Origin: Planotetraspora kaengkrachanensis
GTDB taxonomy: Bacteria > Actinomycetota > Actinomycetes > Streptosporangiales > Streptosporangiaceae
Length of the DNA: 64,000 nucleotides
Direction: 5' to 3'
Assembly: GCF_016862895.1 (NCBI RefSeq)
Contig: NZ_BONV01000001.1
Span: 310,001-374,000, forward strand
The translations under genes and the position numbers were made by a program. The notes under the pieces are model-generated. The model had not been told where the DNA came from, did no database searches, and saw only the letters and a program-made list of their open reading frames with translations. Each line of letters starts with the position of its first letter. The stretch's first letter is position 1. Positions 1 through 64,000 of this stretch are shown here, in pieces.

Positions 1-2
1 CG

Positions 3-563
3 CTGTTCTCCTCGGTCGTCTCGGGGCTGCTCTACGTCACCTCGCTGTATCTGCAGGACGGCCGGGGGCTCGTGCCGTCCCGGACGGCGGAGACGATGGC
101 GCCGCTGTCCGTCGGGATCATCGCCGCCTCGTTCACGGCACGAGGCCTCATCGCACGGCACGGACGCCGGCTGGTGGCGGCGGGCCTGGCCCTGACGGCC
201 GCGGGTGTGCTCTGCTACCTGGTCGTCATCGGCGCCGACGGCCGATCGATCTGGCCGCTGGCCGCGCCGCTGTTCCTGTGCGGGCTGGGAATGGGCTGCT
301 GCTTCGGCTCCATCTTCGCCGTCGCGCTGGGCGACGTCGGGGAGGAGGAATCTGGCAGCGCCGGCGGGACTCTCAACGCGGCTGAGCAACTCTTCAACTC
401 CGTCGGCGCGGCGGGCATCTCGGCGGTCTTCCTGACCGTCGGCGCCGCCCATGGCCTGCGTGCCGGCATGTTCACCGTCCTGCCTGCCGTACTCGGCGTG
501 ATCGTGCCCTGCGGGTTGTGCCTGCCGTGGCTGCCCCGCACCGCGGCGGCGGACCGGCACTGA
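3..563 (+). CDS. MFS transporter, C-terminal part (cut by window start)
   Basis: The open frame enters from the window edge and ends at a TGA at 561-563, so only the last ~186 residues are present. The first visible residues contain the loop YLQDGRGL, typical of 14-helix (DHA2-type) drug/proton antiporters, and are followed by about four hydrophobic membrane segments (one ends LCGLGMGCCFGSIF). The family exports small molecules using the proton gradient; the substrate cannot be told. The LysR regulator 51 bp downstream on the same strand more likely belongs to the formate dehydrogenase that follows it. Confidence 0.8.
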   Translation: MFSSVVSGLLYVTSLYLQDGRGLVPSRTAETMAPLSVGIIAASFTARGLIARHGRRLVAAGLALTAAGVLCYLVVIGADGRSIWPLAAPLFLCGLGMGCCFGSIFAVALGDVGEEESGSAGGTLNAAEQLFNSVGAAGISAVFLTVGAAHGLRAGMFTVLPAVLGVIVPCGLCLPWLPRTAAADRH

Positions 564-613
564 GACGGTGACGATCTAGACGTGGCGGCGGCGGACGCAC
601 CATCCTGTGGGGG

Positions 614-1582
614 GTGCTGTTACGCCAGTTGGAATATCTGGTCGCCCTGGCGAGGGAACGACACTTCGCCCGTGCCGCCGCCGCCTGCCACGTCTCGCAG
701 CCGTCGTTGTCGGCGGCCATCCGCAAGCTCGAGCGCGAGCTCGGCGTGCCTCTCGTACGGCGAGGCCGGCGTTTCGCCGGGCTCACCCCCGAGGGCGACC
801 GCGTGCTGCTGTGGGCCTACCGCATCCTCGCCGAGTGCGACGGGCTGCGCGACGACCTGTCCGTGATGCGCGAGAGCCTGTCGGGCACGCTGCGCATGGG
901 CGCGATACCGACCGCGCTGACGGCCGCGTCGCTGCTGACGACGCCGTTCTGCGAGCGTCACCCACACGCCAGGGTCTCGTTGTCGTCGTTGTCGTCCAGG
1001 GAGATCAACCGGCAACTGGCGGAATTCGAGATCGACGTGGCGATGACGTACCTCGACGACGAGGAGCTCGGCAGCGTGCGCGCGAGCCCGCTGTACGAGG
1101 AGCGCTATCTCCTGCTCACCCCGGACGACGGCGCGCTGGCCGGGCGGGACGTCGTCCGCTGGGCGGAGGTGGCCGCGCTGCCCTTGTGCCTGCTGGCTCC
1201 AGAGATGCGCAACCGACGCATCCTGGACAGCATCTTCCGCGCCGCGGGCGCCGTCGCGGTGCCCGCCATCGAGACCGACACCGTCTCGGCCCTGTACGCC
1301 CATGTGGCCACGCACCGCTGGTCGAGCGTCATCGCGCACGCCTGGCTGTACATGTTCGGCGTGCCCGACGGCATGCGGGTCGTCCGGATGGAACAGCCCG
1401 CGCAGGTGCCGCGGGTCGGCCTGGTCGTCGCGGACCGGAGCCCCGAGCCGGTCCTCGCCACCGCGCTGCTGGAGACCACCCGGGGGCTGGACCTGCGCGA
1501 CACCCTGGACCGGCTGCTGCGCGACCACCTCGCGCCGCTGCCGACCGCAGTGCCGCCGCAGGCGCGCACGGAGAACTCATAA
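614..1582 (+). CDS. LysR-family transcriptional regulator (formate dehydrogenase-associated)
   Basis: A 322-residue protein with a GTG start. Residues ~2-60 form the winged helix-turn-helix (LRQLEYLVALARERHFARAA, then SQPSLSAAIRKLERELG); residues ~90-300 are the periplasmic-binding-protein-like effector domain. Length is normal for the family. It lies 116 bp upstream of, and codirectional with, a NAD-dependent formate dehydrogenase, a pairing I have seen in other actinomycetes, so it probably senses formate/C1 status or redox state and controls fdh. No inverted repeat with the T-N11-A LysR pattern stood out in the gap. Confidence 0.88.
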   Translation: MLLRQLEYLVALARERHFARAAAACHVSQPSLSAAIRKLERELGVPLVRRGRRFAGLTPEGDRVLLWAYRILAECDGLRDDLSVMRESLSGTLRMGAIPTALTAASLLTTPFCERHPHARVSLSSLSSREINRQLAEFEIDVAMTYLDDEELGSVRASPLYEERYLLLTPDDGALAGRDVVRWAEVAALPLCLLAPEMRNRRILDSIFRAAGAVAVPAIETDTVSALYAHVATHRWSSVIAHAWLYMFGVPDGMRVVRMEQPAQVPRVGLVVADRSPEPVLATALLETTRGLDLRDTLDRLLRDHLAPLPTAVPPQARTENS

Positions 1583-1698
1583 ACGGAGAACTCATAGAAG
1601 CGCCCTATCCCGCGATAGGAACTTTCGCTTTGACGTGCGGATACGTCCACGCGGAACGTGGAGACATCTGCCCCCGGCCTCGATGAGGAGCCGACATC

Positions 1699-2859
1699 AT
1701 GGCGAAAGTGCTCTGCGTCCTGTACGACGACCCGACCAGCGGATACCCCACCACGTACGCGAGGGACGACCTGCCGGTCGTCGACGCATATCCCGGCGGC
1801 CAGACCCTGCCCACACCCAAGGCCGTCGACTTCACCCCCGGCCACCTGCTCGGCAGCGTCTCAGGCGAACTCGGCCTCCGCCGCTTCCTCGAAGAACGCG
1901 GCCACACCCTGGTCGTCACCTCCGACAAAGAAGGCACCGACTCGGTCTTCGACCGCGAACTGCCCGACGCCGACGTCGTCATCTCCCAGCCGTTCTGGCC
2001 CGCCTACCTCACAGCCGAACGCATCGCGAAAGCACCCAACCTGAAGCTCGCCATCACCGCCGGAATCGGCTCCGACCACGTCGACCTCGACGCCGCCATC
2101 ACCCACGGCATCACCGTCGCCGAAGTCACCTACTGCAACAGCATCAGCGTCGCCGAACACGTCGTCATGATGATCCTCTCCCAGGTCCGCAACTACCTGC
2201 CCTCCTACCAGGTCGTCCTCGACGGCGGATGGAACATCGCCGACTGCGTCAGCCGCTCCTACGACGTCGAGGGCATGCACATCGGCACCGTCGCCGCCGG
2301 CCGCATCGGCCTGGCCGTCCTGCGCAGACTCAAGCCCTTCGACGTACGCCTCCACTACACCGACCGCCACCGCCTCCCCCGTGAGGTCGAGGAGGAACTC
2401 GGCCTCACCTGGCACGACAGCACCCAGGACATGGTCCCCTTCTGCGACGTGGTGACGGTCAACGCCCCGCTGCACCCTGAGACCGAGGGACTGTTCGACG
2501 ACAAACTCATCTCCACGATGAAACGCGGCGCCTACCTGATCAACACGGCCCGCGCGAAGATCGCCGACCGCGACTCCATCGCACGAGCCCTGGAAAGCGG
2601 CCAACTCGCCGGATACGCAGGCGACGTCTGGTACCCCCAACCCGCCCCGGCCGACCACCCCTGGCGGACCATGCCCCACCACGGCATGACCCCGCACATC
2701 TCCGGATCGTCGCTGTCGGCCCAGGCGCGCTACGCCGCCGGCACCCGCGAAATCCTCGAAGCCTGGCTCGACGGAACCCCCATCCGCGACGAATACCTCA
2801 TCGTCCAAGGCGGAGGCCTCGCCGGCACCGGGGCCCACTCCTACTCCACCCGGAGCTGA
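1699..2859 (+). CDS. fdh: NAD-dependent formate dehydrogenase
   Basis: 386 residues, closely resembling the metal-free Pseudomonas-type formate dehydrogenase over its whole length. It oxidises formate to CO2 with reduction of NAD+ in the cytoplasm. The catalytic set is visible: Asn in TYCNSISV, the NAD-binding AAGRIG loop, Asp in HYTDRHRLP (NAD rather than NADP preference), Arg in NTAR, Gln in PQPAP, and His/Ser in PHISGSS. A GAGGAG ribosome-binding site sits 8 bases before the ATG. One oddity is NTARAK where the classical enzymes have NTARGK. A strong hairpin terminator follows the stop, so it forms its own unit behind the LysR gene. Confidence 0.95.
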   Translation: MAKVLCVLYDDPTSGYPTTYARDDLPVVDAYPGGQTLPTPKAVDFTPGHLLGSVSGELGLRRFLEERGHTLVVTSDKEGTDSVFDRELPDADVVISQPFWPAYLTAERIAKAPNLKLAITAGIGSDHVDLDAAITHGITVAEVTYCNSISVAEHVVMMILSQVRNYLPSYQVVLDGGWNIADCVSRSYDVEGMHIGTVAAGRIGLAVLRRLKPFDVRLHYTDRHRLPREVEEELGLTWHDSTQDMVPFCDVVTVNAPLHPETEGLFDDKLISTMKRGAYLINTARAKIADRDSIARALESGQLAGYAGDVWYPQPAPADHPWRTMPHHGMTPHISGSSLSAQARYAAGTREILEAWLDGTPIRDEYLIVQGGGLAGTGAHSYSTRS

Positions 2860-2867
2860 CCGCGGAT

Positions 2868-2904
2868 CCGCCCCGGTGGAGCCATGGTGTCTCCACCGGG
2901 GCGG
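2868..2904 (+). terminator. hairpin terminator after fdh
   Basis: Perfect 14-bp GC-rich stem (2868-2881 pairs with 2891-2904) with a 9-nt loop, starting 9 bp after the fdh stop. No U-tract follows, as is usual in high-GC actinomycetes. Confidence 0.75.
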
Positions 2905-2975
2905 CGCATTCAGGTCAAGCACGCTCACGTTTCCCTATAGATGGAGATTGCCGACGCAAGGGTAGAGATTCGCCC

Positions 2976-3038
2976 GTGATGGTCGAAATCAACCGACACG
3001 GCCTCCTGCCGGGTGGCGCCGAACCGGTGGTCCCATGA
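2976..3038 (+). CDS. possible short leader ORF or gene remnant before the molybdopterin subunit
   Basis: A GTG-ATG frame of about 20 codons whose TGA overlaps the ATG of the next gene (ATGA). The overlap is the usual arrangement for translational coupling. The peptide is too short to assign; it may be a leader peptide or the last codons of a lost FAD or [2Fe-2S] partner subunit. Only the overlap geometry supports it. Confidence 0.25.
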   Translation: MMVEINRHGLLPGGAEPVVP

Positions 3039-5119
3039 CGCTCACGGGCACGCAGGCGGTCGGGGCGGCCCTGAGCCGGATCGAGGGGCGGGAGAAGGTC
3101 ACCGGTACGGCCCGCTACGCGTTCGAGTATGCGGCGGGCCGCGACGTCGCCCACGCCGTGCCTGTTCAGGCGACCATCGGCAGGGGCGAGGTCGTCGAGG
3201 TGGACACCGATCCCGTGCTCGCCCTGCCGGGCGTCATCGCGGTGATCTGGTACGGCAACGCGCCTCGCCTGGGCCCTTCGGACGACGGCGAACTCGCCCT
3301 GTTCCAGTCGAACCGGGTGGCGTACCGGGGCCAGATCGTGGCGGCGGTGGTCGCGGAGACGATCGAGACGGCCCGCGAGGCGGCCGGCCGGGTCCGGATC
3401 GAGTACCGGCAGGAGCCGCACGACGTGGTGCTGCGGGTCGACCATCCCGCCATGTACAGGCCGCCGAAGGTGGCCCCCGACTACCCGACGGACACCGAGG
3501 TGGGCGACCCCGACACGGCGCTGCGTGAGGCCGCCGTCAGCGTCGACCTGACCTACACCACGCCCGCCCAGCACAACAACCCGATGGAGCCGCACGCGAC
3601 GGTGGCCGTCTGGGAGGACGGCGGCCTCACGCTGTACGACTCCAACCAGGGCTCGTCGGCGGTCCGCGACGTCCTGTCGAGGCTGTTCGAGCTGCCGCCA
3701 GACCGGGTACGCGTGATCGCACCGCACGTGGGCGGCGGCTTCGGGTCCAAACTGGCGCCCCATCCCCCGGTGGTCCTCGCCGCCGTCGCCGCGAAGGTGA
3801 CCGGCCGGGCGGTGAAGGTGGCGACGACGCGGCAGCAGATGTTCGCCTTCGTCGGCTACCGTACGCCGATCATCCAGCGGGTCCGCCTGGGCGCAGGCAG
3901 GGACGGCGGCCTGACGGCCGTCATTCACGACGCCTTCGAGCAGACCTCCACCGTCAGGGAGTTCGCCGAGCAGACGACGACCCCCACCCGTGTCATGTAC
4001 GCCGCGCCCAACCGGCGGACGACCCACCGGCTGACCGCACTCGACGTCCCGACGCCGACGTTCATGCGTGCGCCCGGCGAGTGCCCGGGGATGTTCGCGC
4101 TGGAGTCGGCCATGGACGAGCTGGCCATCGCCTGCGGGATCGACCCGATCGAGTTGCGCCTCCGCAACGAACCCGCGGTGCACCCCGAGACCGGCGTGCC
4201 GTTCAGCTCACGCGGCCTCGTCGCGTGCCTGCGCGAGGGGGCGGAACGGTTCGGATGGGCGGACCGCGATCCCACGCCGGGCGCGCGCAGAGCCGGCCGC
4301 CGGATGGTCGGGACCGGCGTGGCCTCCTCGACATATCCCGTCGTCCGCCGCCCGTCGCAGGCGACGGCACGCGTGGAGGCCGACGGGCGGTTCACGGTGG
4401 GCGTCGCCGCCGCCGACATCGGCACGGGAGCGCGGACGGCGCTGACCCAGATCGCCGCCGACGCCCTGCGCGTCTCGCCGGACGAGGTGCGCGTGGAGGT
4501 CGGTGACAGCCGCCTGCCCACCGCGCCCATCGCCGGCGGGTCCATGGGCACCGCCTCCTGGGGGACGGCGGTCGTGCGGGCCTGCGAGGCGCTGCGGGAG
4601 GAGATCGGCCGCAGGGGCGACGTCCGGCCGCTCGAAGCCCGCGCCGACACCGCCGACGAGATCGCGTCGCAGCCGAGGCTGTCCCGTCATGCCTTCGGAG
4701 CCCAGTTCGCCGAGGTCGCGGTCGACACGGACACCGGCGAGGTACGGGTGACCCGCCTGCTCGGCGTCTTCGCGGTCGGCCGGGTGATCAACCCGAAGAC
4801 GGCGAGGTCGCAGTTCATCGGGGGCATGACGATGGGACTCGGCATGGCGCTGATGGAGGAGAGCGTGATGGACGTGGAGTTCGGCGACTACCTCAACCAC
4901 GACTTCGCCCAGTATCACGTGGCCGCGTGCGCCGACGTGCCCGAGATCGAGGTCCACTGGATCGAGGAGGAGGACCCGCAGATCAATCCGATGGGTTCCA
5001 AGGGCATCGGCGAGATCGGCATCGTCGGCACGGCCGCCGCCGTGGCCAACGCCGTCCACCACGCCACCGGCATCCGGGTGCGCGACCTTCCCATCCGCAT
5101 CGACCGTCTGGTGCACTGA
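3035..5119 (+). CDS. xanthine dehydrogenase-family molybdopterin-binding subunit, orphan
   Basis: 694 residues. The N-terminal ~120 residues form the hammerhead (ALSRIEGREKVTGTARY), followed by the two molybdopterin-binding lobes with HVGGGFGSK near residue ~235 and the GIGEIGIVGT segment near the C-terminus, where the glutamate acts as catalytic base. Closest in type to YagR/PaoC aldehyde oxidoreductases. These enzymes normally need a [2Fe-2S] subunit and an FAD subunit encoded next door; neither is present here (fdh lies upstream, a small peptide and an aldo/keto reductase downstream). It may borrow partners from elsewhere or be a decaying remnant. The ATG at 3035 is the only in-frame start after the stop at 2963. 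Confidence 0.85.
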   Translation: MTLTGTQAVGAALSRIEGREKVTGTARYAFEYAAGRDVAHAVPVQATIGRGEVVEVDTDPVLALPGVIAVIWYGNAPRLGPSDDGELALFQSNRVAYRGQIVAAVVAETIETAREAAGRVRIEYRQEPHDVVLRVDHPAMYRPPKVAPDYPTDTEVGDPDTALREAAVSVDLTYTTPAQHNNPMEPHATVAVWEDGGLTLYDSNQGSSAVRDVLSRLFELPPDRVRVIAPHVGGGFGSKLAPHPPVVLAAVAAKVTGRAVKVATTRQQMFAFVGYRTPIIQRVRLGAGRDGGLTAVIHDAFEQTSTVREFAEQTTTPTRVMYAAPNRRTTHRLTALDVPTPTFMRAPGECPGMFALESAMDELAIACGIDPIELRLRNEPAVHPETGVPFSSRGLVACLREGAERFGWADRDPTPGARRAGRRMVGTGVASSTYPVVRRPSQATARVEADGRFTVGVAAADIGTGARTALTQIAADALRVSPDEVRVEVGDSRLPTAPIAGGSMGTASWGTAVVRACEALREEIGRRGDVRPLEARADTADEIASQPRLSRHAFGAQFAEVAVDTDTGEVRVTRLLGVFAVGRVINPKTARSQFIGGMTMGLGMALMEESVMDVEFGDYLNHDFAQYHVAACADVPEIEVHWIEEEDPQINPMGSKGIGEIGIVGTAAAVANAVHHATGIRVRDLPIRIDRLVH

Positions 5120-5190
5120 GACCGGCGGAGACCGGGCACAGGCCGGGCCGTACGGTCCGCTGCCGGAGCCGGCCGCATGTCGCGTGGACC

Positions 5191-5222
5191 GTGACGGCCG
5201 TGACGGCCGTGACGGCCGTGAC
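5191..5222. repeat. 9-bp tandem repeat
   Basis: GTGACGGCC repeated three times plus a partial fourth copy, in the gap between the molybdopterin-subunit gene and the small exported peptide gene. Confidence 0.8.
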
Positions 5223-5238
5223 CCGCGCCCGGGCGGGG

Positions 5239-5397
5239 CTAGCTGCCCATGATGTTGCCATCGGTGTGCATGACCGGACCGCCATGGCCGGCCTCCGCGG
5301 TGGCCGCGGGGGCTGCTGCCGTGAGGCCGAGCACGATGATGGTCACTGCCGTCGCCGCACCGGCGAGGAGCCGGGCCGTGAAGCCACGGGACTTCAT
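5239..5397 (-). CDS. small exported peptide with His/Met/Gly-rich tail
   Basis: 52 residues from the ATG at 5397, which has a good AAAGGTGG ribosome-binding site 6 bases upstream. The longer frame to 5520 has no such site. A basic n-region (MKSRGFTAR) is followed by a hydrophobic core (residues ~10-30), an Ala-rich cleavage-like region, then a tail of about 18 residues containing two His, two Met and several Gly. It looks like a secretory precursor giving a very short mature peptide, or a single-pass membrane peptide. I do not recognise a family. The His/Met tail could bind metal, but that is speculation. Confidence 0.6.
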   Translation of the reverse strand: MKSRGFTARLLAGAATAVTIIVLGLTAAAPAATAEAGHGGPVMHTDGNIMGS

Positions 5398-5544
5398 CGG
5401 ATACCACCTTTCCTCGTGATCATTTTCGAGTGTTACATATGGGGCGGTTCGGGTCACAGAGTTCCGGTCACCGGTCGTACGGCGGGACGACCGCCCAGGA
5501 GACGGGCGGTCGTCGCGCACCGGCAGGATCGACGCGTCAAACGT

Positions 5545-6570
5545 CTAGACCTCCCGAGCTTCGGAAGTGTCCGACATATCCGAGTACCGGGCGCCCACCA
5601 CTTCGCCTGCGATCGGCTCCAGCAGTGCCAGCTCGTCCGCGGTCAGCACGATCCGGGTGGCCGCGGCGTTCTCCAGGAGGCGGCTGCGCCTGCGGGTCCC
5701 GGGGATCGGCACCACTGTCAGGCCGTGCGATTCGGCCCGCTGCTGCACCCAGGCCAGGGCGATCTGCCCCATGGTGGCGCCGTGGTCCGCCGCGATCTTA
5801 CGCACGGGCTCCAGAAGAACCGCGTTCGCCCTGGCGTTGTCGCCGGACAGGCGCGGTACCGACCGCCGGAAGTCGCCGCCGGTGAAATCCTTGCTCGCGT
5901 CCGTGAAGGCACCGGCCAGAAAGGCCCGCCCGAGCGGCGAGTACGGCACGAAGGCGACCCCGAGCTCGGCGGCGGCGCCGACCACGCTGCGCTCGACCTC
6001 ACGGCTGATGAGCGACCACTCCGACTGCACGGCGGTGATCGGGTGCACGGCGTGCGCCTCGCGCAGCTCGGCTCCGGTGACCTCGCTCAGGCCGAGGTGC
6101 TTGATCTTGCCTTCGCGCACCAGCTCGGCCATGGCGCCGACGGATTCGGCGAACGGTACGCCGGGGTCTCTGCGGTGCATGTAGTAGACGTCGATGACGT
6201 CGACGTTCAGGCGGCGCAGGCTCGCCTCGACGGCCCCTTTGATGTACGCGGGATCGTTGCGGATGCCCATGTAGCCCGTGCCGTCGGCACGGCTCTCGAA
6301 GCCGAACTTGGTGGCCAGAGTGATCTCGTCGCGGTGCGCGGCGACGAACGGCACGAGGAACTCCTCATTGGCACCGTGGCCGTACGCGTCGGCGGTGTCG
6401 ATGAGGGTGACGCCCGCCTCGACGGCGGCCGCCAGGGTGTCGCGGGCGGCCGCGGCGTCCGTCTGTCCATAGCCTGCGCTGATGCCCATGGCACCGAAGC
6501 CCTGTACGCCGACGAGAGGGCCGCCGGTGCCCAGCTCGACCTTACGGATCTGTTCGGTGAGGTTGCTCAT
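5545..6570 (-). CDS. aldo/keto reductase
   Basis: 341 residues, starting at the ATG at 6570 (MSNLTEQIRKVELG); an AAGGGG site lies upstream and the further N-terminal extension has no family character. The (alpha/beta)8 barrel catalytic tetrad is readable: Asp and Tyr in DTADAYGHG, Lys in ATKFGF, His in YYMHRRDP. The C-terminal VVPIPGTRRRSRLLENA segment binds NADPH. Likely an NADPH-dependent reductase of small carbonyl compounds. It is divergent from the XRE-type regulator at 6818, which is a good candidate for its controller. Confidence 0.92.
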   Translation of the reverse strand: MSNLTEQIRKVELGTGGPLVGVQGFGAMGISAGYGQTDAAAARDTLAAAVEAGVTLIDTADAYGHGANEEFLVPFVAAHRDEITLATKFGFESRADGTGYMGIRNDPAYIKGAVEASLRRLNVDVIDVYYMHRRDPGVPFAESVGAMAELVREGKIKHLGLSEVTGAELREAHAVHPITAVQSEWSLISREVERSVVGAAAELGVAFVPYSPLGRAFLAGAFTDASKDFTGGDFRRSVPRLSGDNARANAVLLEPVRKIAADHGATMGQIALAWVQQRAESHGLTVVPIPGTRRRSRLLENAAATRIVLTADELALLEPIAGEVVGARYSDMSDTSEAREV

Positions 6571-6804
6571 GATGGCACTCAGGCCCCTTCCGGCGCCCGA
6601 CGGGCGCCCATGTAGAAATCGATCTCGGAATCGAGCCCGGCGAGGGGGTCCCCACGTCCCACGCGGCGACCTCCGGTGGGCCCGATCTCCTGTCGCGTCC
6701 AGCTGGCCAGCTGCTTTCTCCATTGGGCGGGGAGAACGCGCGTCGTAGGGAGTCCTGGCTGTTAGGTGCCCTGGCAGGGCCCCTCATGTCCGCCGTCGCC
6801 GACA

Positions 6805-6810
6805 TAGCCT
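6805..6810 (+). promoter_or_regulatory. -10 box (TAGCCT) of leaderless XRE gene
   Basis: TANNNT hexamer exactly 7 bases before the ATG at 6818, so transcription should begin at or next to the start codon. Confidence 0.5.
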
Positions 6811-6817
6811 GGTGGGC

Positions 6818-7711
6818 ATGGATCGTCGGCAGGAGATCAGTCAGTTCCTGCGTACGCGCCGCGCGAAGGTCTCACCCGAACAGGCGGGGTTCAGCAGAGT
6901 CGGGAACCGTCGTGTGTCGGGCCTGCGCCGCGAGGAGGTCGCCGTCATCGCCGGCGTGAGCGTCGAGTACTACAGGCGCATCGAGCGCGGGGCGATCGCC
7001 GGTGTGTCCGCCGACGTGCTCGGCGCCATCGCCGAGGCGCTGCAGCTCGACGAAGCGGAAGCCGCGCATCTCTTCAATCTCGCCCGCGCCGCGAGGGGGG
7101 CGAGAAAGGCGAGCCCGCGCGATACGGTGCAGCGCGTACGACCCGGCATCCAGCGCATTCTCGAGGCCTTCGTCGGGTCGCCCGCCTCGGTCCACAACGA
7201 GCGGACGGATCTACTCGCCACGAACCGCCTCGGTCGCGCCTTCTACAGTGAACTCCTTGCCGGCGACATCGCGCGCGGCAACAACGCCCGGTTCGTCTTT
7301 CTCGACCCCCGCTCGCGCGATTTCTACTCGGATTGGGGAACAAGCGCCGATCAGCTCATCGCGATCATGCGCGGGCACCTCGGGCGAAACCCCGGCGACC
7401 GCGGCCTGTCGAATCTCATCGGGGAGCTGTCGGCTCAGAGCCGGGAATTCAGCACGCGGTGGGCGTCGTACAACGTCGAAAGTCACCGCACCGGCCGCAA
7501 GCACGTCAACCATCCCACCGTCGGAGCGCTCGAGCTCGACTACGAGACGATAGAGCTGTCGTCCGACCCGGGGTTGACGCTCCTGACGTATTTCGCCGAG
7601 CCGGGCTCGCCGAGTGCCGAGCGGCTCGCCCTGCTGGCGAGCTGGGCTGCGACATCCGACCAGGACGCCGTCGAGCGGACCGCGCGATCAGCGGTTGACG
7701 AGGATCGATGA
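6818..7711 (+). CDS. XRE-type regulator with MmyB-like ligand domain
   Basis: 297 residues. The N-terminal ~75 residues are a helix-turn-helix with the RREEVAVIAGVSVEYYRRIERG pattern usual in this actinobacterial group; the C-terminal ~180 residues match the MmyB-type ligand-binding fold (the SPASVHNERTDLLATNRLGRAFYS region). The start was set at ATG 6818 rather than GTG 6812 because a -10 box lies 7 bases upstream. Such regulators are commonly divergent from an oxidoreductase they repress, as here with the aldo/keto reductase. Confidence 0.88.
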   Translation: MDRRQEISQFLRTRRAKVSPEQAGFSRVGNRRVSGLRREEVAVIAGVSVEYYRRIERGAIAGVSADVLGAIAEALQLDEAEAAHLFNLARAARGARKASPRDTVQRVRPGIQRILEAFVGSPASVHNERTDLLATNRLGRAFYSELLAGDIARGNNARFVFLDPRSRDFYSDWGTSADQLIAIMRGHLGRNPGDRGLSNLIGELSAQSREFSTRWASYNVESHRTGRKHVNHPTVGALELDYETIELSSDPGLTLLTYFAEPGSPSAERLALLASWAATSDQDAVERTARSAVDEDR

Positions 7712-7755
7712 GCGATACCCAGGCGACCACCCGGCCTGCGTCGTGCGCCCGGGTG

Positions 7756-8772
7756 TCAGGGGCGGCCGTCGACGCGCCGGGAGGCATCGCCGAACACCCA
7801 GGGTGAGGTCTGCGCGATGAAGGACGACGGGAACGTGGGGCTGAACCCGGTCGCGTCCTCAAGCCGGCGGGCGGCCTCGTCCGGCAGATCGACGCCGAGC
7901 GTACCGAGGTTGTCGGCCAGCTGCTCGACGGCGCGGGCACCGATGATGGGGTGAACGGCACGGGAGCGCGACCTGACCCAGGCGAGGGCGACCTGCGATG
8001 AAGTGACACCCAGTTCGTCGGCCACCGCCTGGACCGTCTTGGCGACGTTGAGATCATGCTCACTGATCTGACCGGGGTCGAGGCGGCTGGGGGCGTCGTT
8101 CGCGCCGCTGGTGTACTTGCCCGACAGGACGCCTCCGCCCAGAGGGCTCCAGGCGGCGACGGTCATGCCGAAGGATTCGGCCATGGGCAGCAGTTCGTTC
8201 TCGATGTCCCGGTTGAGCAGGCTGTAGGGCACCTGGAGACCGGCGAACGGCGTCCAGCCGCGCCACTCGGCCAGGGTGTTGGCGCGGGAGACGATCCAGG
8301 CCGGGGCGTCGGAGATCCCGACGTAGAGGACCTTCCCCCCGCGGACGGCGTCGTCCAGAGCCCGCATCGTCTCCTCGATCGGGGTGTGCCGGTCCCACAG
8401 GTGCACCCAGTAGATGTCGACGTAGTCGGTGCCCAACCGGCGCAGGCTCGTCTCCAGCGACGACGTCAGGTTCTTGCGGTGGTTGCCGGCGGCGTTGGGG
8501 TCGGTGCCGTCGCGGGAGACGGTGTACTTGGTGGCCAGTACGAACCGGTCCCTGCGCCCGTGCAGCAGTTCACCGAGGAACTCCTCACTGGCGCCACCGC
8601 GGTAGTTGATCGCGGTGTCGACGACGTTGCCGCCGGCGTCGGCATAGGCGTCCAGGATGCGCCGGCATTCGTCAAGAGGAGCGCCCACACCGCCCTGTTC
8701 GCCGAAGGTCATCGCCCCGAGGAACAGTTCGGACACACGCAGGCCGGTCTGGCCGAAAAGCCGGTAACGCAT
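7756..8772 (-). CDS. aldo/keto reductase
   Basis: 338 residues with a GAGGAG ribosome-binding site 5 bases before the ATG. The tetrad is present: Asp/Tyr in DTAINYRGG, Lys in ATKYT, His in YWVHLWD. The overall pattern (MRYRLFGQTGLRVSELFLG...) fits the AKR subgroup related to potassium-channel beta subunits. It converges with the XRE gene. Specific substrate unknown. Confidence 0.92.
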   Translation of the reverse strand: MRYRLFGQTGLRVSELFLGAMTFGEQGGVGAPLDECRRILDAYADAGGNVVDTAINYRGGASEEFLGELLHGRRDRFVLATKYTVSRDGTDPNAAGNHRKNLTSSLETSLRRLGTDYVDIYWVHLWDRHTPIEETMRALDDAVRGGKVLYVGISDAPAWIVSRANTLAEWRGWTPFAGLQVPYSLLNRDIENELLPMAESFGMTVAAWSPLGGGVLSGKYTSGANDAPSRLDPGQISEHDLNVAKTVQAVADELGVTSSQVALAWVRSRSRAVHPIIGARAVEQLADNLGTLGVDLPDEAARRLEDATGFSPTFPSSFIAQTSPWVFGDASRRVDGRP

Positions 8773-8920
8773 GGGTACTCCTCAGGGACTCAGACGACGC
8801 CATGGGAAAGGTACCAACGGCAGTGATCAAGTCACGCCGGCGGGGCGGTTTCCCGGCTGCTCGCCCCCGTCCCGCGCCGTGGCCGGCCCTTTAGGAGTCA
8901 GCCACGATGAGGGGGCGACA

Positions 8921-9790
8921 TCAGCCGGCGGCGTCGAGGACCTCACGCAGCCGGCGGGCGAAGGCCTCAGGCTGCCCGGCATACCCGTACTCGCCGCCGA
9001 GGAAGCCGCCGTGGTGGCTGGGGAAGACCGTGGCCTTCTGGCCGAGCAGCTCGGCCGTGGCCACCGAGGTGCGTCCGGTGAAAACGTCCAGGGACTCCTC
9101 GCCCACCGCGATCACGACCCGCGTCGGCGCCGCGGTGAGCGCTTCTATGTCGGGACGGTGGCTGCTGACCGCCCAGGACCGGTCGGAGAGCAGCGGATCG
9201 TCACGGGAGCCGTCATCGTCGGTCGGCATACCGAACACGGCGGGATCCGGCGCGGGCTGGGCGAAGTAGTCGTCGGTGAACTCGCCCCGCCACGACGTCA
9301 TCGTGATGAAGGCCGCCATGCCGGCGCCCCAGCCCTTGGCCTCGTACGCATCCCGGACGCCGGCCCGGACGCGCTCGGCGGCCTCGGCGTCGGGAAGTAC
9401 CGGAATGAGCGGCGGCTCGTGCGCCACCAGGGTGGTCACGTCATCGGGGTAGGCCGCCACCAGGGCGAGCGCGGTCACCGCACCGCCGCTGCTCCCGAAC
9501 ATCTCGACCGGGCCCGCGCCGAGCGCCTCGATGAGGGCGTGCACGTCGGCGGCCTGGATCTGGGGCGCATGGTCGGCCCGGCCGTCCTTGCGGATGCTGC
9601 GGCCGAGGCCGCGCGGGTCGTAGGTGACCACCGTGCGGTCGGGGAAGTGCGACGCCAACGCGCCGAAGCCGCCGGCGTCCATGGGCTGGCCGATCATGAG
9701 GAGCGGCGGGCGTCCGTCGGCGGTCGGCAGCGGGCCGTGGACGTCGTAGGCGAGGTCGACTTCGGGAGTCTTGAGCATCTGCGTAGTCAT
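8921..9790 (-). CDS. alpha/beta hydrolase
   Basis: 289 residues of the alpha/beta-hydrolase fold. The nucleophile elbow is GSSGG (serine near residue ~100), the oxyanion region is in IGQPMDAGGF, and a C-terminal SHHGGFLG supplies the catalytic His. Length and the YDPRGLGRS motif are typical of the esterase/haloperoxidase-like group. A GGGAGGGG site lies 11 bases before the ATG. It is divergent from the PLP enzyme at 9911 across a 120-bp gap. Confidence 0.9.
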   Translation of the reverse strand: MTTQMLKTPEVDLAYDVHGPLPTADGRPPLLMIGQPMDAGGFGALASHFPDRTVVTYDPRGLGRSIRKDGRADHAPQIQAADVHALIEALGAGPVEMFGSSGGAVTALALVAAYPDDVTTLVAHEPPLIPVLPDAEAAERVRAGVRDAYEAKGWGAGMAAFITMTSWRGEFTDDYFAQPAPDPAVFGMPTDDDGSRDDPLLSDRSWAVSSHRPDIEALTAAPTRVVIAVGEESLDVFTGRTSVATAELLGQKATVFPSHHGGFLGGEYGYAGQPEAFARRLREVLDAAG

Positions 9791-9896
9791 GACGGTGTAG
9801 ACCCCTCCCGCATCGAGAACTCATCGGACCCTACGCCCTTCAGCACCCCGACAGCATTCTCAATGGAGATCTCGGCCCCTTGTCGGTGGCGTCGCA

Positions 9897-9902
9897 TAGC
9901 CT
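9897..9902 (+). promoter_or_regulatory. -10 box (TAGCCT) of leaderless PLP-enzyme gene
   Basis: TANNNT hexamer 8 bases before the ATG at 9911. Confidence 0.45.
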
Positions 9903-9910
9903 CGGCCCTC

Positions 9911-11092
9911 ATGACATCGCTTGCCATCGCGCAACGTTCTCTCGGGGACGCGGCGCCGACCTTTCCTTTGTGGCCGCCGCTGACCTCCGGGTGCCCCGTG
10001 ACGAGCACCGACGAGCTCGCCTTTCCCCTTGAGGTGGACTACTCCTATGCCGATCTTTCGCGCGAATTCCGCGATGTGCGGTCGGGGCCGGACATCGCAC
10101 GGTGGCAGGAACTGCTGCCGCCCCTGCACGCCCCGACCCTGGGCGAGGGCGGCACACCGCTGGTGGAGCTGGACGGAGTGTTCGTCAAGGACGAGTCGCG
10201 CAATCCGACCTGGTCGCACAAGGACCGCCTGAACCGCGTGACAGTGAGCGCCGCCGTGGGCGCGGGCGCGCCGGGCATCGTGGTGTCCTCCTCCGGCAAC
10301 CACGGCGCGTCCGCGGCGGCCTACGCGGCCCGCGCGGGGCTGGACGCGCTCGTGCTGGCCTCGGCGGAGTCCCCGCCCGCGGTGCAGGACTTCCTGCGTG
10401 CCTACGGGGCGAAGGTGCTGTCCGTGCCGTCGGAGGGGCGCTGGCCGCTGATGCGGCAGATCGTGGAGCGCCTGGGCTACCACCCGGTGAGCAACCTGAC
10501 GGTCACCCACACCGGCCACCCGTTCGGGCCCGAGGGCTACAAGAGCCTCGCCTACGAGCTCCACGACCAGCTCGGCCGCACTCCGGCGGCGGTCTTCGTC
10601 CCGACCGGCTACGCCGAACTGCTCTACGGCCTGTGGAAGGGCTTCCGCGAGCTGCGCGACCTCGGGCTGGCCGAGGGCGCGCCGCGACTGTACTCGTGCG
10701 AGTCGGCGATCAACGCACCCCTGTCGCGGGCCTTCGCCGAGGGCATCGCCGCGGCGAAGATCGAGTACACGCCGGGCTCCCGCGCCTACGCCATCGGCGC
10801 GGCCCTGAGCGGCTACCGTGGTGTCGTGGCGCTGCGCGAGAGCGGCGGCGCGGCCCTGACCGTCACCGACGAGGAACTCGACGAGGCCCAGCGCAGGCTG
10901 GCCGGGCAGGGCCTGTGGGCGGAGCTGTCGAGCGCCGCCGGGCTGGCCGGGTACCGCCGGCTCGGGCAGAGGTTCGACGGCCCGGTGGTCTGCGTCTCGA
11001 CCTCCGCCGGCTTCAAGGACCTGGGCGTCGGCACGGCCCCGCCGGAGACCGTCGATGCTTCCTGGGCCAGCGTCGAGCGGCTGTTCATCTGA
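9911..11092 (+). CDS. threonine-synthase-like PLP-dependent enzyme
   Basis: 393 residues, fold-type II. The PLP lysine is in TWSHKDRL; the phosphate/substrate loop is SSSGNHGASAAAY. Threonine synthase normally makes threonine from phosphohomoserine, but this branch shows SHKDR instead of SFKDR and ends with CVSTSAGFKDLG, and the N-terminal zinc-ribbon cysteines of some paralogues are reduced to one Cys, so a related lyase/synthase activity is possible. The frame is open far upstream, but homology begins at the ATG at 9911. Confidence 0.82.
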   Translation: MTSLAIAQRSLGDAAPTFPLWPPLTSGCPVTSTDELAFPLEVDYSYADLSREFRDVRSGPDIARWQELLPPLHAPTLGEGGTPLVELDGVFVKDESRNPTWSHKDRLNRVTVSAAVGAGAPGIVVSSSGNHGASAAAYAARAGLDALVLASAESPPAVQDFLRAYGAKVLSVPSEGRWPLMRQIVERLGYHPVSNLTVTHTGHPFGPEGYKSLAYELHDQLGRTPAAVFVPTGYAELLYGLWKGFRELRDLGLAEGAPRLYSCESAINAPLSRAFAEGIAAAKIEYTPGSRAYAIGAALSGYRGVVALRESGGAALTVTDEELDEAQRRLAGQGLWAELSSAAGLAGYRRLGQRFDGPVVCVSTSAGFKDLGVGTAPPETVDASWASVERLFI

Positions 11093-11217
11093 CCCGGACG
11101 CGGCGCAAACGGGTTGAGGGTCTCCTCAGCGTGTCCGCAAGCCGATGATCTGCTCTCACTCGGCGACGCGGTGGCGGCAGGCTGGAGACGCATCTGGGCT
11201 CGCAGACGCGCAGGCCC

Positions 11218-11598
11218 TCAGTTGTCCGGGGTCTGCTTGAGGCGGAGCGCTTCCTTGCGGGCCTCGGCGTGGACGGACCGCTCGCGCTCCAGCCACGCCG
11301 GGTTCTCCGCTTTCAGCGCCTCGATCTCAGCAGTGGTCAGCGGTCCGGTGATCCCGCTTCTGATCAGGCCGGAAATGGAGACCCTGAGCTTCGCGGCGAT
11401 GACCTGCTTGGGGTGCGGGCCGTTGCGACGCAGGTCGGCGAGCCAGGCGGGCGGCGTCGACTGCAGCTCGTTCAGCTCGTCCCTGGAGACGACACCCTCC
11501 TGGAACTCGGCGGGAGTGGCCGAGAGGAGGACACCCAGCTTCTTGGCCGCCGTCGCGGGCTTCATCGTCTGGACGGTCTTCGGTTTGGGCGAGCTCAT
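11218..11598 (-). CDS. DUF5997 family protein
   Basis: 126 residues, matching a small actinobacterial family of unknown function (MKPATAAKKLGVLL... DLRRNGPHPKQVIAAKLRVSISGL...). Basic and helical, with a segment resembling a helix-turn-helix around AAKLRVSISGLIRSGI, so it may bind nucleic acid. It is divergent from a LysR-ligand-domain protein, a pairing I recall in other actinomycetes. The start is probably leaderless. Confidence 0.85.
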   Translation of the reverse strand: MSSPKPKTVQTMKPATAAKKLGVLLSATPAEFQEGVVSRDELNELQSTPPAWLADLRRNGPHPKQVIAAKLRVSISGLIRSGITGPLTTAEIEALKAENPAWLERERSVHAEARKEALRLKQTPDN

Positions 11599-11605
11599 GG
11601 GGCCA

Positions 11606-11611
11606 AGAGTA
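11606..11611 (-). promoter_or_regulatory. -10 box (TACTCT on minus strand) of the DUF5997 gene
   Basis: TANNNT hexamer 7 bases before the ATG at 11598. It faces the divergent TACCCT box at 11642, so the two starts share a 55-bp control region. Confidence 0.5.
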
Positions 11612-11641
11612 GTCAGTCGGAACGGGTTCCCCTGACGTCGC

Positions 11642-11647
11642 TACCCT
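11642..11647 (+). promoter_or_regulatory. -10 box (TACCCT) of the LysR-ligand-domain gene
   Basis: TANNNT hexamer 6 bases before the GTG at 11654. Confidence 0.5.
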
Positions 11648-11653
11648 GAGGAA

Positions 11654-12391
11654 GTGACTGATGGAGAGACCGGCAGGGTGTTTCGGCTGGCGTACGTGCC
11701 CGGGGTGACACCCGCGAAATGGGTCAACGTCTGGACCGAAAGGATGCCCGGCGTGCCGCTTACCCTCGTCGCGGTTCCCGCGGCCGAGGTGGTGGAACTC
11801 CTGCGGAACGGCGGGGCCGACGCCGGATTCGTCAGGCTGCCGGTCGACCGGGACGGGCTCAGCGTGATTCCTCTCTACATGGAGACCACGGTCGTCGTGG
11901 TGCCCAAGGACCATGCGGCGGCCGCCGTCGATGAGGTGGCCGTCGCCGACCTCGTCGACGACGAGGTGTTCCATCCTCTGGACGACACCATCGAGTGGAC
12001 GGCCCGGCCCGGGCTGCCCGCGTTCACCCGCCCGGCGACAACGGCGGACGCGGTCGAACTGGTGGCGGGCGGCGCCGGGATTCTCCTGGTTCCGCAGTCG
12101 CTGGCACGCCTCCACCACCGCAGGGATCTCACTTACCGGCCGGTGCCGGACGCGCCGCAGTCCCAGGTCGCGCTGACCTGGCCCAAGGACGCGACCACTG
12201 ACCTGGTGGAAGATTTCATCGGCATCGTCCGCGGCCGGACAGTGAACAGCTCGCGGGGCCGTACCCCTGGCTCCCCTGCGGAGAAACCGGAGAAGCCGGC
12301 ACAGCGGCAGGCACAGAAACCCGCGCAGACCGGCTCCGGTCGCCGGGCCGTGCCGGCCGGCCGTAAAAGAAAGGGCCACCGGCCTCGGTGA
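11654..12391 (+). CDS. stand-alone LysR substrate-binding domain protein with basic tail
   Basis: 245 residues. Residues ~8-195 are a LysR-type effector domain (AYVPGVTPAKWVNVW ... GADAGFVRLP ... LVAGGAGILLVPQSLA) but the N-terminal winged helix-turn-helix of LysR proteins is absent. The last ~45 residues are rich in Arg, Lys and Pro and could contact DNA or a partner. The divergent DUF5997 protein, which has a helix-turn-helix-like segment, could supply the DNA-binding half; that is inference from the pairing. Confidence 0.8.
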   Translation: MTDGETGRVFRLAYVPGVTPAKWVNVWTERMPGVPLTLVAVPAAEVVELLRNGGADAGFVRLPVDRDGLSVIPLYMETTVVVVPKDHAAAAVDEVAVADLVDDEVFHPLDDTIEWTARPGLPAFTRPATTADAVELVAGGAGILLVPQSLARLHHRRDLTYRPVPDAPQSQVALTWPKDATTDLVEDFIGIVRGRTVNSSRGRTPGSPAEKPEKPAQRQAQKPAQTGSGRRAVPAGRKRKGHRPR

Positions 12392-12505
12392 CCCGCAGCC
12401 CCAGACTCCGGTTCGGACCCGCTCGGGGAGTGCGGGAAGGGCTGTTGCGAAGCTGTCCAGCGTGAGCTTGAGCGCGGTGACGGCCTCTCTCAGAACCGGT
12501 CCCCT

Positions 12506-12555
12506 TTCTCAGTGGAGATGTCCAGAGGACAAGTCGCGGGCATCTCCACTGAGAA
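12506..12555. repeat. perfect 15-bp inverted repeat
   Basis: Arms at 12506-12520 and 12541-12555 (TTCTCAGTGGAGATG and its reverse complement) separated by 20 bases. It lies between the 3' ends of the LysR-ligand-domain gene and the NlpC/P60 gene, so it could be a bidirectional terminator, but the stem is unusually AT-rich for this genome. Confidence 0.7.
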
Positions 12556-12583
12556 GAGGTCGTCTTTCTTGGGACCTACGGGT

Positions 12584-13165
12584 CTACAGACCCGGCCGAA
12601 CCGCTCCCACGAACGTCCGCTTGCGGTAGGAGTTCAGCTTGTCGATCCGGACCCGCGAACCGGAGTGCGGCGAGTGGATCATCTTGCCGTGTCCGACGTA
12701 CATGCCGACGTGGCCGCCGCCGCTGGTGAAGATCAGGTCACCGATCTTGAAGTGACCCCACTTCACCTTCTTCTTGACGGCCTTCTTCTGGGAGTAGGTC
12801 GTCCGCGGCAGTTTCACGCCGGCCTTGCGCCAGGCGTACTTGACCAGACCGGAGCAGTCGAACGCGTGCGGGCCCGTGGCTCCCCAGCGGTACGGGTCGC
12901 CGATGTGCTTCTTCGCGGTCGAGATGGCTCGCCTCGCCTTGGCCTGCTGCAGGGCGGCCTTGCTCAGCTTCTTCTTCTTGACGACCTTCGCGACGGTCTT
13001 GGTGGTGGTGGCGGTCGTCGCCACCGTCGCCGTGGCCGCCTTCGCGGCCGTCACCGTCTGGGCCGACGCCGGTTGTGCGGAGAAGGCTCCGACGGAGGCT
13101 GTCAGCGCCACGCCCCCGAGGGAGACGAGGGCACGACGGGACAGACTTACGGGAGTGCTGGACAG
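12584..13165 (-). CDS. secreted NlpC/P60 peptidoglycan endopeptidase
   Basis: A C40-family wall hydrolase that cuts stem peptides outside the cell. The C-terminal ~110 residues carry the catalytic Cys in FDCSGL and His in GGHVGMYVG, with a third His in IHSPHSG. It is preceded by a Thr/Ala- and Lys-rich linker and a signal peptide (SRRALVSLGGVAL... ASAQT). The first ATG/GTG in frame is the GTG at 13111, which would cut the signal peptide in half. A CTG at 13165 gives an intact basic n-region and has AGGAGA 4 bases upstream; no ATG/GTG/TTG exists between it and the stop at 13202-13204. I therefore take CTG as the likely start (193 residues). The long leader holds a ydaO riboswitch. Confidence 0.87.
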   Translation of the reverse strand: MSSTPVSLSRRALVSLGGVALTASVGAFSAQPASAQTVTAAKAATATVATTATTTKTVAKVVKKKKLSKAALQQAKARRAISTAKKHIGDPYRWGATGPHAFDCSGLVKYAWRKAGVKLPRTTYSQKKAVKKKVKWGHFKIGDLIFTSGGGHVGMYVGHGKMIHSPHSGSRVRIDKLNSYRKRTFVGAVRPGL

Positions 13166-13190
13166 GATCTCTCCTACGGTCTTCCACTTG

Positions 13191-13345
13191 CGCCTACCGG
13201 GTTAGCTGACGGATTCGGGCGGGGAAGTCGCCCTACGGCGCACTTGGCGCCGATTCACCCCGGACCCTCAGAGAAGGTCGAATGGGTCCCCGGCTCCGTG
13301 CCTCCTGACTGCACGGACTCGGCAGGTCACCGCCGCCTGCGGGCC
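13191..13345 (-). promoter_or_regulatory. ydaO/yuaA-type c-di-AMP riboswitch
   Basis: Read on the minus strand, this leader contains the conserved blocks of the ydaO class in the right order: GAGCCGGGGACCC, then GGGGTGAATC, then GTAGGGCGAC, then CGCCCGAATCCGTCAGCTAACC and finally GTAGGCG. The 3' end is 25 bases from the proposed CTG start. In actinomycetes this class usually sits upstream of wall-hydrolase genes (rpf, NlpC/P60) and turns them off when c-di-AMP is high. The 5' boundary (P1 stem) is approximate. Confidence 0.9.
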
Positions 13346-13569
13346 TCACAGGGCCCAGGCGTGATCGAGTCGATGGCGACGGCGACGCATGGATGGTTGT
13401 TCCGGAATCGGCTGACCGACCCCGGCGACGCGCATGGCGTGCTCGTCGCGACGCCAGAAGCTATCCATTGATCGCACATTTCGGCAAAATCAACACATGA
13501 AAATGTAGATCGTCCTTTGCTGATCACGAATGCAAAACTGCTGGATATCTAATGGATATCTACGCTAAA

Positions 13570-13585
13570 TGTGACTCTGCTCACA
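13570..13585. promoter_or_regulatory. CRP-type binding site
   Basis: TGTGACTCTGCTCACA: a perfect TGTGA-N6-TCACA palindrome, the consensus of CRP/Cmr-family cAMP receptor proteins in actinobacteria. It is embedded in an unusually AT-rich stretch (about 13470-13630) that must hold the promoter for the riboswitch-led NlpC/P60 gene transcribed leftwards. Confidence 0.7.
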
Positions 13586-13726
13586 CTTAACAAAACAAAT
13601 GCTGAACGACGTCACATCAGTAACATCTGCCACACCAGTATGTGATCTTCGATGGGCGTTGGAGGACCCGATGCAGGGTCGGTCGGCACGCCCCACCCCC
13701 AGAGCGGATGGGTCATCACGCCCAGG

Positions 13727-13775
13727 CGGCATGCATAACCGAACGGCATACATGCCGATACGGCATGCATGGCCG
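13727..13775. repeat. three 17-bp iterations of CGGCATGCAT
   Basis: CGGCAT[GA]CAT begins at 13727, 13744 and 13761, exactly 17 bp apart; the middle copy is a CGGCAT-AC-ATGCCG palindrome. It lies in the ~1-kb gene-free stretch 13166-14213, where I see no supportable coding sequence besides the leader elements and repeats listed. Confidence 0.65.
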
Positions 13776-14020
13776 TAACACGGGCCCGCACGGCAGACGC
13801 CGGCGGCGTATCGGCCCGGCACACGGCGGGGACGGGATACGGCACACGGACGGCCGCGAACGCACGGCAGGCGGTGTGCGCGCGACTCAGGCGGCGCAGG
13901 GCGACCCGAATGCCACGGCACAGCAAGGAAGGCCGGACGGCTCCGAGGACGCCCTCAGCGCGCTCTCGCGTTCCCGATCCGGCGTGCACAGGCCGCTTCC
14001 CGCCAGCTGAGGGCGGGTCG

Positions 14021-14191
14021 ATGCATGATCACGAAGAGGAAACGCCCTGGCTCCGGGCGTCACGCCCGAATCCGTGCATGATCACGGACAACGGAAGCGC
14101 AGCTCACCGGCCGCGTGCCCGAACCTGTGCATGATCACGAGCAGCGGAGGCGCGGCTCAGCGGCCGCGCACGCGAACCTGTGCATGATCAC
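14021..14191. repeat. 53-bp-period repeat array, four copies of GTGCATGATCAC
   Basis: Cores start at 14021 (first base A instead of G), 14074, 14127 and 14180, each step exactly 53 bp. The intervening ~40 bases are partly similar (CGAACCT precedes copies 3 and 4). The array lies just beyond the 3' end of the NlpC/P60 gene at 14214. Related arrays are at 19022 and 43294. Confidence 0.85.
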
Positions 14192-14213
14192 ACCACATGG
14201 GGGCGAGGGGAGG

Positions 14214-15179
14214 TCAGGGGCGGACCGCGCCGGCGATGCTGCCGTAGCCGGACAGGCTGACGACCTTCACGACATCACCCGTCTGGGGGGCGTGGACGAC
14301 CTTGCCGTCGCCCGCGTAGATGCCGACGTGCCCGATGCCCGGGTGGAAGAGCAGGTCGCCGGGCTGGAGCTTGCTGAGCGACACCCGGCGGTTCGCCCCC
14401 CACGACCACTGCTCGTAGGTGGTGCGCGGAAGGCTCACCCCGGCGGCCGCCCAGGCCGCCTGAGTGAGGCCCGAGCAGTCCCACGAACCCGGGCCGGTGC
14501 CGCCGTACCGGTACGGCTTGCCGACCTGCTTGTAAGCGAACTGAAGTGCGGTCAACGCGTTGCCCGACGCCGAGCCGGTGTAGGTGATGCCGGCGCTGTT
14601 GGGGTTGCCCGCGTTGTAGGCGCCGAGCTTGACGAGCAGCGACTTCTGCTCCTTGACGAGCTTCTCCGCGTCCGCCTTCTTCTTCGACAGGTCGGACTTG
14701 GTCTTGGCCGCGTCGTCGAAGGCCGACTTCTGCGCGTCCCGCTTGTCCTTGAGCCCCTTGATCGCGGCCTCGTACTCGGCGAGCTGCTGGGCCCGCCCCT
14801 GCGAGAGCTGGTCGAGCGCGGCCATGCCGCTGAGCGCCGACTCCGGGTCGGAGCCGTAGAAGACGCCTCCCATCAGCGCCACGTCGCCGGTCTGGTAGGT
14901 GTTCACGGCGATGGACACCACGGACTGCCTGAGCGCGTCGACCTGGTGGTACTGCTTCTGGTAGTCGTCGTTGACGCTGTCGTACTTCTTCTTGGCCTTC
15001 TTGTACTTCTCGTTGGCGGCGTTGTAGTCGTCAACGATCTTGTCGGCCTGCGAGTTCAGCTTCTTCAGCTTGGCCTGAGCCTCGGCGATCGTGGGTTTCG
15101 GATCCGCCTGTGCGCTCGTCATCGGCAGCAGCAGAACCGCGGCGGCCAAGCCAGTGGCCACCGGTACACGCCCTCGCAT
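14214..15179 (-). CDS. secreted coiled-coil NlpC/P60 endopeptidase (RipA/PcsB-like layout)
   Basis: 321 residues. A signal peptide (residues ~1-26, LAAAVLLLPMTSAQA) is followed by a long charged coiled coil (residues ~30-185, rich in Lys/Glu/Ala) and a C-terminal NlpC/P60 domain with Cys in WDCSGL, His in GIGHVGIYAG and a third residue in VVHAPQTG. The layout is that of septal or cell-separation hydrolases whose coiled coil interacts with FtsEX-type activators or folds back to inhibit the enzyme. A GAGGGAG site precedes the ATG. It is the second wall hydrolase within 3 kb, here without a ydaO leader. Confidence 0.92.
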   Translation of the reverse strand: MRGRVPVATGLAAAVLLLPMTSAQADPKPTIAEAQAKLKKLNSQADKIVDDYNAANEKYKKAKKKYDSVNDDYQKQYHQVDALRQSVVSIAVNTYQTGDVALMGGVFYGSDPESALSGMAALDQLSQGRAQQLAEYEAAIKGLKDKRDAQKSAFDDAAKTKSDLSKKKADAEKLVKEQKSLLVKLGAYNAGNPNSAGITYTGSASGNALTALQFAYKQVGKPYRYGGTGPGSWDCSGLTQAAWAAAGVSLPRTTYEQWSWGANRRVSLSKLQPGDLLFHPGIGHVGIYAGDGKVVHAPQTGDVVKVVSLSGYGSIAGAVRP

Positions 15180-15343
15180 CGAGGCTCCCTCGGGATCGAC
15201 CCTAACCAGCGGGCGCGACTCTACTGGGGCGATCTTGGAGCTTCAACCTATTCGCAGCTATTCACGGCAATCGTCACAGAATGCGACACAAGCCATTCGA
15301 AGGGTGATCAGCGGCACGGTCCAACGCACGGGACCCTCTCCGA

Positions 15344-15389
15344 GGCCCTCGATCAGGCCCTCGATCAGGCCTCGATCAGGCCTCGATCA
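15344..15389. repeat. 11-12-bp tandem repeat over the NYN stop codon
   Basis: GGCCCTCGATCA twice, then GGCCTCGATCA twice. The last copy supplies the stop codon of the NYN-domain gene (15387-15389); on the minus strand each copy begins with TGATCGAGG. Confidence 0.8.
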
Positions 15390-16703
15390 GGCCCGGCCGA
15401 GGCGGCGCAACAGAAGGGTCGACGGCACGGGCCGGGCCCCCATGCGCCGGACGGACTCGGCCACCTCTCGGTCGGACGACACGACCGCGATCGCCCTCCC
15501 GGGCGGCTCCGCGCGCACCAGGCGCCGGATGAGATCATCGGCGATCTCCCCTGGCGCGCTGAACATCACCCGGACGCCACGAGGCGCGGAGACGTGGACG
15601 GGACCGTTCAGCTCAGCGCCGTCGAAGACGCACGTCACCTCGACGCGAGCCTGGACGGCGAGACCGCCGAGCCCGGTGAGGATCCGGGACCGCTGGTCGG
15701 CCAGGGTGAGCGACGGATACCCCGTCTTGGTCACGTTGTAGCCGTCGATGATCAGATGCAGGTTGGGTATCGCCAGCAACTGGTCGAGCAGCTGGGGATC
15801 GTCGCTGGCCAGCGCCCTGGCGGGCATCGCGCCCACCCCCGGCTCCCCCGGCTTGACCCCGCTGACGTAGTCGGCCGGCCGGGTGATCGAGGTGGGCAGG
15901 GCGAGTTCCTTGCGCAGGCCGGCGGCCGCGTCCTGCAGGGCGTCCATGAGCACGCGGATGCGGGTGTCCTCGATGCTGCGGCCCTCGCGCGCCGCGCGGC
16001 GGCCCTCCTCGATCTGGCTCTCCGCCTCCGCGAGACGCTCCTTCAGCTTCCGCAGCTCGGTCTCCGCCGCCCCGCTCGTGCTGGCGGCCCTGCTCGTCGC
16101 CTCGGACGTCTCCGCCTGCAGCTCGGCCGACCTGGCCTCGGCGGCCCTGACCCGCTCCCGGGCGTCGTGCAGCTTGCGCCGCAGCTCCGCGATCTCCCCC
16201 CGTGCGGACCTGAGCTGCTCGCGGACCCGCTCGATCTCCTCCTTGGCCGTCGCCCGCTGCGCCGCGAGCTGCTCGCGCAGCCGCACCTCCGCCTGCTCGC
16301 GCTGGGACCCGGCGGCCGCCGCGTGCTCGATGTCGGCCCGCGCCGTCTCGACCAGATCGGGCCATCCCGGCGGGCGCGTCAGATAGGCCGCGGCCGCCAC
16401 CATCACCGGCTCGGCGGCCGGTGGCGCCGAGCCCTCCGCGAGGGCGGCGACCAGCTCGGGCCAGGCCTCCTGCACGGTCTCGGCGACCAGCTCGCGGAAC
16501 TCCTTGTCGGTCTCCAGCTGTGCGGCGATCGGGGCGCTGCCGAGCCGGGCGCGTTTGCGGGGGTCGAACTTGGCGATCCCGCGCAGCGGCCCCGGCACCG
16601 TGGCCGCGGACATGGATCCGAGCACCTGGGCGGCGAGTTCCACCACCTGTAACCGGACCTGCTCGGGCAACGGACGAGACAGGCCCTCTCCGGCTGAACT
16701 CAT
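15387..16703 (-). CDS. NYN-domain protein with central coiled coil
   Basis: 438 residues. The C-terminal ~160 residues form a NYN/PIN-like nuclease domain (HLIIDGYNVTKTGYPSL with acidic residues, VTCVFDGAE, AVVSSDREVA), related to YacP-type RNases. The middle (residues ~125-260) is a Glu/Arg/Ala coiled coil. The N-terminal ~120 residues are an actinobacterial extension. Probably an RNA-processing endonuclease; the partner is unknown. It is divergent from the DEDD exonuclease gene. Confidence 0.85.
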   Translation of the reverse strand: MSSAGEGLSRPLPEQVRLQVVELAAQVLGSMSAATVPGPLRGIAKFDPRKRARLGSAPIAAQLETDKEFRELVAETVQEAWPELVAALAEGSAPPAAEPVMVAAAAYLTRPPGWPDLVETARADIEHAAAAGSQREQAEVRLREQLAAQRATAKEEIERVREQLRSARGEIAELRRKLHDARERVRAAEARSAELQAETSEATSRAASTSGAAETELRKLKERLAEAESQIEEGRRAAREGRSIEDTRIRVLMDALQDAAAGLRKELALPTSITRPADYVSGVKPGEPGVGAMPARALASDDPQLLDQLLAIPNLHLIIDGYNVTKTGYPSLTLADQRSRILTGLGGLAVQARVEVTCVFDGAELNGPVHVSAPRGVRVMFSAPGEIADDLIRRLVRAEPPGRAIAVVSSDREVAESVRRMGARPVPSTLLLRRLGRA

Positions 16704-16927
16704 CCTGTCGCTCCTTGTACTTGTCCTTTCGTCAAGGGTACGGCTGGCAGACCCCTGTCCGAGTCGGCGATCAAAGCCCGCCTCCCCCTGACCTCCTGCG
16801 CCGTGCCGTCCGATCCATCTGGAAACACTCGATCCCCAGCCGAAAACTGAAATCCAGCGATATCTGGTCAGCGGGTCGGCCCACCCGCCAGAGCGGGGAG
16901 ATCACGCCGATTGTCGGTCGGACTCCC

Positions 16928-16933
16928 TAAGGT
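16928..16933 (+). promoter_or_regulatory. -10 box (TAAGGT) of the DEDD exonuclease gene
   Basis: TANNNT hexamer 7 bases before the GTG at 16941; this decides for that start over the ATG at 16935, which would be only 1 base from the box. Confidence 0.45.
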
Positions 16934-16940
16934 CATGGCC

Positions 16941-18665
16941 GTGGACGCGGTACAGGGCACCCTGGACGAGCTCGGCACTCCCCTGCGAGAGGTCACCTTC
17001 GTGGTCTTCGACCTGGAGACCACGGGCGGATCGGCGGCCGAGCATGCGATCACCGAGATCGGCGCGGTGAAGGTCCGCGGCGGCGAGGTGCTGGGCGAGT
17101 TCGCGACCCTCGTCGACCCCGGCGGCCCGATCCCCCCGTTCATCTCGGTGCTCACCGGCATCACCGACGCCATGGTCATGGCGGCTCCGCCGTTCTCGCA
17201 GGTCCTGCCGAGCTTCCTGGAGTTCGTCAGGGGCGCGACGCTGGTCGCCCACAACGCGCCCTTCGACATGTCGTTCATCCGCGCCGCCTGCGCCGCGGGC
17301 GGATACCCGCCGCCCGCCAACCCGGTCGTCGACACCGCCGACCTCGCACGGCGCGTGCTGACCCGCGACGAGACGCCCAACTGCAAGCTGGGTACGCTGG
17401 CCAGGCTGTTCCGCAGCGCCACCGAGCCGTGTCACCGTGCCCTCGCCGACGCCAAGGCCACCGTCGACGTCCTGCACGGCCTCATCGCCAGGGTCGGCTC
17501 ACTCGGCGTCCACACGCTGGAGGAGCTGCGGAGCTTCGCCCGGACGCCCACGCCCGAGCAGCAGAGAAAGCGCCACCTCGCCGAGGGGGTCCCCAGCGCG
17601 CCGGGCGTCTACGTCTTCGAAGATTCGCGCGGCGAGGCCCTCTACATCGGCAAGAGCTCCAACCTGCGCAACCGTGTCCGCAGCTACTTCACGGCGAGCG
17701 AGACGCGCTCCCGGATCCGCGAGATGGTCGGCATCGCCGAGCGGGTCAGGACCATCGTGTGCGCCACCGGCCTCGAGGCCGAGATCCGCGAGCTCAGGAT
17801 GATCGGCTCCACCAAGCCCCGCTACAACAAGAGATCCCGGTTCCCCGAGCGCGTGGTGTGGCTCAAGCTCACCAACGAGCCGTTCCCCAGGCTCAGCATC
17901 GTCCGGGAGGTCAAGGACGACGGCGCCACCTACCTGGGGCCCTTCGGCAGCAGCCGTGCCGCCGACGACGCCAGGACGGCCATGCACGAGGCGCTGCCGC
18001 TGCGCCAGTGCACAGAGCGGCTCTCTGCTCGGGCCCTGCGGAGCGCCTGCACGCTCGCCGAGCTCGGCCGGTGCGGGGCCCCGTGTGAGGGCCGCGAGAG
18101 CGAGGAGGCCTACGCGCGGCACGTCCGCGGGGCCAAGCGCGCCATGGAGCACGACTCCGAGGCGGTGTTCTCGGCGCTGGAGGACCGCATGCGCCGCCTG
18201 TCCACCGAGCAGCGGTACGAGGAGGCCGCGGTCGACAGGGACCGCCTCGCGTCCTACATCAGGACTGCGGCTCGCATGCAGCGGCTGAGATCACTCACGG
18301 CCGTCTCCCAGATGGTGGCGGCGAGCCCGGCCTTCGACGGCGGCTGGGACATCCATGTGATCCGGTACGGCAGGCTCGCCGCCGCCGGGGTGATGCCCCG
18401 TGGCGCCCATCCCACGCCCTACGTGGACGCGCTGGTGGCCACCGCGGAGACGGTCGTCCCCGGGCCAGGGCCGACCCCGGCGGCCAGCGCCGAGGAGACC
18501 GAGTGCGTCCTGCGCTGGCTCGACTCCCCCGGAGTCAGACTGGTCCAGGTCGACGGCACCTGGAGCGTCCCCGCGTACGGCGCCGGCCGGCTGCGCGACC
18601 GCATCGAGCGCGCCTACCAGGGGCTGCATCCGCGGCAGCCGCGTGAGGGCAGGCCCCTGCGATGA
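16941..18665 (+). CDS. DEDD 3'-5' exonuclease fused to a UvrC-like GIY-YIG region
   Basis: 574 residues. Residues ~15-180 form a DnaQ/epsilon-type exonuclease: VVFDLETTGG (ExoI), HNAPFDMSFI (ExoII), HRALADAKAT (ExoIII). Residues ~215-300 are a GIY-YIG domain (GVYVFEDSRGEALYIGKSSNLRNRVRSYF pattern) with a UvrC-like tail containing a UVR-type helix near residue ~420. The fusion is a known actinobacterial protein (M. tuberculosis Rv2191 type) suspected of a role in DNA repair. The upstream ATG at 16935 is the alternative start. Confidence 0.88.
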   Translation: MDAVQGTLDELGTPLREVTFVVFDLETTGGSAAEHAITEIGAVKVRGGEVLGEFATLVDPGGPIPPFISVLTGITDAMVMAAPPFSQVLPSFLEFVRGATLVAHNAPFDMSFIRAACAAGGYPPPANPVVDTADLARRVLTRDETPNCKLGTLARLFRSATEPCHRALADAKATVDVLHGLIARVGSLGVHTLEELRSFARTPTPEQQRKRHLAEGVPSAPGVYVFEDSRGEALYIGKSSNLRNRVRSYFTASETRSRIREMVGIAERVRTIVCATGLEAEIRELRMIGSTKPRYNKRSRFPERVVWLKLTNEPFPRLSIVREVKDDGATYLGPFGSSRAADDARTAMHEALPLRQCTERLSARALRSACTLAELGRCGAPCEGRESEEAYARHVRGAKRAMEHDSEAVFSALEDRMRRLSTEQRYEEAAVDRDRLASYIRTAARMQRLRSLTAVSQMVAASPAFDGGWDIHVIRYGRLAAAGVMPRGAHPTPYVDALVATAETVVPGPGPTPAASAEETECVLRWLDSPGVRLVQVDGTWSVPAYGAGRLRDRIERAYQGLHPRQPREGRPLR

Positions 18666-18716
18666 CGCTAGGGTCGTGGGCACAGCCGTACTCGCCACAA
18701 AGCAGGAGAGACCCCA

Positions 18717-19004
18717 ATGGTCACCGCGATCGTGCACATCAAGGCCGATGTCCACCGGATCCCCGAGGTCGCCCAGACCATCGCCGAGATCGAGGGCGTC
18801 AGCGAGGTCTATTCGATCACCGGCGAGTTCGACCTGCTGGCCATGGTCCGGGTCGAGCGGTACGAGGAGATCGCCGAAGTGATCCCCGGCCGGGTCAACA
18901 AGGTTCCCGGCGTGAGCCACACCGAGACGCACATCGCGTTCCGGACCTACTCGCGCCACGACCTGGAGGCCGCCTTCTCCATCGGCCTCGGCGAATCCGA
19001 CTGA
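18717..19004 (+). CDS. stand-alone Lrp/AsnC ligand-binding (RAM) domain protein
   Basis: 95 residues consisting only of the effector-binding/oligomerisation domain of Lrp/AsnC regulators (MVTAIVHIKADVHRIPEVA ... GEFDLLAMVRV); there is no DNA-binding helix-turn-helix. A GGAGAG ribosome-binding site precedes the ATG. It probably forms dimers or octamers that sense amino acids. It lies 51 bp after the exonuclease gene and converges on trpD across a repeat array. Confidence 0.88.
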   Translation: MVTAIVHIKADVHRIPEVAQTIAEIEGVSEVYSITGEFDLLAMVRVERYEEIAEVIPGRVNKVPGVSHTETHIAFRTYSRHDLEAAFSIGLGESD

Positions 19005-19021
19005 CCCGCCCCGCCTTGGGT

Positions 19022-19174
19022 GTGATCATGCACAGGTCCGGCCCCACCCCTTCCCCGTGATCATGCACAGGTTCAGCCGCACACACCCCCACCTGCACAA
19101 ACCCTCGCCGTGATCATGCACAGATTCGGCCCCGCGCTCCCCCACCTGCACAAACCCTCGCCGTGATCATGCAC
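19022..19174. repeat. 53-bp-period repeat array, four copies of GTGATCATGCAC
   Basis: Cores begin at 19022, 19057, 19110 and 19163: steps of 35, 53 and 53 bp. This is the reverse complement of the core in the other two arrays. Copies 2 and 3 also share the 3' part of the spacer (CACCTGCACAAACCCTCGCC), showing tandem duplication. It fills most of the gap between the convergent AsnC-like gene and trpD. Confidence 0.85.
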
Positions 19175-19268
19175 AGGTTCGGTCGCACCCCGCCCGCACC
19201 ACAGACCAGGGCATGCGCCCGCACGGCGGTCGCATGCCCGGTCCACGGGTCCGCGTACCTCTGAAGGT

Positions 19269-20312
19269 CTACGGGGTCAGGGACCGGCTGACCTCGACCC
19301 AGCGGTCGAGCGTCGCCGCTGCCCTGCCCGAGTCGACCGCCTCGGCGGCACGCTCGAAGGCCGCCGCGATGGCCGGGACGAGTTCGCCCTCCGGCCGCTC
19401 CAGTGCGACCAGCGCGGCGGCGGCGTTCAGGAGGACCGCGTCACGGATGGGCCCGGTCTTCCCGTTCACCAGGTCACGCACGGCCGCCGCGTTGAACTCC
19501 ACGTCGCCGCCCCGCAGGTCTCCCGGCTGCGAGCGCGGGATGCCGATCTCCGCGGGGTCGAACAGGGTCTGGGTGGCGGTGCCGTCCCGGACCACGTAGA
19601 CGGTGGACGGCGCGGCCGTGGACAGCTCGTCGAGACCGTCCTCCCCGCGGAACACCAGGGCGGAGACCCCGCGTTCGGCGAAGACGCCGGCGATCACCGG
19701 CAGCATCCTCGCGTCGTACACGCCGATCGCCTGGGCGGCGGGCCTGGCCGGGTTGGTCAGCGGGCCGAGGAAGTTGAAGACCGTCGGGACGCCGATCTCC
19801 TTGCGCGCCGGGCCGACGAACCGCAGGGCGGGGTGGTAGACGGGCGCGAAGCAGAAGGCGATGCCCGCCTCGACGGCCACCCTGGCCGTGATCTCGGGCG
19901 GCGGGTTGAGCGTGACGCCCAGGTGCTCGAGGACGTCCGCCGCCCCGCAGAGAGACGAGGCCGCCCGGTTTCCGTGCTTGACGACCCGGGCCCCCGCCGC
20001 GGCCGCGACCACGGCGGCCATGGTCGACACGTTGACCGTGTGGGCCCGGTCGCCGCCGGTGCCGACGACGTCCACGACCGGCCCCTCGACGGTGAGGGGG
20101 GTCGCGAGGTCGAGCATGGCGCGGGCGAGCCCGGTCACCTCGGCCACCGTCTCGCCCTTCGCCCGCAGAGCCACGACGAACGCGGCGATCTGGGCGGACG
20201 TCGCCCTACCGGACATGATCTCGCCCATGGCCCACGACGTCTCACCGGACGTCAGGTGTTCGCCGGAGATCAGCGCGTTCAGCAGCGAGGGCCATGTGGT
20301 GCGCGCGTCCAT
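19269..20312 (-). CDS. trpD: anthranilate phosphoribosyltransferase
   Basis: 347 residues, normal length. It transfers phosphoribosyl from PRPP to anthranilate in tryptophan synthesis. The PRPP-binding GTGGD, the NVSTM segment and KHGNRAAS are all present. GTGGDR replaces the usual GTGGDG, a mild change. GGAG lies 7 bases before the ATG. It stands alone, away from other trp genes, as in mycobacteria where trpD also borders ctaE/qcr. Confidence 0.95.
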
Positions 20313-20346
20313 GGTGGGCTCCGCGGTGTCAGATGGGTGTCAGGTG

Positions 20347-20760
20347 TCAGACGGAATGGTTGGACGAGTTCGTGCCGGAGATGCTGAGGCGGCTGCGCAT
20401 AAGACCGGCGACCGCCTCCGCGAGGACCACGGGGTCGATCGGGTGCGCGACCACCGCGTCGGCCCGGGACCAGTTCGCGAGCCAGCGGTCGTCGCGGCGC
20501 GCGATCAGCAGCAGGATCGGCGGGCAGTTGTGCACCTCGTCCTTGGCCTGCCTGCTGACGCCCATCCCTCCGGCGGGCACGGCCTCGCCGTCGAGGATCG
20601 CGACGCCGATGTCCCCGGCGTCGAGCAGTTTGATCACCGCCGGCTGCGTCGCGCACTCGACGATCTCGACCAGTGGCACGTCCGCGGCGGGACGCCGCCC
20701 GATGGCCAGCCGCACCTTCTCCCGGGTGCCGGCGTCGTCGCTGTAGACGAGAACCCTCAT
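20347..20760 (-). CDS. receiver-like protein with an altered active site
   Basis: 137 residues with the alpha/beta pattern of a response-regulator receiver and no output domain. The acidic pair (YSDD) and a phospho-acceptor-like Asp (VAILDGE) are present, but the conserved Lys of the K-P motif is replaced by His (VVAHPIDP). This suggests a pseudo-receiver that is not conventionally phosphorylated. It sits between trpD and the respiratory cluster and is divergent from ctaE. I do not know its partner. Confidence 0.7.
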   Translation of the reverse strand: MRVLVYSDDAGTREKVRLAIGRRPAADVPLVEIVECATQPAVIKLLDAGDIGVAILDGEAVPAGGMGVSRQAKDEVHNCPPILLLIARRDDRWLANWSRADAVVAHPIDPVVLAEAVAGLMRSRLSISGTNSSNHSV

Positions 20761-20922
20761 GTCACGCTCACTGTCGAATCGCGGGGTATGGTCATCGTGA
20801 TGCTACCGGCGTGGCCGCCAGGCGCGTAGTCGCGGGGTTATTGCTGTGCAATGCCCGTTTTAGACGCAGGTTGAGAGCCTAACGGGGGGTCGTGCGGCGA
20901 CCCGGCCCCGAGAACCGCAATA

Positions 20923-21540
20923 ATGGCGCCCGTGGCGACAGCATCCGCAACTACTACGACGACGAGACCACACGCGTACAACCGGCCGAACCTGGTTCAG
21001 GTCGGGACGATCGTGTGGCTGTCCTCTGAGCTCATGTTCTTCGCGGCGCTGTTCGCGATGTACTTCACCATCCGGTCGGTCAGCCTCGGGGAGAACAGTC
21101 CCTGGCCTGAGGCGCACCTCAACATCCCCTTCGCGACGTTCAACACGACCGTCCTGGTCCTGTCGAGTGTCACCTGCCAGCTTGGCGTGTGGGCAGTGGA
21201 GCGGGGTGACGTCAAGAAGCTGCGTTTCTGGTACATCATCAGCTTCCTGATGGGCGCCTTCTTCGTGGGCGGTCAGCTTTGGGAGTACGCGAACCTCGCG
21301 AAGGAGGGTCACACCCTTTCGCACTCGCCGTACGACTCGGTGTTCTACCTGACCACGGGTTTCCACGGCATGCACGTGACGGGTGGCCTGATCGCGTTCC
21401 TGTTCCTGCTGGGACGCACGTACGCCGCGAAGCGCCTGACCACTGAGCAGAAGACCGCCGCGATCGTCGTGTCCTACTACTGGCACTTCGTGGACGTGGT
21501 CTGGATCGGCCTTTTCGCGACCATCTACATCATCAAATGA
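20923..21540 (+). CDS. ctaE: cytochrome c oxidase subunit III
   Basis: 205 residues with five predicted membrane helices and family signatures ([59 protein letters not shown]). It is a structural subunit of the aa3-type oxidase in the plasma membrane. The alternative start GTG 20932 is equally possible; neither has a clear ribosome-binding site. The stop codon overlaps an in-frame ATG before qcrC, so ctaE-qcrC-qcrA-qcrB form one operon. Confidence 0.95.
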
Positions 21541-21557
21541 TCGGAACGGGAAATTCG

Positions 21558-22370
21558 GTGAACTCCATCACCGCCCGACGGCGCCATCCTCTCGCACGAT
21601 ATGCCGTCGTGGCGCTCGCACTCGGTCTGCTCGGCGGTGGTTACGCCGTGGCCGCGCCGGGAGGCAGCAGCGCGGACGCGGCGATCGCGTCGGGCAAGGC
21701 CGACGACGTGGCGCAGGGCAAGAGCCTCTTCGTGGCCCATTGCGCCAGCTGCCACGGCATGAACGCCGAGGGCACCGCCAAGGCTCCCACCTTGGTGGGC
21801 GTTGGCGCGGCCGCCGTCGACTTCCAGGTCAGCACCGGCCGCATGCCGGCGGCGGACGCGGGCCCGCAGGCGCCCCGCAAGCCTCTCGGCGAGTGGGCCA
21901 CCCCGCAGGCGATCAGCGACCTCGCGGCGTACGTCCAGTCGCTGGGCGGCGGTCCGACCCGGCCCGCGGCCGAGCAGGTCGATCCCGCCAAGGGCGATCC
22001 GGCGAAGGGCGGTGAGCTGTTCCGGGCGAACTGCATCCAGTGTCACAACTTCGTCGGCGCGGGCGGCGCGCTGACCTACGGCAAGTACGCTCCCCCGCTG
22101 AACCCGGCCACGCCGACCCAGATCTACGAGGCGATGGCCACGGGCCCGCAGGCGATGCCGGTCTTCAACGACTCGACGATCACGCCTGACCAGAAGCGGG
22201 ACATGATCGCCTACATCACCCACGTGCGGTCGCAGGTCGACCCGGGCGGCTCCGGTCTCGGCCGGATCGGGCCCGTGACCGAGGGTCTCGTGGCGTGGAT
22301 CGTGGGTCTCAGCCTCCTCATCCTGGCCGCCATCTGGATCACGGCGAAGAAGCGACGGACGCAGGCATGA
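21558..22370 (+). CDS. qcrC: diheme cytochrome c subunit of the bcc complex
   Basis: 270 residues from the GTG with GGGAAA upstream (an ATG at 21537 overlapping the ctaE stop is the alternative). A signal anchor is followed by two CXXCH haem sites (CASCHG and CIQCHN) and a C-terminal membrane helix (VAWIVGLSLLILAAIWI). Actinobacterial QcrC replaces the separate cytochrome c and passes electrons directly from the Rieske centre to CtaC in the supercomplex. Confidence 0.95.
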   Translation: MNSITARRRHPLARYAVVALALGLLGGGYAVAAPGGSSADAAIASGKADDVAQGKSLFVAHCASCHGMNAEGTAKAPTLVGVGAAAVDFQVSTGRMPAADAGPQAPRKPLGEWATPQAISDLAAYVQSLGGGPTRPAAEQVDPAKGDPAKGGELFRANCIQCHNFVGAGGALTYGKYAPPLNPATPTQIYEAMATGPQAMPVFNDSTITPDQKRDMIAYITHVRSQVDPGGSGLGRIGPVTEGLVAWIVGLSLLILAAIWITAKKRRTQA

Positions 22371-23446
22371 CAGAGAACTTCAACGATCAGCCTGAGGGAC
22401 GCGTGCCGGCACGCGTCATCGGCACCCCGCCCTCCAACGGCCCCATCCTCGGAAACGAGGTCGTCCGCGAGGACAAGGCCGTGCCCGGTGTGTACCCCCA
22501 GGACCCGGCCGCGGCCAAGCGGGCGGAGCGGACCGTCGCGCTGCTGTTCACGATCACCTTCCTGGCGGGCGTGGCGTTCATCGCGTCCTACGTGATCTTC
22601 CAGGTAGGCACGATCGACAGGACGGCCGCCTCCAACTACGCCCTCGGCAGCTCGCTCAGCGTCGCGCTGCTCTCGCTCGCCGCGGGCATCGTGGTGTGGG
22701 TCCGGCGGATCATGCCGAAGTACAACCTCGTGCAGGAGCGCCACCCGATGGCCTCCGAGGCCGACACCAAGGAGTACGTCGAGGAGACGTTCCTCCAGGG
22801 CGCGAACGAGAGCGGCTTCGTCAAGCACAAGATGCTGCGCAGGACGCTGCTGCTGGCCGCGGCGCCGCTGGGCCTGGCCCCGCTGGTGCTGCTCAAGGAC
22901 ATGGGCCCGCTGCCCGGCACCGCGCTGCGGCACACGGTGTGGGGCGCCCCGACCAAGGACGGCAAGCCACGCCGACTCGTGGTCGAGGGCACCGGCCAGC
23001 CGATCCGCGCGGCCGACTTCAACTCACCCGGCGGCATCCTCTCGGTGATCCCCGAGGGCTACGAGGAGGACCTGAACGCGCTGGCCAAGGCCACGCTGAT
23101 CCTGCTCAAGTTCCGCCCGGACGAGATCAAGTCCGGCACCAACCTGAACTGGACGCACGACGGCATCGTCGCGTACTCCAAGATCTGCACCCACGTGGGC
23201 TGCCCCGCCGCCCTCTATGAGCAGACGACGCACCACATCCTCTGCCCGTGCCACCAGTCGACGTTCGACGCGGCCGACGGCGCGAAGGTGATCTTCGGTC
23301 CCGCTGCCCGGCCGCTGCCGCAGCTGCCCATCGGGATCGACAACGAGGGCTACCTCGTCGCCAAGTCCGACTTCAAGGTCCCCGTCGGCCCCAGCTTCTG
23401 GGAGCGCGGCGACGCCGAGGCGGAAGCAAGGGAGCAGAAGGCGTGA
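22367..23446 (+). CDS. qcrA: Rieske iron-sulfur subunit of the bcc complex
   Basis: 359 residues; the ATG overlaps the qcrC stop (ATGA). Three membrane helices, the usual actinobacterial number, precede the Rieske fold with CTHVGC and CPCHQS as the [2Fe-2S] ligands. It accepts electrons from menaquinol. Confidence 0.96.
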   Translation: MTENFNDQPEGRVPARVIGTPPSNGPILGNEVVREDKAVPGVYPQDPAAAKRAERTVALLFTITFLAGVAFIASYVIFQVGTIDRTAASNYALGSSLSVALLSLAAGIVVWVRRIMPKYNLVQERHPMASEADTKEYVEETFLQGANESGFVKHKMLRRTLLLAAAPLGLAPLVLLKDMGPLPGTALRHTVWGAPTKDGKPRRLVVEGTGQPIRAADFNSPGGILSVIPEGYEEDLNALAKATLILLKFRPDEIKSGTNLNWTHDGIVAYSKICTHVGCPAALYEQTTHHILCPCHQSTFDAADGAKVIFGPAARPLPQLPIGIDNEGYLVAKSDFKVPVGPSFWERGDAEAEAREQKA

Positions 23447-25077
23447 TGGACACCACTCCCAAGGCCATCTCAGGGGTCTCGACCTTCCTCGACGACCGCA
23501 TCGGGGCAGGCAGCTTCCTCAAGCGGAACATGAGGAAGATCTTCCCCGACCACTGGTCGTTCCTGCTGGGCGAGATCGCGCTCTACTCGTTCATCATCCT
23601 GCTGCTGACCGGCACGTTCCTGACGTTCTGGTTCAAGCCGAGCATGGGCGAGGTCGTCTACTCCGGCTCCTACCAGCCGCTGGTGGGCGTGCAGATGTCC
23701 GAGGCGTACGCCTCGGCGCTGAACATCAGCTTCGACGTCCGCGGCGGCCTGCTGATCCGGCAGATTCACCACTGGGCGGCGCTGCTGTTCATCGCGGGCA
23801 TGATGGTTCACATGCTGCGGGTGTTCTTCACCGGCGCCTACCGCAAGCCGCGTGAGCTGAACTGGCTCATCGGCGTCGGCCTGCTCTCGCTGGCGCTGCT
23901 GGAGGGCCTGACCGGCTACTCCCTGCCCGACGACCTGCTGTCCGGCGCCGGTCTGCGGATCACCGAGGGCGTCATGCTCGGCATTCCGGTGGTCGGCACC
24001 TACCTCACGTTCCTGCTGTTCGGGGGCGAGTACCCCGGGCACGACGTGATCTCGCGGTTCTTCACGATCCACATCCTGCTCATCCCGGGCATCCTGCTGG
24101 CGCTGATCTCGGCCCACATGGTCCTCATGTGGGTGCAGAAGCACACCCAGATGCCGGGCACCGGCCGCAACAACAAGAACGTGGTGGGGGCGCCCTTCTA
24201 TCCGGCCTTCATGGCCAAGGCGGGCGCGTTCACCCTGTTCACGTTCGGTGTCATCGCGCTGCTCGGAACCTTCGCCCAGATCAACCCGATCTGGCTGTTC
24301 GGCCCGTACACGCCGGCGGACATCTCGGCGGGTAGCCAGCCCGACTTCTACATGGGATTCCTGGAAGGCTCTCTGCGGCTGATGCCCGCCTGGGAGATCA
24401 ACTTCCTTGATCACACGGTCTCGCTGAGCGTGCTCATCCCTGCCCTGGTGCCGCTGGGCATCGTCATGACCGGCCTGGCGGTGTATCCGTTCATCGAGCA
24501 GTGGGTCACCGGCGACCGCAGTGAGCACCACGTCGCCGACCGTCCCCGCAACAACCCGGTCCGCACCGCGATCGGCTTCGCGGGAATCGCGTTCTACGGC
24601 GTGTTGTGGCTGCTCGGCGCCAACGACGAGATCTCGGCCAACTTCCACATCAGCCTGTACGAGACGACGATCATCGGTCGCTTCGCGATCTTCATCGTCC
24701 CGGCGATCGCCTACTTCGTCGCGTACCGGATCTGCCTCGGCCTGCAGCGCAAGGACGCCGAGGTTCTGTCCCACGGTGTGGAGTCGGGTGTCATCAAGCG
24801 TCTGCCGCACGGTGAGTACATCGAGGTCCACACGCCGCCGGCGCAGGACATCGCGGACCACATCCGCGGCAAGGCGGAGATCCCGATCATCGAGAGCGGC
24901 GTCGACGGCGAGGGAATCCCGCCGAAGGGGGCCCGCACCGCCCTCGGGCGCCTGCGCGCGAAGGTCAGTGAGGCGTACGGCACGGACCACGTCCCCTTCG
25001 ACGAGGGACACGGCCACGACGAGCACGCCGCCATCGGCGCCGGGGACCAGTCAGACGGTCACCGGGACGGGCACTGA
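23446..25077 (+). CDS. qcrB: cytochrome b subunit of the bcc complex
   Basis: 543 residues; the ATG shares a base with the qcrA stop (a GTG at 23443 is an alternative). Eight or so membrane helices with paired haem histidines (RQIHHWAALLF; FFTIHILLIPG) and the quinol-site motif PDDLLSG. The C-terminal ~130-residue cytoplasmic extension, ending in a His/Asp-rich tail, is typical of actinobacteria. It contains the menaquinol oxidation site. Confidence 0.96.
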   Translation: MDTTPKAISGVSTFLDDRIGAGSFLKRNMRKIFPDHWSFLLGEIALYSFIILLLTGTFLTFWFKPSMGEVVYSGSYQPLVGVQMSEAYASALNISFDVRGGLLIRQIHHWAALLFIAGMMVHMLRVFFTGAYRKPRELNWLIGVGLLSLALLEGLTGYSLPDDLLSGAGLRITEGVMLGIPVVGTYLTFLLFGGEYPGHDVISRFFTIHILLIPGILLALISAHMVLMWVQKHTQMPGTGRNNKNVVGAPFYPAFMAKAGAFTLFTFGVIALLGTFAQINPIWLFGPYTPADISAGSQPDFYMGFLEGSLRLMPAWEINFLDHTVSLSVLIPALVPLGIVMTGLAVYPFIEQWVTGDRSEHHVADRPRNNPVRTAIGFAGIAFYGVLWLLGANDEISANFHISLYETTIIGRFAIFIVPAIAYFVAYRICLGLQRKDAEVLSHGVESGVIKRLPHGEYIEVHTPPAQDIADHIRGKAEIPIIESGVDGEGIPPKGARTALGRLRAKVSEAYGTDHVPFDEGHGHDEHAAIGAGDQSDGHRDGH

Positions 25078-25093
25078 GAAACGCTGAGAACAG

Positions 25094-25114
25094 GGGCGAC
25101 CGGCACGGTCGCCC
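25094..25114 (+). terminator. short hairpin after qcrB
   Basis: 8-bp stem (25094-25101 with 25107-25114), 5-nt loop, immediately before the larger terminator. Confidence 0.5.
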
Positions 25115-25116
25115 GG

Positions 25117-25165
25117 AACGTGAAACGGCCCGGGTGGGGATTCCCCACCCGGGCCGTTTCACGTT
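25117..25165. terminator. bidirectional terminator between qcrB and the L,D-transpeptidase gene
   Basis: A perfect 24-bp palindrome (25117-25140 with 25142-25165) around a single central base, between two convergent operons. It reads the same from both sides, with AACG and CGTT at the two edges. Confidence 0.88.
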
Positions 25166-25185
25166 TCCGCGCACCGGTGGCCGTC

Positions 25186-26355
25186 CTACGTGAGCGGGCC
25201 CGTCATGTCGGCCCGCAGGCGGCTCCACTTGAGCCAGTCCTTCCAGGACTCCTGCCAGTGGCCCCAGCCGTTGGTCGCCTCCAGCTTCCGCGGCGTGCCC
25301 TCGACGATGACGGGGTCCCCGATCAGGGTGTTCTCCTTGAACCACTTCGCGTTCGAGGGGCTGACGTTGATGCAGCCGTGGCTGACGTTGGAGTTGCCCT
25401 GGTCCCCCACCGACCACGGCGCCCCGTGGACGTACTCCCCGCTGTTGGAGATGCGCACGGTGTCGTAGACGGTGGTCTGGTAGTAGCCGGACTGTCCGGG
25501 GCCGGCGTCGGGCGAGGTCATGACGGTCACGTCCTCGCGGGACATCGCCAGATGGATGCCGCTGGTCGTGTAGTGGCGCATGGCGCCGCCCATGCCGGCG
25601 CTGATCGGGAAATTCTTGATCTGCCTGCCGTCCCGGTCGATCTTCATGTGGTGGGTCTGGGTGTTCGCGACGCTGATCTGGGACCGGCCGATCGTGAAGT
25701 CGCGGGTGTAGTCCTGCTTGCCGTACATCCCGTCGGCGCCCTTGACGCCCTTGAGATTGGCGACGAAGCGCACCTTGGTGTGAGGCGGCCAGTAGCTCTT
25801 GGGCCGGAAGACGACGTTCTTGTCGTCGAACCAGTGCCATGCCCCCTCGACAGGGTTGGACGCCTGGACGGAGAGGTTCCGTTCGACCGAGACCCTGTCC
25901 TTCACGGGCTTGTCGAACGTGATCATGATCGGCATTCCCACGCCCACCGTGAGGCCGGTGTCCTTGTTCGGGAGCAGCGTGTCGATGCCGAACGACGTGG
26001 CCGCCTTGGCCGTGGAGAACGTGCTGGTCCGTTCGACGGTGCCGCCGTCGGGTCCCGCCGCCACCGCCGTGACGCTGTAGGAGAGCCCAGGAGCCATCGG
26101 GCGCTCGCTGCGCCACTGGGTCTTGTCGGCGCTGTAAACGCCCGCCACAGGCTGCCCAGCGGCCCGCACGGTGACGTTCTTCAACGCGCCGGCCGTGGCG
26201 CCCACCATGATGGGGGTCTCCGTGGACAGACCCTGCATCCCGTTGAGCGGTGTGATGTTGATCGCCGTCTTCGGTGTGGACGACCCGCCGTCCTCAACCG
26301 CGGCGGAACAGCCGGTCGCCATGAGTAGGGCCAGCGCCCCTGCACCAGCGCGCAC
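25186..26355 (-). CDS. L,D-transpeptidase lipoprotein
   Basis: 389 residues with a GTG start 7 bases after GGGGGAG. The short signal has a lipobox-like ATGC (Cys ~16), then two Ig-like domains (~30-125 and ~130-235) and a YkuD catalytic domain with SHGCINV (nucleophile Cys). It forms 3-3 cross-links in peptidoglycan outside the membrane. The C-terminal Trp-rich tail (GWGHWQESWKDWLKW) matches the extension in mycobacterial Ldt enzymes. It converges on qcrB. Confidence 0.94.
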   Translation of the reverse strand: MRAGAGALALLMATGCSAAVEDGGSSTPKTAINITPLNGMQGLSTETPIMVGATAGALKNVTVRAAGQPVAGVYSADKTQWRSERPMAPGLSYSVTAVAAGPDGGTVERTSTFSTAKAATSFGIDTLLPNKDTGLTVGVGMPIMITFDKPVKDRVSVERNLSVQASNPVEGAWHWFDDKNVVFRPKSYWPPHTKVRFVANLKGVKGADGMYGKQDYTRDFTIGRSQISVANTQTHHMKIDRDGRQIKNFPISAGMGGAMRHYTTSGIHLAMSREDVTVMTSPDAGPGQSGYYQTTVYDTVRISNSGEYVHGAPWSVGDQGNSNVSHGCINVSPSNAKWFKENTLIGDPVIVEGTPRKLEATNGWGHWQESWKDWLKWSRLRADMTGPLT

Positions 26356-26449
26356 GTCGATCTCCCCCCGGCAGTGATCAGTTTCCCGGGGTTATTCCCT
26401 GAGCAGCTTCAGGGGCCGTACCGGAACCTCCTGATTCCCGGCAAAAAAG

Positions 26450-26491
26450 ACGTCACGGCCGGTCGACGCGGAGGTCGACCGGCCGTGACGT
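26450..26491 (-). terminator. intrinsic terminator after ctaF
   Basis: Perfect 18-bp stem (26450-26467 with 26474-26491), 6-nt loop, followed on the minus strand by a T-run (complement of the A-run at 26443-26448): a textbook rho-independent terminator for ctaC-ctaD-ctaF. Confidence 0.92.
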
Positions 26492-26506
26492 GAGGCCTCA
26501 CCCGGG

Positions 26507-26902
26507 TCAGTGGGAGAAGTTGCCCCGGTAGTACTGGAACACGAAACCGATCGTGCTCATGATCGTGGCGAACAGGCCGATGAAGAACAGCCACCAGCCG
26601 ATCGCGAAGCCGAAGAACGTCAGCGCCGCCGAGAGGCACACGAACAGCGGCCACCAGCTGTGCGGGCTGAAGAAGCCCAGTTCACCGGCGCCGTCGCTGA
26701 TCTCGGCCTCCTTGTTGTCCTCCGGCTGGTCGCCGATGCGGCGTGCTGTGAACAGCAGGTAGTACCCGATCATGAAGGCGAGCCCGACGGAGATCGCCAT
26801 GGCCGTGGTGCCTGTCGGCTCCTTGGACCAGAACCAGTAGACGACGTCGGCCGCGGCGAAGAAGACGCCGCAGAGCAGGAACATCCAGCCCTGGATCTTC
26901 AT
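26507..26902 (-). CDS. ctaF: cytochrome c oxidase subunit IV (actinobacterial)
   Basis: 131 residues with four membrane helices, matching the small CtaF subunit of actinobacterial aa3 oxidase ([23 protein letters not shown]...). Its ATG overlaps the ctaD stop (ATGA). Confidence 0.93.
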
Positions 26903-28563
26903 CGGACATCCTCCAGCTCAGGCTTGTTCGCCGCGAGGTGCGGGTACTTGAGGTCGAACGCGGGACGCTCGGACCTGATCCGCGGCAGCGAGGTGAAGTT
27001 GTGCCGCGGGGGCGGGCAAGAGGTGGCCCATTCCAGCGAGCCGCCGAAGCCCCACGGGTCGTCGACCATGACCTTGGGCGCGGTCTTCCAGGTCTTCCAC
27101 ACGTTGTAGAGGAACGGCAGCGTGGAGGCGCCGAGCAGGAACGCGCCGACCGACGAGATCATGTTCAGGTCGGTGAAGCCGTCGGCCGCCGAGTAGTCGG
27201 CGTACCGGCGCGGGAAGCCGATGACACCCAGCCAGTGCTGGACCAGGAACGTCAGGTGGAAGCCGAAGAACAGCGTCCAGAAGTGGAACTTGCCCAGCTT
27301 GTCGTCGAGCATCTTGCCGGTGAACTTGGGCCACCAGAAGTAGAAGCCCGAGAACATGGCGAACACGACGGTGCCGAAGACCACGTAGTGGAAGTGGGCG
27401 ACGACGAAGTAGCTGTCGCTGATCTGGAAGTCCAGCGGCGGCGAGGCCAGGATGACGCCGGTCAGACCACCGAACAGGAAGGTCACCAGGAAGCCGACGG
27501 CGAACAGCATCGGCGTGTGGAAGACCAGATGGCCTCGCCACATCGTGCCGATCCAGTTGAAGAACTTCACGCCGGTGGGCACCGCGATGAGGAACGTCAT
27601 GAACGAGAAGAACGGGAGCAGCACCTGGCCGGTGACGAACATGTGGTGCGCCCAGACCGTCACGGACAGGCCGGCGATCGCGATGGTCGCGCCGACCAGG
27701 CCGATGTAGCCGAAGACGGGCTTACGGCTGAAGACCGGCAGGACCTCGGTGATGATGCCGAAGAACGGCAACGCGATGATGTACACCTCGGGATGGCCGA
27801 AGAACCAGAACAGGTGCTGCCACAACATCGGGCCGCCTGTCGGCGAGTCGAAGATGTGCGCGCCGAGCTTGCGGTCGGCCTCCAGCGCGAGCAGCGCGGC
27901 GGCGAGGACCGGGAAGGCCAGCAGCACCAGGATGCTGGTGAGCAGGATGTTCCAGGTGAAGATCGGCATCCGGAACATCGTCATGCCGGGAGCCCGCATG
28001 GTGATGATCGTCGTGATGAAGTTGACCGCGCCGAGGATCGTGCCGAGACCGGACAGGGCCAGTCCGAGGACCCACAGGTCGCCGCCGAGTCCGGGCGAGG
28101 TCACCGCGTTCGACAGCGGCGCGTACGCCGTCCAGCCGAAGGACGCGGCGCCACCCGGGGTGAAGAAGCCGCTCACCGCGATCGTGCTGCCGAACAGGTA
28201 GAGCCAGTAGCTCACCATGTTCAGCCGCGGGAAGGCCACGTCGGGCGCGCCGATCTGCAGCGGCATGAGCTCGTTGGCGAAGCCCGCGAACAGCGGCGTC
28301 GCGAACATCAGCAGCATGATCGTGCCGTGCATGGTGAACAGCTGGTTGAACTGCTCGTTCGACACGAACTGCAGGCCCGGCTGGGCGAGTTCGGCTCGCA
28401 TGACCAGCGCCATGACGCCGCCGATCAGGAAGAACACGAACGATGTGATCAGGTAGAGGTGCCCGATCACCTTGTGGTCAGTCGAGGACAGCCACTTGGC
28501 GATGACCGTGCCCTTGGTGTTCGGCCTCGCGGCGACGCGAACCGGTTCCTGAATGGCGGTCAC
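26899..28563 (-). CDS. ctaD: cytochrome c oxidase subunit I
   Basis: 554 residues, 12 membrane helices. Ligands of the haem a and a3-CuB centre are visible: His in [15 protein letters not shown] (His cross-linked to Tyr), HHMF and HFHYVV. It reduces O2 to water and pumps protons. The GTG start at 28563 overlaps the ctaC TGA (GTGA), giving tight translational coupling. Confidence 0.97.
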
Positions 28564-29390
28564 TGCGCACTCCCCGCCTGGGTCTTGATGTACTGGGCGA
28601 ATTCGGCCTGCGGCACGAGCTTCACGGAGAACAGCATCCTGCTGTGATCGACACCGCAGAGCTCGGCGCACCGGCCGAAGAAGACGCCCGTCCGGTTGAG
28701 CGTCGTGATCTCGAACTTGTTGTGCACGTTCCCCGGGAAGACGTCCTGCTTGAACAGGAAGGCCGGCACCCAGAAGGAGTGGATGACGTCCGGCGAGTGC
28801 AGGTCGAACTGGATCTTGGTGTTGACCGGCAGCACGAGCTGCGGACCCTGCGGGGTCTGCAGGCTCTGCTTGCTCAGGTCCACGGGCACACCGGCGGTGA
28901 CCGCCTTCTGGCCCTGGAAGTCCGTGGTGAAGCGCCAGCTCCACTGGTAACCCTCGACGGCCACCTTGACCGGCGCGTCGCCGTCGACCTTCATGATCGC
29001 GGTCTCGTCGCGCGCGGTGAAGAAGAAGAACACCGCGACCATGATCACCGGTACGACGGTGTAGAGGATCTCGATCGGCAGGTTGTACCGCACCTGCGGG
29101 GGAAGCTGGTCGACCGAGTTCTTCTTCTTACGATGGAACGCCGACGCCCAAAGGATCAACGCCCAGACGACGACGCCGGTGGCGAGTGCCGCGATCCAGG
29201 CTCCGTTCCAGAGCGTCTGGATGACGGTCGACTGCTCGGTGACGCCTTCCGGCATCCCCCCGCGGCTCCACTGGTCAACGGCATCGCTGCTGCACGCCGT
29301 AGCGGTCGCCAGCAGCAGCGCCGCGGCGACGCCGCCGGTCAACCGGCGGCGGGCCAACTGTCGCCGTGTCGTACGGCGGGTCGGACTCAC
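28560..29390 (-). CDS. ctaC: cytochrome c oxidase subunit II
   Basis: 276 residues from GTG 29390, which has GGGTAGG 7 bases upstream (a TTG at 29408 is possible but lies before that site). The lipoprotein-type signal ends in TATACSSDA, followed by two membrane helices. The CuA site [12 protein letters not shown] has the C-x3-C-x3-H-x2-M spacing. It receives electrons from QcrC. First gene of ctaC-ctaD-ctaF. Confidence 0.95.
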
Positions 29391-29565
29391 GGATCGCCTA
29401 CCCCACAAATGAAGCCCAAGAGTCCTTCTCCTGGGCGGTTTTTCACATTTTGCGCTTTTGGGACGACCGGCACTGTCCTGTCGCCGGTCCCCCCCTTTAC
29501 TTGGTCACTTCACGCTGGGGGACACATTAGCGCGGACCGGCCATGCCCCTCCGAGCAGCCCCCGT

Positions 29566-29571
29566 TAGTGT
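29566..29571 (+). promoter_or_regulatory. -10 box (TAGTGT) of the cysteine desulfurase gene
   Basis: TANNNT hexamer 7 bases before the GTG at 29579. Confidence 0.5.
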
Positions 29572-29578
29572 CCTAACC

Positions 29579-30712
29579 GTGGCCTATCTGGACGCGGCTT
29601 CCACCGAACCCCTGCACCCGGCGGCCCGTGAGGCGCTGATGACCGCCCTGGACGCCGGCTGGGCGGACCCCGCCCGCCTGTACGGCACGGCCCGCCGGGC
29701 CCAGATGTTACTGGATCAGGCGCGGGCGGAGGTGGCCGAGATCATCGGCGCCCGGGCCGACGAGGTCTCCTTCACGTCGTCGGGCACTCAGGCCGTGCAT
29801 CTGGGGGTCCTCGGGACACTCCGAGGCCGCCGCCGGGCGGGGCGGCGGCTGGTGGTGAGCGCCGTCGAGCACTCCAGCGTCCTCAACGCCGCCGCGGTGC
29901 ACGAACACGACGACGGCGAGGTGGAGACCGTCGGCGTGGACCGCGCCGGCCGCGTGGACGCCGCCGCCTTCGCCGAGGCCGTCTCCGGGCCGGGCACGGC
30001 CCTGGCCTGTCTCCAGACCGCCAACCATGAGGTGGGCACCCTCCAGCCGGTCGAGGAGGCTGCCGCGGCGTGCCTGGCGGCGGGCGTGCCGCTCCTGGTG
30101 GACGCCGCCCAGTCGGCAGGCCGCCTCCCCATCCCCGGCGGATGGTCGGTGCTGACTGCGAGCGCGCACAAGTGGGGAGGCCCGGCGGGCGTCGGGGTGC
30201 TGGCGGTCCGCAAGGGCACACGCTGGCGCTCGCCGTACCCGGAGGACGAGCGTGAGCGCCGCCGGGTGCCCGGTTTCGAGAACGTCCCGGCGATCGTCGC
30301 CGCGGCTGCCGCGTTGCGCGCCAGGACCGCGGAGGAGGCGGCGGAGGGCCCCCGCCTGTCGGCGCTGGTGGACAGGATCCGCCACGAGGTGCCGCGCCTC
30401 GTGCCCGACGTGGAGGTCATCGGCGACCCGGTCGCACGCTTGCCGCACATCGTGACCTTCTCCTGCCTCTACGTGGAGGGTGAGGCGCTCCTGACAGAAC
30501 TGGACAAGGCCGGGTTCGCCATCTCGTCCGGAAGCTCGTGCACGGCGAGTACGCTTCGCCCATCGCATGTTCTGGAGGCGATGGGAGTGCTTACACACGG
30601 GAACGTCCGGGTATCGCTGCCCCGTGGCGTGTCCGAAGGCGACGTCGATCGCTTTCTCGCCGTGCTTCCGGACATCGTGCGGCGGATTCGAGCGACCTTG
30701 GGGGTTCACTGA
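29579..30712 (+). CDS. cysteine desulfurase
   Basis: 377 residues, fold-type I. It converts cysteine to alanine and passes a persulfide to acceptors. PLP Lys in SAHKWGGP; active-site Cys in SSGSSCTAS on the flexible loop; N-terminal AYLDAASTEPLHP matches the NifS/IscS class. The GTG start was chosen because a -10 box lies 7 bases upstream; the ATG at 29543 adds an unlikely extension. Its stop overlaps the TusA-like gene, so that protein is the obvious sulfur acceptor. Confidence 0.93.
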   Translation: MAYLDAASTEPLHPAAREALMTALDAGWADPARLYGTARRAQMLLDQARAEVAEIIGARADEVSFTSSGTQAVHLGVLGTLRGRRRAGRRLVVSAVEHSSVLNAAAVHEHDDGEVETVGVDRAGRVDAAAFAEAVSGPGTALACLQTANHEVGTLQPVEEAAAACLAAGVPLLVDAAQSAGRLPIPGGWSVLTASAHKWGGPAGVGVLAVRKGTRWRSPYPEDERERRRVPGFENVPAIVAAAAALRARTAEEAAEGPRLSALVDRIRHEVPRLVPDVEVIGDPVARLPHIVTFSCLYVEGEALLTELDKAGFAISSGSSCTASTLRPSHVLEAMGVLTHGNVRVSLPRGVSEGDVDRFLAVLPDIVRRIRATLGVH

Positions 30713-31035
30713 TGTGGCGCAGGCGGTCGAGTGGCGGCGGGTCCGCCGCCGAGACCCATGAGGCCCCCGAGGCCGCGGAGACGCGTCAGACGCGCACGGA
30801 GCCCCCGTCGGACCTGATGATCGACGCGCTGGGCCGCAAGTGCCCCATCCCGATCATCATGCTCGCCGAGCAGATCAACGTCGTGCCGCTCGGCGGGGTG
30901 GTCGCCGTGCTCGCCGACGACCCCGCGGCGTTCACCGACATCCCCGCCTGGTGCCGCCTCAAGTCACACGCGCACGTGGCCTCCTACGACCTGCCGCAGG
31001 GCGGCTGGTCGATCCACGTCCGCCGCAACTACTGA
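30712..31035 (+). CDS. TusA-family sulfur-carrier protein
   Basis: 107 residues. After a ~38-residue polar N-terminal extension, the TusA fold begins with DALGRKCPIPIIML, in which the Cys of the CPxP motif carries the persulfide. TGATG overlap with the desulfurase suggests coupled translation and direct sulfur transfer. The end target (tRNA thiolation, Moco or another) cannot be told; the nearby orphan molybdoenzyme is 26 kb away. Confidence 0.9.
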   Translation: MWRRRSSGGGSAAETHEAPEAAETRQTRTEPPSDLMIDALGRKCPIPIIMLAEQINVVPLGGVVAVLADDPAAFTDIPAWCRLKSHAHVASYDLPQGGWSIHVRRNY

Positions 31036-31160
31036 CCCGGGCCCCGGCCCCACAGGACGGGCCGGCCCGCCGGGGCGACCCGATCACCGGGACCCCGCCT
31101 CCCGGGCGCGCCGATCAGGCGGTGCCCGGGATCCGGGCGGCCTGACCGGCGTTCCTCAGA

Positions 31161-31202
31161 GACGGCCTCAGATCGACGGCCTCAGATTGACGGCGTCAGA
31201 TT
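31161..31202. repeat. 14-bp tandem repeat
   Basis: Three copies of GACGGCSTCAGATY (31161, 31175, 31189), between the 3' ends of the TusA and adenosine kinase genes. Confidence 0.8.
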
Positions 31203-31224
31203 CAACGGCCGAAGGCCGGCGACC

Positions 31225-32211
31225 TTAGACGTAGTGGCAGCGGGCGTGGGCGGCGACCTCGTCCGCCGCGGCCTGGCCGTAGGCGGCCGCGAGACGCTCG
31301 ATGAAGACCTTCTGGCCGAGCTCGTACTCCTGGCCGCCGACCTGCTCGAGGACGTGGGTGGCCGTCAGGTTGCCGACCTGGCCGCAGCGCTCCAGTGACA
31401 GACCCCAGGCGAGCGCGGACAGGAAGCCCGCGCGGAACGCGTCGCCGACGCCGGTCGGGTCGGCCTTGCCCCGCTCGGGTGCCGGCGAGATGTGCAGGGA
31501 CGGCTCGCCCTTGCGGTCGATCCTGACGCCCTTGGGGCCGAGGGTGGTGACGCGGACGCCGACCCGGTCGAGGATCTCCTCGTCCGACCAGCCGGTCTTC
31601 TGGATGATCAGCCCGAGCTCGTAGTCGTTGCTGAACAGATAGGCCGCGCCGTCGACCAGCCGGCGGATCTCCTCACCGGGCATCCGCGCGAGCTGCTGCG
31701 ACGGGTCGGCCGCGAACGGGATCCCCCGGGTGCGCGCCTCGTCGGTGTGCCGGAGCATGGCGGCCGGGTCGTTGGGGCCCACCAGGACCAGGTCGAGCGC
31801 GCCGACGCGCTCGGCGATCGGGTGCAGCTCGATCTCCCGGGCCTCGGCCATCGCGCCGGTGTAGAAAGACGCGATCTGGTTGTGGTCCTCGTCGGTGGTG
31901 CACAGGAACCGGGCCGTGTGGTGCACCTCCGAGATGTGCACGGAATCACAGTCCACACCGTGCCGCTCGAGCCAGGACCGGTAGTCGGCGAAGTCGGTGC
32001 CCACGGCGCCCACGAGGACGGGGCTCAGGCCGAGGCAGCCCATGCCGAAAGAGATGTTGGCGGCGCAACCGCCACGCCGGATCTGCAACTCGTCCACGAG
32101 GAACGACAATGAAACCCGGTCGAGCTGCTCGGCGATGAGCTGGTCGCCGAAACGACCTGGGAAGGTCATCAGATGGTCGGTAGCGATCGAGCCGGTGATG
32201 GCGATGCGCAC
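31225..32211 (-). CDS. adoK: adenosine kinase (PfkB family)
   Basis: 328 residues, closely following the M. tuberculosis AdoK pattern: ITGSIATDHLMTFPGRF at the N-terminus, RGGCAANISF substrate region, AADPSQQLARM, NDYELGL, and the anion-hole/base motif DPTGVGDAFRAGF. It phosphorylates adenosine to AMP for purine salvage. GTG start with GAGGAG 10 bases upstream. The Fe-S carrier and nadA follow the same order as in mycobacteria. Confidence 0.9.
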   Translation of the reverse strand: MRIAITGSIATDHLMTFPGRFGDQLIAEQLDRVSLSFLVDELQIRRGGCAANISFGMGCLGLSPVLVGAVGTDFADYRSWLERHGVDCDSVHISEVHHTARFLCTTDEDHNQIASFYTGAMAEAREIELHPIAERVGALDLVLVGPNDPAAMLRHTDEARTRGIPFAADPSQQLARMPGEEIRRLVDGAAYLFSNDYELGLIIQKTGWSDEEILDRVGVRVTTLGPKGVRIDRKGEPSLHISPAPERGKADPTGVGDAFRAGFLSALAWGLSLERCGQVGNLTATHVLEQVGGQEYELGQKVFIERLAAAYGQAAADEVAAHARCHYV

Positions 32212-32294
32212 GGGGTCGTTCTCCTCGTTGTCAGCATCATGGGGATAGGTGGCAAACTTGCCGAACCTGTCGAGCGTACCCTGTCGCCATGACG

Positions 32295-32325
32295 ACGGCC
32301 CCGTACGGAATCCGTACGGGGCCGT
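32295..32325 (-). terminator. hairpin terminator after the A-type Fe-S carrier gene
   Basis: 15-bp stem (32295-32309 with 32311-32325) around one base, containing CCGTACGG, 3' of the minus-strand carrier gene and upstream of adoK; no T-run follows. Confidence 0.7.
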
Positions 32326-32393
32326 TCACGTGAGCCGGGGAACGCTCCGCCGGGCTCTGTCGCCTTCGTCGATCAGCTCAGGGGCCGGGACGA

Positions 32394-32747
32394 TCAGCTG
32401 AACGAGTCGCCGCAGGCGCACGAGCCCGTGGCGTTGGGGTTGTCGATCGTGAAGCCCTGCTTCTCGATGGTGTCGACGAAGTCGACCGTCGCCCCGACGA
32501 GGTACGGCGCGCTCATCCGGTCGGTGACGACGCCCACGCCGCCGAAGTCCGACACGACATCGCCGTCCATGGAGCGGTCGTCGAAGAAGAGCTGGTAGCG
32601 AAGGCCGGAACAGCCACCCGGCTGGACCGCGACGCGCAGTTGCAGCCCCTCCTCGCCCTGCTGCTCCAGCAGGCTCTTGACCTTGGCCGCGGCCGCGTCA
32701 GTCAGGAGGATGCCCTGCTGCGTCGTCTCGCTGCTCTCAATCGTCAT
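32394..32747 (-). CDS. erpA: A-type iron-sulfur carrier (HesB/IscA/ErpA)
   Basis: 117 residues from the ATG at 32747 with GGGAG 8 bases upstream. The three ligand cysteines are in GGCSG and near the C-terminus CAC. It delivers [2Fe-2S]/[4Fe-4S] clusters to apoproteins. It is divergent from nadA, whose product needs a [4Fe-4S] cluster, and a lipA cluster enzyme lies 18 kb on. Symbol by family; IscA/ErpA cannot be separated here. Confidence 0.88.
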   Translation of the reverse strand: MTIESSETTQQGILLTDAAAAKVKSLLEQQGEEGLQLRVAVQPGGCSGLRYQLFFDDRSMDGDVVSDFGGVGVVTDRMSAPYLVGATVDFVDTIEKQGFTIDNPNATGSCACGDSFS

Positions 32748-32934
32748 GTGCTGACTCCCGCGTCTGCCCCAACCGCCCACTCGGAGCGGTCGATTGATTC
32801 CGACGTCCTACTTAGACGCTACCAACACCCGCCGATCGATACACATTCCTGCCTGCGCCCCCGGACTTCCCCGCGGTCCCTGTTCTCCCTCTTTCCGCCA
32901 CCCCGGGCGGGAGCTCCAGAACGCGTGTGCAATG

Positions 32935-32958
32935 CTTAGTCGTCAGTTCGACGATAAG
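32935..32958. promoter_or_regulatory. imperfect palindrome upstream of nadA
   Basis: CTTA-g-TCGTC-agttc-GACGA-TAAG: paired arms with one bulged base, 21 bp before the nadA GTG. Candidate operator for a NAD-synthesis regulator; the regulator is not identified. Confidence 0.45.
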
Positions 32959-32979
32959 TCCCCGAAGGGGGTGTTGTCC

Positions 32980-34134
32980 GTGACGATCGCTGAGACCGGA
33001 CTTCCGCTGTTCGTCCTGGGCCAGGGCACCGACCCGCACAGCGAGCGTGGCGTGGACTGCCCGGGAGATCTCCCGCCCGCCTCCGACCCGGCTCTGGTCG
33101 AGCGTGCCCGCGCGGCCAGGGAGCGGCTCGGCGACCGCGTTTTCGTGCTCGGGCACCACTATCAGCGTGACGAGGTCATCCAGTTCGCGGACGTGACCGG
33201 AGACTCCTTCAAGCTCGCCCGCGACGCCGCGGCGCGGCCCGGCGCGGAGTACATCGTCTTCTGCGGCGTGCACTTCATGGCCGAGTCTGCCGACATCCTG
33301 ACCGGAGACGACCAGAAGGTCGTCCTCCCCGACCTGGCCGCCGGCTGTTCGATGGCCGACATGGCGACCTTCACCCAGGTCGAGGACTGCTGGGACGCGC
33401 TCGATGACGCCGGGATCGCCGAACGGGTGGTCCCGATCACCTACATGAACTCCAGCGCGGACATCAAGGCCTTCTGCGGACGCCACGGGGGCGCCGTGTG
33501 CACCTCCTCCAACGCCAGGCGTGCACTGGAGTGGGCCTTCGAGCAGGGTGAGAAGGTCCTGTTCCTGCCCGACCAGCATCTCGGGCGCAACACCGCCGTG
33601 CTCGAGATGGGGCTGTCCCTGGACGACTGCGTCGTCTACAACCCGCACCGCCCGAACGGCGGGCTCACCCGGGAACAGCTCGAGAACGCCAAGATGATCC
33701 TGTGGAAGGGCCACTGCTCGGTCCACGGCAGGTTCACGGCCGGCTGCGTCGACGAGGTGCGCGCCCGCATCCCAGGCGTCAACGTGCTCGTGCACCCCGA
33801 ATGCCGCCACGAGGTCGTGACGAAGGCCGACTACGTGGGCTCGACCGAGTACATCATCAGGACCCTGCAGGAGGCGCCCGCCGGATCCGCGTGGGCCGTG
33901 GGCACCGAGCTGAACCTGGTCAAGCGCCTCGGCCAGATGTTCCCGGACAAGACGGTCACCTTCCTGGACCGGACCGTGTGCTACTGCTCGACCATGAACC
34001 GGATCGACCTGCCTCACCTGGTCTGGGCGCTGGAGTCGCTGGCCGCGGGCGAGGTCGTCAACCAGATCACCGTGGACCCCGACACCACGCACTGGGCGAA
34101 GGTGGCGCTGGACCGGATGCTCGCCCTTCCGTGA
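32980..34134 (+). CDS. nadA: quinolinate synthase A
   Basis: 384 residues. It condenses iminoaspartate with dihydroxyacetone phosphate to quinolinate in de novo NAD synthesis. Cluster ligands are Cys in FCGVHFMAES, HPECRHEV and VCYCSTMNR; the substrate loops LGHHYQRDEV and CTSSNA are intact. GTG starts at 32971 and 32980 and an ATG at 32932 are all in frame; I chose 32980 for its position after GAAGGGG. nadB and nadC are not adjacent. Confidence 0.94.
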   Translation: MTIAETGLPLFVLGQGTDPHSERGVDCPGDLPPASDPALVERARAARERLGDRVFVLGHHYQRDEVIQFADVTGDSFKLARDAAARPGAEYIVFCGVHFMAESADILTGDDQKVVLPDLAAGCSMADMATFTQVEDCWDALDDAGIAERVVPITYMNSSADIKAFCGRHGGAVCTSSNARRALEWAFEQGEKVLFLPDQHLGRNTAVLEMGLSLDDCVVYNPHRPNGGLTREQLENAKMILWKGHCSVHGRFTAGCVDEVRARIPGVNVLVHPECRHEVVTKADYVGSTEYIIRTLQEAPAGSAWAVGTELNLVKRLGQMFPDKTVTFLDRTVCYCSTMNRIDLPHLVWALESLAAGEVVNQITVDPDTTHWAKVALDRMLALP

Positions 34135-34179
34135 CGAGCGGCGCGCCCCGCCGTGCGGACCTCCGTACGGCGGGGCGGC

Positions 34180-34728
34180 TCACAGACCGGGGGCGCCCCA
34201 CACGGGGAACCAGCGGGACAGGTCGGACTCGATCTTGAGCTCGCCGGCCAGGACCCCGCGTACCTGCAGTTCCAAGGCGTTGTCGCGCTGTGTGCCCCGC
34301 GCCGGGGCGAAGGGGTAGAACGTGCCCTGCTTGTAGAGGTAGACGATCGCGAGCGTGCGGTTCGAGGGGTCGGAGAACGTCACTATCGAGCACAGGAGCG
34401 ACGGCCCGAAGCCCGCGGCCTCCAGCGACGAGTTGACGCCGTGCAGGTCGGTGACGAGGGCGGGCACGTCGGGGTTGCGGACCAGGAGCCACGTGTAGCC
34501 GTAGGAGTCCTGGGACACCTCGACCTTGCCCAGCAGATCCGCGATGTCCTTCTCCAGCTGCGCGAACGCGCCGCCCTCCGCGGCCCGGAACGCAACGGAG
34601 CCGGCGCCTGTGGGCGTGAAGCCCGTCGCGGCCTGCAGCGTCACGGCGGCCGAGGGCAGCGCGAACAGGGCGTCGAGATCCGGTTGCGCGGGCTTCGTAC
34701 GTCCGAGCAGCGAGTCGAGCCAGCCCAT
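34180..34728 (-). CDS. pspAB: PspA-associated protein PspAB
   Basis: 182 residues, last gene of a four-gene minus-strand operon. It matches the PspAB family found with PspAA and HtpX in actinobacteria and archaea (GWLDSLLGRTKPAQPDLDAL ... SRWFPVWGAPGL). No catalytic motif is visible; function is assigned only by association with envelope stress. ATG coupled to the htpX stop. Confidence 0.88.
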   Translation of the reverse strand: MGWLDSLLGRTKPAQPDLDALFALPSAAVTLQAATGFTPTGAGSVAFRAAEGGAFAQLEKDIADLLGKVEVSQDSYGYTWLLVRNPDVPALVTDLHGVNSSLEAAGFGPSLLCSIVTFSDPSNRTLAIVYLYKQGTFYPFAPARGTQRDNALELQVRGVLAGELKIESDLSRWFPVWGAPGL

Positions 34729-35621
34729 CAGCGGCCCAGAGCGGCGGAGATCTGCGCCAGCTGGTCCAGCCTGCGCTCCAGGGGAGGGTGGGTGGAGAAC
34801 AGCGCGGCGACGCTCTGGCCGGACAGCGCGGGGGTGAAGTAGAAGGCGTTGAACGCCTGGGCCTCGCGCAGGTCCCGTGTGGGGATGCGGGCGATCTCCC
34901 CGCTGACCTTCACCAGGGCGCTCGCGAGCGCCGACGGCCGCTGCGTGAGGTACGCCCCCGCCCGGTCGGCGGCGAGCTCGCGGTACCGGGACAGGGCCCG
35001 GGTCAGCAGGAAGCTCACGGCGTAGACGAGCGCGGACACGAGCAGGATGATCAGGCCGATGGGCGGCCCGTTGTTGCTGTCCCGGCGGCCCCCGAGGCCG
35101 GTGTACAGCGCGAACCGCGTCATGAGCCCGGCGACGATCCCGAGGAACGAGGCGATCGTCATCACCGCGACGTCCCGGTGGGCGACGTGGGACATCTCAT
35201 GGGCGAGAACGCCTTCGAGCTCGTTGGCGTCCAGCCGGCGCAGGATCCCCGTGGTCACGCACACGACCGCGTTCTTCTGGTTGCGCCCGGTGGCGAAGGC
35301 GTTGGGGATGTCGGAGTCGGCGATCGCCACCCGCGGCTTGGGCATGTCGGCCATCGCCGTGAGCCGGTCGATGATGCCGTGGAGCTCGGGCGCCTCCTCG
35401 GGGGAGACCTCCCGTCCGTGCATCGCGAACAAGGCGATCTTGTCCGAGAAGAAGTACTGCACGAGCAGGAGGCCCGCGGCGATCACCAGGACCACGACGG
35501 CCTGCACGCCCAGCGAGATCAAGATGGCCATGAAGACCACGTAGAGCAGGCCGAGCAGGAACATCGTCACGGTCATCCGCACGGACAGACCGCGATCGGG
35601 CGCGAATCTGGTGCGGGCCAT
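34728..35621 (-). CDS. htpX: HtpX-type M48 membrane metalloprotease
   Basis: 297 residues. Two N-terminal membrane helices, zinc site LAHEMSHVAHRD (HExxH) near residue ~135, two further helices, and the third zinc ligand Glu in YRELAADR. It degrades damaged membrane proteins. The ATG overlaps the pspAA TGA by one base. A position between pspAA and pspAB ties it to the PspA envelope-stress response. Confidence 0.95.
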   Translation of the reverse strand: MARTRFAPDRGLSVRMTVTMFLLGLLYVVFMAILISLGVQAVVVLVIAAGLLLVQYFFSDKIALFAMHGREVSPEEAPELHGIIDRLTAMADMPKPRVAIADSDIPNAFATGRNQKNAVVCVTTGILRRLDANELEGVLAHEMSHVAHRDVAVMTIASFLGIVAGLMTRFALYTGLGGRRDSNNGPPIGLIILLVSALVYAVSFLLTRALSRYRELAADRAGAYLTQRPSALASALVKVSGEIARIPTRDLREAQAFNAFYFTPALSGQSVAALFSTHPPLERRLDQLAQISAALGR

Positions 35622-35899
35622 CAGCCAGGGATGAGCCCGGTGTCCCCGAGCATCTCCCGCACCTCCTCGATCGAAGCGTCGGCAGGAGGAAGGATCAGCT
35701 CGGACGGCTCGAGCGAGTCGTCCGGAAGGGCCTTGCCCACCTGCCGGACCTTTTCCAGCAGCGCGTGCAGCTTGGTGCGGAAGACTTCCTCGTCATCGGA
35801 CTCGATGGCCGCCTCGAGCTCCACGTCCAGGGTGTTCAGGACGTCGATGTCGGCCGCGCCGATCTCGACCTGCCCCTCACCCATGATGCGAACGATCAC
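35621..35899 (-). CDS. pspAA: PspA-associated protein PspAA
   Basis: 92 residues, acidic (MIVRIMGEGQVEI ...), matching the PspAA family. GTG start overlaps the pspA stop. Thought to bridge PspA to the HtpX/PspAB module; no enzyme motif. Confidence 0.9.
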   Translation of the reverse strand: MIVRIMGEGQVEIGAADIDVLNTLDVELEAAIESDDEEVFRTKLHALLEKVRQVGKALPDDSLEPSELILPPADASIEEVREMLGDTGLIPG

Positions 35900-36690
35900 A
35901 GTCCCTCCCCCTGCTGGCGGTACTGCTGCTGGGTGGGCTGCTGCGCCGGCTGCCCGGGCTGACCCGCCTCGATGGCGCTCTTCGGCGCCGGGCCCTGGCC
36001 CAGCTCGGCCTTCATCTTGGCGATCTCGAGCTCCACGTCCGAGCCGCCGCCCATGCGGTCGAGCTCGGCCTGGATGTCGTCGCGCTGGCCGGTGAAGTCC
36101 TCGAGGGCGCCGCTGGCGAGCAGTTCGTCGATCGCGCCCGCGCGAGCCTGCATCTGAGCGGTCTTGTCCTCGGCCCGCTGGATCGCGAGGCCGACGTCGC
36201 CCATCTCCTCGGAGATGCCGGAGAACGCCTCGTTGATCCGCGTCTGCGCCTCGGCAGCCGTGTAGGTGGCCTTGATGGTCTCCTTCTTCGTGCGGAAGGA
36301 GTCCACCTTGGTCTGCAGCCGCTGGCTGGCGAGGGTGAGCTTCTCCTCCTCGCCCTGAAGGTTGCCGTACTGGATGCGAAGGTCGGCGATCTGCGTGTTC
36401 ACACCGTTGCGGCGGCTGAGTGCCTCACGTGCCAGGTCCTCGCGACCGGCCGACAGGGCCTGCCTGCCCTGGTTCTCCAGCTTGGCGGCCTGACCCTCAA
36501 GCTGGTTGATCTGCAGCTCCACCCGCTTACGGCTGGTGGCCACGTCCGCCACGCCCCGGCGCACCTTCTGGAGCAGCTCCAGCTGCCGCTGGTAGGAGTA
36601 GTCAAGGGTTTCCCGCGGATCTTCCATCTTGTCCAAAGCCTTGTTGGCCTTGGACTTGAAGATCATGGAAAGTCTCTTCATCACGCTCAT
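35896..36690 (-). CDS. pspA: PspA/IM30 membrane-stress protein
   Basis: 264 residues. An N-terminal amphipathic helix (MSVMKRLSMIFKSKANKAL) precedes an almost wholly helical coiled-coil body (residues ~25-215), then a Gln/Pro/Gly-rich tail of ~45 residues. It is an ESCRT-III-like protein that coats damaged membrane. The start at ATG 36690 has AGAAGGGG rather far upstream (about 13 bases); ATG 36681 is an alternative. First gene of pspA-pspAA-htpX-pspAB, all overlapping. Confidence 0.93.
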   Translation of the reverse strand: MSVMKRLSMIFKSKANKALDKMEDPRETLDYSYQRQLELLQKVRRGVADVATSRKRVELQINQLEGQAAKLENQGRQALSAGREDLAREALSRRNGVNTQIADLRIQYGNLQGEEEKLTLASQRLQTKVDSFRTKKETIKATYTAAEAQTRINEAFSGISEEMGDVGLAIQRAEDKTAQMQARAGAIDELLASGALEDFTGQRDDIQAELDRMGGGSDVELEIAKMKAELGQGPAPKSAIEAGQPGQPAQQPTQQQYRQQGEGL

Positions 36691-36822
36691 GCGCGTCGGC
36701 CGTCCCCTTCTCAAGGTTGTGCGTGGGTGACCCCAGCCGTTCCAGCCCTCCGATAAGCGGTGCAACCGCCTGGGTTCACCCTACGCATAACGCGCGAGGG
36801 CGTCACTAAGTTGCACTCCCGG

Positions 36823-36828
36823 TAGGCT
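36823..36828 (+). promoter_or_regulatory. -10 box (TAGGCT) of the DUF3043 gene
   Basis: TANNNT hexamer 7 bases before the GTG at 36836, in the region shared with the divergent pspA promoter. Confidence 0.5.
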
Positions 36829-36835
36829 GGGCGGC

Positions 36836-37450
36836 GTGTTCCGACGCCGTATCCAGATGCCTACGGACGACTCCCCCGTCCCTGTAGCTGATCCTAAACC
36901 CCACGCGACTCCGGGCAAGGGGCGTCCCACCCCCAAGCGGAGCGAGTCACAGGGGCGCCGCCGCATGCCCATGACGGCTCCCTCCAACCGCAAGGAGGCC
37001 TACCGCCTCCAGCGCGATCGCGACAAGACGGCACGCCTGCGCGAGCGGGAGGGCAGGCTGCGCGGCGACGAGCGGTATCTTCAGCCCCGCGACCGCGGTC
37101 CGGTGCGGAAGTTCGCGCGGGACTGGGTCGACTCGCGCCGGGTCCCCTGGGCGTACGCCCTGCCGGCGATCCTCGCCCTGCTGATCCTCACGGTGATCCC
37201 GTTCCCGACGGAGATCAGGGCGTTCTTCTTCTACATCTACAACTACTCGGTGCCCGTCATGGTGCTCCTGCTGCCGCTGTCGTACTTCATGGCGCTGCGG
37301 GTCAAGAAGGCGGCGGCCGAGAAGTTCCCCGGCGAGAACCTCAAGGGCGTCGGCTTCTACGCCGCCATGCGCGCGCTGCAGATGCGCCCGCTGCGCTATC
37401 CGAAGCCCACCGTCCGCCCGGGGGGCGCGCCCGTTCCTCCCAAGGTCTGA
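36836..37450 (+). CDS. DUF3043 membrane protein
   Basis: 204 residues: a basic, disordered N-terminal half (SNRKEAYRLQRDRDKTARLREREGRL), two membrane helices at ~105-150, and a short basic C-terminus. It matches an actinobacterial family (Rv2206 type) of unknown function, conserved in the same place next to adoK/erpA and cob genes. Divergent from pspA. Confidence 0.88.
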   Translation: MFRRRIQMPTDDSPVPVADPKPHATPGKGRPTPKRSESQGRRRMPMTAPSNRKEAYRLQRDRDKTARLREREGRLRGDERYLQPRDRGPVRKFARDWVDSRRVPWAYALPAILALLILTVIPFPTEIRAFFFYIYNYSVPVMVLLLPLSYFMALRVKKAAAEKFPGENLKGVGFYAAMRALQMRPLRYPKPTVRPGGAPVPPKV

Positions 37451-37514
37451 TTCCGTACGGCGGAGCACGCAATTCACGCCGCGGCTCTTCCGCCACGGCC
37501 CGCTCGATCACGGC

Positions 37515-37549
37515 ACGGCGCCGGCGGCCTCCACGGCCGCCGGCGCCGT
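37515..37549 (+). terminator. hairpin terminator after the DUF3043 gene
   Basis: 15-bp GC-rich stem (37515-37529 with 37535-37549) and 5-nt loop, about 65 bp after the stop. The remaining gap to 37807 holds one more hairpin and the start region of the multicopper oxidase gene. Confidence 0.8.
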
Positions 37550-37639
37550 CGTCGTTTCCGCCGTCACCTGTGAAGTGAATGGATCCGCCCCGGGCGCCTT
37601 CTTTCACCGCAAACCAGGCGTCCGACCTCGAATCACATC

Positions 37640-37681
37640 GGATCGGCCGGGGTTCCGTCGTCCCGAACCCCCGGCCGATCC
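37640..37681 (+). promoter_or_regulatory. large hairpin upstream of the multicopper oxidase gene
   Basis: Arms 37640-37655 and 37665-37681 pair with one bulged C and a 9-nt loop. It lies 126 bp before the oxidase ATG and could be a second terminator, an operator or part of a leader. Confidence 0.55.
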
Positions 37682-37807
37682 AAGGTGCGGCCAAGTTCCG
37701 CCTCCCCCTGGCGTTTTCACGATGATCTTCGAGGACTCCGCCGCTATGCTCCGGGATTTGCCGTCGGGTCGCTGGGGGGCGAATCGATCTCGACAAGGGG
37801 CGGAGTC

Positions 37808-39835
37808 ATGGACACCAGCAGGCGGAAGTTCTTCGGGCTCGCGACGGCCGTGGCCGTGGCGGGCGTCACGGCGCCCGTGCAGGCCGCGAACGCCGGGCAG
37901 GCGGCCGAGGTCCCCGGGACGCCGGTTCCCTCCGGGACGCCGGAGCCTCAGGGAACGCCGGGGACGGCCGGGGAGCCGGGCGCGGGCGACGCCGGGCCGG
38001 CCGGAGGCGGCGGCGAGTCTTCGGGCCTCGCCGGAGCGGACCGGCCGGTGACGGCCACGCTGACACCGTTCGCCGATCCTCTTTTCATCCCTCCCCTGAT
38101 CAGGCCGGCGAGCGAGGCGCTGACGATCGAGATGCGGGCCGTGGCCAGGCGCCTGCACTCGGAGCTTCCGCCGACCCGGCTGTGGACCTATGAGGGCAGC
38201 TCCCCCGGCCCCACGATCGAGGTGCGCCGCGAGCAGCGGCTGCGGGTCGCCTGGACCAACCGGATCGAGAACGAGACCGTCCCGGTGACGGCGGTGCAGG
38301 TGTTCGCCGAGGTCGGCAAGCCCACACTGCCGAACACGCTGCCCGGCGCCGGTGGCGCGGTGCCGCGCGACGACGTCGCCGGGATCCCGCCCTGGCTGGT
38401 CGTCCACCTGCACGGCGCGATCACCGGGGGCGGGCAGGACGGCTGGTCGGAGAACGGGCACCTGGCGGGCGAGGTGCAGTACTCGGAGTACCTGAACAAG
38501 CAGCCCTCCGCGGCCCTTTGGTACCACGACCACGCGATGCACACCTCGACCTGGACCCTGTTCGCCGGCCTGTTCGGCATGTACTGGATCAGGGACGAGG
38601 AGGAGGACGCGCTCAACCTGCCGAAGGGCGAGCACGAGGTGCCCCTCGTCCTGTGCGACAGGAACTTCGAGACCGACGAGCGCGGCCTGCTCACCGGCAG
38701 GCTCCTGCACAAGGTGACGTTCAGGAACGAGATCCAGCCGGTCACGCGGCCGTTCGAGGGTCCGTACACGCTGGTGAACGGGATCATCTGGCCCCACATG
38801 GACGTCGAGCCCCGCTGGTACCGGTTCCGCGTGCTCAACGCGTCCAATTCCCGGACCTTCCGGCTCGCGCTGATCGACGAGTCGACCGGCGGGCCCGTCA
38901 CCGGCGTGGTCAAGCAGATCGGCACCGACGGCGGCCTGCTCCCCGCCCCCGTGCCGATCGAGCCGTTCGTCTCCCTCGCGTCGGGCGAACGCGCGGACCT
39001 GCTGATCGACTTCGGCGCGCACCAGGGCAAACGCCTTCGCCTGGTCAACACCCTCGCCGGCACGACGCCGGGAGAGCCCGCGCCTGGCATCCCGTACCCC
39101 GAGGTGATGCAGTTCCGCGTGGGCGGCGGGCATGCGGCGGGACGTGCCCGCGAGAAGGAGAGCAGCGGGCAGGAGACCAGGGCGGGCGGCGACACGTTCA
39201 CCCTGCCGCGCGTCGTCTCCCCCTCCTTCGTGCGGACGACGCACGACAGCCTCCCGGTGAACCGCACGCACCGGGTCGTGCTCACCAAAGTCGGCGGGGG
39301 CAAGCACTCCGAGATGTGGGAGATGGAGAAGGTGCGCGCCGACACCGTCGATCTCGGGACCGACGGGATCGTCCAGCTCAAGACGGCAGACGGCAACGTG
39401 CTCACCTACCGGCGCATCGCCAACGGGCCGGACGACGTCGTCAACTACTTCGCGATGGAGGGCGCCTGGGAGCTATGGACGTTCATCAACGCCACCGACT
39501 TCCCGCACCCGATGCACATCCATCTGATGCGCTTCCAAGCCCTTTCTCGGGATATCTACGACATCAGTGGATTCGACGCGACGCTCGGCGGCACGACCAA
39601 GCCCATCGCGTACAAGCAGGCGGGGGTGCTGGAGGAGGGCGAGAAGGGCCTCAAGGACGTCATCCAGGTGGGCGTGAACGAGGTCGTCACCATCGCCGGC
39701 CGGTTCGAGGGCGCCACCGGGCGCTTCGCGTACCACTGCCACCTGCTGGAGCACCAGGACGAGGGCATGATGCGCCCGCTCGTGGTCTATCCGCACGCGG
39801 TGATGACCATGCGCGGCGCTCACGGCCACATGTGA
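37808..39835 (+). CDS. Tat-exported multicopper oxidase (laccase/bilirubin-oxidase-like)
   Basis: 675 residues from the ATG with GGGGCGGAG upstream. A twin-arginine signal (SRRKFFGLATAVAVAG) and a Pro/Gly-rich linker (~35-75) precede three cupredoxin domains. All four copper motifs are present: HLHG (~200), WYHDHAMH (~240), HPMHIH (~566) and HCHLLEHQDEGM (~643, with axial Met). It oxidises phenolic substrates or metal ions with O2 outside the cytoplasm. The layout resembles CotA/phenoxazinone-synthase types. No copper-sensor gene is nearby. Confidence 0.93.
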   Translation: MDTSRRKFFGLATAVAVAGVTAPVQAANAGQAAEVPGTPVPSGTPEPQGTPGTAGEPGAGDAGPAGGGGESSGLAGADRPVTATLTPFADPLFIPPLIRPASEALTIEMRAVARRLHSELPPTRLWTYEGSSPGPTIEVRREQRLRVAWTNRIENETVPVTAVQVFAEVGKPTLPNTLPGAGGAVPRDDVAGIPPWLVVHLHGAITGGGQDGWSENGHLAGEVQYSEYLNKQPSAALWYHDHAMHTSTWTLFAGLFGMYWIRDEEEDALNLPKGEHEVPLVLCDRNFETDERGLLTGRLLHKVTFRNEIQPVTRPFEGPYTLVNGIIWPHMDVEPRWYRFRVLNASNSRTFRLALIDESTGGPVTGVVKQIGTDGGLLPAPVPIEPFVSLASGERADLLIDFGAHQGKRLRLVNTLAGTTPGEPAPGIPYPEVMQFRVGGGHAAGRAREKESSGQETRAGGDTFTLPRVVSPSFVRTTHDSLPVNRTHRVVLTKVGGGKHSEMWEMEKVRADTVDLGTDGIVQLKTADGNVLTYRRIANGPDDVVNYFAMEGAWELWTFINATDFPHPMHIHLMRFQALSRDIYDISGFDATLGGTTKPIAYKQAGVLEEGEKGLKDVIQVGVNEVVTIAGRFEGATGRFAYHCHLLEHQDEGMMRPLVVYPHAVMTMRGAHGHM

Positions 39836-39847
39836 CGCCGTCTGCTC

Positions 39848-39853
39848 TAGTGT
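39848..39853 (+). promoter_or_regulatory. -10 box (TAGTGT) of the aldo/keto reductase gene
   Basis: TANNNT hexamer 8 bases before the ATG at 39862 and 13 bases after the oxidase stop, so the reductase has its own promoter. Confidence 0.45.
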
Positions 39854-39861
39854 GTCGGATC

Positions 39862-40863
39862 ATGGAACACCGCCATCTCGGCCGCAGCGGCCTCATGGTC
39901 AGTGAGATCAGCTACGGCAACTGGATCACCCACGGTTCCCAGGTCGAGGAGGACGCGGCGCGCGCGTGCGTGCAGGCGGCGCTCGACGAGGGCATCACCA
40001 CGTTCGACACCGCCGACGTCTACGCGGGGACGAAGGCCGAGGAAGTTCTCGGGCGCGCGCTGAAGGGCGTCCGCCGCGAGTCGCTGGAGATCTTCACCAA
40101 GGTCTACTGGCCGACCGGCCCCGGTCGCAACGACCGCGGCCTGTCCCGCAAGCACATCACCGAGTCGATCCACGGATCGCTCCGGCGTCTGCAGACCGAC
40201 TACGTCGACCTCTACCAGGCGCACCGCTACGACGCGGAGACGCCGCTCGAGGAGACCCTCAAGACCTTCGACGACCTCGTACGGCAGGGCAAGGTGCTGT
40301 ACGTCGGGGTCAGCGAGTGGACGGCCGACCAGATCGCCCGGGCGCTCAAGATCGCCGATGACATGGGCTTCGACCGGATCGTCTCCAACCAGCCGCAGTA
40401 CTCCATGTTGTGGCGGGTCATCGAGTCCGAGGTCGTCCCCCTGTCGGAGAAGGAGGGCATCGGCCAGGTCGTCTTCTCGCCGATCGCACAGGGCGTGCTC
40501 ACGGGCAAGTACCTGCCCGGTCAGCCGCCGCCCGCGGGATCGCGCGCGACCGACGAGTCCGGCGGGGCCAACTTCATCAGCCGCCTCCTCCACGACGACG
40601 TGCTCGAGCGCGTGCAGGAGCTCAAGCCCGTCGCCGCGGACCACGGCCTCACGATGGCCCAGCTCGCCGTCGCGTGGGTGCTGCAGAACCCCAACGTGTC
40701 GTCGGCGATCGTGGGCGCGACCCGTCCCGAGCAGGTGAAGGACAACGTCAAGGCGTCAGGCGTCACTCTCGGCGCGGACACCATGAAGAAGATCGACGAC
40801 GTGCTCGGCTCCGTGGTCGAGCGCGACCCCGCCAAGACGGTCAGCCCCGCCAGGCGCCCCTAA
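39862..40863 (+). CDS. aldo/keto reductase (potassium-channel beta-subunit-like)
   Basis: 333 residues. Tetrad: Asp/Tyr in DTADVYAG, Lys in FTKVYW, His in YQAHRYD. Its SEISYGNWITHG and SNQPQYSMLWR segments are typical of Kv-beta-related AKRs. Homology starts at the ATG at 39862. Third aldo/keto reductase in the window, not clustered with the others. Confidence 0.93.
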   Translation: MEHRHLGRSGLMVSEISYGNWITHGSQVEEDAARACVQAALDEGITTFDTADVYAGTKAEEVLGRALKGVRRESLEIFTKVYWPTGPGRNDRGLSRKHITESIHGSLRRLQTDYVDLYQAHRYDAETPLEETLKTFDDLVRQGKVLYVGVSEWTADQIARALKIADDMGFDRIVSNQPQYSMLWRVIESEVVPLSEKEGIGQVVFSPIAQGVLTGKYLPGQPPPAGSRATDESGGANFISRLLHDDVLERVQELKPVAADHGLTMAQLAVAWVLQNPNVSSAIVGATRPEQVKDNVKASGVTLGADTMKKIDDVLGSVVERDPAKTVSPARRP

Positions 40864-40867
40864 CAGA

Positions 40868-41074
40868 TCAGGCCTGGCGCAGGGACATCCCCGAATATTC
40901 GACGCGCTCGTCCTCCATCAGCGTGACCTGCTCGACACCGCTCTCGAGCAGGTCACGCCAGGTCTCGCCCAGCCATGACTCGGCGTCGGCCTGGCTGGAG
41001 AAGATCTCACGCGGCAGCGGCCGGTCCGTCAGCTCGCCGCCCTTGGCGTCCTCGTAGCGCCAGCGCCATGTCAT
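40868..41074 (-). CDS. small conserved actinobacterial protein
   Basis: 68 residues (MTWRWRYEDAKGGEL ... SQADAESWLGETWRDLLESGVEQVTL), acidic with several Trp. It resembles short conserved hypothetical proteins of actinomycetes. No domain with known function. It converges on the reductase with only 4 bp between stops. Confidence 0.65.
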   Translation of the reverse strand: MTWRWRYEDAKGGELTDRPLPREIFSSQADAESWLGETWRDLLESGVEQVTLMEDERVEYSGMSLRQA

Positions 41075-41228
41075 TCCCGCACGTCCCTTCCGCCGTCCTC
41101 GCCACGAAGGTCTCCCCCTCGCGTGATCCAGCCGACCCTATATCGGCATGGGCTCGGCGAGGCCGAGGCGCGGACCGGGAACATGGGGGCGGCCCGTGAA
41201 GGACAGGACGCGAAGAACAGGAGTCGGC

Positions 41229-42326
41229 ATGGAGGTCTACCTGGAGGGCACGGCCGGGCCCGGGGGCTGGCCGTCCCCCGGCTGCGGATGCGCGTCCTGC
41301 GGACGCCTGTCCCCCGGGCACCGCGGACCGGCCTCGATCCTGCTGGACGGCCGGGTACGGCTCCCGCACGCGGAAGGCCGGCTGCCGGACGGATACCGGC
41401 TCAGGCGGGGTCCCGACGGAGACGAGATCGTCACGCCCGACGGAGGACGCCTGCTGCACGCCGGTTCCGCCCGGTGGGCCGTCTCGGAGCCGTACGCGGC
41501 GGAGCCCTTCGATCTCGTGCTCATCGACCTTCTCGACCGGCCCGAGCACCTCGGCGACCTGCGCCGGCGCGGGCTGGTGGCCCCTCACACCCGGGTGGTC
41601 GCCGTGGGGGTCGACCACCGTGTCACCTCAGAAGCCGAGCTGAGCAGAAGGCTCGCGTTCTGGGACGCGGAGGCGGTGCCCGACGGCACCTCGATCAGGA
41701 CGACCGCCGGCGGCGGGCCGTACGAGGCGGCTCCGCCGCGACGCGGCCGCACGCTGCTGCTCGGCGGCTCCCGTTCCGGCAAGTCGGCGGAGGCCGAGCT
41801 GCGGGTGGCCACCGATCCCGGCGTCACCTATGTCGCGACGGGACCGTCGGGCGGGGACGACCCGTCCTGGCTGGCCCGGGTGAAGGCCCACCGGGAGCGG
41901 CGGCCCGCCCACTGGCTGACGGTGGAGACCACCGATCTCGCCCCCCTGCTCCTCGATCCGCCGGGGACGCTCCTGATCGACGGGCTCGGCACCTGGCTGG
42001 CGGCGGTCTTCGACGAGTACGGCGCATGGCCAGGCCAGTCCGCCTCTGTGACTCCCGCGGACGGCTCAGCGCTTCCCCCGGACGACACGCCGATCTCCGC
42101 GGCCGACCGCGTCACGCGGCGGTGCGACGATCTCGTGGCGGCCTGGCGACGCGCCCCGGGCCGGGTCGTGGCGGTGAGCGACGAGGTCGGGCTCGGGGTC
42201 GTCCCCGCCACCGCGAGCGGGCGGCTGTTCCGCGACGCGCTCGGCCGGCTCAACCAGCGGCTCGCGCAGGAGTCGGAAGACGTGGCCCTGGTCGTCGCCG
42301 GACGGGTGCTGCCGCTGCCTCTCTGA
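41229..42326 (+). CDS. cobU: adenosylcobinamide kinase/guanylyltransferase with N-terminal extra domain
   Basis: 365 residues; AGGAG lies 5 bases before the ATG. Residues ~175-365 are CobU: P-loop GGSRSGKS, TYVATGP, and the terminal GRLFRDALGRLNQRLA pattern; it makes adenosylcobinamide-GDP in B12 assembly. CobU alone is about 180 residues. The first ~170 residues form an extra domain whose start (PSPGCGCASCGR) recalls metallo-beta-lactamase-fold proteins, but metal-binding HxHxDH is not visible. cobS follows 33 bp later; cobT is not in the window. Confidence 0.88.
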   Translation: MEVYLEGTAGPGGWPSPGCGCASCGRLSPGHRGPASILLDGRVRLPHAEGRLPDGYRLRRGPDGDEIVTPDGGRLLHAGSARWAVSEPYAAEPFDLVLIDLLDRPEHLGDLRRRGLVAPHTRVVAVGVDHRVTSEAELSRRLAFWDAEAVPDGTSIRTTAGGGPYEAAPPRRGRTLLLGGSRSGKSAEAELRVATDPGVTYVATGPSGGDDPSWLARVKAHRERRPAHWLTVETTDLAPLLLDPPGTLLIDGLGTWLAAVFDEYGAWPGQSASVTPADGSALPPDDTPISAADRVTRRCDDLVAAWRRAPGRVVAVSDEVGLGVVPATASGRLFRDALGRLNQRLAQESEDVALVVAGRVLPLPL

Positions 42327-42345
42327 GGCAGGCCGTCCGGGTCGC

Positions 42346-42351
42346 TACGAT
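42346..42351 (+). promoter_or_regulatory. -10 box (TACGAT) of cobS
   Basis: TANNNT hexamer 8 bases before the GTG at 42360. Confidence 0.45.
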
Positions 42352-42359
42352 CGTCCGTC

Positions 42360-43244
42360 GTGTCCGGAACGCCGCGCCAGCCTGGTCTCCTGTCCGCATG
42401 GCGGTTCACGGTCGGCATGCTGACCGTGTTCCCGGTGCGCGCCGAGGCCGTCGACCGCACGGTCGCCGGCCGGGGCATGGCTCTGGCGCCCTTCGCCGGG
42501 ATGCTGCTCGGGCTCGTGGCGGCGGCGGTCCTCCTCGTCGCGGACGGCCTGTCGGGGTCCGCGCCCCTGGCCGCGGCACTCGCCGTCGGGACGCTGGCCT
42601 GGCTGACCCGGGGACTCCATCTGGACGGTCTGGCCGACCTCGCCGACGGGCTGGGCAGCCGCGCCCCGTCGCAGCGGGCGCTCGACATCATGAAGCAGTC
42701 GGACATCGGTCCGTTCGGCGTGGTCACACTGATTTTCACGCTCCTCGTCCAGGTCGGCTCACTCGCGCGGATCCAGGCCGCCGCACCGCCCTTCACCGGC
42801 GCGCTCGCCCTCGTGGCCGCCTGCGCCGCGGGCAGACTCGCCGTGACCTGGGCCTGCCGTGACGGCGTTCCGCCCGCCCGCCCCGACGGCCTCGGCGCTC
42901 TGGTCGCCGGTGCCGTACGGCGACGTCACGCGATCGCGGCGACGGCGGCGACCGCGGGCGTCCTCGCCCTCGCCGCGTTCGCGATCCGCGCCGGGGCACC
43001 GCCCGTCTGCCCGTTCAACCCGGACCAGTGGGCGGCCGGCCTGTGCGCGTCGGCCGGCGCCTCCGCGAGCGCGTCGCTGGCCCTCGTCCTCGCGCTGGTG
43101 CTCGCGCCCGCCGCCGGGCTCGGCACCGCGGTCCTGCTGCGCCGGCGTGCCGTACGACGACTGGGCGGCGTCACGGGCGACGTGCTCGGCGCGCTGGTGG
43201 AGATCTCCGCGACGGTCACCCTGCTGGTGTGGGCCCTGGTCTGA
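42360..43244 (+). CDS. cobS: adenosylcobinamide-GDP ribazoletransferase (cobalamin synthase)
   Basis: 294 residues, polytopic. The N-terminal FTVGMLTVFPV, the acidic GLHLDGLADLADGLGS and the DIMKQSDIGPFG segments mark CobS, which joins adenosylcobinamide-GDP and alpha-ribazole at the membrane. It follows cobU; probably both cotranscribed and separately initiated. Confidence 0.94.
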   Translation: MSGTPRQPGLLSAWRFTVGMLTVFPVRAEAVDRTVAGRGMALAPFAGMLLGLVAAAVLLVADGLSGSAPLAAALAVGTLAWLTRGLHLDGLADLADGLGSRAPSQRALDIMKQSDIGPFGVVTLIFTLLVQVGSLARIQAAAPPFTGALALVAACAAGRLAVTWACRDGVPPARPDGLGALVAGAVRRRHAIAATAATAGVLALAAFAIRAGAPPVCPFNPDQWAAGLCASAGASASASLALVLALVLAPAAGLGTAVLLRRRAVRRLGGVTGDVLGALVEISATVTLLVWALV

Positions 43245-43293
43245 CAGACCGGTCCGGGATCGGCTCCCGGCGCGGACGGCTTCGCCGGGAATC

Positions 43294-43411
43294 GTGCATG
43301 ATCACGAATCGTGACTCACCGGGCGAGACACGTGATCACCGAATCCGTGCATGATCACGCCGGGGATCGTGGCCGGTCAGGCCTTATCTCACCGAGCTTC
43401 TGCATGATCAC
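43294..43411. repeat. 53-bp-period repeat array, three copies of [GC]TGCATGATCAC
   Basis: Cores at 43294, 43347 and 43400 (C as first base in the last), each 53 bp apart, between cobS and pepA. The spacers here are unrelated to each other although the core is intact. Confidence 0.85.
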
Positions 43412-43480
43412 GCGAGAGAGGGGGGCGGGCGGGGATTCGTAGGACGAACCCTCGTTTATGCGTCGGGGAGTAAGCAGGGC

Positions 43481-43486
43481 TAGCAT
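43481..43486 (+). promoter_or_regulatory. -10 box (TAGCAT) of pepA
   Basis: TANNNT hexamer 8 bases before the GTG at 43495; the 53-bp array ends 69 bp upstream of it. Confidence 0.5.
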
Positions 43487-43494
43487 CGGCTCAC

Positions 43495-44982
43495 GTGACC
43501 ACAGTGCGCCTCAACGCCTCTCAATCTGTCTCCATCGAGACCGATGCATTGATCGTCGGCATCCACGCGACTCCGGAAGGACCCCGGACCGCTCCCGGTG
43601 CGGACGGACTCGACCAGGCCTTCGACGGCCGCCTCGCGGAAATCCTCACCACCGTGGGGTTCGCGGGCAAGGCCGAAGAGATCGCCAAGATCCCGACGTT
43701 CGGGGCGTTGCCCGCACCGGTCGTCATCGCCGTGGGCCTCGGCGCCGTCCCCGACGGCGACTATGACCTGGAGACCCTGCGCCGCGCCGCCGGCGCCGCC
43801 TCCCGGAGCCTCGCCGGCACGGCCTCCGCCGTCCTGGCGCTGCCCGCCGCCACCGCCGCGCAGGCCGAGGCGGTCGCGATCGGCGGCCTGCTGGGCGCCT
43901 ACACCTTCACGAAGTACCGCACCAACGGCGGCGGGAAGGCCCCGGTCGGCGAACTGGTCGTGTCGTCCTCCGCCGCGGGCGCCGAGGAGGCGCTGGGGCA
44001 CGCCACCACGCTGGCAGGCGTCGTCGGCCTGGTCCGCGACCTCGTCAACACTCCTCCGTCCGACCTGTGGCCCGGCAAGTTCGCCGAGATCGCCCAGGAG
44101 GTCGGGGCCGAGGCGGGTCTGACCGTCGACGTGCTCGACGACGAGGAGCTCAGGAAGAACGGCTACGGCGGCATCGTCGGCGTCGGCCAGGGCTCGATCA
44201 GGCCGCCCCGCCTCGTGCGGCTCGGCTACAGCCACCCCGAGGCCACCCGGAAGGTCGCCTTCGTCGGTAAGGGCATCACGTTCGACTCCGGCGGCCTGTC
44301 GCTCAAGCCCGCCGCCTCGATGGACTGGATGAAGTCCGACATGGGTGGCGCGGCCGCCGTGCTCGGCGCCCTCCTCGCGGTCTCCCGGCTCGGCCTGGCC
44401 GTCAACGCCGTCGGCTACCTCTGCCTCGCGGAGAACATGCCGTCCGGTTCGGCCCAGCGCCCCTCCGACGTGCTCCACACCTACAGCGGCAAGACGGTCG
44501 AGGTCCTCGACACCGACGCCGAGGGCCGCCTGGTGCTGGTCGACGGCATCGCCCGCGCCGCTGAGGACTCGCCGGACCTGATCGTGGACGTCGCCACCCT
44601 CACCGGTGCGCAGATCGTCGCGCTCGGCTGGCGTACGGCCGGCGTCATGTCCAACGACGACGCCCTGCGCGCGGAGGTCGTGGAGATCGCCGGCGGCCAG
44701 GGCGAGAGCGCCTGGGGCATGCCGCTCCCCGAGGAACTGCGCAAGGGCCTCGACTCCCCGGTGGCCGACATCGCCAACCTCCAGCCCGAGCGCTGGGGCA
44801 GCATGCTCGCCGCGGGCATCTTCCTGCGGGAATTCGTTCCCGGCGGCATCCGTTGGGCACATGTCGACATGGCAGGCCCCGCGTTCAACAAGGGTGAGCC
44901 GCACGGGTACACGCCCAAGGGCGGCACCGGAGCCATCACCCGCACGCTGATCGGCATCGCCGAGCGTTACGCCGGCAACTGA
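43495..44982 (+). CDS. pepA: leucyl aminopeptidase (M17)
   Basis: 495 residues. The C-terminal catalytic domain holds the two-metal site: GKGITFDSGGLSLKP (Lys, Asp), KSDMGGAAAV (Asp) and the signature NTDAEGRLVL-like DTDAEGRLVLVDG (Asp, Glu). It removes N-terminal residues from peptides in the cytoplasm. N-terminal domain of ~170 residues as usual. Same position as Rv2213 in mycobacteria. Confidence 0.95.
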   Translation: MTTVRLNASQSVSIETDALIVGIHATPEGPRTAPGADGLDQAFDGRLAEILTTVGFAGKAEEIAKIPTFGALPAPVVIAVGLGAVPDGDYDLETLRRAAGAASRSLAGTASAVLALPAATAAQAEAVAIGGLLGAYTFTKYRTNGGGKAPVGELVVSSSAAGAEEALGHATTLAGVVGLVRDLVNTPPSDLWPGKFAEIAQEVGAEAGLTVDVLDDEELRKNGYGGIVGVGQGSIRPPRLVRLGYSHPEATRKVAFVGKGITFDSGGLSLKPAASMDWMKSDMGGAAAVLGALLAVSRLGLAVNAVGYLCLAENMPSGSAQRPSDVLHTYSGKTVEVLDTDAEGRLVLVDGIARAAEDSPDLIVDVATLTGAQIVALGWRTAGVMSNDDALRAEVVEIAGGQGESAWGMPLPEELRKGLDSPVADIANLQPERWGSMLAAGIFLREFVPGGIRWAHVDMAGPAFNKGEPHGYTPKGGTGAITRTLIGIAERYAGN

Positions 44983-45060
44983 ACCCCGATCTTCACAGAC
45001 AAATGAAAAGATGCTGTCGGATCGATCCGGCGGTGCGTGAATCCAGCGAGGAGCATTCCA

Positions 45061-46440
45061 GTGGCTGATGGCAGCGGCCCCTTCGACATCGTGATCCTGG
45101 GCGGCGGTAGCGGCGGTTACGCCTGCGCCCTGCGCGCGGCGGAGTTCGGCCTCAACGTCGTCCTCATCGAGAAGGACAAGGTCGGCGGCACCTGTCTGCA
45201 CCGGGGCTGTATCCCGACCAAGGCTCTGCTGCACGCGGCGGAGCTGGCCGACCAGGCCCGCGAGGGCGAGTCCTTCGGCGTCCGCACCAAGCTCGAGGGC
45301 ATCGACGTCCCCGGCGTCCACTCCTACAAGGACAAGGTCGTCAGCGGGCTCTACAAGGGCCTCGCCGGCCTCATCAAGAGCAAGAAGATCACCGTGGTCG
45401 AGGGCGAGGGCCGCCTGTCCGGCCCCAACCGCGTCACGGTCGGCGACCAGGTCTTCGAGGGCCGCAACGTCGTGCTGGCGACCGGTTCCACGCCGAAGTC
45501 GCTGCCCGGCCTCGACATCGACGGCGACAAGGTCATCTCCAGTGAGCACGCGCTGGTCCTCGACCGCGTGCCGTCCTCGGTGATCGTCCTCGGCGGCGGC
45601 GTGATCGGCGTGGAATTCGCCAGCGTGTGGCGTTCCTTCGGCGCCGAGGTCACGATCGTCGAGGCGCTCCCCCACCTGCTCCCGCTGGAGGACGAGTCCA
45701 ACTCCAAGCTGCTCGAGCGCGCCTTCCGCCGCCGCGGCATCAAGTACGAGCTGGGCGCCCGGTTCGAGAGCGTCAAGACCACCGACACCGGTGTGGTCGT
45801 CACCCTGGAGAACGGCAAGACCCTCGACGCCGAGCTGATGCTCGTCGCCGTCGGGCGCGGACCGGTCTCCGCCGGCCTCGGCTACGAGGAGGCGGGCGTC
45901 GCGGTCGACCGCGGCTACGTGCCGGTCAACGAGTACTGCCAGACCAACGTGCCCGGCGTGTACGCGGTGGGCGACCTCATCCCCACCCTGCAGCTGGCCC
46001 ACGTCGGATTCGCCGAGGGCATCCTGGTCGCCGAGCACATCGCCGGCCTGAACCCGGTGCCGATCGACTACGACGGCGTGCCGCGCATCACCTACTCCGA
46101 GCCCGAGGTGGCGTCGGTCGGCATCAGCACGGCCGTCGCCCGGGAGCGGGGTCACGACGTCGTCGAGCTCACCTACAACCTCGCGGGCAACGGCAGGAGC
46201 AAGATCCTCCAGACTCAGGGCGAGGTCAAGGTCGTCTCCGAGCGCGACGGCCGGGTCCTGGGTGTGCACATGGTGGGCGGCCGTGTCGGCGAGCTCATCG
46301 CGGAGGCTCAGCTGATCTTCAACTGGGAGGCCACGCCCACCGACGTCGCCCAGCTGATCCACCCGCACCCCACCCAGTCCGAGGCTCTCGGCGAGGCGAT
46401 GCTGGCTCTGGCCGGCAAGCCGCTGCACGTACACAACTGA
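45061..46440 (+). CDS. lpdA: dihydrolipoyl dehydrogenase (E3)
   Basis: 459 residues. FAD-binding VILGGGSGGY, redox-active CLHRGC in GGTCLHRGCIPTKALL, NAD-binding VLGGGVIGVEFASV, and the C-terminal HPHPTQSEALGEA with the catalytic His/Glu. It reoxidises dihydrolipoamide on E2. GTG start with GAGGAG 8 bases upstream. Operon with sucB (31-bp gap). Confidence 0.95.
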   Translation: MADGSGPFDIVILGGGSGGYACALRAAEFGLNVVLIEKDKVGGTCLHRGCIPTKALLHAAELADQAREGESFGVRTKLEGIDVPGVHSYKDKVVSGLYKGLAGLIKSKKITVVEGEGRLSGPNRVTVGDQVFEGRNVVLATGSTPKSLPGLDIDGDKVISSEHALVLDRVPSSVIVLGGGVIGVEFASVWRSFGAEVTIVEALPHLLPLEDESNSKLLERAFRRRGIKYELGARFESVKTTDTGVVVTLENGKTLDAELMLVAVGRGPVSAGLGYEEAGVAVDRGYVPVNEYCQTNVPGVYAVGDLIPTLQLAHVGFAEGILVAEHIAGLNPVPIDYDGVPRITYSEPEVASVGISTAVARERGHDVVELTYNLAGNGRSKILQTQGEVKVVSERDGRVLGVHMVGGRVGELIAEAQLIFNWEATPTDVAQLIHPHPTQSEALGEAMLALAGKPLHVHN

Positions 46441-46471
46441 AGCCCTCTAGGAAACGCGAGAGAGAAGGACC

Positions 46472-47974
46472 ATGCCGGTCTCCGTAACAATGCCCCAGCT
46501 CGGTGAGAGCGTTACCGAGGGCACCGTCACCCGCTGGCTGAAGAGCGAAGGCGACCACGTCGAGGCGGACGAGCCGCTTCTCGAGGTGTCGACCGACAAG
46601 GTCGACACCGAGATCCCCTCCCCCTCGGCGGGCTATCTCACCAAGATCATTGTTGCTGAGGACGAGACCGTCGAGGTCGGCGCCGAACTCGCTCTGATCG
46701 ACTCCAACGGCGCGGCCGCCGCTCCGGCACCCGCCGCGCCGCAGGCTCCCGCCGCCGCGCCCGAGCCCGAGCCCGCCCCCGAGCCGGCCCCCGCGCCGGT
46801 GCAGGCGGCACCCCCGGCGCCCGCCGCGCCGCAGGCTCCCGCCCAGCCTCCGGCACAGCCGATCTCCTCGATCCCGCAGCCCGCGCCGGCCGTCGTGACG
46901 CCGCCGCCCGCTCCGGCCCCCGCGCCGAGCCCGGCTCCCGTCTCGCCGATCGCCACCACGCCCGCCGTGGCGCCGACTCCGCTCCCCTCGACGGGCGAGA
47001 GCCCGTACGTCACGCCGCTGGTCCGCAAGCTCGCGGCCGAGCACGGCGTGGACCTGGAGGCGCTGACCGGCACCGGTGTCGGCGGCCGCATCCGCAAGCA
47101 GGACGTCATCGAGGCGGCCCGCGTGCAGCGCGAGCAGGCCGCCGCAGCCGCGCCCGCGCCCGCGCCCGCTCCGCAGGCGCCCGCCGCTCCGGCTCCCGTC
47201 CAGGCGGCGGCCCCCGCTCCGGCTCCCGAGCCGGTCCAGGTGGACACCACCCTGCGGGGCACCACCCAGAAGATGTCGCGCCTGCGCAAGGTCATCGCCG
47301 ACCGGATGCTTGAGTCGCTGCAGACCTCCGCGCAGCTCACCACTGTCGTCGAGGTCGACGTGACGCGTGTCGCGACGCTGCGCTCGCGCGCCAAGGCGGC
47401 CTTCGAGGCCCGCGAGGGCGTGAAGCTGTCGTTCATGCCGTTCTTCGCCCTGGCCGCGATCGAGGCGCTGAAGGTTCACCCGAAGCTCAACGCCGTGATC
47501 AACGACGAGACGAGCGAGGTGACCTACCACGACGTCGAGAACCTCGGCATCGCGGTGGACACCGAGCGCGGCCTCATCGTCCCGGTCGCCAAGAACGCCG
47601 GTGACCTGAACATCGCCGGCCTGGCCCGCAAGATCGCCGACCTCGCGGAGCGCACCCGCACCAACAAGATCGGCCCCGACGAGCTGACCGGCGGGACGTT
47701 CACGCTGACCAACACCGGCAGCCGCGGCGCCCTGTTCGACACGCCGATCCTGAACAAGCCGCAGGTCGGCATGCTCGGCACCGGCTCGGTCGTGAAGCGC
47801 CCCGTCGTCGTGGACACCCCCGAGGGCGAGGTCATCGCGGTCCGCTCGATGGTCTACCTGGCGCTGACGTACGACCACCGCCTGGTCGACGGCGCCGACG
47901 CCGCGCGCTTCCTCACCACGATCAAGCGCCGCCTCGAGGAGGGCCGTTTCGAGGGCCAGCTCGGGCTCGCCTGA
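46472..47974 (+). CDS. sucB: 2-oxoacid dehydrogenase E2 (dihydrolipoamide acyltransferase)
   Basis: 500 residues. One lipoyl domain (residues ~1-77, lipoylated Lys in STDKVDTEI), a long Ala/Pro linker (~80-165), a peripheral-subunit-binding domain ([15 protein letters not shown]...GRIRKQDV), a second Ala/Pro linker, and the catalytic domain with [12 protein letters not shown]. This is the actinobacterial DlaT/SucB protein that can serve pyruvate and 2-oxoglutarate dehydrogenase complexes. Its lipoyl group depends on lipB/lipA 2 kb downstream. Confidence 0.93.
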
Positions 47975-48040
47975 CGAGGGTTCTCGCCCGGGTCTCGTCC
48001 TGGAAGGTCCATGTCCGCCCGGCATCCGGGTGGACCGTAA

Positions 48041-48074
48041 GGAAGCCGCCTCGCCGTCGTGCGGGGCGGCTTCC
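48041..48074 (+). terminator. hairpin terminator after sucB
   Basis: 10-bp stem (48041-48050 with 48065-48074) and 14-nt loop. The rest of the 214-bp gap holds a duplicated 15-mer (GCCGTTCCACGGGTG at 48076 and 48108). Confidence 0.7.
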
Positions 48075-48188
48075 GCCGTTCCACGGGTGTCCCGCCGCGG
48101 GCGCGCCGCCGTTCCACGGGTGCCCTCCTGAAGGCGGTCCCGGCCGGAAACCCCGCATCGGCGGGCGAGGTGGGGTAGAAGCCCTACC

Positions 48189-49091
48189 GTGGACGAAACG
48201 ACGATCGCGGTGACCGGCTCGTCCGGTCTGCTCGGCTCGGCCCTCATCGAGTCCCTGCGAGGGCCGGGAACCCGGATCCTCAGACTTGTACGACGCTGCC
48301 CGCAAAACCCGGACGAGGCCTTCTGGGACCCGGCGGGAGGGGTTCTGGCGCCCGCGGCCCTGGAGGGCGTGGACGCGGTCGTCCATCTCGCGGGGGCGAG
48401 CGTCGGCGACCGCAGATGGACGCCCGAGTACAAGCGCAAGCTCCTGGCCAGCCGGGTGGCGGGAACCCGCACCCTGACGAAGGCCCTGGCCGTACTGGAA
48501 CGGAAGCCGCGGGTCCTGCTGTCCGGTTCCGCTGTCGGGTTCTACGGCGACACGGGAGACCGGGTCGTCGACGAGACCGCGCCGCCGGGCCAGGGGTTCC
48601 TCGCCGGCCTGGCGCGGGAGTGGGAGCACGCGGCAGAACCGGCGGAGAAAGCGGGCATCCGGGTCGCGCGGCTGCGTACGGGGTTCGTGGTCAGCGGGCA
48701 CGACGGAGCGCTCGGCCGGTTGATTCCGATTTTCAAGATGGGGGCGGGGGCAGTGCTGGGAAGCGGCGGGCAGTACATGTCGTGGATCTCCCTGCCCGAC
48801 TGGGTGTCCGCAGCCCGCTTCCTCCTGGAGGACGAGGGGATGTCGGGGCCCGTCAACCTGACGGCGCCCGAGCCGGTGACGAACGCCGAGTTCACCAGGG
48901 AACTGGCCAAGGCCCTGCACCGGCCGACCATGCCCGTCCCCGCCCCGGCCTTCGCGCTGCGGCTCGCGCTCGGGGAGTTCGCGCAGGAGGGACTCCTCAT
49001 CGGCCAGCGCGCCCTCCCCCGGCGTCTGCTCGACGCCGGCCACCGGTTCGCCCATCCCACCCTCGGAGAGGCACTGGCGGCCGTACTCTAG
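48189..49091 (+). CDS. TIGR01777-type epimerase/oxidoreductase (SDR superfamily)
   Basis: 300 residues. NAD(P)-binding TGSSGLLGSAL at the N-terminus, HLAGASVGDRRWTPEYK, LSGSAVGFYG, and the C-terminal GQRALPRRLLDAG segment fit the family also found as Rv2216 between sucB and lipB. The substrate is unknown; conserved linkage suggests some link to the lipoate/E2 region. GTG start; no clear ribosome-binding site. Confidence 0.9.
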   Translation: MDETTIAVTGSSGLLGSALIESLRGPGTRILRLVRRCPQNPDEAFWDPAGGVLAPAALEGVDAVVHLAGASVGDRRWTPEYKRKLLASRVAGTRTLTKALAVLERKPRVLLSGSAVGFYGDTGDRVVDETAPPGQGFLAGLAREWEHAAEPAEKAGIRVARLRTGFVVSGHDGALGRLIPIFKMGAGAVLGSGGQYMSWISLPDWVSAARFLLEDEGMSGPVNLTAPEPVTNAEFTRELAKALHRPTMPVPAPAFALRLALGEFAQEGLLIGQRALPRRLLDAGHRFAHPTLGEALAAVL

Positions 49092-49121
49092 TGAGTCCTT
49101 CTTCTGACACTGGAGTGAACA

Positions 49122-49862
49122 ATGGGCCGGATCGGGCAGTCGCACATCGTCGCGATCGGCGGAGGGTCGTTCCGGCAGACGGAGCGGTACGGCTTCATCG
49201 AGCCGACCGGCCTGCTCCGGTACGTGCTCGACCTCACCGGCGAGGACCGCCCGAAGCTGGGCCTGCTCGCGACCGCGACCGGTGACGACGCCGACTGGCT
49301 GCTCAAGATGTACGGCGCGTTCAGCCGCTGGGACGTCGAGGTCAGCCACCTGACCGTCTTCCCCATGCCGAACGTCGAGGACCCCCGCGAGTGGATCCTC
49401 GACCAGGACGCCATCTACGTCAGCGGCGGAAGCGTCGCCAACCTCGCCGCCCTGTGGCGGCTGCACGGCATCGACGAGGCGTTCGCCGAAGCCTGGCGGG
49501 CCGGCGTCGTGCTGTCCGGCCAGAGCGCGGGCGCCCTGTGCTGGCACGTCGGCGGCAACACCGACTCCTTCGGGCCCGCGTTGCGGCCCTGGGCCGAGGG
49601 ACTCGGCCTGCTGCCCTACTCCTGCGGTGTGCACTACAACTCCGACGGCCAGCGCCGCAAACTGCTGCACGAGTCCGTGGCGTCCGGCGAACTGCCCGAG
49701 GGATACGCCGCGGACGAGGGCGTCGCCCTCCACTACGTAGGCACCGAATTCATCCAGGCGGTCACCGTCGATCCCAGCGGTTACGCCTACCGCGTCGAGC
49801 GTGACGGCGCCGGGGTCAAGGAGTTCCGTATCGAACCTCGTCAGCTGGCCTCTACCCTTTAG
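49122..49862 (+). CDS. peptidase E-like protein (S51 family)
   Basis: 246 residues of the class-I glutamine-amidotransferase-like fold. Nucleophile Ser in SGQSAGALCW, nearby VSGGSVANLAAL and a His in CGVHYNSDG. Peptidase E cleaves Asp-Xaa dipeptides; cyanophycinases are related. GGAG lies 7 bases before the ATG. Confidence 0.87.
   Translation: MGRIGQSHIVAIGGGSFRQTERYGFIEPTGLLRYVLDLTGEDRPKLGLLATATGDDADWLLKMYGAFSRWDVEVSHLTVFPMPNVEDPREWILDQDAIYVSGGSVANLAALWRLHGIDEAFAEAWRAGVVLSGQSAGALCWHVGGNTDSFGPALRPWAEGLGLLPYSCGVHYNSDGQRRKLLHESVASGELPEGYAADEGVALHYVGTEFIQAVTVDPSGYAYRVERDGAGVKEFRIEPRQLASTL
49853..49858 (+). promoter_or_regulatory. -10 box (TACCCT) of lipB
   Basis: TANNNT hexamer 7 bases before the GTG at 49866, inside the last codons of the peptidase gene. 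Confidence 0.5.
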
Positions 49863-49865
49863 TGC

Positions 49866-50534
49866 GTGAAGGGCTTGGCCATCGTCCGGATGGGTGTCGA
49901 CGTTCCGTACGAGCAGACGTGGAGCACGCAGCGGCGTGCGCACGAACGGCGGGTGGCCGGCAGGATCTCTGATCTGTGCCTCATGCTGGAGCACGCGCCC
50001 GTCTACACGGCGGGCAAGCGGACCCGTCCGCACGAGCGGCCGGCCGACGGGACTCCGGTCATCGACGTCGACCGCGGCGGGAACATGACCTGGCACGGCC
50101 CCGGCCAGCTCGTCGGGTACCCCATCCTCCGGATCGACGACGTCACCGCCTACGTGCGTCTCCTCGAGGACGTGCTGATCCAGGTCTGCTCCGACTTCGG
50201 GGTCACGGCGGGCCGGGTGCCGGGCCGGGGCGGGGTGTGGGTGCCGGGCGATCCCGCCGGAGGTCTGGACGACCGCAGGCTGGGCAGCATCGGCATCCGG
50301 GTGTCCCGCGGCGTGACCATGCACGGCTTCTCGCTCAACTGCGTGAACGACCTGAGCTGGTACGGCCGCATCCAGCCGCCCGGCGACGGCGGCGTGACCT
50401 CGCTCACGGCGGAGACCGGACGGCGCATCACCGTCGAGCAGGTCATCCCCATCGCGGGAAAGCGGCTGGCCGAAGCCCTCGGCGCCGAGGCGTACGACCT
50501 GTACGAGGAAGATTTGGCCGAGGTAATAAGCTGA
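49866..50534 (+). CDS. lipB: LipB-family octanoyltransferase lacking the catalytic Lys and Cys
   Basis: 222 residues, full length for LipB and in the usual lipB-lipA order. It has the structural [17 protein letters not shown] motif. However, the catalytic Lys (RKxAAIG in active enzymes) is Arg here (DDRRLGSIG), and the catalytic Cys of the PCG motif is Pro ([13 protein letters not shown]), with the loop about two residues shorter. LipB forms an octanoyl thioester on that Cys to modify E2 and GcvH, so this protein may be inactive or act differently. No frameshift or stop disturbs the gene. Confidence 0.85.
50527..50532 (+). promoter_or_regulatory. -10 box (TAAGCT) of lipA
   Basis: TANNNT hexamer 6 bases before the GTG at 50539; it overlaps the lipB stop. 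Confidence 0.45.
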
Positions 50535-50538
50535 ACGC

Positions 50539-51468
50539 GTGACGGTTGCACCAGAAGGCCGCAAGCTCCTCCGCCTGGAGGTGCGCAACAGCCAGACCCC
50601 CATTGAGAAGAAGCCGCCGTGGATCAAGACGCGGCTGCACAACGGCCCCAACTTCAACGAGATCAAATCCCTGGTGCAGGGCGCGGGCCTGCACACGGTC
50701 TGCCAGGAAGCCGGATGTCCCAACATCTCGGAGTGCTGGGAGGACCGGGAGGCCACCTTCCTCATCGGCGGTGACCAGTGCACCCGGCGCTGCGACTTCT
50801 GCCAGATCGACACCGGCAAGCCGGCCGAGTACGACCGGGACGAGCCGCGTCGCGTGGCCGAGTCGGTGCGCCAGATGGGCCTGCGGTACGCCACGGTGAC
50901 CGGCGTCGCCCGTGACGACCTGCCCGACGGCGGCTCCTGGCTGTACGCGGAGACCGCGCGGCAGATCCACGCGGAGATCCCCGGCTGCGGCGTCGAGTTG
51001 CTCGTTCCCGACTTCAACGGCGACGGCGGGCAACTGGAGGAGGTCTTCTCCGCCAAGCCCGAGGTCTTCGCGCACAACATCGAGACCGTGCCGCGGATCT
51101 TCAAGCGGATCAGGCCCGCCTTCCGCTACGAGCGGTCGCTGAATGTCATCACCCTGGCCCGCGAGGCCGGGCTCGTGACCAAGTCGAACCTGATCCTCGG
51201 CATGGGCGAGGAGCGCTCGGAGATCACCCAGGCACTCCACGACCTGCACGACGCAGGTTGCGACCTGGTCACGATCACGCAGTACCTCCGGCCCACGCCA
51301 CGCCACCACCCGGTGGACCGGTGGGTGAAGCCGGAAGAGTTCGTCGAGCTGCAGCGGGAGGCCGAGGAGATCGGCTTCGCCGGCGTCATGTCCGGACCGC
51401 TCGTGCGCTCGTCCTACCGTGCGGGGCGTCTGTACCAGCAGGCGATCGCCGCGCGGCAGACTCTGTAA
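50539..51468 (+). CDS. lipA: lipoyl synthase
   Basis: 309 residues, radical-SAM enzyme inserting two sulfurs into protein-bound octanoate. The auxiliary cluster [12 protein letters not shown] (C-x4-C-x5-C), the SAM-cluster CTRRCDFC (C-x3-C-x2-C) and the C-terminal RSSYRAG serine are all intact. Four bases separate it from lipB. Its integrity contrasts with the altered lipB. Confidence 0.96.
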
Positions 51469-51503
51469 TCGGTCTCGTTTTCATTAATCGACCTAGAGAT
51501 TTG

Positions 51504-51509
51504 TATCCT
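51504..51509 (+). promoter_or_regulatory. -10 box (TATCCT) of the DUF4191 gene
   Basis: TANNNT hexamer 7 bases before the ATG at 51517. Confidence 0.5.
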
Positions 51510-51516
51510 TCGAACC

Positions 51517-52170
51517 ATGGCGAAAGACCCCGCGGCTCCCGGACGGCTCAAGCAGATCCGGATGCTGGTCCAGATCACCAAGCAGGGCGATCCCAAGGCC
51601 ATGCCGATCGTGTACGCATCGGCCCTCGGGACGCTCGTCGTGTTCGTGGTGCTGGGCCTGTTCTTCGGCTGGACCTGGTACGTCACCGGCGTGTTCGCCG
51701 CCCTGCTGGTCGGCATGTTCCTGTTCGGCCGCAGGTCGCAGCGCGCGCAGTACTCGATGATGGACGGGCAGCCCGGCGCCAGCCTCGCCGTGATGAAGAA
51801 CATGCGGGGTAACTGGTACGTCGACGACAAGCCGGCGGCGGTAAACCGCGACCAGGACGTGGTGTTCCGAGTCGTCGGCTACCCCGGCGTGGTCCTGGTC
51901 TCCGAAGGACCGGGGAACCGGGTGCAGCGCATGCTGGTCGCGGAGAAGAAGCGCATCCAGCGGGTCGCCGTGGACATCCCCGTGTACGACATCCAGTGCG
52001 GCAACGGCGAGGGCCAGGTGCCGCTGGCCAAGCTCCAGCGGCACCTGATGAAGCTCCCCCGCAACCTGAAGAAGCCGGTCGTCTCCGAGGTCAACAACCG
52101 CATGCGCGCGCTGACCCCGGCGATGCCGATTCCGAAGGGCCCGATGCCGCGCTCGCAGCGGCCCCGCTGA
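51517..52170 (+). CDS. DUF4191 membrane protein
   Basis: 217 residues. Two membrane helices at residues ~35-75 (ALGTLVVFVVLGLFFGWTW; GVFAALLVGMFLFG) and a ~140-residue cytoplasmic part. It matches the actinobacterial DUF4191 family (Rv2219 type), always next to lipA. Function unknown. Confidence 0.92.
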   Translation: MAKDPAAPGRLKQIRMLVQITKQGDPKAMPIVYASALGTLVVFVVLGLFFGWTWYVTGVFAALLVGMFLFGRRSQRAQYSMMDGQPGASLAVMKNMRGNWYVDDKPAAVNRDQDVVFRVVGYPGVVLVSEGPGNRVQRMLVAEKKRIQRVAVDIPVYDIQCGNGEGQVPLAKLQRHLMKLPRNLKKPVVSEVNNRMRALTPAMPIPKGPMPRSQRPR

Positions 52171-52228
52171 TCCACGCGGGCCGCCTGGATCCCGTGTAGA
52201 CGGGCCGCTGGAAGGTTCGAAAGTCTCG

Positions 52229-53017
52229 ATGGACGTCGGCAGGAAAGCGGTCTCCCCCACGGAGACATCCCAGGCCAACCGGGGCTGGTGGGACGGCGAG
52301 GCCGACGACTACCAGGCGGAACACGGCGAGTTCCTCCGTGACGACGGTTTCATCTGGTGCCCTGAGGGGCTCGACGAGGCCGACGCGCACCTTCTCGGCG
52401 AGGTGGCGGGCAAGATCGTCCTGGAGGTGGGCTGCGGGGCCGGGCAGTGCGGCCGGTGGCTGGCCGCCCAGGGCGCCTCGGTGGCCGGGTTCGACCTCTC
52501 CTACCGGCAGTTGCAGCACTCCCGCCGCATCGACCTGTCGACCGGCGCGGCCCTGCCCGTCGTTCAGGCCGACGCCGAGGCTCTGCCGTTCGCGGACGGT
52601 TCGTTCGACCTCGCCTGCTCGGCCTTCGGGGCGCTGCCGTTCGTGGCGGACGCCGGGGCGGTGCTGGCCGAGGTCCGGCGGGTGCTCCGGCCGGGCGGAC
52701 GGTTCGTCTTCTCCGTCAGCCATCCGATCCGGTGGGCCTTCCCCGACGACCCCGGGCCCGGGGGCCTCACGGCCGACCGCCCCTACTTCGACCGGACGCC
52801 GTACGTCGAGTTCTCCGACGACGGCGTGCCGTCTTATGTGGAACATCACCGGACCATGGGCGACTGGGTGGGCCTGATCGCGTCGTCGGGCCTCATCCTG
52901 ACCGGACTGGCCGAGCCGGAGTGGCCGGAGGGACACACGCAGATCTGGGGCGGCTGGAGCCCCCTTCGCGGCCGGCTCTTGCCCGGAACCGCGATCTTCC
53001 AGTGCCTGCGGCCGTAG
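52229..53017 (+). CDS. class I SAM-dependent methyltransferase
   Basis: 262 residues. SAM-binding motif I VLEVGCGAGQCGRWLA, acidic loop FDLSYRQL, and motif IV region FDLACSAFGALPFV match the Methyltransf_11 group. ATG start; GGAAGG lies upstream but rather far (about 13 bases). Substrate unknown. Confidence 0.9.
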   Translation: MDVGRKAVSPTETSQANRGWWDGEADDYQAEHGEFLRDDGFIWCPEGLDEADAHLLGEVAGKIVLEVGCGAGQCGRWLAAQGASVAGFDLSYRQLQHSRRIDLSTGAALPVVQADAEALPFADGSFDLACSAFGALPFVADAGAVLAEVRRVLRPGGRFVFSVSHPIRWAFPDDPGPGGLTADRPYFDRTPYVEFSDDGVPSYVEHHRTMGDWVGLIASSGLILTGLAEPEWPEGHTQIWGGWSPLRGRLLPGTAIFQCLRP

Positions 53018-53059
53018 CGGCGGCCGCGGAACTCGCCGCGGCCGTGCCGTACGGGTGCG

Positions 53060-53521
53060 TCAGATCCTGACCACGACCGTGCCGGCGGCGCGGTCGTGCA
53101 GGCCGCGGCGGTCCCGGTCCCAGATCAGCGCCGGTACGGCGAGGCACAGCAGGAACGTGCGGATCAGCACCGGCAGGAACGCGGGACGGCCGCCCTCGAG
53201 CGCGGCCACCCGGATCCCGAACAGCCGCATGCCCAGGGTCATCCCCAGGGTGCCGACCAGCAGGACGTACTCCGCGGCGAAGACGGCCAGGCCGACCCAG
53301 CCCCGGTTCTGGGCGTCGGCTTGGAGCAGGCCGCCCGCGATCGCCACCGTGCACAGCAGCCAGTCGACCACGATGGCGGCGATCCTCCGGCCGAAGCCGG
53401 AGACCGAGCCGGATCCCTCTTCCGGCAGGCCCAGACGTTGTCCCGGGTAGCCCATGTCCACTCCGGCCGCGCGTACGCCTCCGAGCCAGGTCTGTGTCCA
53501 TCGAGGCTGCCGGTCGCTCAT
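53060..53521 (-). CDS. RDD-family membrane protein
   Basis: 153 residues with three hydrophobic segments and the family charged positions (FGRRIAAIVVDWLL; MRLFGIRV; RDRRGLHDRAAGTVVV). It corresponds to the small RDD protein between lipA and glnA in mycobacteria. Function unknown. Confidence 0.88.
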   Translation of the reverse strand: MSDRQPRWTQTWLGGVRAAGVDMGYPGQRLGLPEEGSGSVSGFGRRIAAIVVDWLLCTVAIAGGLLQADAQNRGWVGLAVFAAEYVLLVGTLGMTLGMRLFGIRVAALEGGRPAFLPVLIRTFLLCLAVPALIWDRDRRGLHDRAAGTVVVRI

Positions 53522-53634
53522 GGTCCCCCAGCGTATCGGGGCCTGTGATCGGTCTTCCGCTCGGAGGCGAAGCCGTTCATCATGGGCACGGCGATCGGCT
53601 TATTTCCGCCTGTTTCATCCATGGGGAGGGAACG

Positions 53635-54738
53635 ATGCGGCCGAAGGATCCCGACGACATCGACGCGCGTTTCGAAGCGCTGATCGCCCAGTTCGACAAG
53701 GACGAGATCAGGCGGCTCGTCGAGGAGGCCGAGGGCGTCGCCGGCGATCCCCAGGAGGAGCCGGGCGAGGAGCCCCCGCCCACTCCCCCGCGGCGCGTCG
53801 ACCGCCGGGGGATGCTCCCGGTCGTGGTGATCGTGCTGTCCGGCCTGGTCGTGTTCATCGGTCTCGTCATCAGCCTCCGCCCCGGCATGCTCGGGGATCC
53901 CGGTCCCGGCGACACCCCCAGCCCCCGGTACGGCGAGGCCCCCACGGCCGCGCGGGCCGATCCGATCCTCACCCCCATCGCGGACGACGGGGCCGGGCAG
54001 GAGTTGCCCCGCCTCGCCGATCCCTTCGCCGGTTCCCCGGCTGCGGCGTTCGCCGACGGGACGGCCGGGCTCGAGACGCCCCCGGCCAGGGCTCTGGGCG
54101 GCTTGACCGAGGAGGAGGTCGGGGCCGCGCTCACCCGTGTACGGAGACTGCTCGCCGCGGCCTACCTCGACCCGGCCACCGTGCGCGGGGGGACGCCGGA
54201 CGCCTTCGTCAAGCTGCTCGACCCCGGGCAGCGCAGGTGGTTCGCGCGCCACCTCGACAAGGCGGGCGCATCCGACACCCGGACGTGGGTGTTCAGCCTG
54301 GATCCCCGTACGGCGGAGCCGAACGGGGACACCGTCAAGGTCAACGGGGAGACCACGATCGGCACGGCACGGGGACGGGCCGGAGCCGGCGCGAAGGGAC
54401 ATCGGGGCGTCACGATCAAGGCGGACTACCTGTTCGTCTACGCGGTCCGCCCGCCCGGTGACCAGGTGACGACGATGCGGGTGGTCGCCCACTACGTGGT
54501 GAGGTTCTCCGCTCACCGGGACGGCGGCAGGCTCGTGGTCATGGTGGACGGCGTCACGCGGGACACCTTCGGCACCCGATGCGACGCCCGTGGCGGCGCC
54601 CAGGACGGCTTCGTCCGCCCCGGCCTCCCCGGCTCCCCGGGGGAGACCCGCCCCTCGGGCACTCCGATCGACCCGTACGATCGGAAGGAGAGCAGGGCCG
54701 GCGGCGGCCACGGATGCCGGCCGACGACGGCCACCTGA
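53635..54738 (+). CDS. single-pass membrane protein of unknown function
   Basis: 367 residues from the ATG with GGGAGGG 5 bases upstream. A cytoplasmic acidic region (residues 1-58), one membrane helix (MLPVVVIVLSGLVVFIGLVIS, ~60-81), a Pro-rich linker, and an extracytoplasmic domain of ~230 residues ending in a Gly/Arg-rich tail. The domain pattern (LTEEEVGAALTRVRRLLAAAYLDPATVRGG) recurs in Streptosporangiales proteins I cannot name. Confidence 0.75.
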   Translation: MRPKDPDDIDARFEALIAQFDKDEIRRLVEEAEGVAGDPQEEPGEEPPPTPPRRVDRRGMLPVVVIVLSGLVVFIGLVISLRPGMLGDPGPGDTPSPRYGEAPTAARADPILTPIADDGAGQELPRLADPFAGSPAAAFADGTAGLETPPARALGGLTEEEVGAALTRVRRLLAAAYLDPATVRGGTPDAFVKLLDPGQRRWFARHLDKAGASDTRTWVFSLDPRTAEPNGDTVKVNGETTIGTARGRAGAGAKGHRGVTIKADYLFVYAVRPPGDQVTTMRVVAHYVVRFSAHRDGGRLVVMVDGVTRDTFGTRCDARGGAQDGFVRPGLPGSPGETRPSGTPIDPYDRKESRAGGGHGCRPTTAT

Positions 54739-54840
54739 CCTGCGCAGATGCGCCTACGGGTCGGGACAAGAGTGGGTCAACCGGCGCGGGTCCGAGGGCT
54801 TTCGCATGGCCGCCGGGGTTAGCGTCTATGGGCGCTCCCC

Positions 54841-54878
54841 TTAACACCCACGAAACAATCGAGACACGGAGCGGAAAC
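54841..54878 (+). promoter_or_regulatory. GlnR box of glnA
   Basis: TTAAC-n6-GAAAC-n6-GACAC-n6-GAAAC: four half-sites with exact 6-base spacing, the two-copy a/b arrangement of the GlnR operator in Streptomyces-type actinomycetes. It lies 52 bp before the glnA start codon; a TATTTT at 54889 could be the -10. Confidence 0.85.
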
Positions 54879-54930
54879 GGCTCCGGCCTATTTTCGGGTC
54901 TGCTAGCACATGCCCTTGGGAGGTTCAAGA

Positions 54931-56355
54931 GTGTTTAACTCTGCCGATGACGTACTCAAGTTCATCCGTGAGGAGGGTGTGCAGTTCGTCGACGTCAGGT
55001 TCACGGACCTGCCGGGCACGACGCACCACTTCACTTTCCCTGTGGAGAACTTTGGCGCGAACGTCTTCACCGACGGCCTCATGTTCGACGGTTCGTCCAT
55101 TCGCGGCTTCCAGGCCATTCACGAGTCGGACATGCTGCTGCTGCCCGACCCGACGACCGCGGTGCTGGACACGTTCCGTCAGCACAAGACGCTGATCATC
55201 AACTTCTTCGTGCACGACCCGCTGACCGGCGAGGCCTACAGCCGCGACCCGCGCAACGTCGCCCGCAAGGCTGAGGAATACCTCAAGGGGACCGGCATCG
55301 CGGACACCGTGTACTTCGGCCCCGAGGCCGAGTTCTACATCTTCGACGACGTCCGCTTCGAGACGAAGTCCAACGCGGGTTACTACTACATCGACTCCGT
55401 CGAGGGCGCCTGGAACACCGGCAAGGCCTCGGAGGGCGGCAACCTCGGCTACAAGCCCCGGTACAAGGGCGGCTACTTCCCGGTTCCGCCGATGGACCAC
55501 TTCACCGACCTGCGCTCGCAGATGGTCCGCAACCTGATCGACTCCGGCATCGAGACCGAGATGCAGCACCACGAGGTGGGCACCGCGGGCCAGGCCGAGA
55601 TCGACTTCCGGTTCGGCACGCTGCTGAAGACGGCCGACAACCTGATGCTGTACAAGTACATCATCAAGAGCACGGCGATCCAGGCCGGTCACACGGTCAC
55701 GTTCATGCCGAAGCCGCTCTTCGGTGACAACGGCTCGGGCATGCACTGCCACCAGTCGCTCTGGAAGGACGGCGCGCCGCTCTTCTACGACGAGGTCGGC
55801 TACGCGGGCCTGTCGGACATCGCGCGCTACTACATCGGCGGCCTGCTCAAGCACGCGCCGTCGCTGCTCGCCTTCACCAACCCGACGGTGAACTCCTACC
55901 ACCGTCTGGTGCCGGGCTACGAGGCCCCGGTCAACCTGGTGTACTCGCAGCGCAACCGCTCCGCCTGCGTCCGCATCCCGATCACGGGCTCGAACCCGAA
56001 GGCCAAGCGCATCGAGTTCCGCGTGCCGGACCCGTCGTGCAACCCGTACTTCGCGTTCGCCGCGCAGCTGATGGCCGGTCTGGACGGCATCCGCAACAAG
56101 ATCGAGCCGCCGGAGCCGGTCGACAAGGACCTCTACGAGCTTCCTCCGGAGGAGGCCCGCCAGGTCCCGCAGGTGCCCGGCTCGCTGGCCGAGGTCCTGG
56201 ACGCCCTCGAGGCGGACCACGACTACCTGCTCGAGGGCGGCGTCTTCACGCCCGACCTGATCGAGACCTGGATCGCGTACAAGCGCGAGAACGAGATCGA
56301 CCCGATCCGGCTGCGCCCGCACCCGCACGAGTTCGAGCTCTACTACGACGTGTGA
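54931..56355 (+). CDS. glnA: glutamine synthetase, type I
   Basis: 474 residues, exactly the usual GSI-beta length, from GTG 54931 (GGAGG 8 bases upstream; the ATG at 54910 lies before that site). It makes glutamine from glutamate, ammonia and ATP. Signatures: FDGSSIRGF, the ATP region [16 protein letters not shown], and the adenylylation Tyr in [10 protein letters not shown], so control by GlnE is expected besides GlnR at the promoter. Confidence 0.97.
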
Positions 56356-56360
56356 TCTGC

Positions 56361-56395
56361 TACCGCGCGGTGACCTGCATGTTCATCGCGCGGTA
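56361..56395 (+). terminator. hairpin after glnA
   Basis: 9-bp stem TACCGCGCG/CGCGCGGTA (56361-56369 with 56387-56395), 17-nt loop, 6 bp after the stop. It overlaps the 3' end of the integrase remnant, so it may also mark the element junction. Confidence 0.55.
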
Positions 56396-56697
56396 CCGGT
56401 CTGGTTCTGCCTCGGTTCCGTCCGGGCGGCGATCACAGCATCGATCGCTGCCCGCGTCGACTCGTCAGAGTCCGGCCACAAGTGGCCGTAGGTGTCGAGC
56501 GTCGTCTTGGCGCTCGCGTGCCGTAGACGGGCCTGGACGACCTTGACGTCAGCCCCTGAGGCGATCAGGAGCGACGCGAGGTAGTGCCGCAAGTCGTGGA
56601 ATCGGAAGCCCGTGGGAAGGTCCTGTACCTTGCCACGGGCTTTTCGCATTGCGCGTTCGAAACTTCCACGGGCCGACCTGGGCACCGTCATCGTCGG
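56383..56697 (-). pseudogene. tyrosine recombinase (integrase), C-terminal remnant
   Basis: About 104 residues of the phage-type integrase catalytic domain remain: FRFHDLRHYLASLLIASGA (Arg and His of box II), LRHASAKTTLDTYGHL (box with His and the nucleophile Tyr). The N-terminal domains and the first catalytic Arg are absent; further upstream the frame no longer resembles an integrase. It abuts the 3' end of glnA and marks the left edge of the IS-rich segment. The next 267 bp to 56964 hold nothing I can support. Confidence 0.8.
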
Positions 56698-56964
56698 TGA
56701 GCACGCCGCCGATCCGCGGTGGGTCGACGGCACAGCGTTCCGTGCTTCTCCTTCTTCCAGCCGACGGCTCAAATAGTCATAGCCTCGCCAGACGTCATCA
56801 TCAACATCCTCTGTCTGCGTTGGTTGCGGGCGATCGGCGCCCCGCGGCCGGCCTATGTTGCCCAAGCGAAGCGGGACGCGGGCGTGAGCACGTTCCACAC
56901 AGTTGGCCCCGAAACTTAGTTGCCAAAGGTGGCGCGGGCGGGACGGATGCGGAAGACTGCCCCG

Positions 56965-57720
56965 ATGGCTGCTGAGTACGCCCAGAGTGACCAGTTCCGT
57001 GGTGCCCGCATCCACCTGTGCGACCTTGCCGGTCTCGAGATCCGCGATTGCGAGGTCAGCGGTCTGAAGATCGTCGACTGCTATGGGAGCGACGTCTACC
57101 TCGGTGGCGACTTCGAGCGTCTCGTCGTCAACGACGTCGACGTGACCGCCTACGTCGAGGCCGAGCTCGACCGGCGGCACCCCACGCGGGTACTGGCGCG
57201 TGACGCCGCGTCCCCCGACGACCATCGGGCTGCTTGGGATGCCATCGAGACGCTGTGGGCGGCGACACTCGACCGCGCCAGGCTGTTGCCCGAGGCCAAG
57301 CTGCACGAGCAGGTCAACGGCGAGTGGTCGTTGGTCGAGACCCAACGGCACCTGCTGTTCGCCGGCGATGCCTGGCTCGGCAATGCCGTGCTCGAGGAGG
57401 AAGCGCCGTACCACCCGTTGGGCTTCCCTTACGGCGGGATGCCGCCCGACGCGACGGCGAAGCTCGGTCTCACCCTCGAAGCCACCCCGACGCTCGACGA
57501 GGTGCTCGCGCCGCGGCTCGCCCGCATGGCCACGATGCGGCGTGTCGTCGACGGGCTCACCGAGGCCGAGCTCGACCGGGTATGCGGTCGCAAGCCGGCG
57601 GACCCGTATCCCGACCAGGAGTACGTCGTGCGCCGCTGCCTCAAGGTGGTGCTGAAGGAAGAGGCCGAGCATCACCGTTATGCGGTGCGCGACCTCGCCG
57701 TGCTCGAGGCAGGTGCCTGA
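56965..57720 (+). CDS. DinB-superfamily protein with pentapeptide-like N-terminus
   Basis: 251 residues. Residues ~1-55 are pentapeptide-like (FRGARIHLCDLAGLEIRDCEVSGLKIVDC); residues ~85-245 are a DinB/DUF664 four-helix bundle with the metal-type histidines (TQRHLLF and EAEHHRYAVRDLA). Similar actinobacterial proteins act as mycothiol-dependent or unknown-function enzymes. Start chosen at MAAEYAQSD; ATG 56947 is possible. Lower GC at third positions than neighbours is not obvious. Confidence 0.8.
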   Translation: MAAEYAQSDQFRGARIHLCDLAGLEIRDCEVSGLKIVDCYGSDVYLGGDFERLVVNDVDVTAYVEAELDRRHPTRVLARDAASPDDHRAAWDAIETLWAATLDRARLLPEAKLHEQVNGEWSLVETQRHLLFAGDAWLGNAVLEEEAPYHPLGFPYGGMPPDATAKLGLTLEATPTLDEVLAPRLARMATMRRVVDGLTEAELDRVCGRKPADPYPDQEYVVRRCLKVVLKEEAEHHRYAVRDLAVLEAGA

Positions 57721-57885
57721 ACTGGCGCCGACCCGGCCGGAAATGACCTCCAGCCGCATTGCGTGCTGCTAGGCCGTCGTGCATGGCTACCTGAAGGCTG
57801 TTGGGCTGCAAAAACGCCTACCCCCACTTCCTGGGGGTCAAGTGCGATTCACCCGGATTGGCGCGGTCGAAGCGGAGCAAGAGCC

Positions 57886-58235
57886 CTATCTCATTCCGCC
57901 CGGCTCCAGCTCTGTCTGATCAGTGATAGGGCTGCGCCGACTCTTTGCCGATGCCTCCCGCTTGAGTTCGTCGCGGATCTCGCTCATGGTCCAGATCAGA
58001 CCACTCAAGAAGGTGAAGGCGAGGACGCGACCCCACTGACCGTCGCGAAACAGTAGCCATTGGGCGAAGACGCCTCCGACAAAACCGGAACATAGTCCTC
58101 GTACCAGGCCCCGCGGAGCGCGGGTCGCATCAACGGCACCAGCCGTTCCCTGTGTCGACGAAGCACCCAGAACGCGACCGTCACCACGGTAGGCAATAGG
58201 AGAAGCGCGGCGGCAAGGGCAGCCGCGACCGTCAT
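57886..58235 (-). pseudogene. small two-helix membrane protein, apparently frameshifted
   Basis: One minus-strand frame begins at ATG 58235 with a membrane helix (ALAAALLLLPTVVTVAFWVL) and RRHRERLVPLMRPALRG; near 58110-58130 the coherent sequence continues in a second frame (LCSGFVGGVFAQWLLFRDG, then a second helix and DELKREASAK). Joined, they give ~115 residues with two helices. Either a real frameshift or two unrelated short frames. The flanks 57721-57885 and 58236-58385 show nothing supportable. Confidence 0.35.
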
Positions 58236-58433
58236 GTCCCCATTGTCCCAAAGCGGGAGATCGTACACGGCGGGGATGCTACCGACCTGGAGCGGCGACG
58301 TCTGTAGCCGGCTGCACATCAGAGGGCACAGCGAGGGCACATGACACCGTGATCAGCCGCGAAATGCCGAGAACCACCAAGACGACTAGGGCGTGTATCG
58401 GAAGTAGATCTTGAGGTGGGATGATCTTGTCCT

Positions 58434-59302
58434 GTGGCACGTGGAGATCCGACGGATGCGCAGTGGGCCCGGCTGGAGCCGTTGTTGCCGATGGGCGCGA
58501 AGCCGGGCCGGCCGCCGATATGGGCCAGGCGGCAGCTGATCGACGGCATACGGTGGCGGACGCGGACCGGGACACCGTGGCGGGATGTGCCGGAGCGGTA
58601 CGGGCCCTGGGGCCGGGTGTACGACCTGTTCCGGCGCTGGCAGCGGGACGGCACCTGGCAGCGGATCTTCGCCGAGCTGCAGGCCCAGGCGGACGCGAAA
58701 CAGCTGATCGCCTGGGACGTCGACTCCACCGTCTGCCGGGCCCACCAGCACGCCGCCGGGGCGCGGAAAAGGGGGACCTGCAGGTCGAACCGCCCGGTGG
58801 CGTCGACACCGAGCCGGACGACCACGGGCTCGGACGCTCGCGTGGCGGCCTGACCACCAAGCTGCACCTGGCTGTCGAGCAGGGCCAGAAACCCATGTCG
58901 ATCGTGATCACGGCCGGGCAGCGTGGCGACTCCCCGCAGTTTGAACCCGTACTGAAGAAGATCCGCGTGCGTCGCCTGGGGCCGGGCAGAGCGCGCACCA
59001 GGCCGAACCGAGTACGCGCCGACAAGGCGTACGCCTCCCGCAAGAACCGCTCCTACCTGCGCAGACGCGACATCGAGTGCACCATCCCGGACAAGGCCGA
59101 CCAGGCCCGCAACCGAAGGAAACTTGGCTCCCGCGGCGGCCGTCCACCGAAGTTCGACCCGGAGGACTACAAGGCTCGGAACGCAGTCGAGTGCGGCATT
59201 AATCGCCTCAAGAGACACCGCGCCGTGGCCACGAGGTACGAGAAACTCGCGGTCCGATACGAGGCAACCGTCCTGGTAGCGGCCATCAACGAGTGGCTGT
59301 GA
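58434..59302 (+). CDS. IS5-family transposase, two frames joined by -1 frameshift
   Basis: The first frame (58434-58853) encodes the N-terminal DUF4096-type domain and the first catalytic Asp ([13 protein letters not shown]); the second frame (read from about 58768 to 59302) encodes the rest ([28 protein letters not shown] with the second Asp, and [19 protein letters not shown] with the Glu). The switch lies at an A4G5 run (58765-58773), where slipping back one base on GGG keeps reading. Overlapping -1 frames are normal in this IS5 subgroup, so it is probably functional. Confidence 0.88.
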
Positions 59303-59413
59303 CCAGCACATTCGACGCCATGCCCTCTCCGAGGCGGCCAGCAGCTGATGAACAGCTCGCCCAAGCCTGAGCGCTACGGCGTCTGACGGAGGATACCTGT
59401 CACGCCGGTGATG

Positions 59414-59776
59414 TCAGGAAGACGTCAGGCAGAAGGGGTGGCCAGCCGGATCCAGGAATACCCGCCAGCGTCCGTCGCCGGGCTGATGGTCCGGTTTGGC
59501 CGCGCCGAGTTCCAGCGCCAGCTCTTCCATCGCATCGAGGTCGTCAGCGCGGAAATCCAGGTGGAACTGTTGTGGCACGTCCTGACCCGGCCACTGCGGA
59601 GCCCGGTATCCGACAACCCGCTGGAATCCCAGATCACAGCCGGAGTCGTCCGTCAGAGCGACGAACTCGTCCGTAGTGAAGAGCTCGCGCATCCCGGTCA
59701 GTGCACCGTAGAAGCCCGCCAACGTCTGCGGGTCGGCACAGTCCAGAGTCACCCCTCGCAGTTCAGCGCCTGGCAC
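59414..59776 (-). CDS. VOC-family (glyoxalase/bleomycin-resistance fold) protein
   Basis: 120 residues with the paired beta-alpha-beta-beta-beta modules (ELRGVTLDCADPQTLAGFYGALTG; QFHLDFRADDLDAMEELALELGA; VFLDPAGHPFCLT). Metal-site residues are only partly conserved. It lies inside the IS5-type inverted repeats, facing the transposase, as a passenger. Function could be resistance or detoxification; not determinable. Confidence 0.85.
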   Translation of the reverse strand: MPGAELRGVTLDCADPQTLAGFYGALTGMRELFTTDEFVALTDDSGCDLGFQRVVGYRAPQWPGQDVPQQFHLDFRADDLDAMEELALELGAAKPDHQPGDGRWRVFLDPAGHPFCLTSS

Positions 59777-60037
59777 TATTCGCTCCTTCGTGTCCGCGCG
59801 TCTGTCTCCGTAAGCCGCCGCTGCACGCGATCACCGGCCCACAGCCACACCGTACTCGCCACATCCACCGCTGAAGTAGCGGTTTACCCCTGCCTCCAAG
59901 CAACGGGTGGCTGTGACCGGCGCTTTCGATACACGCCCTAACGCCAGGTCATCCCGGTGGTTCGAGAGTTGCCGTCACCCGCTCCACGAGCGAAGCCGAG
60001 GCGACCAGCGGTAAGGCCTGAGTAGTCACGGTGTCGC

Positions 60038-60043
60038 TAGGGT
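60038..60043 (+). promoter_or_regulatory. -10 box (TAGGGT) of the interrupted ASCH gene
   Basis: TANNNT hexamer 8 bases before the GTG at 60052. Confidence 0.45.
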
Positions 60044-60051
60044 GATGCAAC

Positions 60052-60212
60052 GTGATGACTGACTCCAGTCGACCGGTCGATCCGACTTCCTTGCCAAGAG
60101 CTGAGTTCGCCTTCCCCGGCCCGCTACGCGACGCTCTTGTCGCAGCGATCCTGGACGGCCGCAAAGTCGCCACGACCTCTCTGGCCACCGAGTATGAGCA
60201 TGCGGCCGAGCC
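60052..60212 (+). pseudogene. ASCH-domain protein, 5' part (split by IS256-type element)
   Basis: Encodes the first ~53 residues of an ASCH/PUA-like protein (LPRAEFAFPGPLRDALVAAI, then GRKVATTSLATEYEHAAEP). It is interrupted exactly at the target site GCCGAGCC (60205-60212). Removing the IS and one target copy restores a continuous 150-residue frame with 61612-61903 (161 + 292 = 453 bases). Confidence 0.88.
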
Positions 60213-61603
60213 GGGTCTGTCCATTGAACGGTGTAACTCGATCTTGATTGGTTCTATCGGGGGTTCGGGGACAGGCGGCCTTCGAAGGTGATGGCGAAGG
60301 CGTTCAGGGCGGCTTTCCACCGGGTGACCCAGCGTTTGCGGCCCTTCCCGGTCGGATCCAGGCTCATGATCGCCATGTAGACGCACTTGAGCGCGGCCTG
60401 CTCGTTCGGGAAGTGGCCACGGGCTTTGACCGCCCGCCGGATACGCGCGTTGACCGACTCGATCGCGTTGGTCGAGCAGATCACCCAGCGGATCTCGGTA
60501 TCGAAGTTGAGGAACGGGACGAACTCGGCCCAGGCGTCCTGCCACAACTTCACGATCGCCGGGTACTTACCGCCCCACACGTCAGCGAACTCCACGAAGC
60601 GTTCCAGCGCAGCTGCTTCGGTCTGCGCGGTGTAAACCGGCCGCAGCGCTTTGGCGATCGCATCCCAGTGCTGGCGGCCGGCGTAACGAAACGAGGCGCG
60701 CAGCAAGTGCACCACACAGGTCTGCACGACCGCCAGGGGCCAGACCTGCTCGATCGCCTGCGGCAGCCCTTTCAGGCCGTCGCAGACGACCATCAGCACA
60801 TCACCGACACCGCGGTTCTTGATCTCGGTGAGGACGTGCAGCCAGAACTTGGCGCCTTCACCGCCGTCGCCGGCCCACAACCCGAGGATGTCGCGTTCGC
60901 CGTCGACGGTGACCGCCAACGCCACGTAGATGGGCCGGTTGGCGACCTGTCCGTCACGGATCTTCACGTGGATCGCATCGATGAACACGACCGGGTAGAC
61001 GGGGTCGAGGGGACGGTTTTGCCACTCGGCCATCCCGTCGATGACCTTGTCGGTGATGGTGGAGATGGTCTGCCTGGACACCTCGGCGCCGTAGACCTCG
61101 GCCAGATGCGCGGAGATCTCCCCGGTCGTCAGTCCCTTGGCGGCCAGCGAGATGACCATCTCATCGACCCCGGACAGACGCCGCTGCCGCTTACGCACGA
61201 TCTTCGGCTCGAAGCTGGCGTCTCGATCCCGCGGCACAGTGATCTCCACCGGCCCGACGTCAGTGATGACCGTCTTGGTGCGTGTGCCGTTACGGGAATT
61301 GCCCGCACCTCGACCGGCCGGATCGTGCTTGTCGTAGCCGAGGTGGTCGGTAATCTCGCCTTCCAGCGCCGACTCCAACACGAGTTTGGTCAGCCGGCCC
61401 AGCAGCCCGTTCTCACCGACCAGTTCGAGCCCTTCGGCGCGGGCCTGGTCGACCAGCTTGGCCACCAGCTCCCGATCCGACCCGTCATGCTCTTTCCGCG
61501 TCACCGCGGCGTCCTCCAGGTCTATCGCTTCGGATGCCTGGCTCAACGTACTCGTCACAGGTGTCTCCTTGATCAGGAGTTACACCGTTCGTCTTACAGT
61601 CCC
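60213..61603 (-). mobile_element. IS256-type insertion sequence
   Basis: 1,391 bp. Ends are 27-bp inverted repeats, 60213-60239 and 61577-61603, both beginning GGG, then N-CTGT, then five variable bases and GAACGGTGTAACTC. Flanked by the 8-bp direct repeat GCCGAGCC (60205-60212 and 61604-61611), the usual IS256 target duplication. One intact transposase inside, so the element looks complete and recent. Confidence 0.93.
60254..61558 (-). CDS. IS256-family (mutator-type) transposase
   Basis: 434 residues. DDE-type enzyme with VVFIDAIHVKIRDG (first Asp), LMVVCDGLKGLPQAI (second Asp) and the C-terminal region NAIESVNARIRRAVKARGHFPNEQAAL (Glu). Full length for the family, no disruptions. It fills nearly the whole insertion sequence. 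Confidence 0.96.
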   Translation of the reverse strand: MTSTLSQASEAIDLEDAAVTRKEHDGSDRELVAKLVDQARAEGLELVGENGLLGRLTKLVLESALEGEITDHLGYDKHDPAGRGAGNSRNGTRTKTVITDVGPVEITVPRDRDASFEPKIVRKRQRRLSGVDEMVISLAAKGLTTGEISAHLAEVYGAEVSRQTISTITDKVIDGMAEWQNRPLDPVYPVVFIDAIHVKIRDGQVANRPIYVALAVTVDGERDILGLWAGDGGEGAKFWLHVLTEIKNRGVGDVLMVVCDGLKGLPQAIEQVWPLAVVQTCVVHLLRASFRYAGRQHWDAIAKALRPVYTAQTEAAALERFVEFADVWGGKYPAIVKLWQDAWAEFVPFLNFDTEIRWVICSTNAIESVNARIRRAVKARGHFPNEQAALKCVYMAIMSLDPTGKGRKRWVTRWKAALNAFAITFEGRLSPNPR

Positions 61604-61903
61604 GCCGAGCCCCTGCCCAAGGTCGGCGCGCGGTCGACGGTGGTGGACTCCATCGACCGGCCGGTGGCTGTCATCGAGGTGACGAGCGTGCGCGTTGTGC
61701 CACTGGGGGAGGTGGATGACGTCCATGCGAGAGGGGAGGGCGAAGGCTACACGACAGTCGCGCAATGGCGGGCGGTCCATGAAGAGTTCTGGCACAGCCC
61801 GGAGATGCGCTCGTATCTCGGCGATGCGGCTTTCACAGTCGACGACACCACCCAAGTGGTCTTGGAACGCTTCCGAGTCATCGCCGACCTCCGTACAGTC
61901 TGA
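61604..61903 (+). pseudogene. ASCH-domain protein, 3' part
   Basis: Continues the split gene from the second target copy: AEPLPKVGARSTVVDSIDRP, VAVIEVTSVRVVPLGEVDDVH, EGEGYTTVAQWRAVHEEFWH, FTVDDTTQVVLERFRVI, all typical of ASCH proteins (RNA-binding PUA-like fold). No decay is visible, so the insertion is recent. Confidence 0.88.
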
Positions 61904-61997
61904 CGGACAGGGGCGTCCGCAGGACGTGGCGGAGCGAGGCTGTGGAGACCTCACCATGTGCATGGTGCCGGTCTCTGGCCCGTCTTGATCTTGCTTG

Positions 61998-62510
61998 TCA
62001 GTCCAGCGCTGCCACGACCTCGGCCGTCGTGCAGACGGTAGCGATACGCGGGAAGATGTAGTCGAAGGCGAACTCATGGGCACGCGCGTCGAGTGCCGTG
62101 ACCGCGTCCTCGGGCAGGATCACCTTGAAGCCGAACTCGTCGGCGAAACGCGCGGTCTGCTCGACGCCGAAGTTGGTGGCGATCCCGGTGATGATCAGGG
62201 TGTCGATGGCGTGCTTACGCAGCGCCTCCTCCAGTCCGGTGTTGTGGAATGCACCCCAGGTGCGCTTCACGATCTCCAGGTCGCCGAGCACCCCATCCAC
62301 CAGTTCGCTGCCCGGTGGCTGCTCCGCAACGCCTGGCCGCTCGACCCGCACGGAGACGACGAGACCGCCCGCCTTTCGCACCGCATCGGCCAGAGCGAGG
62401 GAGCGGGCGACCACGACAGGTCCGGAATGTGGTGCCGTGGGCTGCTCAACGATGCGCGTCATCAGGTCGATAAGGAGCAATGCGGTGCGGCGGGGATCCA
62501 GTTTGTCCAT
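61998..62510 (-). CDS. isochorismatase-fold hydrolase lacking the usual Cys
   Basis: 170 residues from ATG 62510. Isochorismatase-like fold: ALLLIDLMTRIVE (catalytic Asp), IVKRTWGAFHNTGLEEALR (Lys), GIATNFGVEQTARFADEFGF. In nicotinamidase-type members the last motif has the nucleophile Cys (NxCVExTA); here it is Gly, as in true isochorismatases and some uncharacterised relatives. Substrate unknown. The frame to 62651 is not needed. Confidence 0.85.
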   Translation of the reverse strand: MDKLDPRRTALLLIDLMTRIVEQPTAPHSGPVVVARSLALADAVRKAGGLVVSVRVERPGVAEQPPGSELVDGVLGDLEIVKRTWGAFHNTGLEEALRKHAIDTLIITGIATNFGVEQTARFADEFGFKVILPEDAVTALDARAHEFAFDYIFPRIATVCTTAEVVAALD

Positions 62511-62586
62511 GATCGGGATAGTAGCGAGCCAAGTCGGCCTTCGACCCTGTAGGCCTGGACCACGATCGCCATCGCCTGGTGGCGGC

Positions 62587-62715
62587 GGGAACGAAGTCGA
62601 GCGGATGATCAACGCGCTCAAGAACTCCCGGGCCGCCACCAGGTATGACAAGAGGGCACACGTCTTTCACGGCACTGTGAGCGTCGCCGCAATCCGACTG
62701 TGGCTCCACTTGTGA
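62587..62715 (+). pseudogene. IS5-family transposase, 3' remnant
   Basis: About 42 residues remain (VERMINALKNSRAATRYDKR ... VSVAAIRLWL), the end of a DDE transposase with the Glu-containing helix. No start, no upstream domain. It resembles but differs from the tail of the IS5 element at 58.4 kb, so it comes from another insertion. Confidence 0.75.
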
Positions 62716-62730
62716 TCCGCACGGCAGGTC

Positions 62731-63246
62731 TCAGGCGCCGGTCTGCCCATCGACGAGCTCACGCACGACATCGAGGTGACCGTTGTGGCGGGACGTCTCC
62801 TCAATGAGGTGGAGGATCACCCAGCGGAGGTCGACGTGGCGGCCGTCGCTGACGGGACGCTTCGCTGTTGAGTTCAGGTCGTGGTCGGACACCAGGCGGC
62901 GGTACCGGGCGCTCTGCTCCTCATACTCGGCGAGAAGCTGGGGCAACGGGATGTCGACTGCTGTCCGCATCTCAGGGTCGGGATCATCGTCGGTCGCCTC
63001 GGTGAGCGGTCCCGCAGGCTCCTCGCCCAGGAACATGACTTGGAACCAGTAGTACTCGACCCACCGCAGATGGCTGATCAGCCCGCACAACGTCATCAGC
63101 GGTGAACTCGGGAGCGGGGCCTTGCGAGCGTCTTGGGCGGATACGCCCTCACACTTGGCTCGCGCAGTATCACGGGCGTAGTCCAGGAAGGTGGCCAGCT
63201 GCGTACGCTCGTCCCACGTGGGAGGCGTGTCGGTTCGTTGAGTCAT
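62731..63246 (-). CDS. DinB-family (DUF664) protein
   Basis: 171 residues from ATG 63246. Four-helix-bundle pattern with the three metal-site His positions: LISHLRWVEYYWF, and HLIEETSRHNGHLDVVRELVDG at the C-terminus. The family includes mycothiol- or bacillithiol-dependent transferases. The 300-bp gap to 63547 contains no gene I can support; its right end holds the MarR operator. Confidence 0.88.
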   Translation of the reverse strand: MTQRTDTPPTWDERTQLATFLDYARDTARAKCEGVSAQDARKAPLPSSPLMTLCGLISHLRWVEYYWFQVMFLGEEPAGPLTEATDDDPDPEMRTAVDIPLPQLLAEYEEQSARYRRLVSDHDLNSTAKRPVSDGRHVDLRWVILHLIEETSRHNGHLDVVRELVDGQTGA

Positions 63247-63523
63247 CGCGGGGAGTTTCCCGCAGCTCGGAACGGGTGTCGACTCAAATTTGCCGGAAGC
63301 ACCGTCGAGTGCCACAGCACCGGCTGTGCAAGATCCGCCGGACAGGCCCTGGAGTCTCGCCCTCCCGAGTTCCGTTCCAGTTCCGTCCGAGGCCGTGGAA
63401 CGTCAGAAGTCGACGGGAGGCGTTGAGAGGCTGTATTGCCTGGTCAGGGCACCACTCGACGTGATGGGCGAGGTCAGGAAAGGGCAGGTCTGAGCGGCAT
63501 GTGGGCATGTTTGCGGCGGTGTC

Positions 63524-63549
63524 ATATGCCTGACTAAAGTCAGGTATAT
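63524..63549. promoter_or_regulatory. palindromic operator and -10 box of the MarR-type gene
   Basis: ATATGCCTGAC-TAAA-GTCAGGTATAT: 11-base arms with one mismatch. The loop starts a TAAAGT -10 box (63535-63540), 7 bases before the ATG at 63548; the right arm overlaps the start codon. Bound repressor would block its own leaderless transcript. Confidence 0.75.
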
Positions 63550-64000
63550 GAACTCGGAACTCATCGCCGCAGCGCGGCGGTTCAACCGGACGGTCACACA
63601 GCGGGTCGGGGCGCTCGACGACGAGTACATGGCCCGGGGACGACCCCTCGCGCAGGCACGTCTGCTGTGGGAAATCGGCCCCGGGGGCGCCGAGGTCGCC
63701 GCGCTACGGGCCCGGCTCGGGCTGGACTCGGGGTACCTGAGCCGGCTCCTGCGCACCCTCGAAAGTGACGGGCTCGTCACCGTCGGGCCGGCCGACCAGG
63801 TCGGTGGCGACGCGCGGGTACGGGCCGCCGTGCTCACCGACGCGGGCCGGACCGAGTGGGCCGAGCTCGACAGGCGTTCCGACGAGCTCGCCTGGTCGAT
63901 CCTCGAGCCGCTCACCGAGCAACGCCGCGAACGGCTCGTCGCGGCGATGGCCGAGGTCGAGCGGCTGCTCATCGCGTCGATGGTGGTCATCGAGCCGTGC
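63548..64000 (+). CDS. MarR-type regulator, probably MarR-GNAT fusion (cut by window end)
   Basis: 151 residues visible: winged helix-turn-helix (ARLLWEIGPGGAEVAALRARLGLDSGYLSRLLRTLE pattern) and dimerisation helices. The opening FNRTVTQRVGALDDEYMARGRPL is characteristic of actinobacterial MarR proteins fused to a GNAT acetyltransferase, which would lie beyond the window. Start and autoregulation are supported by the palindrome over the start codon. Confidence 0.87.
   Translation, partial: MNSELIAAARRFNRTVTQRVGALDDEYMARGRPLAQARLLWEIGPGGAEVAALRARLGLDSGYLSRLLRTLESDGLVTVGPADQVGGDARVRAAVLTDAGRTEWAELDRRSDELAWSILEPLTEQRRERLVAAMAEVERLLIASMVVIEPC

Follow-up and report, generated by a model that had tools for sequence, protein, structure and literature searches.

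A LipB without its catalytic lysine and cysteine, and a second, complete LipB, in Planotetraspora kaengkrachanensis and related Streptosporangiaceae

Introduction

In textbooks the octanoyltransferase LipB is recognised by its Cys/Lys pair. In a stretch of 64,000 nucleotides from the genome of Planotetraspora kaengkrachanensis (contig NZ_BONV01000001.1, positions 310,001 to 374,000 of the forward strand), referred to here in its full length as the window, there is a lipB gene, lipB1, in which both residues have been replaced. The locus raises the question of which protein transfers octanoyl groups in this organism, and of what a LipB without its catalytic pair might be kept for. A first-pass annotation of the window had offered three answers: that another ligase or transferase does the job, that the altered LipB works by another mechanism, or that it has become a scaffold.

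The lipB1 gene of the window

The starting observations of that annotation were all upheld. It had described a full-length lipB in the lipB-lipA context, and the frame, which begins with GTG and encodes 222 residues, ends 4 bases before lipA (Table 1). Five NCBIfam models match LipB1 and every one of them is a LipB model; the scores exceed the cut-offs for NF010925 (268.7 bits, cut-off 155) and TIGR00214 (105.6 bits, cut-off 83.55), while the other three fall under their own. An AlphaFold2 model of high confidence (mean pLDDT 93.2, pTM 0.90) had its best PDB match in 1w66, the LipB of Mycobacterium tuberculosis (TM 0.85, 52% identity), so that LipB1 belongs to LipB by both sequence and fold. 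The nearest named records are from Planotetraspora phitsanulokensis (93%), P. mira (89%) and P. silvatica (88%).

According to an excerpt of PMC9307952 the dyad consists of Lys142 and Cys176 in the M. tuberculosis enzyme and of Lys135 and Cys169 in that of Escherichia coli. Alignment to 1w66 and reading of the codons confirmed the replacement of the catalytic lysine by arginine and of the acyl-carrying cysteine by proline, with Arg138 in the place of Lys142, Pro172 in the place of Cys176 of the PCG motif, and an acyl loop shorter than that of 1w66 by two residues, which are missing after G173. The claim that LipA and the lipoyl E2 are intact also held, LipA scoring 331.1 bits against TIGR00510 (cut-off 310.25) and the E2 containing a lipoyl domain. 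This E2 is presumed to be a target of lipoylation. The frame preceding it appears, from its sequence, to be dihydrolipoyl dehydrogenase-like.

In structural alignments with the LipB chains 1w66 and 2qhs, LipB1 shares the fold (TM 0.85-0.86, 52% and 34% identity), the RGG and HGPGQL motifs, the residues of the substrate pocket and the scores against LipB models. It differs from both in the absence of the dyad, in the shortened acyl loop and in conserved positions of its own near both ends. Chains of the LplA type also share the fold, with lower similarity (TM about 0.6-0.74); LplA uses a lysine for its lipoyl-AMP chemistry, as stated in the excerpt of PMC9307952, whereas LipB1 has no lysine at the dyad position.

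Table 1. Positions of the genes and residues discussed (window numbering, except for LipB2)
Feature	Position	Strand	Basis
Dihydrolipoyl dehydrogenase-like ORF (presumed)	45037..46440	+	open reading frame
E2 of 2-oxoacid dehydrogenase with lipoyl domain	46472..47974	+	domain match
SDR/epimerase with DUF1731 (TIGR01777 family), upstream neighbour	48189..49091	+	family models
Peptidase_S51 gene, upstream of lipB1	49122..49862	+	family models
lipB1, LipB-fold protein without the catalytic Lys/Cys pair, 222 aa	49866..50534	+	family models, AlphaFold2, 1w66 alignment
Arg138 at the catalytic Lys position, codon AGG	50277..50279	+	codon reading, alignment to 1w66 chain
Pro172 at the catalytic Cys position, codon CCC	50379..50381	+	codon reading, alignment to 1w66 chain
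lipA, lipoyl synthase	50539..51468	+	sole TIGR00510 match in genome
LipB2	L250 (G000:C4:348192-363055), 10001-10642		PF21948 match

A second LipB in the same genome

The genome (8.77 Mb, a draft of 96 contigs, completeness 100) contains two PF21948 genes only, lipB1 and a second one on another contig (C4), termed LipB2. The latter is a LipB by NCBIfam, has the Pfam domain in common with LipB1, and carries both the lysine (motif RKIVSVG) and the cysteine (motif IPCGM). The sole PF03099 match is a biotin ligase, and the LplA model TIGR00545 found no match in the whole genome, LipB1 included. One LipA and one GcvH are encoded. In these profile searches no complete octanoyltransferase could be recognised apart from LipB2. 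The suggestion that the genome be searched for LplA, LipM or a second LipB was thus answered by a second LipB; an LplA or other ligase doing the job was not found. That another transferase does the job is well supported, both by this gene and by its occurrence in every sampled genome with LipB1 (see below).

The neighbours of LipB2 are an LPG_synthase_TM gene, a DUF6157 gene, a GrpB gene and a gene with an ABC2-membrane match below cut-off. No lipoate genes were seen among the scanned neighbours in this genome, and the idea of reading the function of LipB2 from them was dropped.

Distribution of the dyad states

A sample of 150 genomes from the GTDB family of the window was surveyed, in which a LipB1 of the window's kind was defined by a score of at least 308.7 bits (the next match reached 266.8 bits). 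LipB1 was present in 64 of the 150, and each of these 64 also has LipB2. When the dyad was scored on one alignment of 233 rows, 11 of the LipB1 proteins had both residues (K+C+), 32 had lost the lysine and kept the cysteine (K-C+), 21 had lost both (K-C-), and none had lost the cysteine alone. The residue at the lysine site of the K-C+ proteins is Gln in 11, Arg in 10, Met in 5, Gly in 4, Ala in 1 and Leu in 1. Among the K-C- proteins it is Arg in 19 of 21 and otherwise Ala, and the cysteine site holds Pro, Ala, Gly, Glu, Asp, Asn, Trp or a gap. LipB2 has both lysine and cysteine in 65 of 65 cases, these being the 64 genomes with LipB1 and one further genome (G021) that lies outside the 64, with a LipB2-like gene (51%) and no LipB1. 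The most distant LipB2 (G028) is still 54% identical to that of the window's genome. Compared with LipB1, LipB2 has the dyad intact, forms a separate clade and lacks the E214-E215 tail described below.

Control sets were uniform. In the family sample, all 24 LipBs that fall outside the LipB1 clade have both residues; these come from 30 loci that were among the best-scoring places rather than a random draw, six of which were dropped because comparison with LipB1 at E 1e-5 showed no LipB-like frame in them. Genome G135, the source of one of the 24 (L112), has another LipB as well, which is 48% identical to LipB2. Both residues are likewise present in 33 of 33 outgroup records and in all 89 LipB loci of a phylum-wide sample (88 genomes of 119 searched; 90 genomes had a match besides the window's own), from which two genomes with split matches, G204 and G256, were left out. 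The 89 of 89 indicate that the loss of the dyad in LipB1 is not a matter of chance. In the sampled material this loss is confined to LipB1.

The distribution can be put into genera with 47 named records of the clade, listed under Streptosporangiaceae, some of which are MAGs and which overlap the 64 genomes and so do not form an independent sample. Both residues are lost in 20, from Planotetraspora (5), Sphaerimonospora (2), Microbispora, Microtetraspora (4 of 5) and one MAG. Loss of the lysine with the cysteine kept is seen in 17, from Planobispora, Planomonospora, Nonomuraea, Sinosporangium and Spongiactinospora, with one each from Sphaerisporangium, Streptosporangium and Microtetraspora. The remaining 10, from Streptosporangium (4), Sphaerisporangium (4), Thermocatellispora and Rhizohabitans, have both. 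The first-pass annotation had proposed looking for the same substitutions throughout related species, and the outcome was positive in a richer form, the lysine having been lost repeatedly and in various ways and the cysteine only on backgrounds without the lysine.

Order of the losses and origin of the two copies

The number of losses was estimated on a tree made by a quick method with the trait columns removed, in which 27 of 68 inner branches were unsupported; on it the lysine changed at least 7 times, or was lost 10 times if it was never regained. The cysteine was lost 3 times on the same tree, always within the largest clade without the lysine (31 rows). In the nine other such clades (22 rows) the cysteine is present in every member, while the residue at the lysine site varies. 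Either the cysteine still did something after the loss of the lysine, or the time has been too short. Since LipB2 is also present beside K+C+ forms of LipB1, its presence alone does not explain the timing of loss. In genus g57 (L174 of G060, L189 of G096) there was a separate loss of the cysteine, with PWG in place of PCG and Ala in place of the lysine.

A second quick tree, of 79 rows, grouped LipB1 with ordinary LipBs, both from the family and from other actinomycetes, and placed LipB2 apart, with support of 97 for each. This grouping makes LipB1 the probable inherited copy; LipB2 would be either a later arrival or a duplicate that diverged long ago. Within the phylum sample the sequence closest to LipB2 shares 47% identity with it, and the separate group of LipB2 may possibly go back to an ancient transfer.

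Neighbourhood of lipB1 and the link to lipA

LipA as well as LipB associates with 2-oxoacid dehydrogenases in E. coli. In 56 of the 64 fetched stretches a lipA gene follows lipB1 on the same strand, at a distance of 1.0-1.2 kb in about ten of them. It was not found beside LipB1 in eight stretches, four with flanks of 2.5 kb and four with flanks of 1.5 kb, which belong to five genomes of genus g33 and to G099, G103 and G127. The g33 genomes, whose LipB1 has Arg at the lysine site and keeps the cysteine, had no lipA within the fetched flank, which was 2.5 kb in three of them and 1.5 kb in two. The absence or distance of lipA at some loci weakens the case for a role of LipB1 that is specific to LipA.

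The loci at which lipB1 is kept with no lipA within 2.5 kb are L181, L182 and L191 of genus g33 and L201 of G103. At L181 lipB1 still has the S51 peptidase gene and the SDR/DUF1731 gene as neighbours, and an SDR/DUF1731 gene is also found upstream of it at L201. In the window the Peptidase_S51 gene itself matches models of cyanophycinase and PepE weakly, in each case below the cut-off.

Conservation of LipB1 and selection upon it

All 64 LipB1 frames are full length (216-256 residues). Three that had been flagged with one TGA (G099, G119, G120) and might have been taken for pseudogenes with an internal stop have their natural end there, at EEDLA, after 217 residues. When 42 deeply conserved columns were defined by at least 97% identity in 100 rows bearing both lysine and cysteine, 33 of them showed no change in any of the 21 K-C- proteins, and a further two differed in a single protein. 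Those that changed are the lysine, the cysteine and the glycine next to it, plus four looser columns (numbered by the window's LipB1), of which T75 is kept in 14 of 21, I90 in 2, R98 in 16 and V124 in 15; I90 and R98 also slip in K-C+ forms. An excerpt of PMC8639206 gives Tyr22, His49, His83 and Tyr91 as the residues that form the substrate pocket in the M. tuberculosis enzyme, and in the 1w66 alignment Tyr15, His43, His77 and Tyr85 of LipB1 map onto these. The four residues, together with R70-G71-G72 and H153-G154, are invariant in 64 of 64, so that the predicted LipB pocket is retained throughout the sample.

LipB1 also has features of its own. At ten positions a residue shared by 63 or all 64 of the LipB1 proteins is found in less than 30% of either outgroup set; V11, D12, E214 and E215 are among them, and each of these four occurs in 0 of 65 LipB2 proteins. 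Positions specific to LipB1 lie within residues 5-17 (49878-49916), in a GVDxPYEQ start, and within residues 214-217 (50505-50516), in an EED tail. E214-E215 is already present in 11 of 11 K+C+ forms, which indicates that this LipB1-specific surface predates the loss of catalysis. Lys199 is invariant in all three classes of LipB1.

Other cysteines were considered as newly displaced catalysts and rejected as such. Cys159 (LNCVNDL), which the first-pass annotation had named as a displaced cysteine that might do the chemistry, occurs in 64 of 64 LipB1 proteins and in 23 of 24 other LipBs of the family, and is an ancestral residue common to relatives with the dyad. Cys38 and Cys108 are likewise found in K+C+ LipB1 (10 of 11 and 11 of 11) and in other family LipBs (7 of 24 and 8 of 24).

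Selection was estimated as dN/dS by simple Nei-Gojobori counts. In the main K-C- clade, which includes 18 of the 21 K-C- genomes, LipB1 had a median of 0.249 and a maximum of 0.341 over 153 pairs, and 136 pairs of the same clade gave 0.165 for LipB2 and 0.126 for LipA; the higher values of LipB1 are as expected under weakened constraint. The four core Planotetraspora gave 0.283 for LipB1, 0.052 for LipB2 and 0.088 for LipA. Among sets that keep the cysteine, values were 0.180 (LipB1) and 0.162 (LipB2) for K+C+ Streptosporangium, 0.176, 0.275 and 0.149 (LipB1, LipB2 and LipA) for a Sphaerisporangium-like K+C+ set, and 0.271, 0.240 and 0.137 for Planobispora/Planomonospora, which have Gln at the lysine site. 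In g33 the median for LipB1 was 0.039, from 10 pairs with few changes, against 0.257 for LipB2. The constraint on K-C- LipB1 is weaker than that on LipB2, yet real. With its catalytic residues lost and the rest of the protein under purifying selection across species, LipB1 has the sequence profile of a pseudoenzyme.

These data bear on the explanation that LipB1 is a redundant copy in slow decay since LipB2 assumed its function, the frame staying open through chance or translational coupling to lipA. What decay might leave is seen in its dN/dS, which in the main K-C- clade exceeds the values for LipB2 and LipA, in the six different residues that have replaced the lysine, in the varying length of the cysteine loop and, for coupling, in the start of lipA so close behind it in the window. 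Decay is nevertheless unlikely, given that no frame is broken, that most of the deeply conserved columns are unchanged in the K-C- proteins, that no K-C- pair exceeds the maximum given above, and that E214-E215 is kept in K-C- forms. Retention by coupling only is argued against by g33, where LipB1 has the low median dN/dS given above with no lipA in the fetched flank, so that LipB1 probably does not owe its retention to a nearby lipA.

Proposed role of LipB1

The reading that we regard as probable is that LipB1 is a non-catalytic paralogue that has kept its pocket, a pseudo-octanoyltransferase, and that LipB2 would be the catalyst of octanoyl transfer. LipB1 would be the inherited LipB of this clade of the Streptosporangiaceae, LipB2 was probably already there at its base, and, with octanoyl-ACP as the donor, LipB2 would supply octanoyl groups to E2 and GcvH. 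No longer needed as a catalyst, LipB1 would have lost the lysine many times and then the cysteine in three lineages, while retaining the acyl/phosphopantetheine pocket. Its most likely role would be that of a scaffold, escort or sensor that binds octanoyl-ACP, octanoylated lipoyl domains, LipA or LipB2. On this reading LipB1 would be without octanoyltransferase activity, and LipB2 would be the working enzyme and old in the clade.

A close parallel is the double mutant K135A/C169A of E. coli LipB, in which the same two positions are removed; an excerpt of PMC9307952 describes it as catalytically inactive and as binding octanoyl-ACP with a KD of 36.4 uM. The mutant was made in the laboratory, whereas LipB1 occurs naturally, and in many species. 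A pocket kept with the dyad gone, as in this inactive, ACP-binding mutant, favours a binding role for LipB1, with LipB2 as catalyst. Lys135 is suggested in the same excerpt to contact the 3'-phosphate of CoA, and by analogy the arginine found at this site in most K-C- proteins could keep a phosphate contact. More tentative, with slightly under an even chance in our estimate, is the full course of events in which the original LipB became a non-catalytic binder of octanoyl-ACP or lipoyl domains beside a working LipB by way of an acyl-holding stage that had the cysteine only.

Alternatively, LipB1 could be an acyltransferase that uses another mechanism, either direct transfer of the octanoyl group to an acceptor lysine within the pocket or Cys159 or Lys199 as substitutes, and possibly serves another acyl group or acceptor. 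The pocket residues are present in 64 of 64, as is Cys159, and Lys199 is invariant; the cysteine is kept in 32 of the 53 LipB1 proteins without the lysine and throughout 9 of the 10 clades concerned, a hint that it mattered after the lysine was lost. Cys159 is ancestral, however, 21 proteins have no cysteine at the acyl site, all 64 genomes have a canonical LipB2, and the corresponding E. coli double mutant is inactive according to the excerpt of PMC9307952, which together make such a mechanism improbable, somewhat more so than decay. A sequencing or assembly artefact, for which nothing speaks except that the assembly is a draft of 96 contigs, has a negligible chance, as no fewer than two base changes separate CCC from a Cys codon (a single one separates AGG from a Lys codon) and both residues are also absent from four other Planotetraspora, which excludes a sequencing slip, and from 16 further genomes. 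Of the three answers offered by the first-pass annotation, that of another transferase is well supported, the scaffold fits the kept pocket and the purifying selection, and the evidence for another mechanism is indirect.

Among the matches listed in the open PMC literature (titles and the starts of abstracts) no natural LipB without the dyad was seen. If LipB1 is indeed a pseudo-octanoyltransferase, the dyad has been dismantled repeatedly in nature and every step has been caught in living species. With all intermediates alive, both the order in which a two-residue active site is dismantled and a non-catalytic role for a LipB, e.g. in bringing octanoylated substrates to LipA, become testable. 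The automatic annotation as octanoyltransferase that follows from the five NCBIfam matches is probably wrong for part of the clade.
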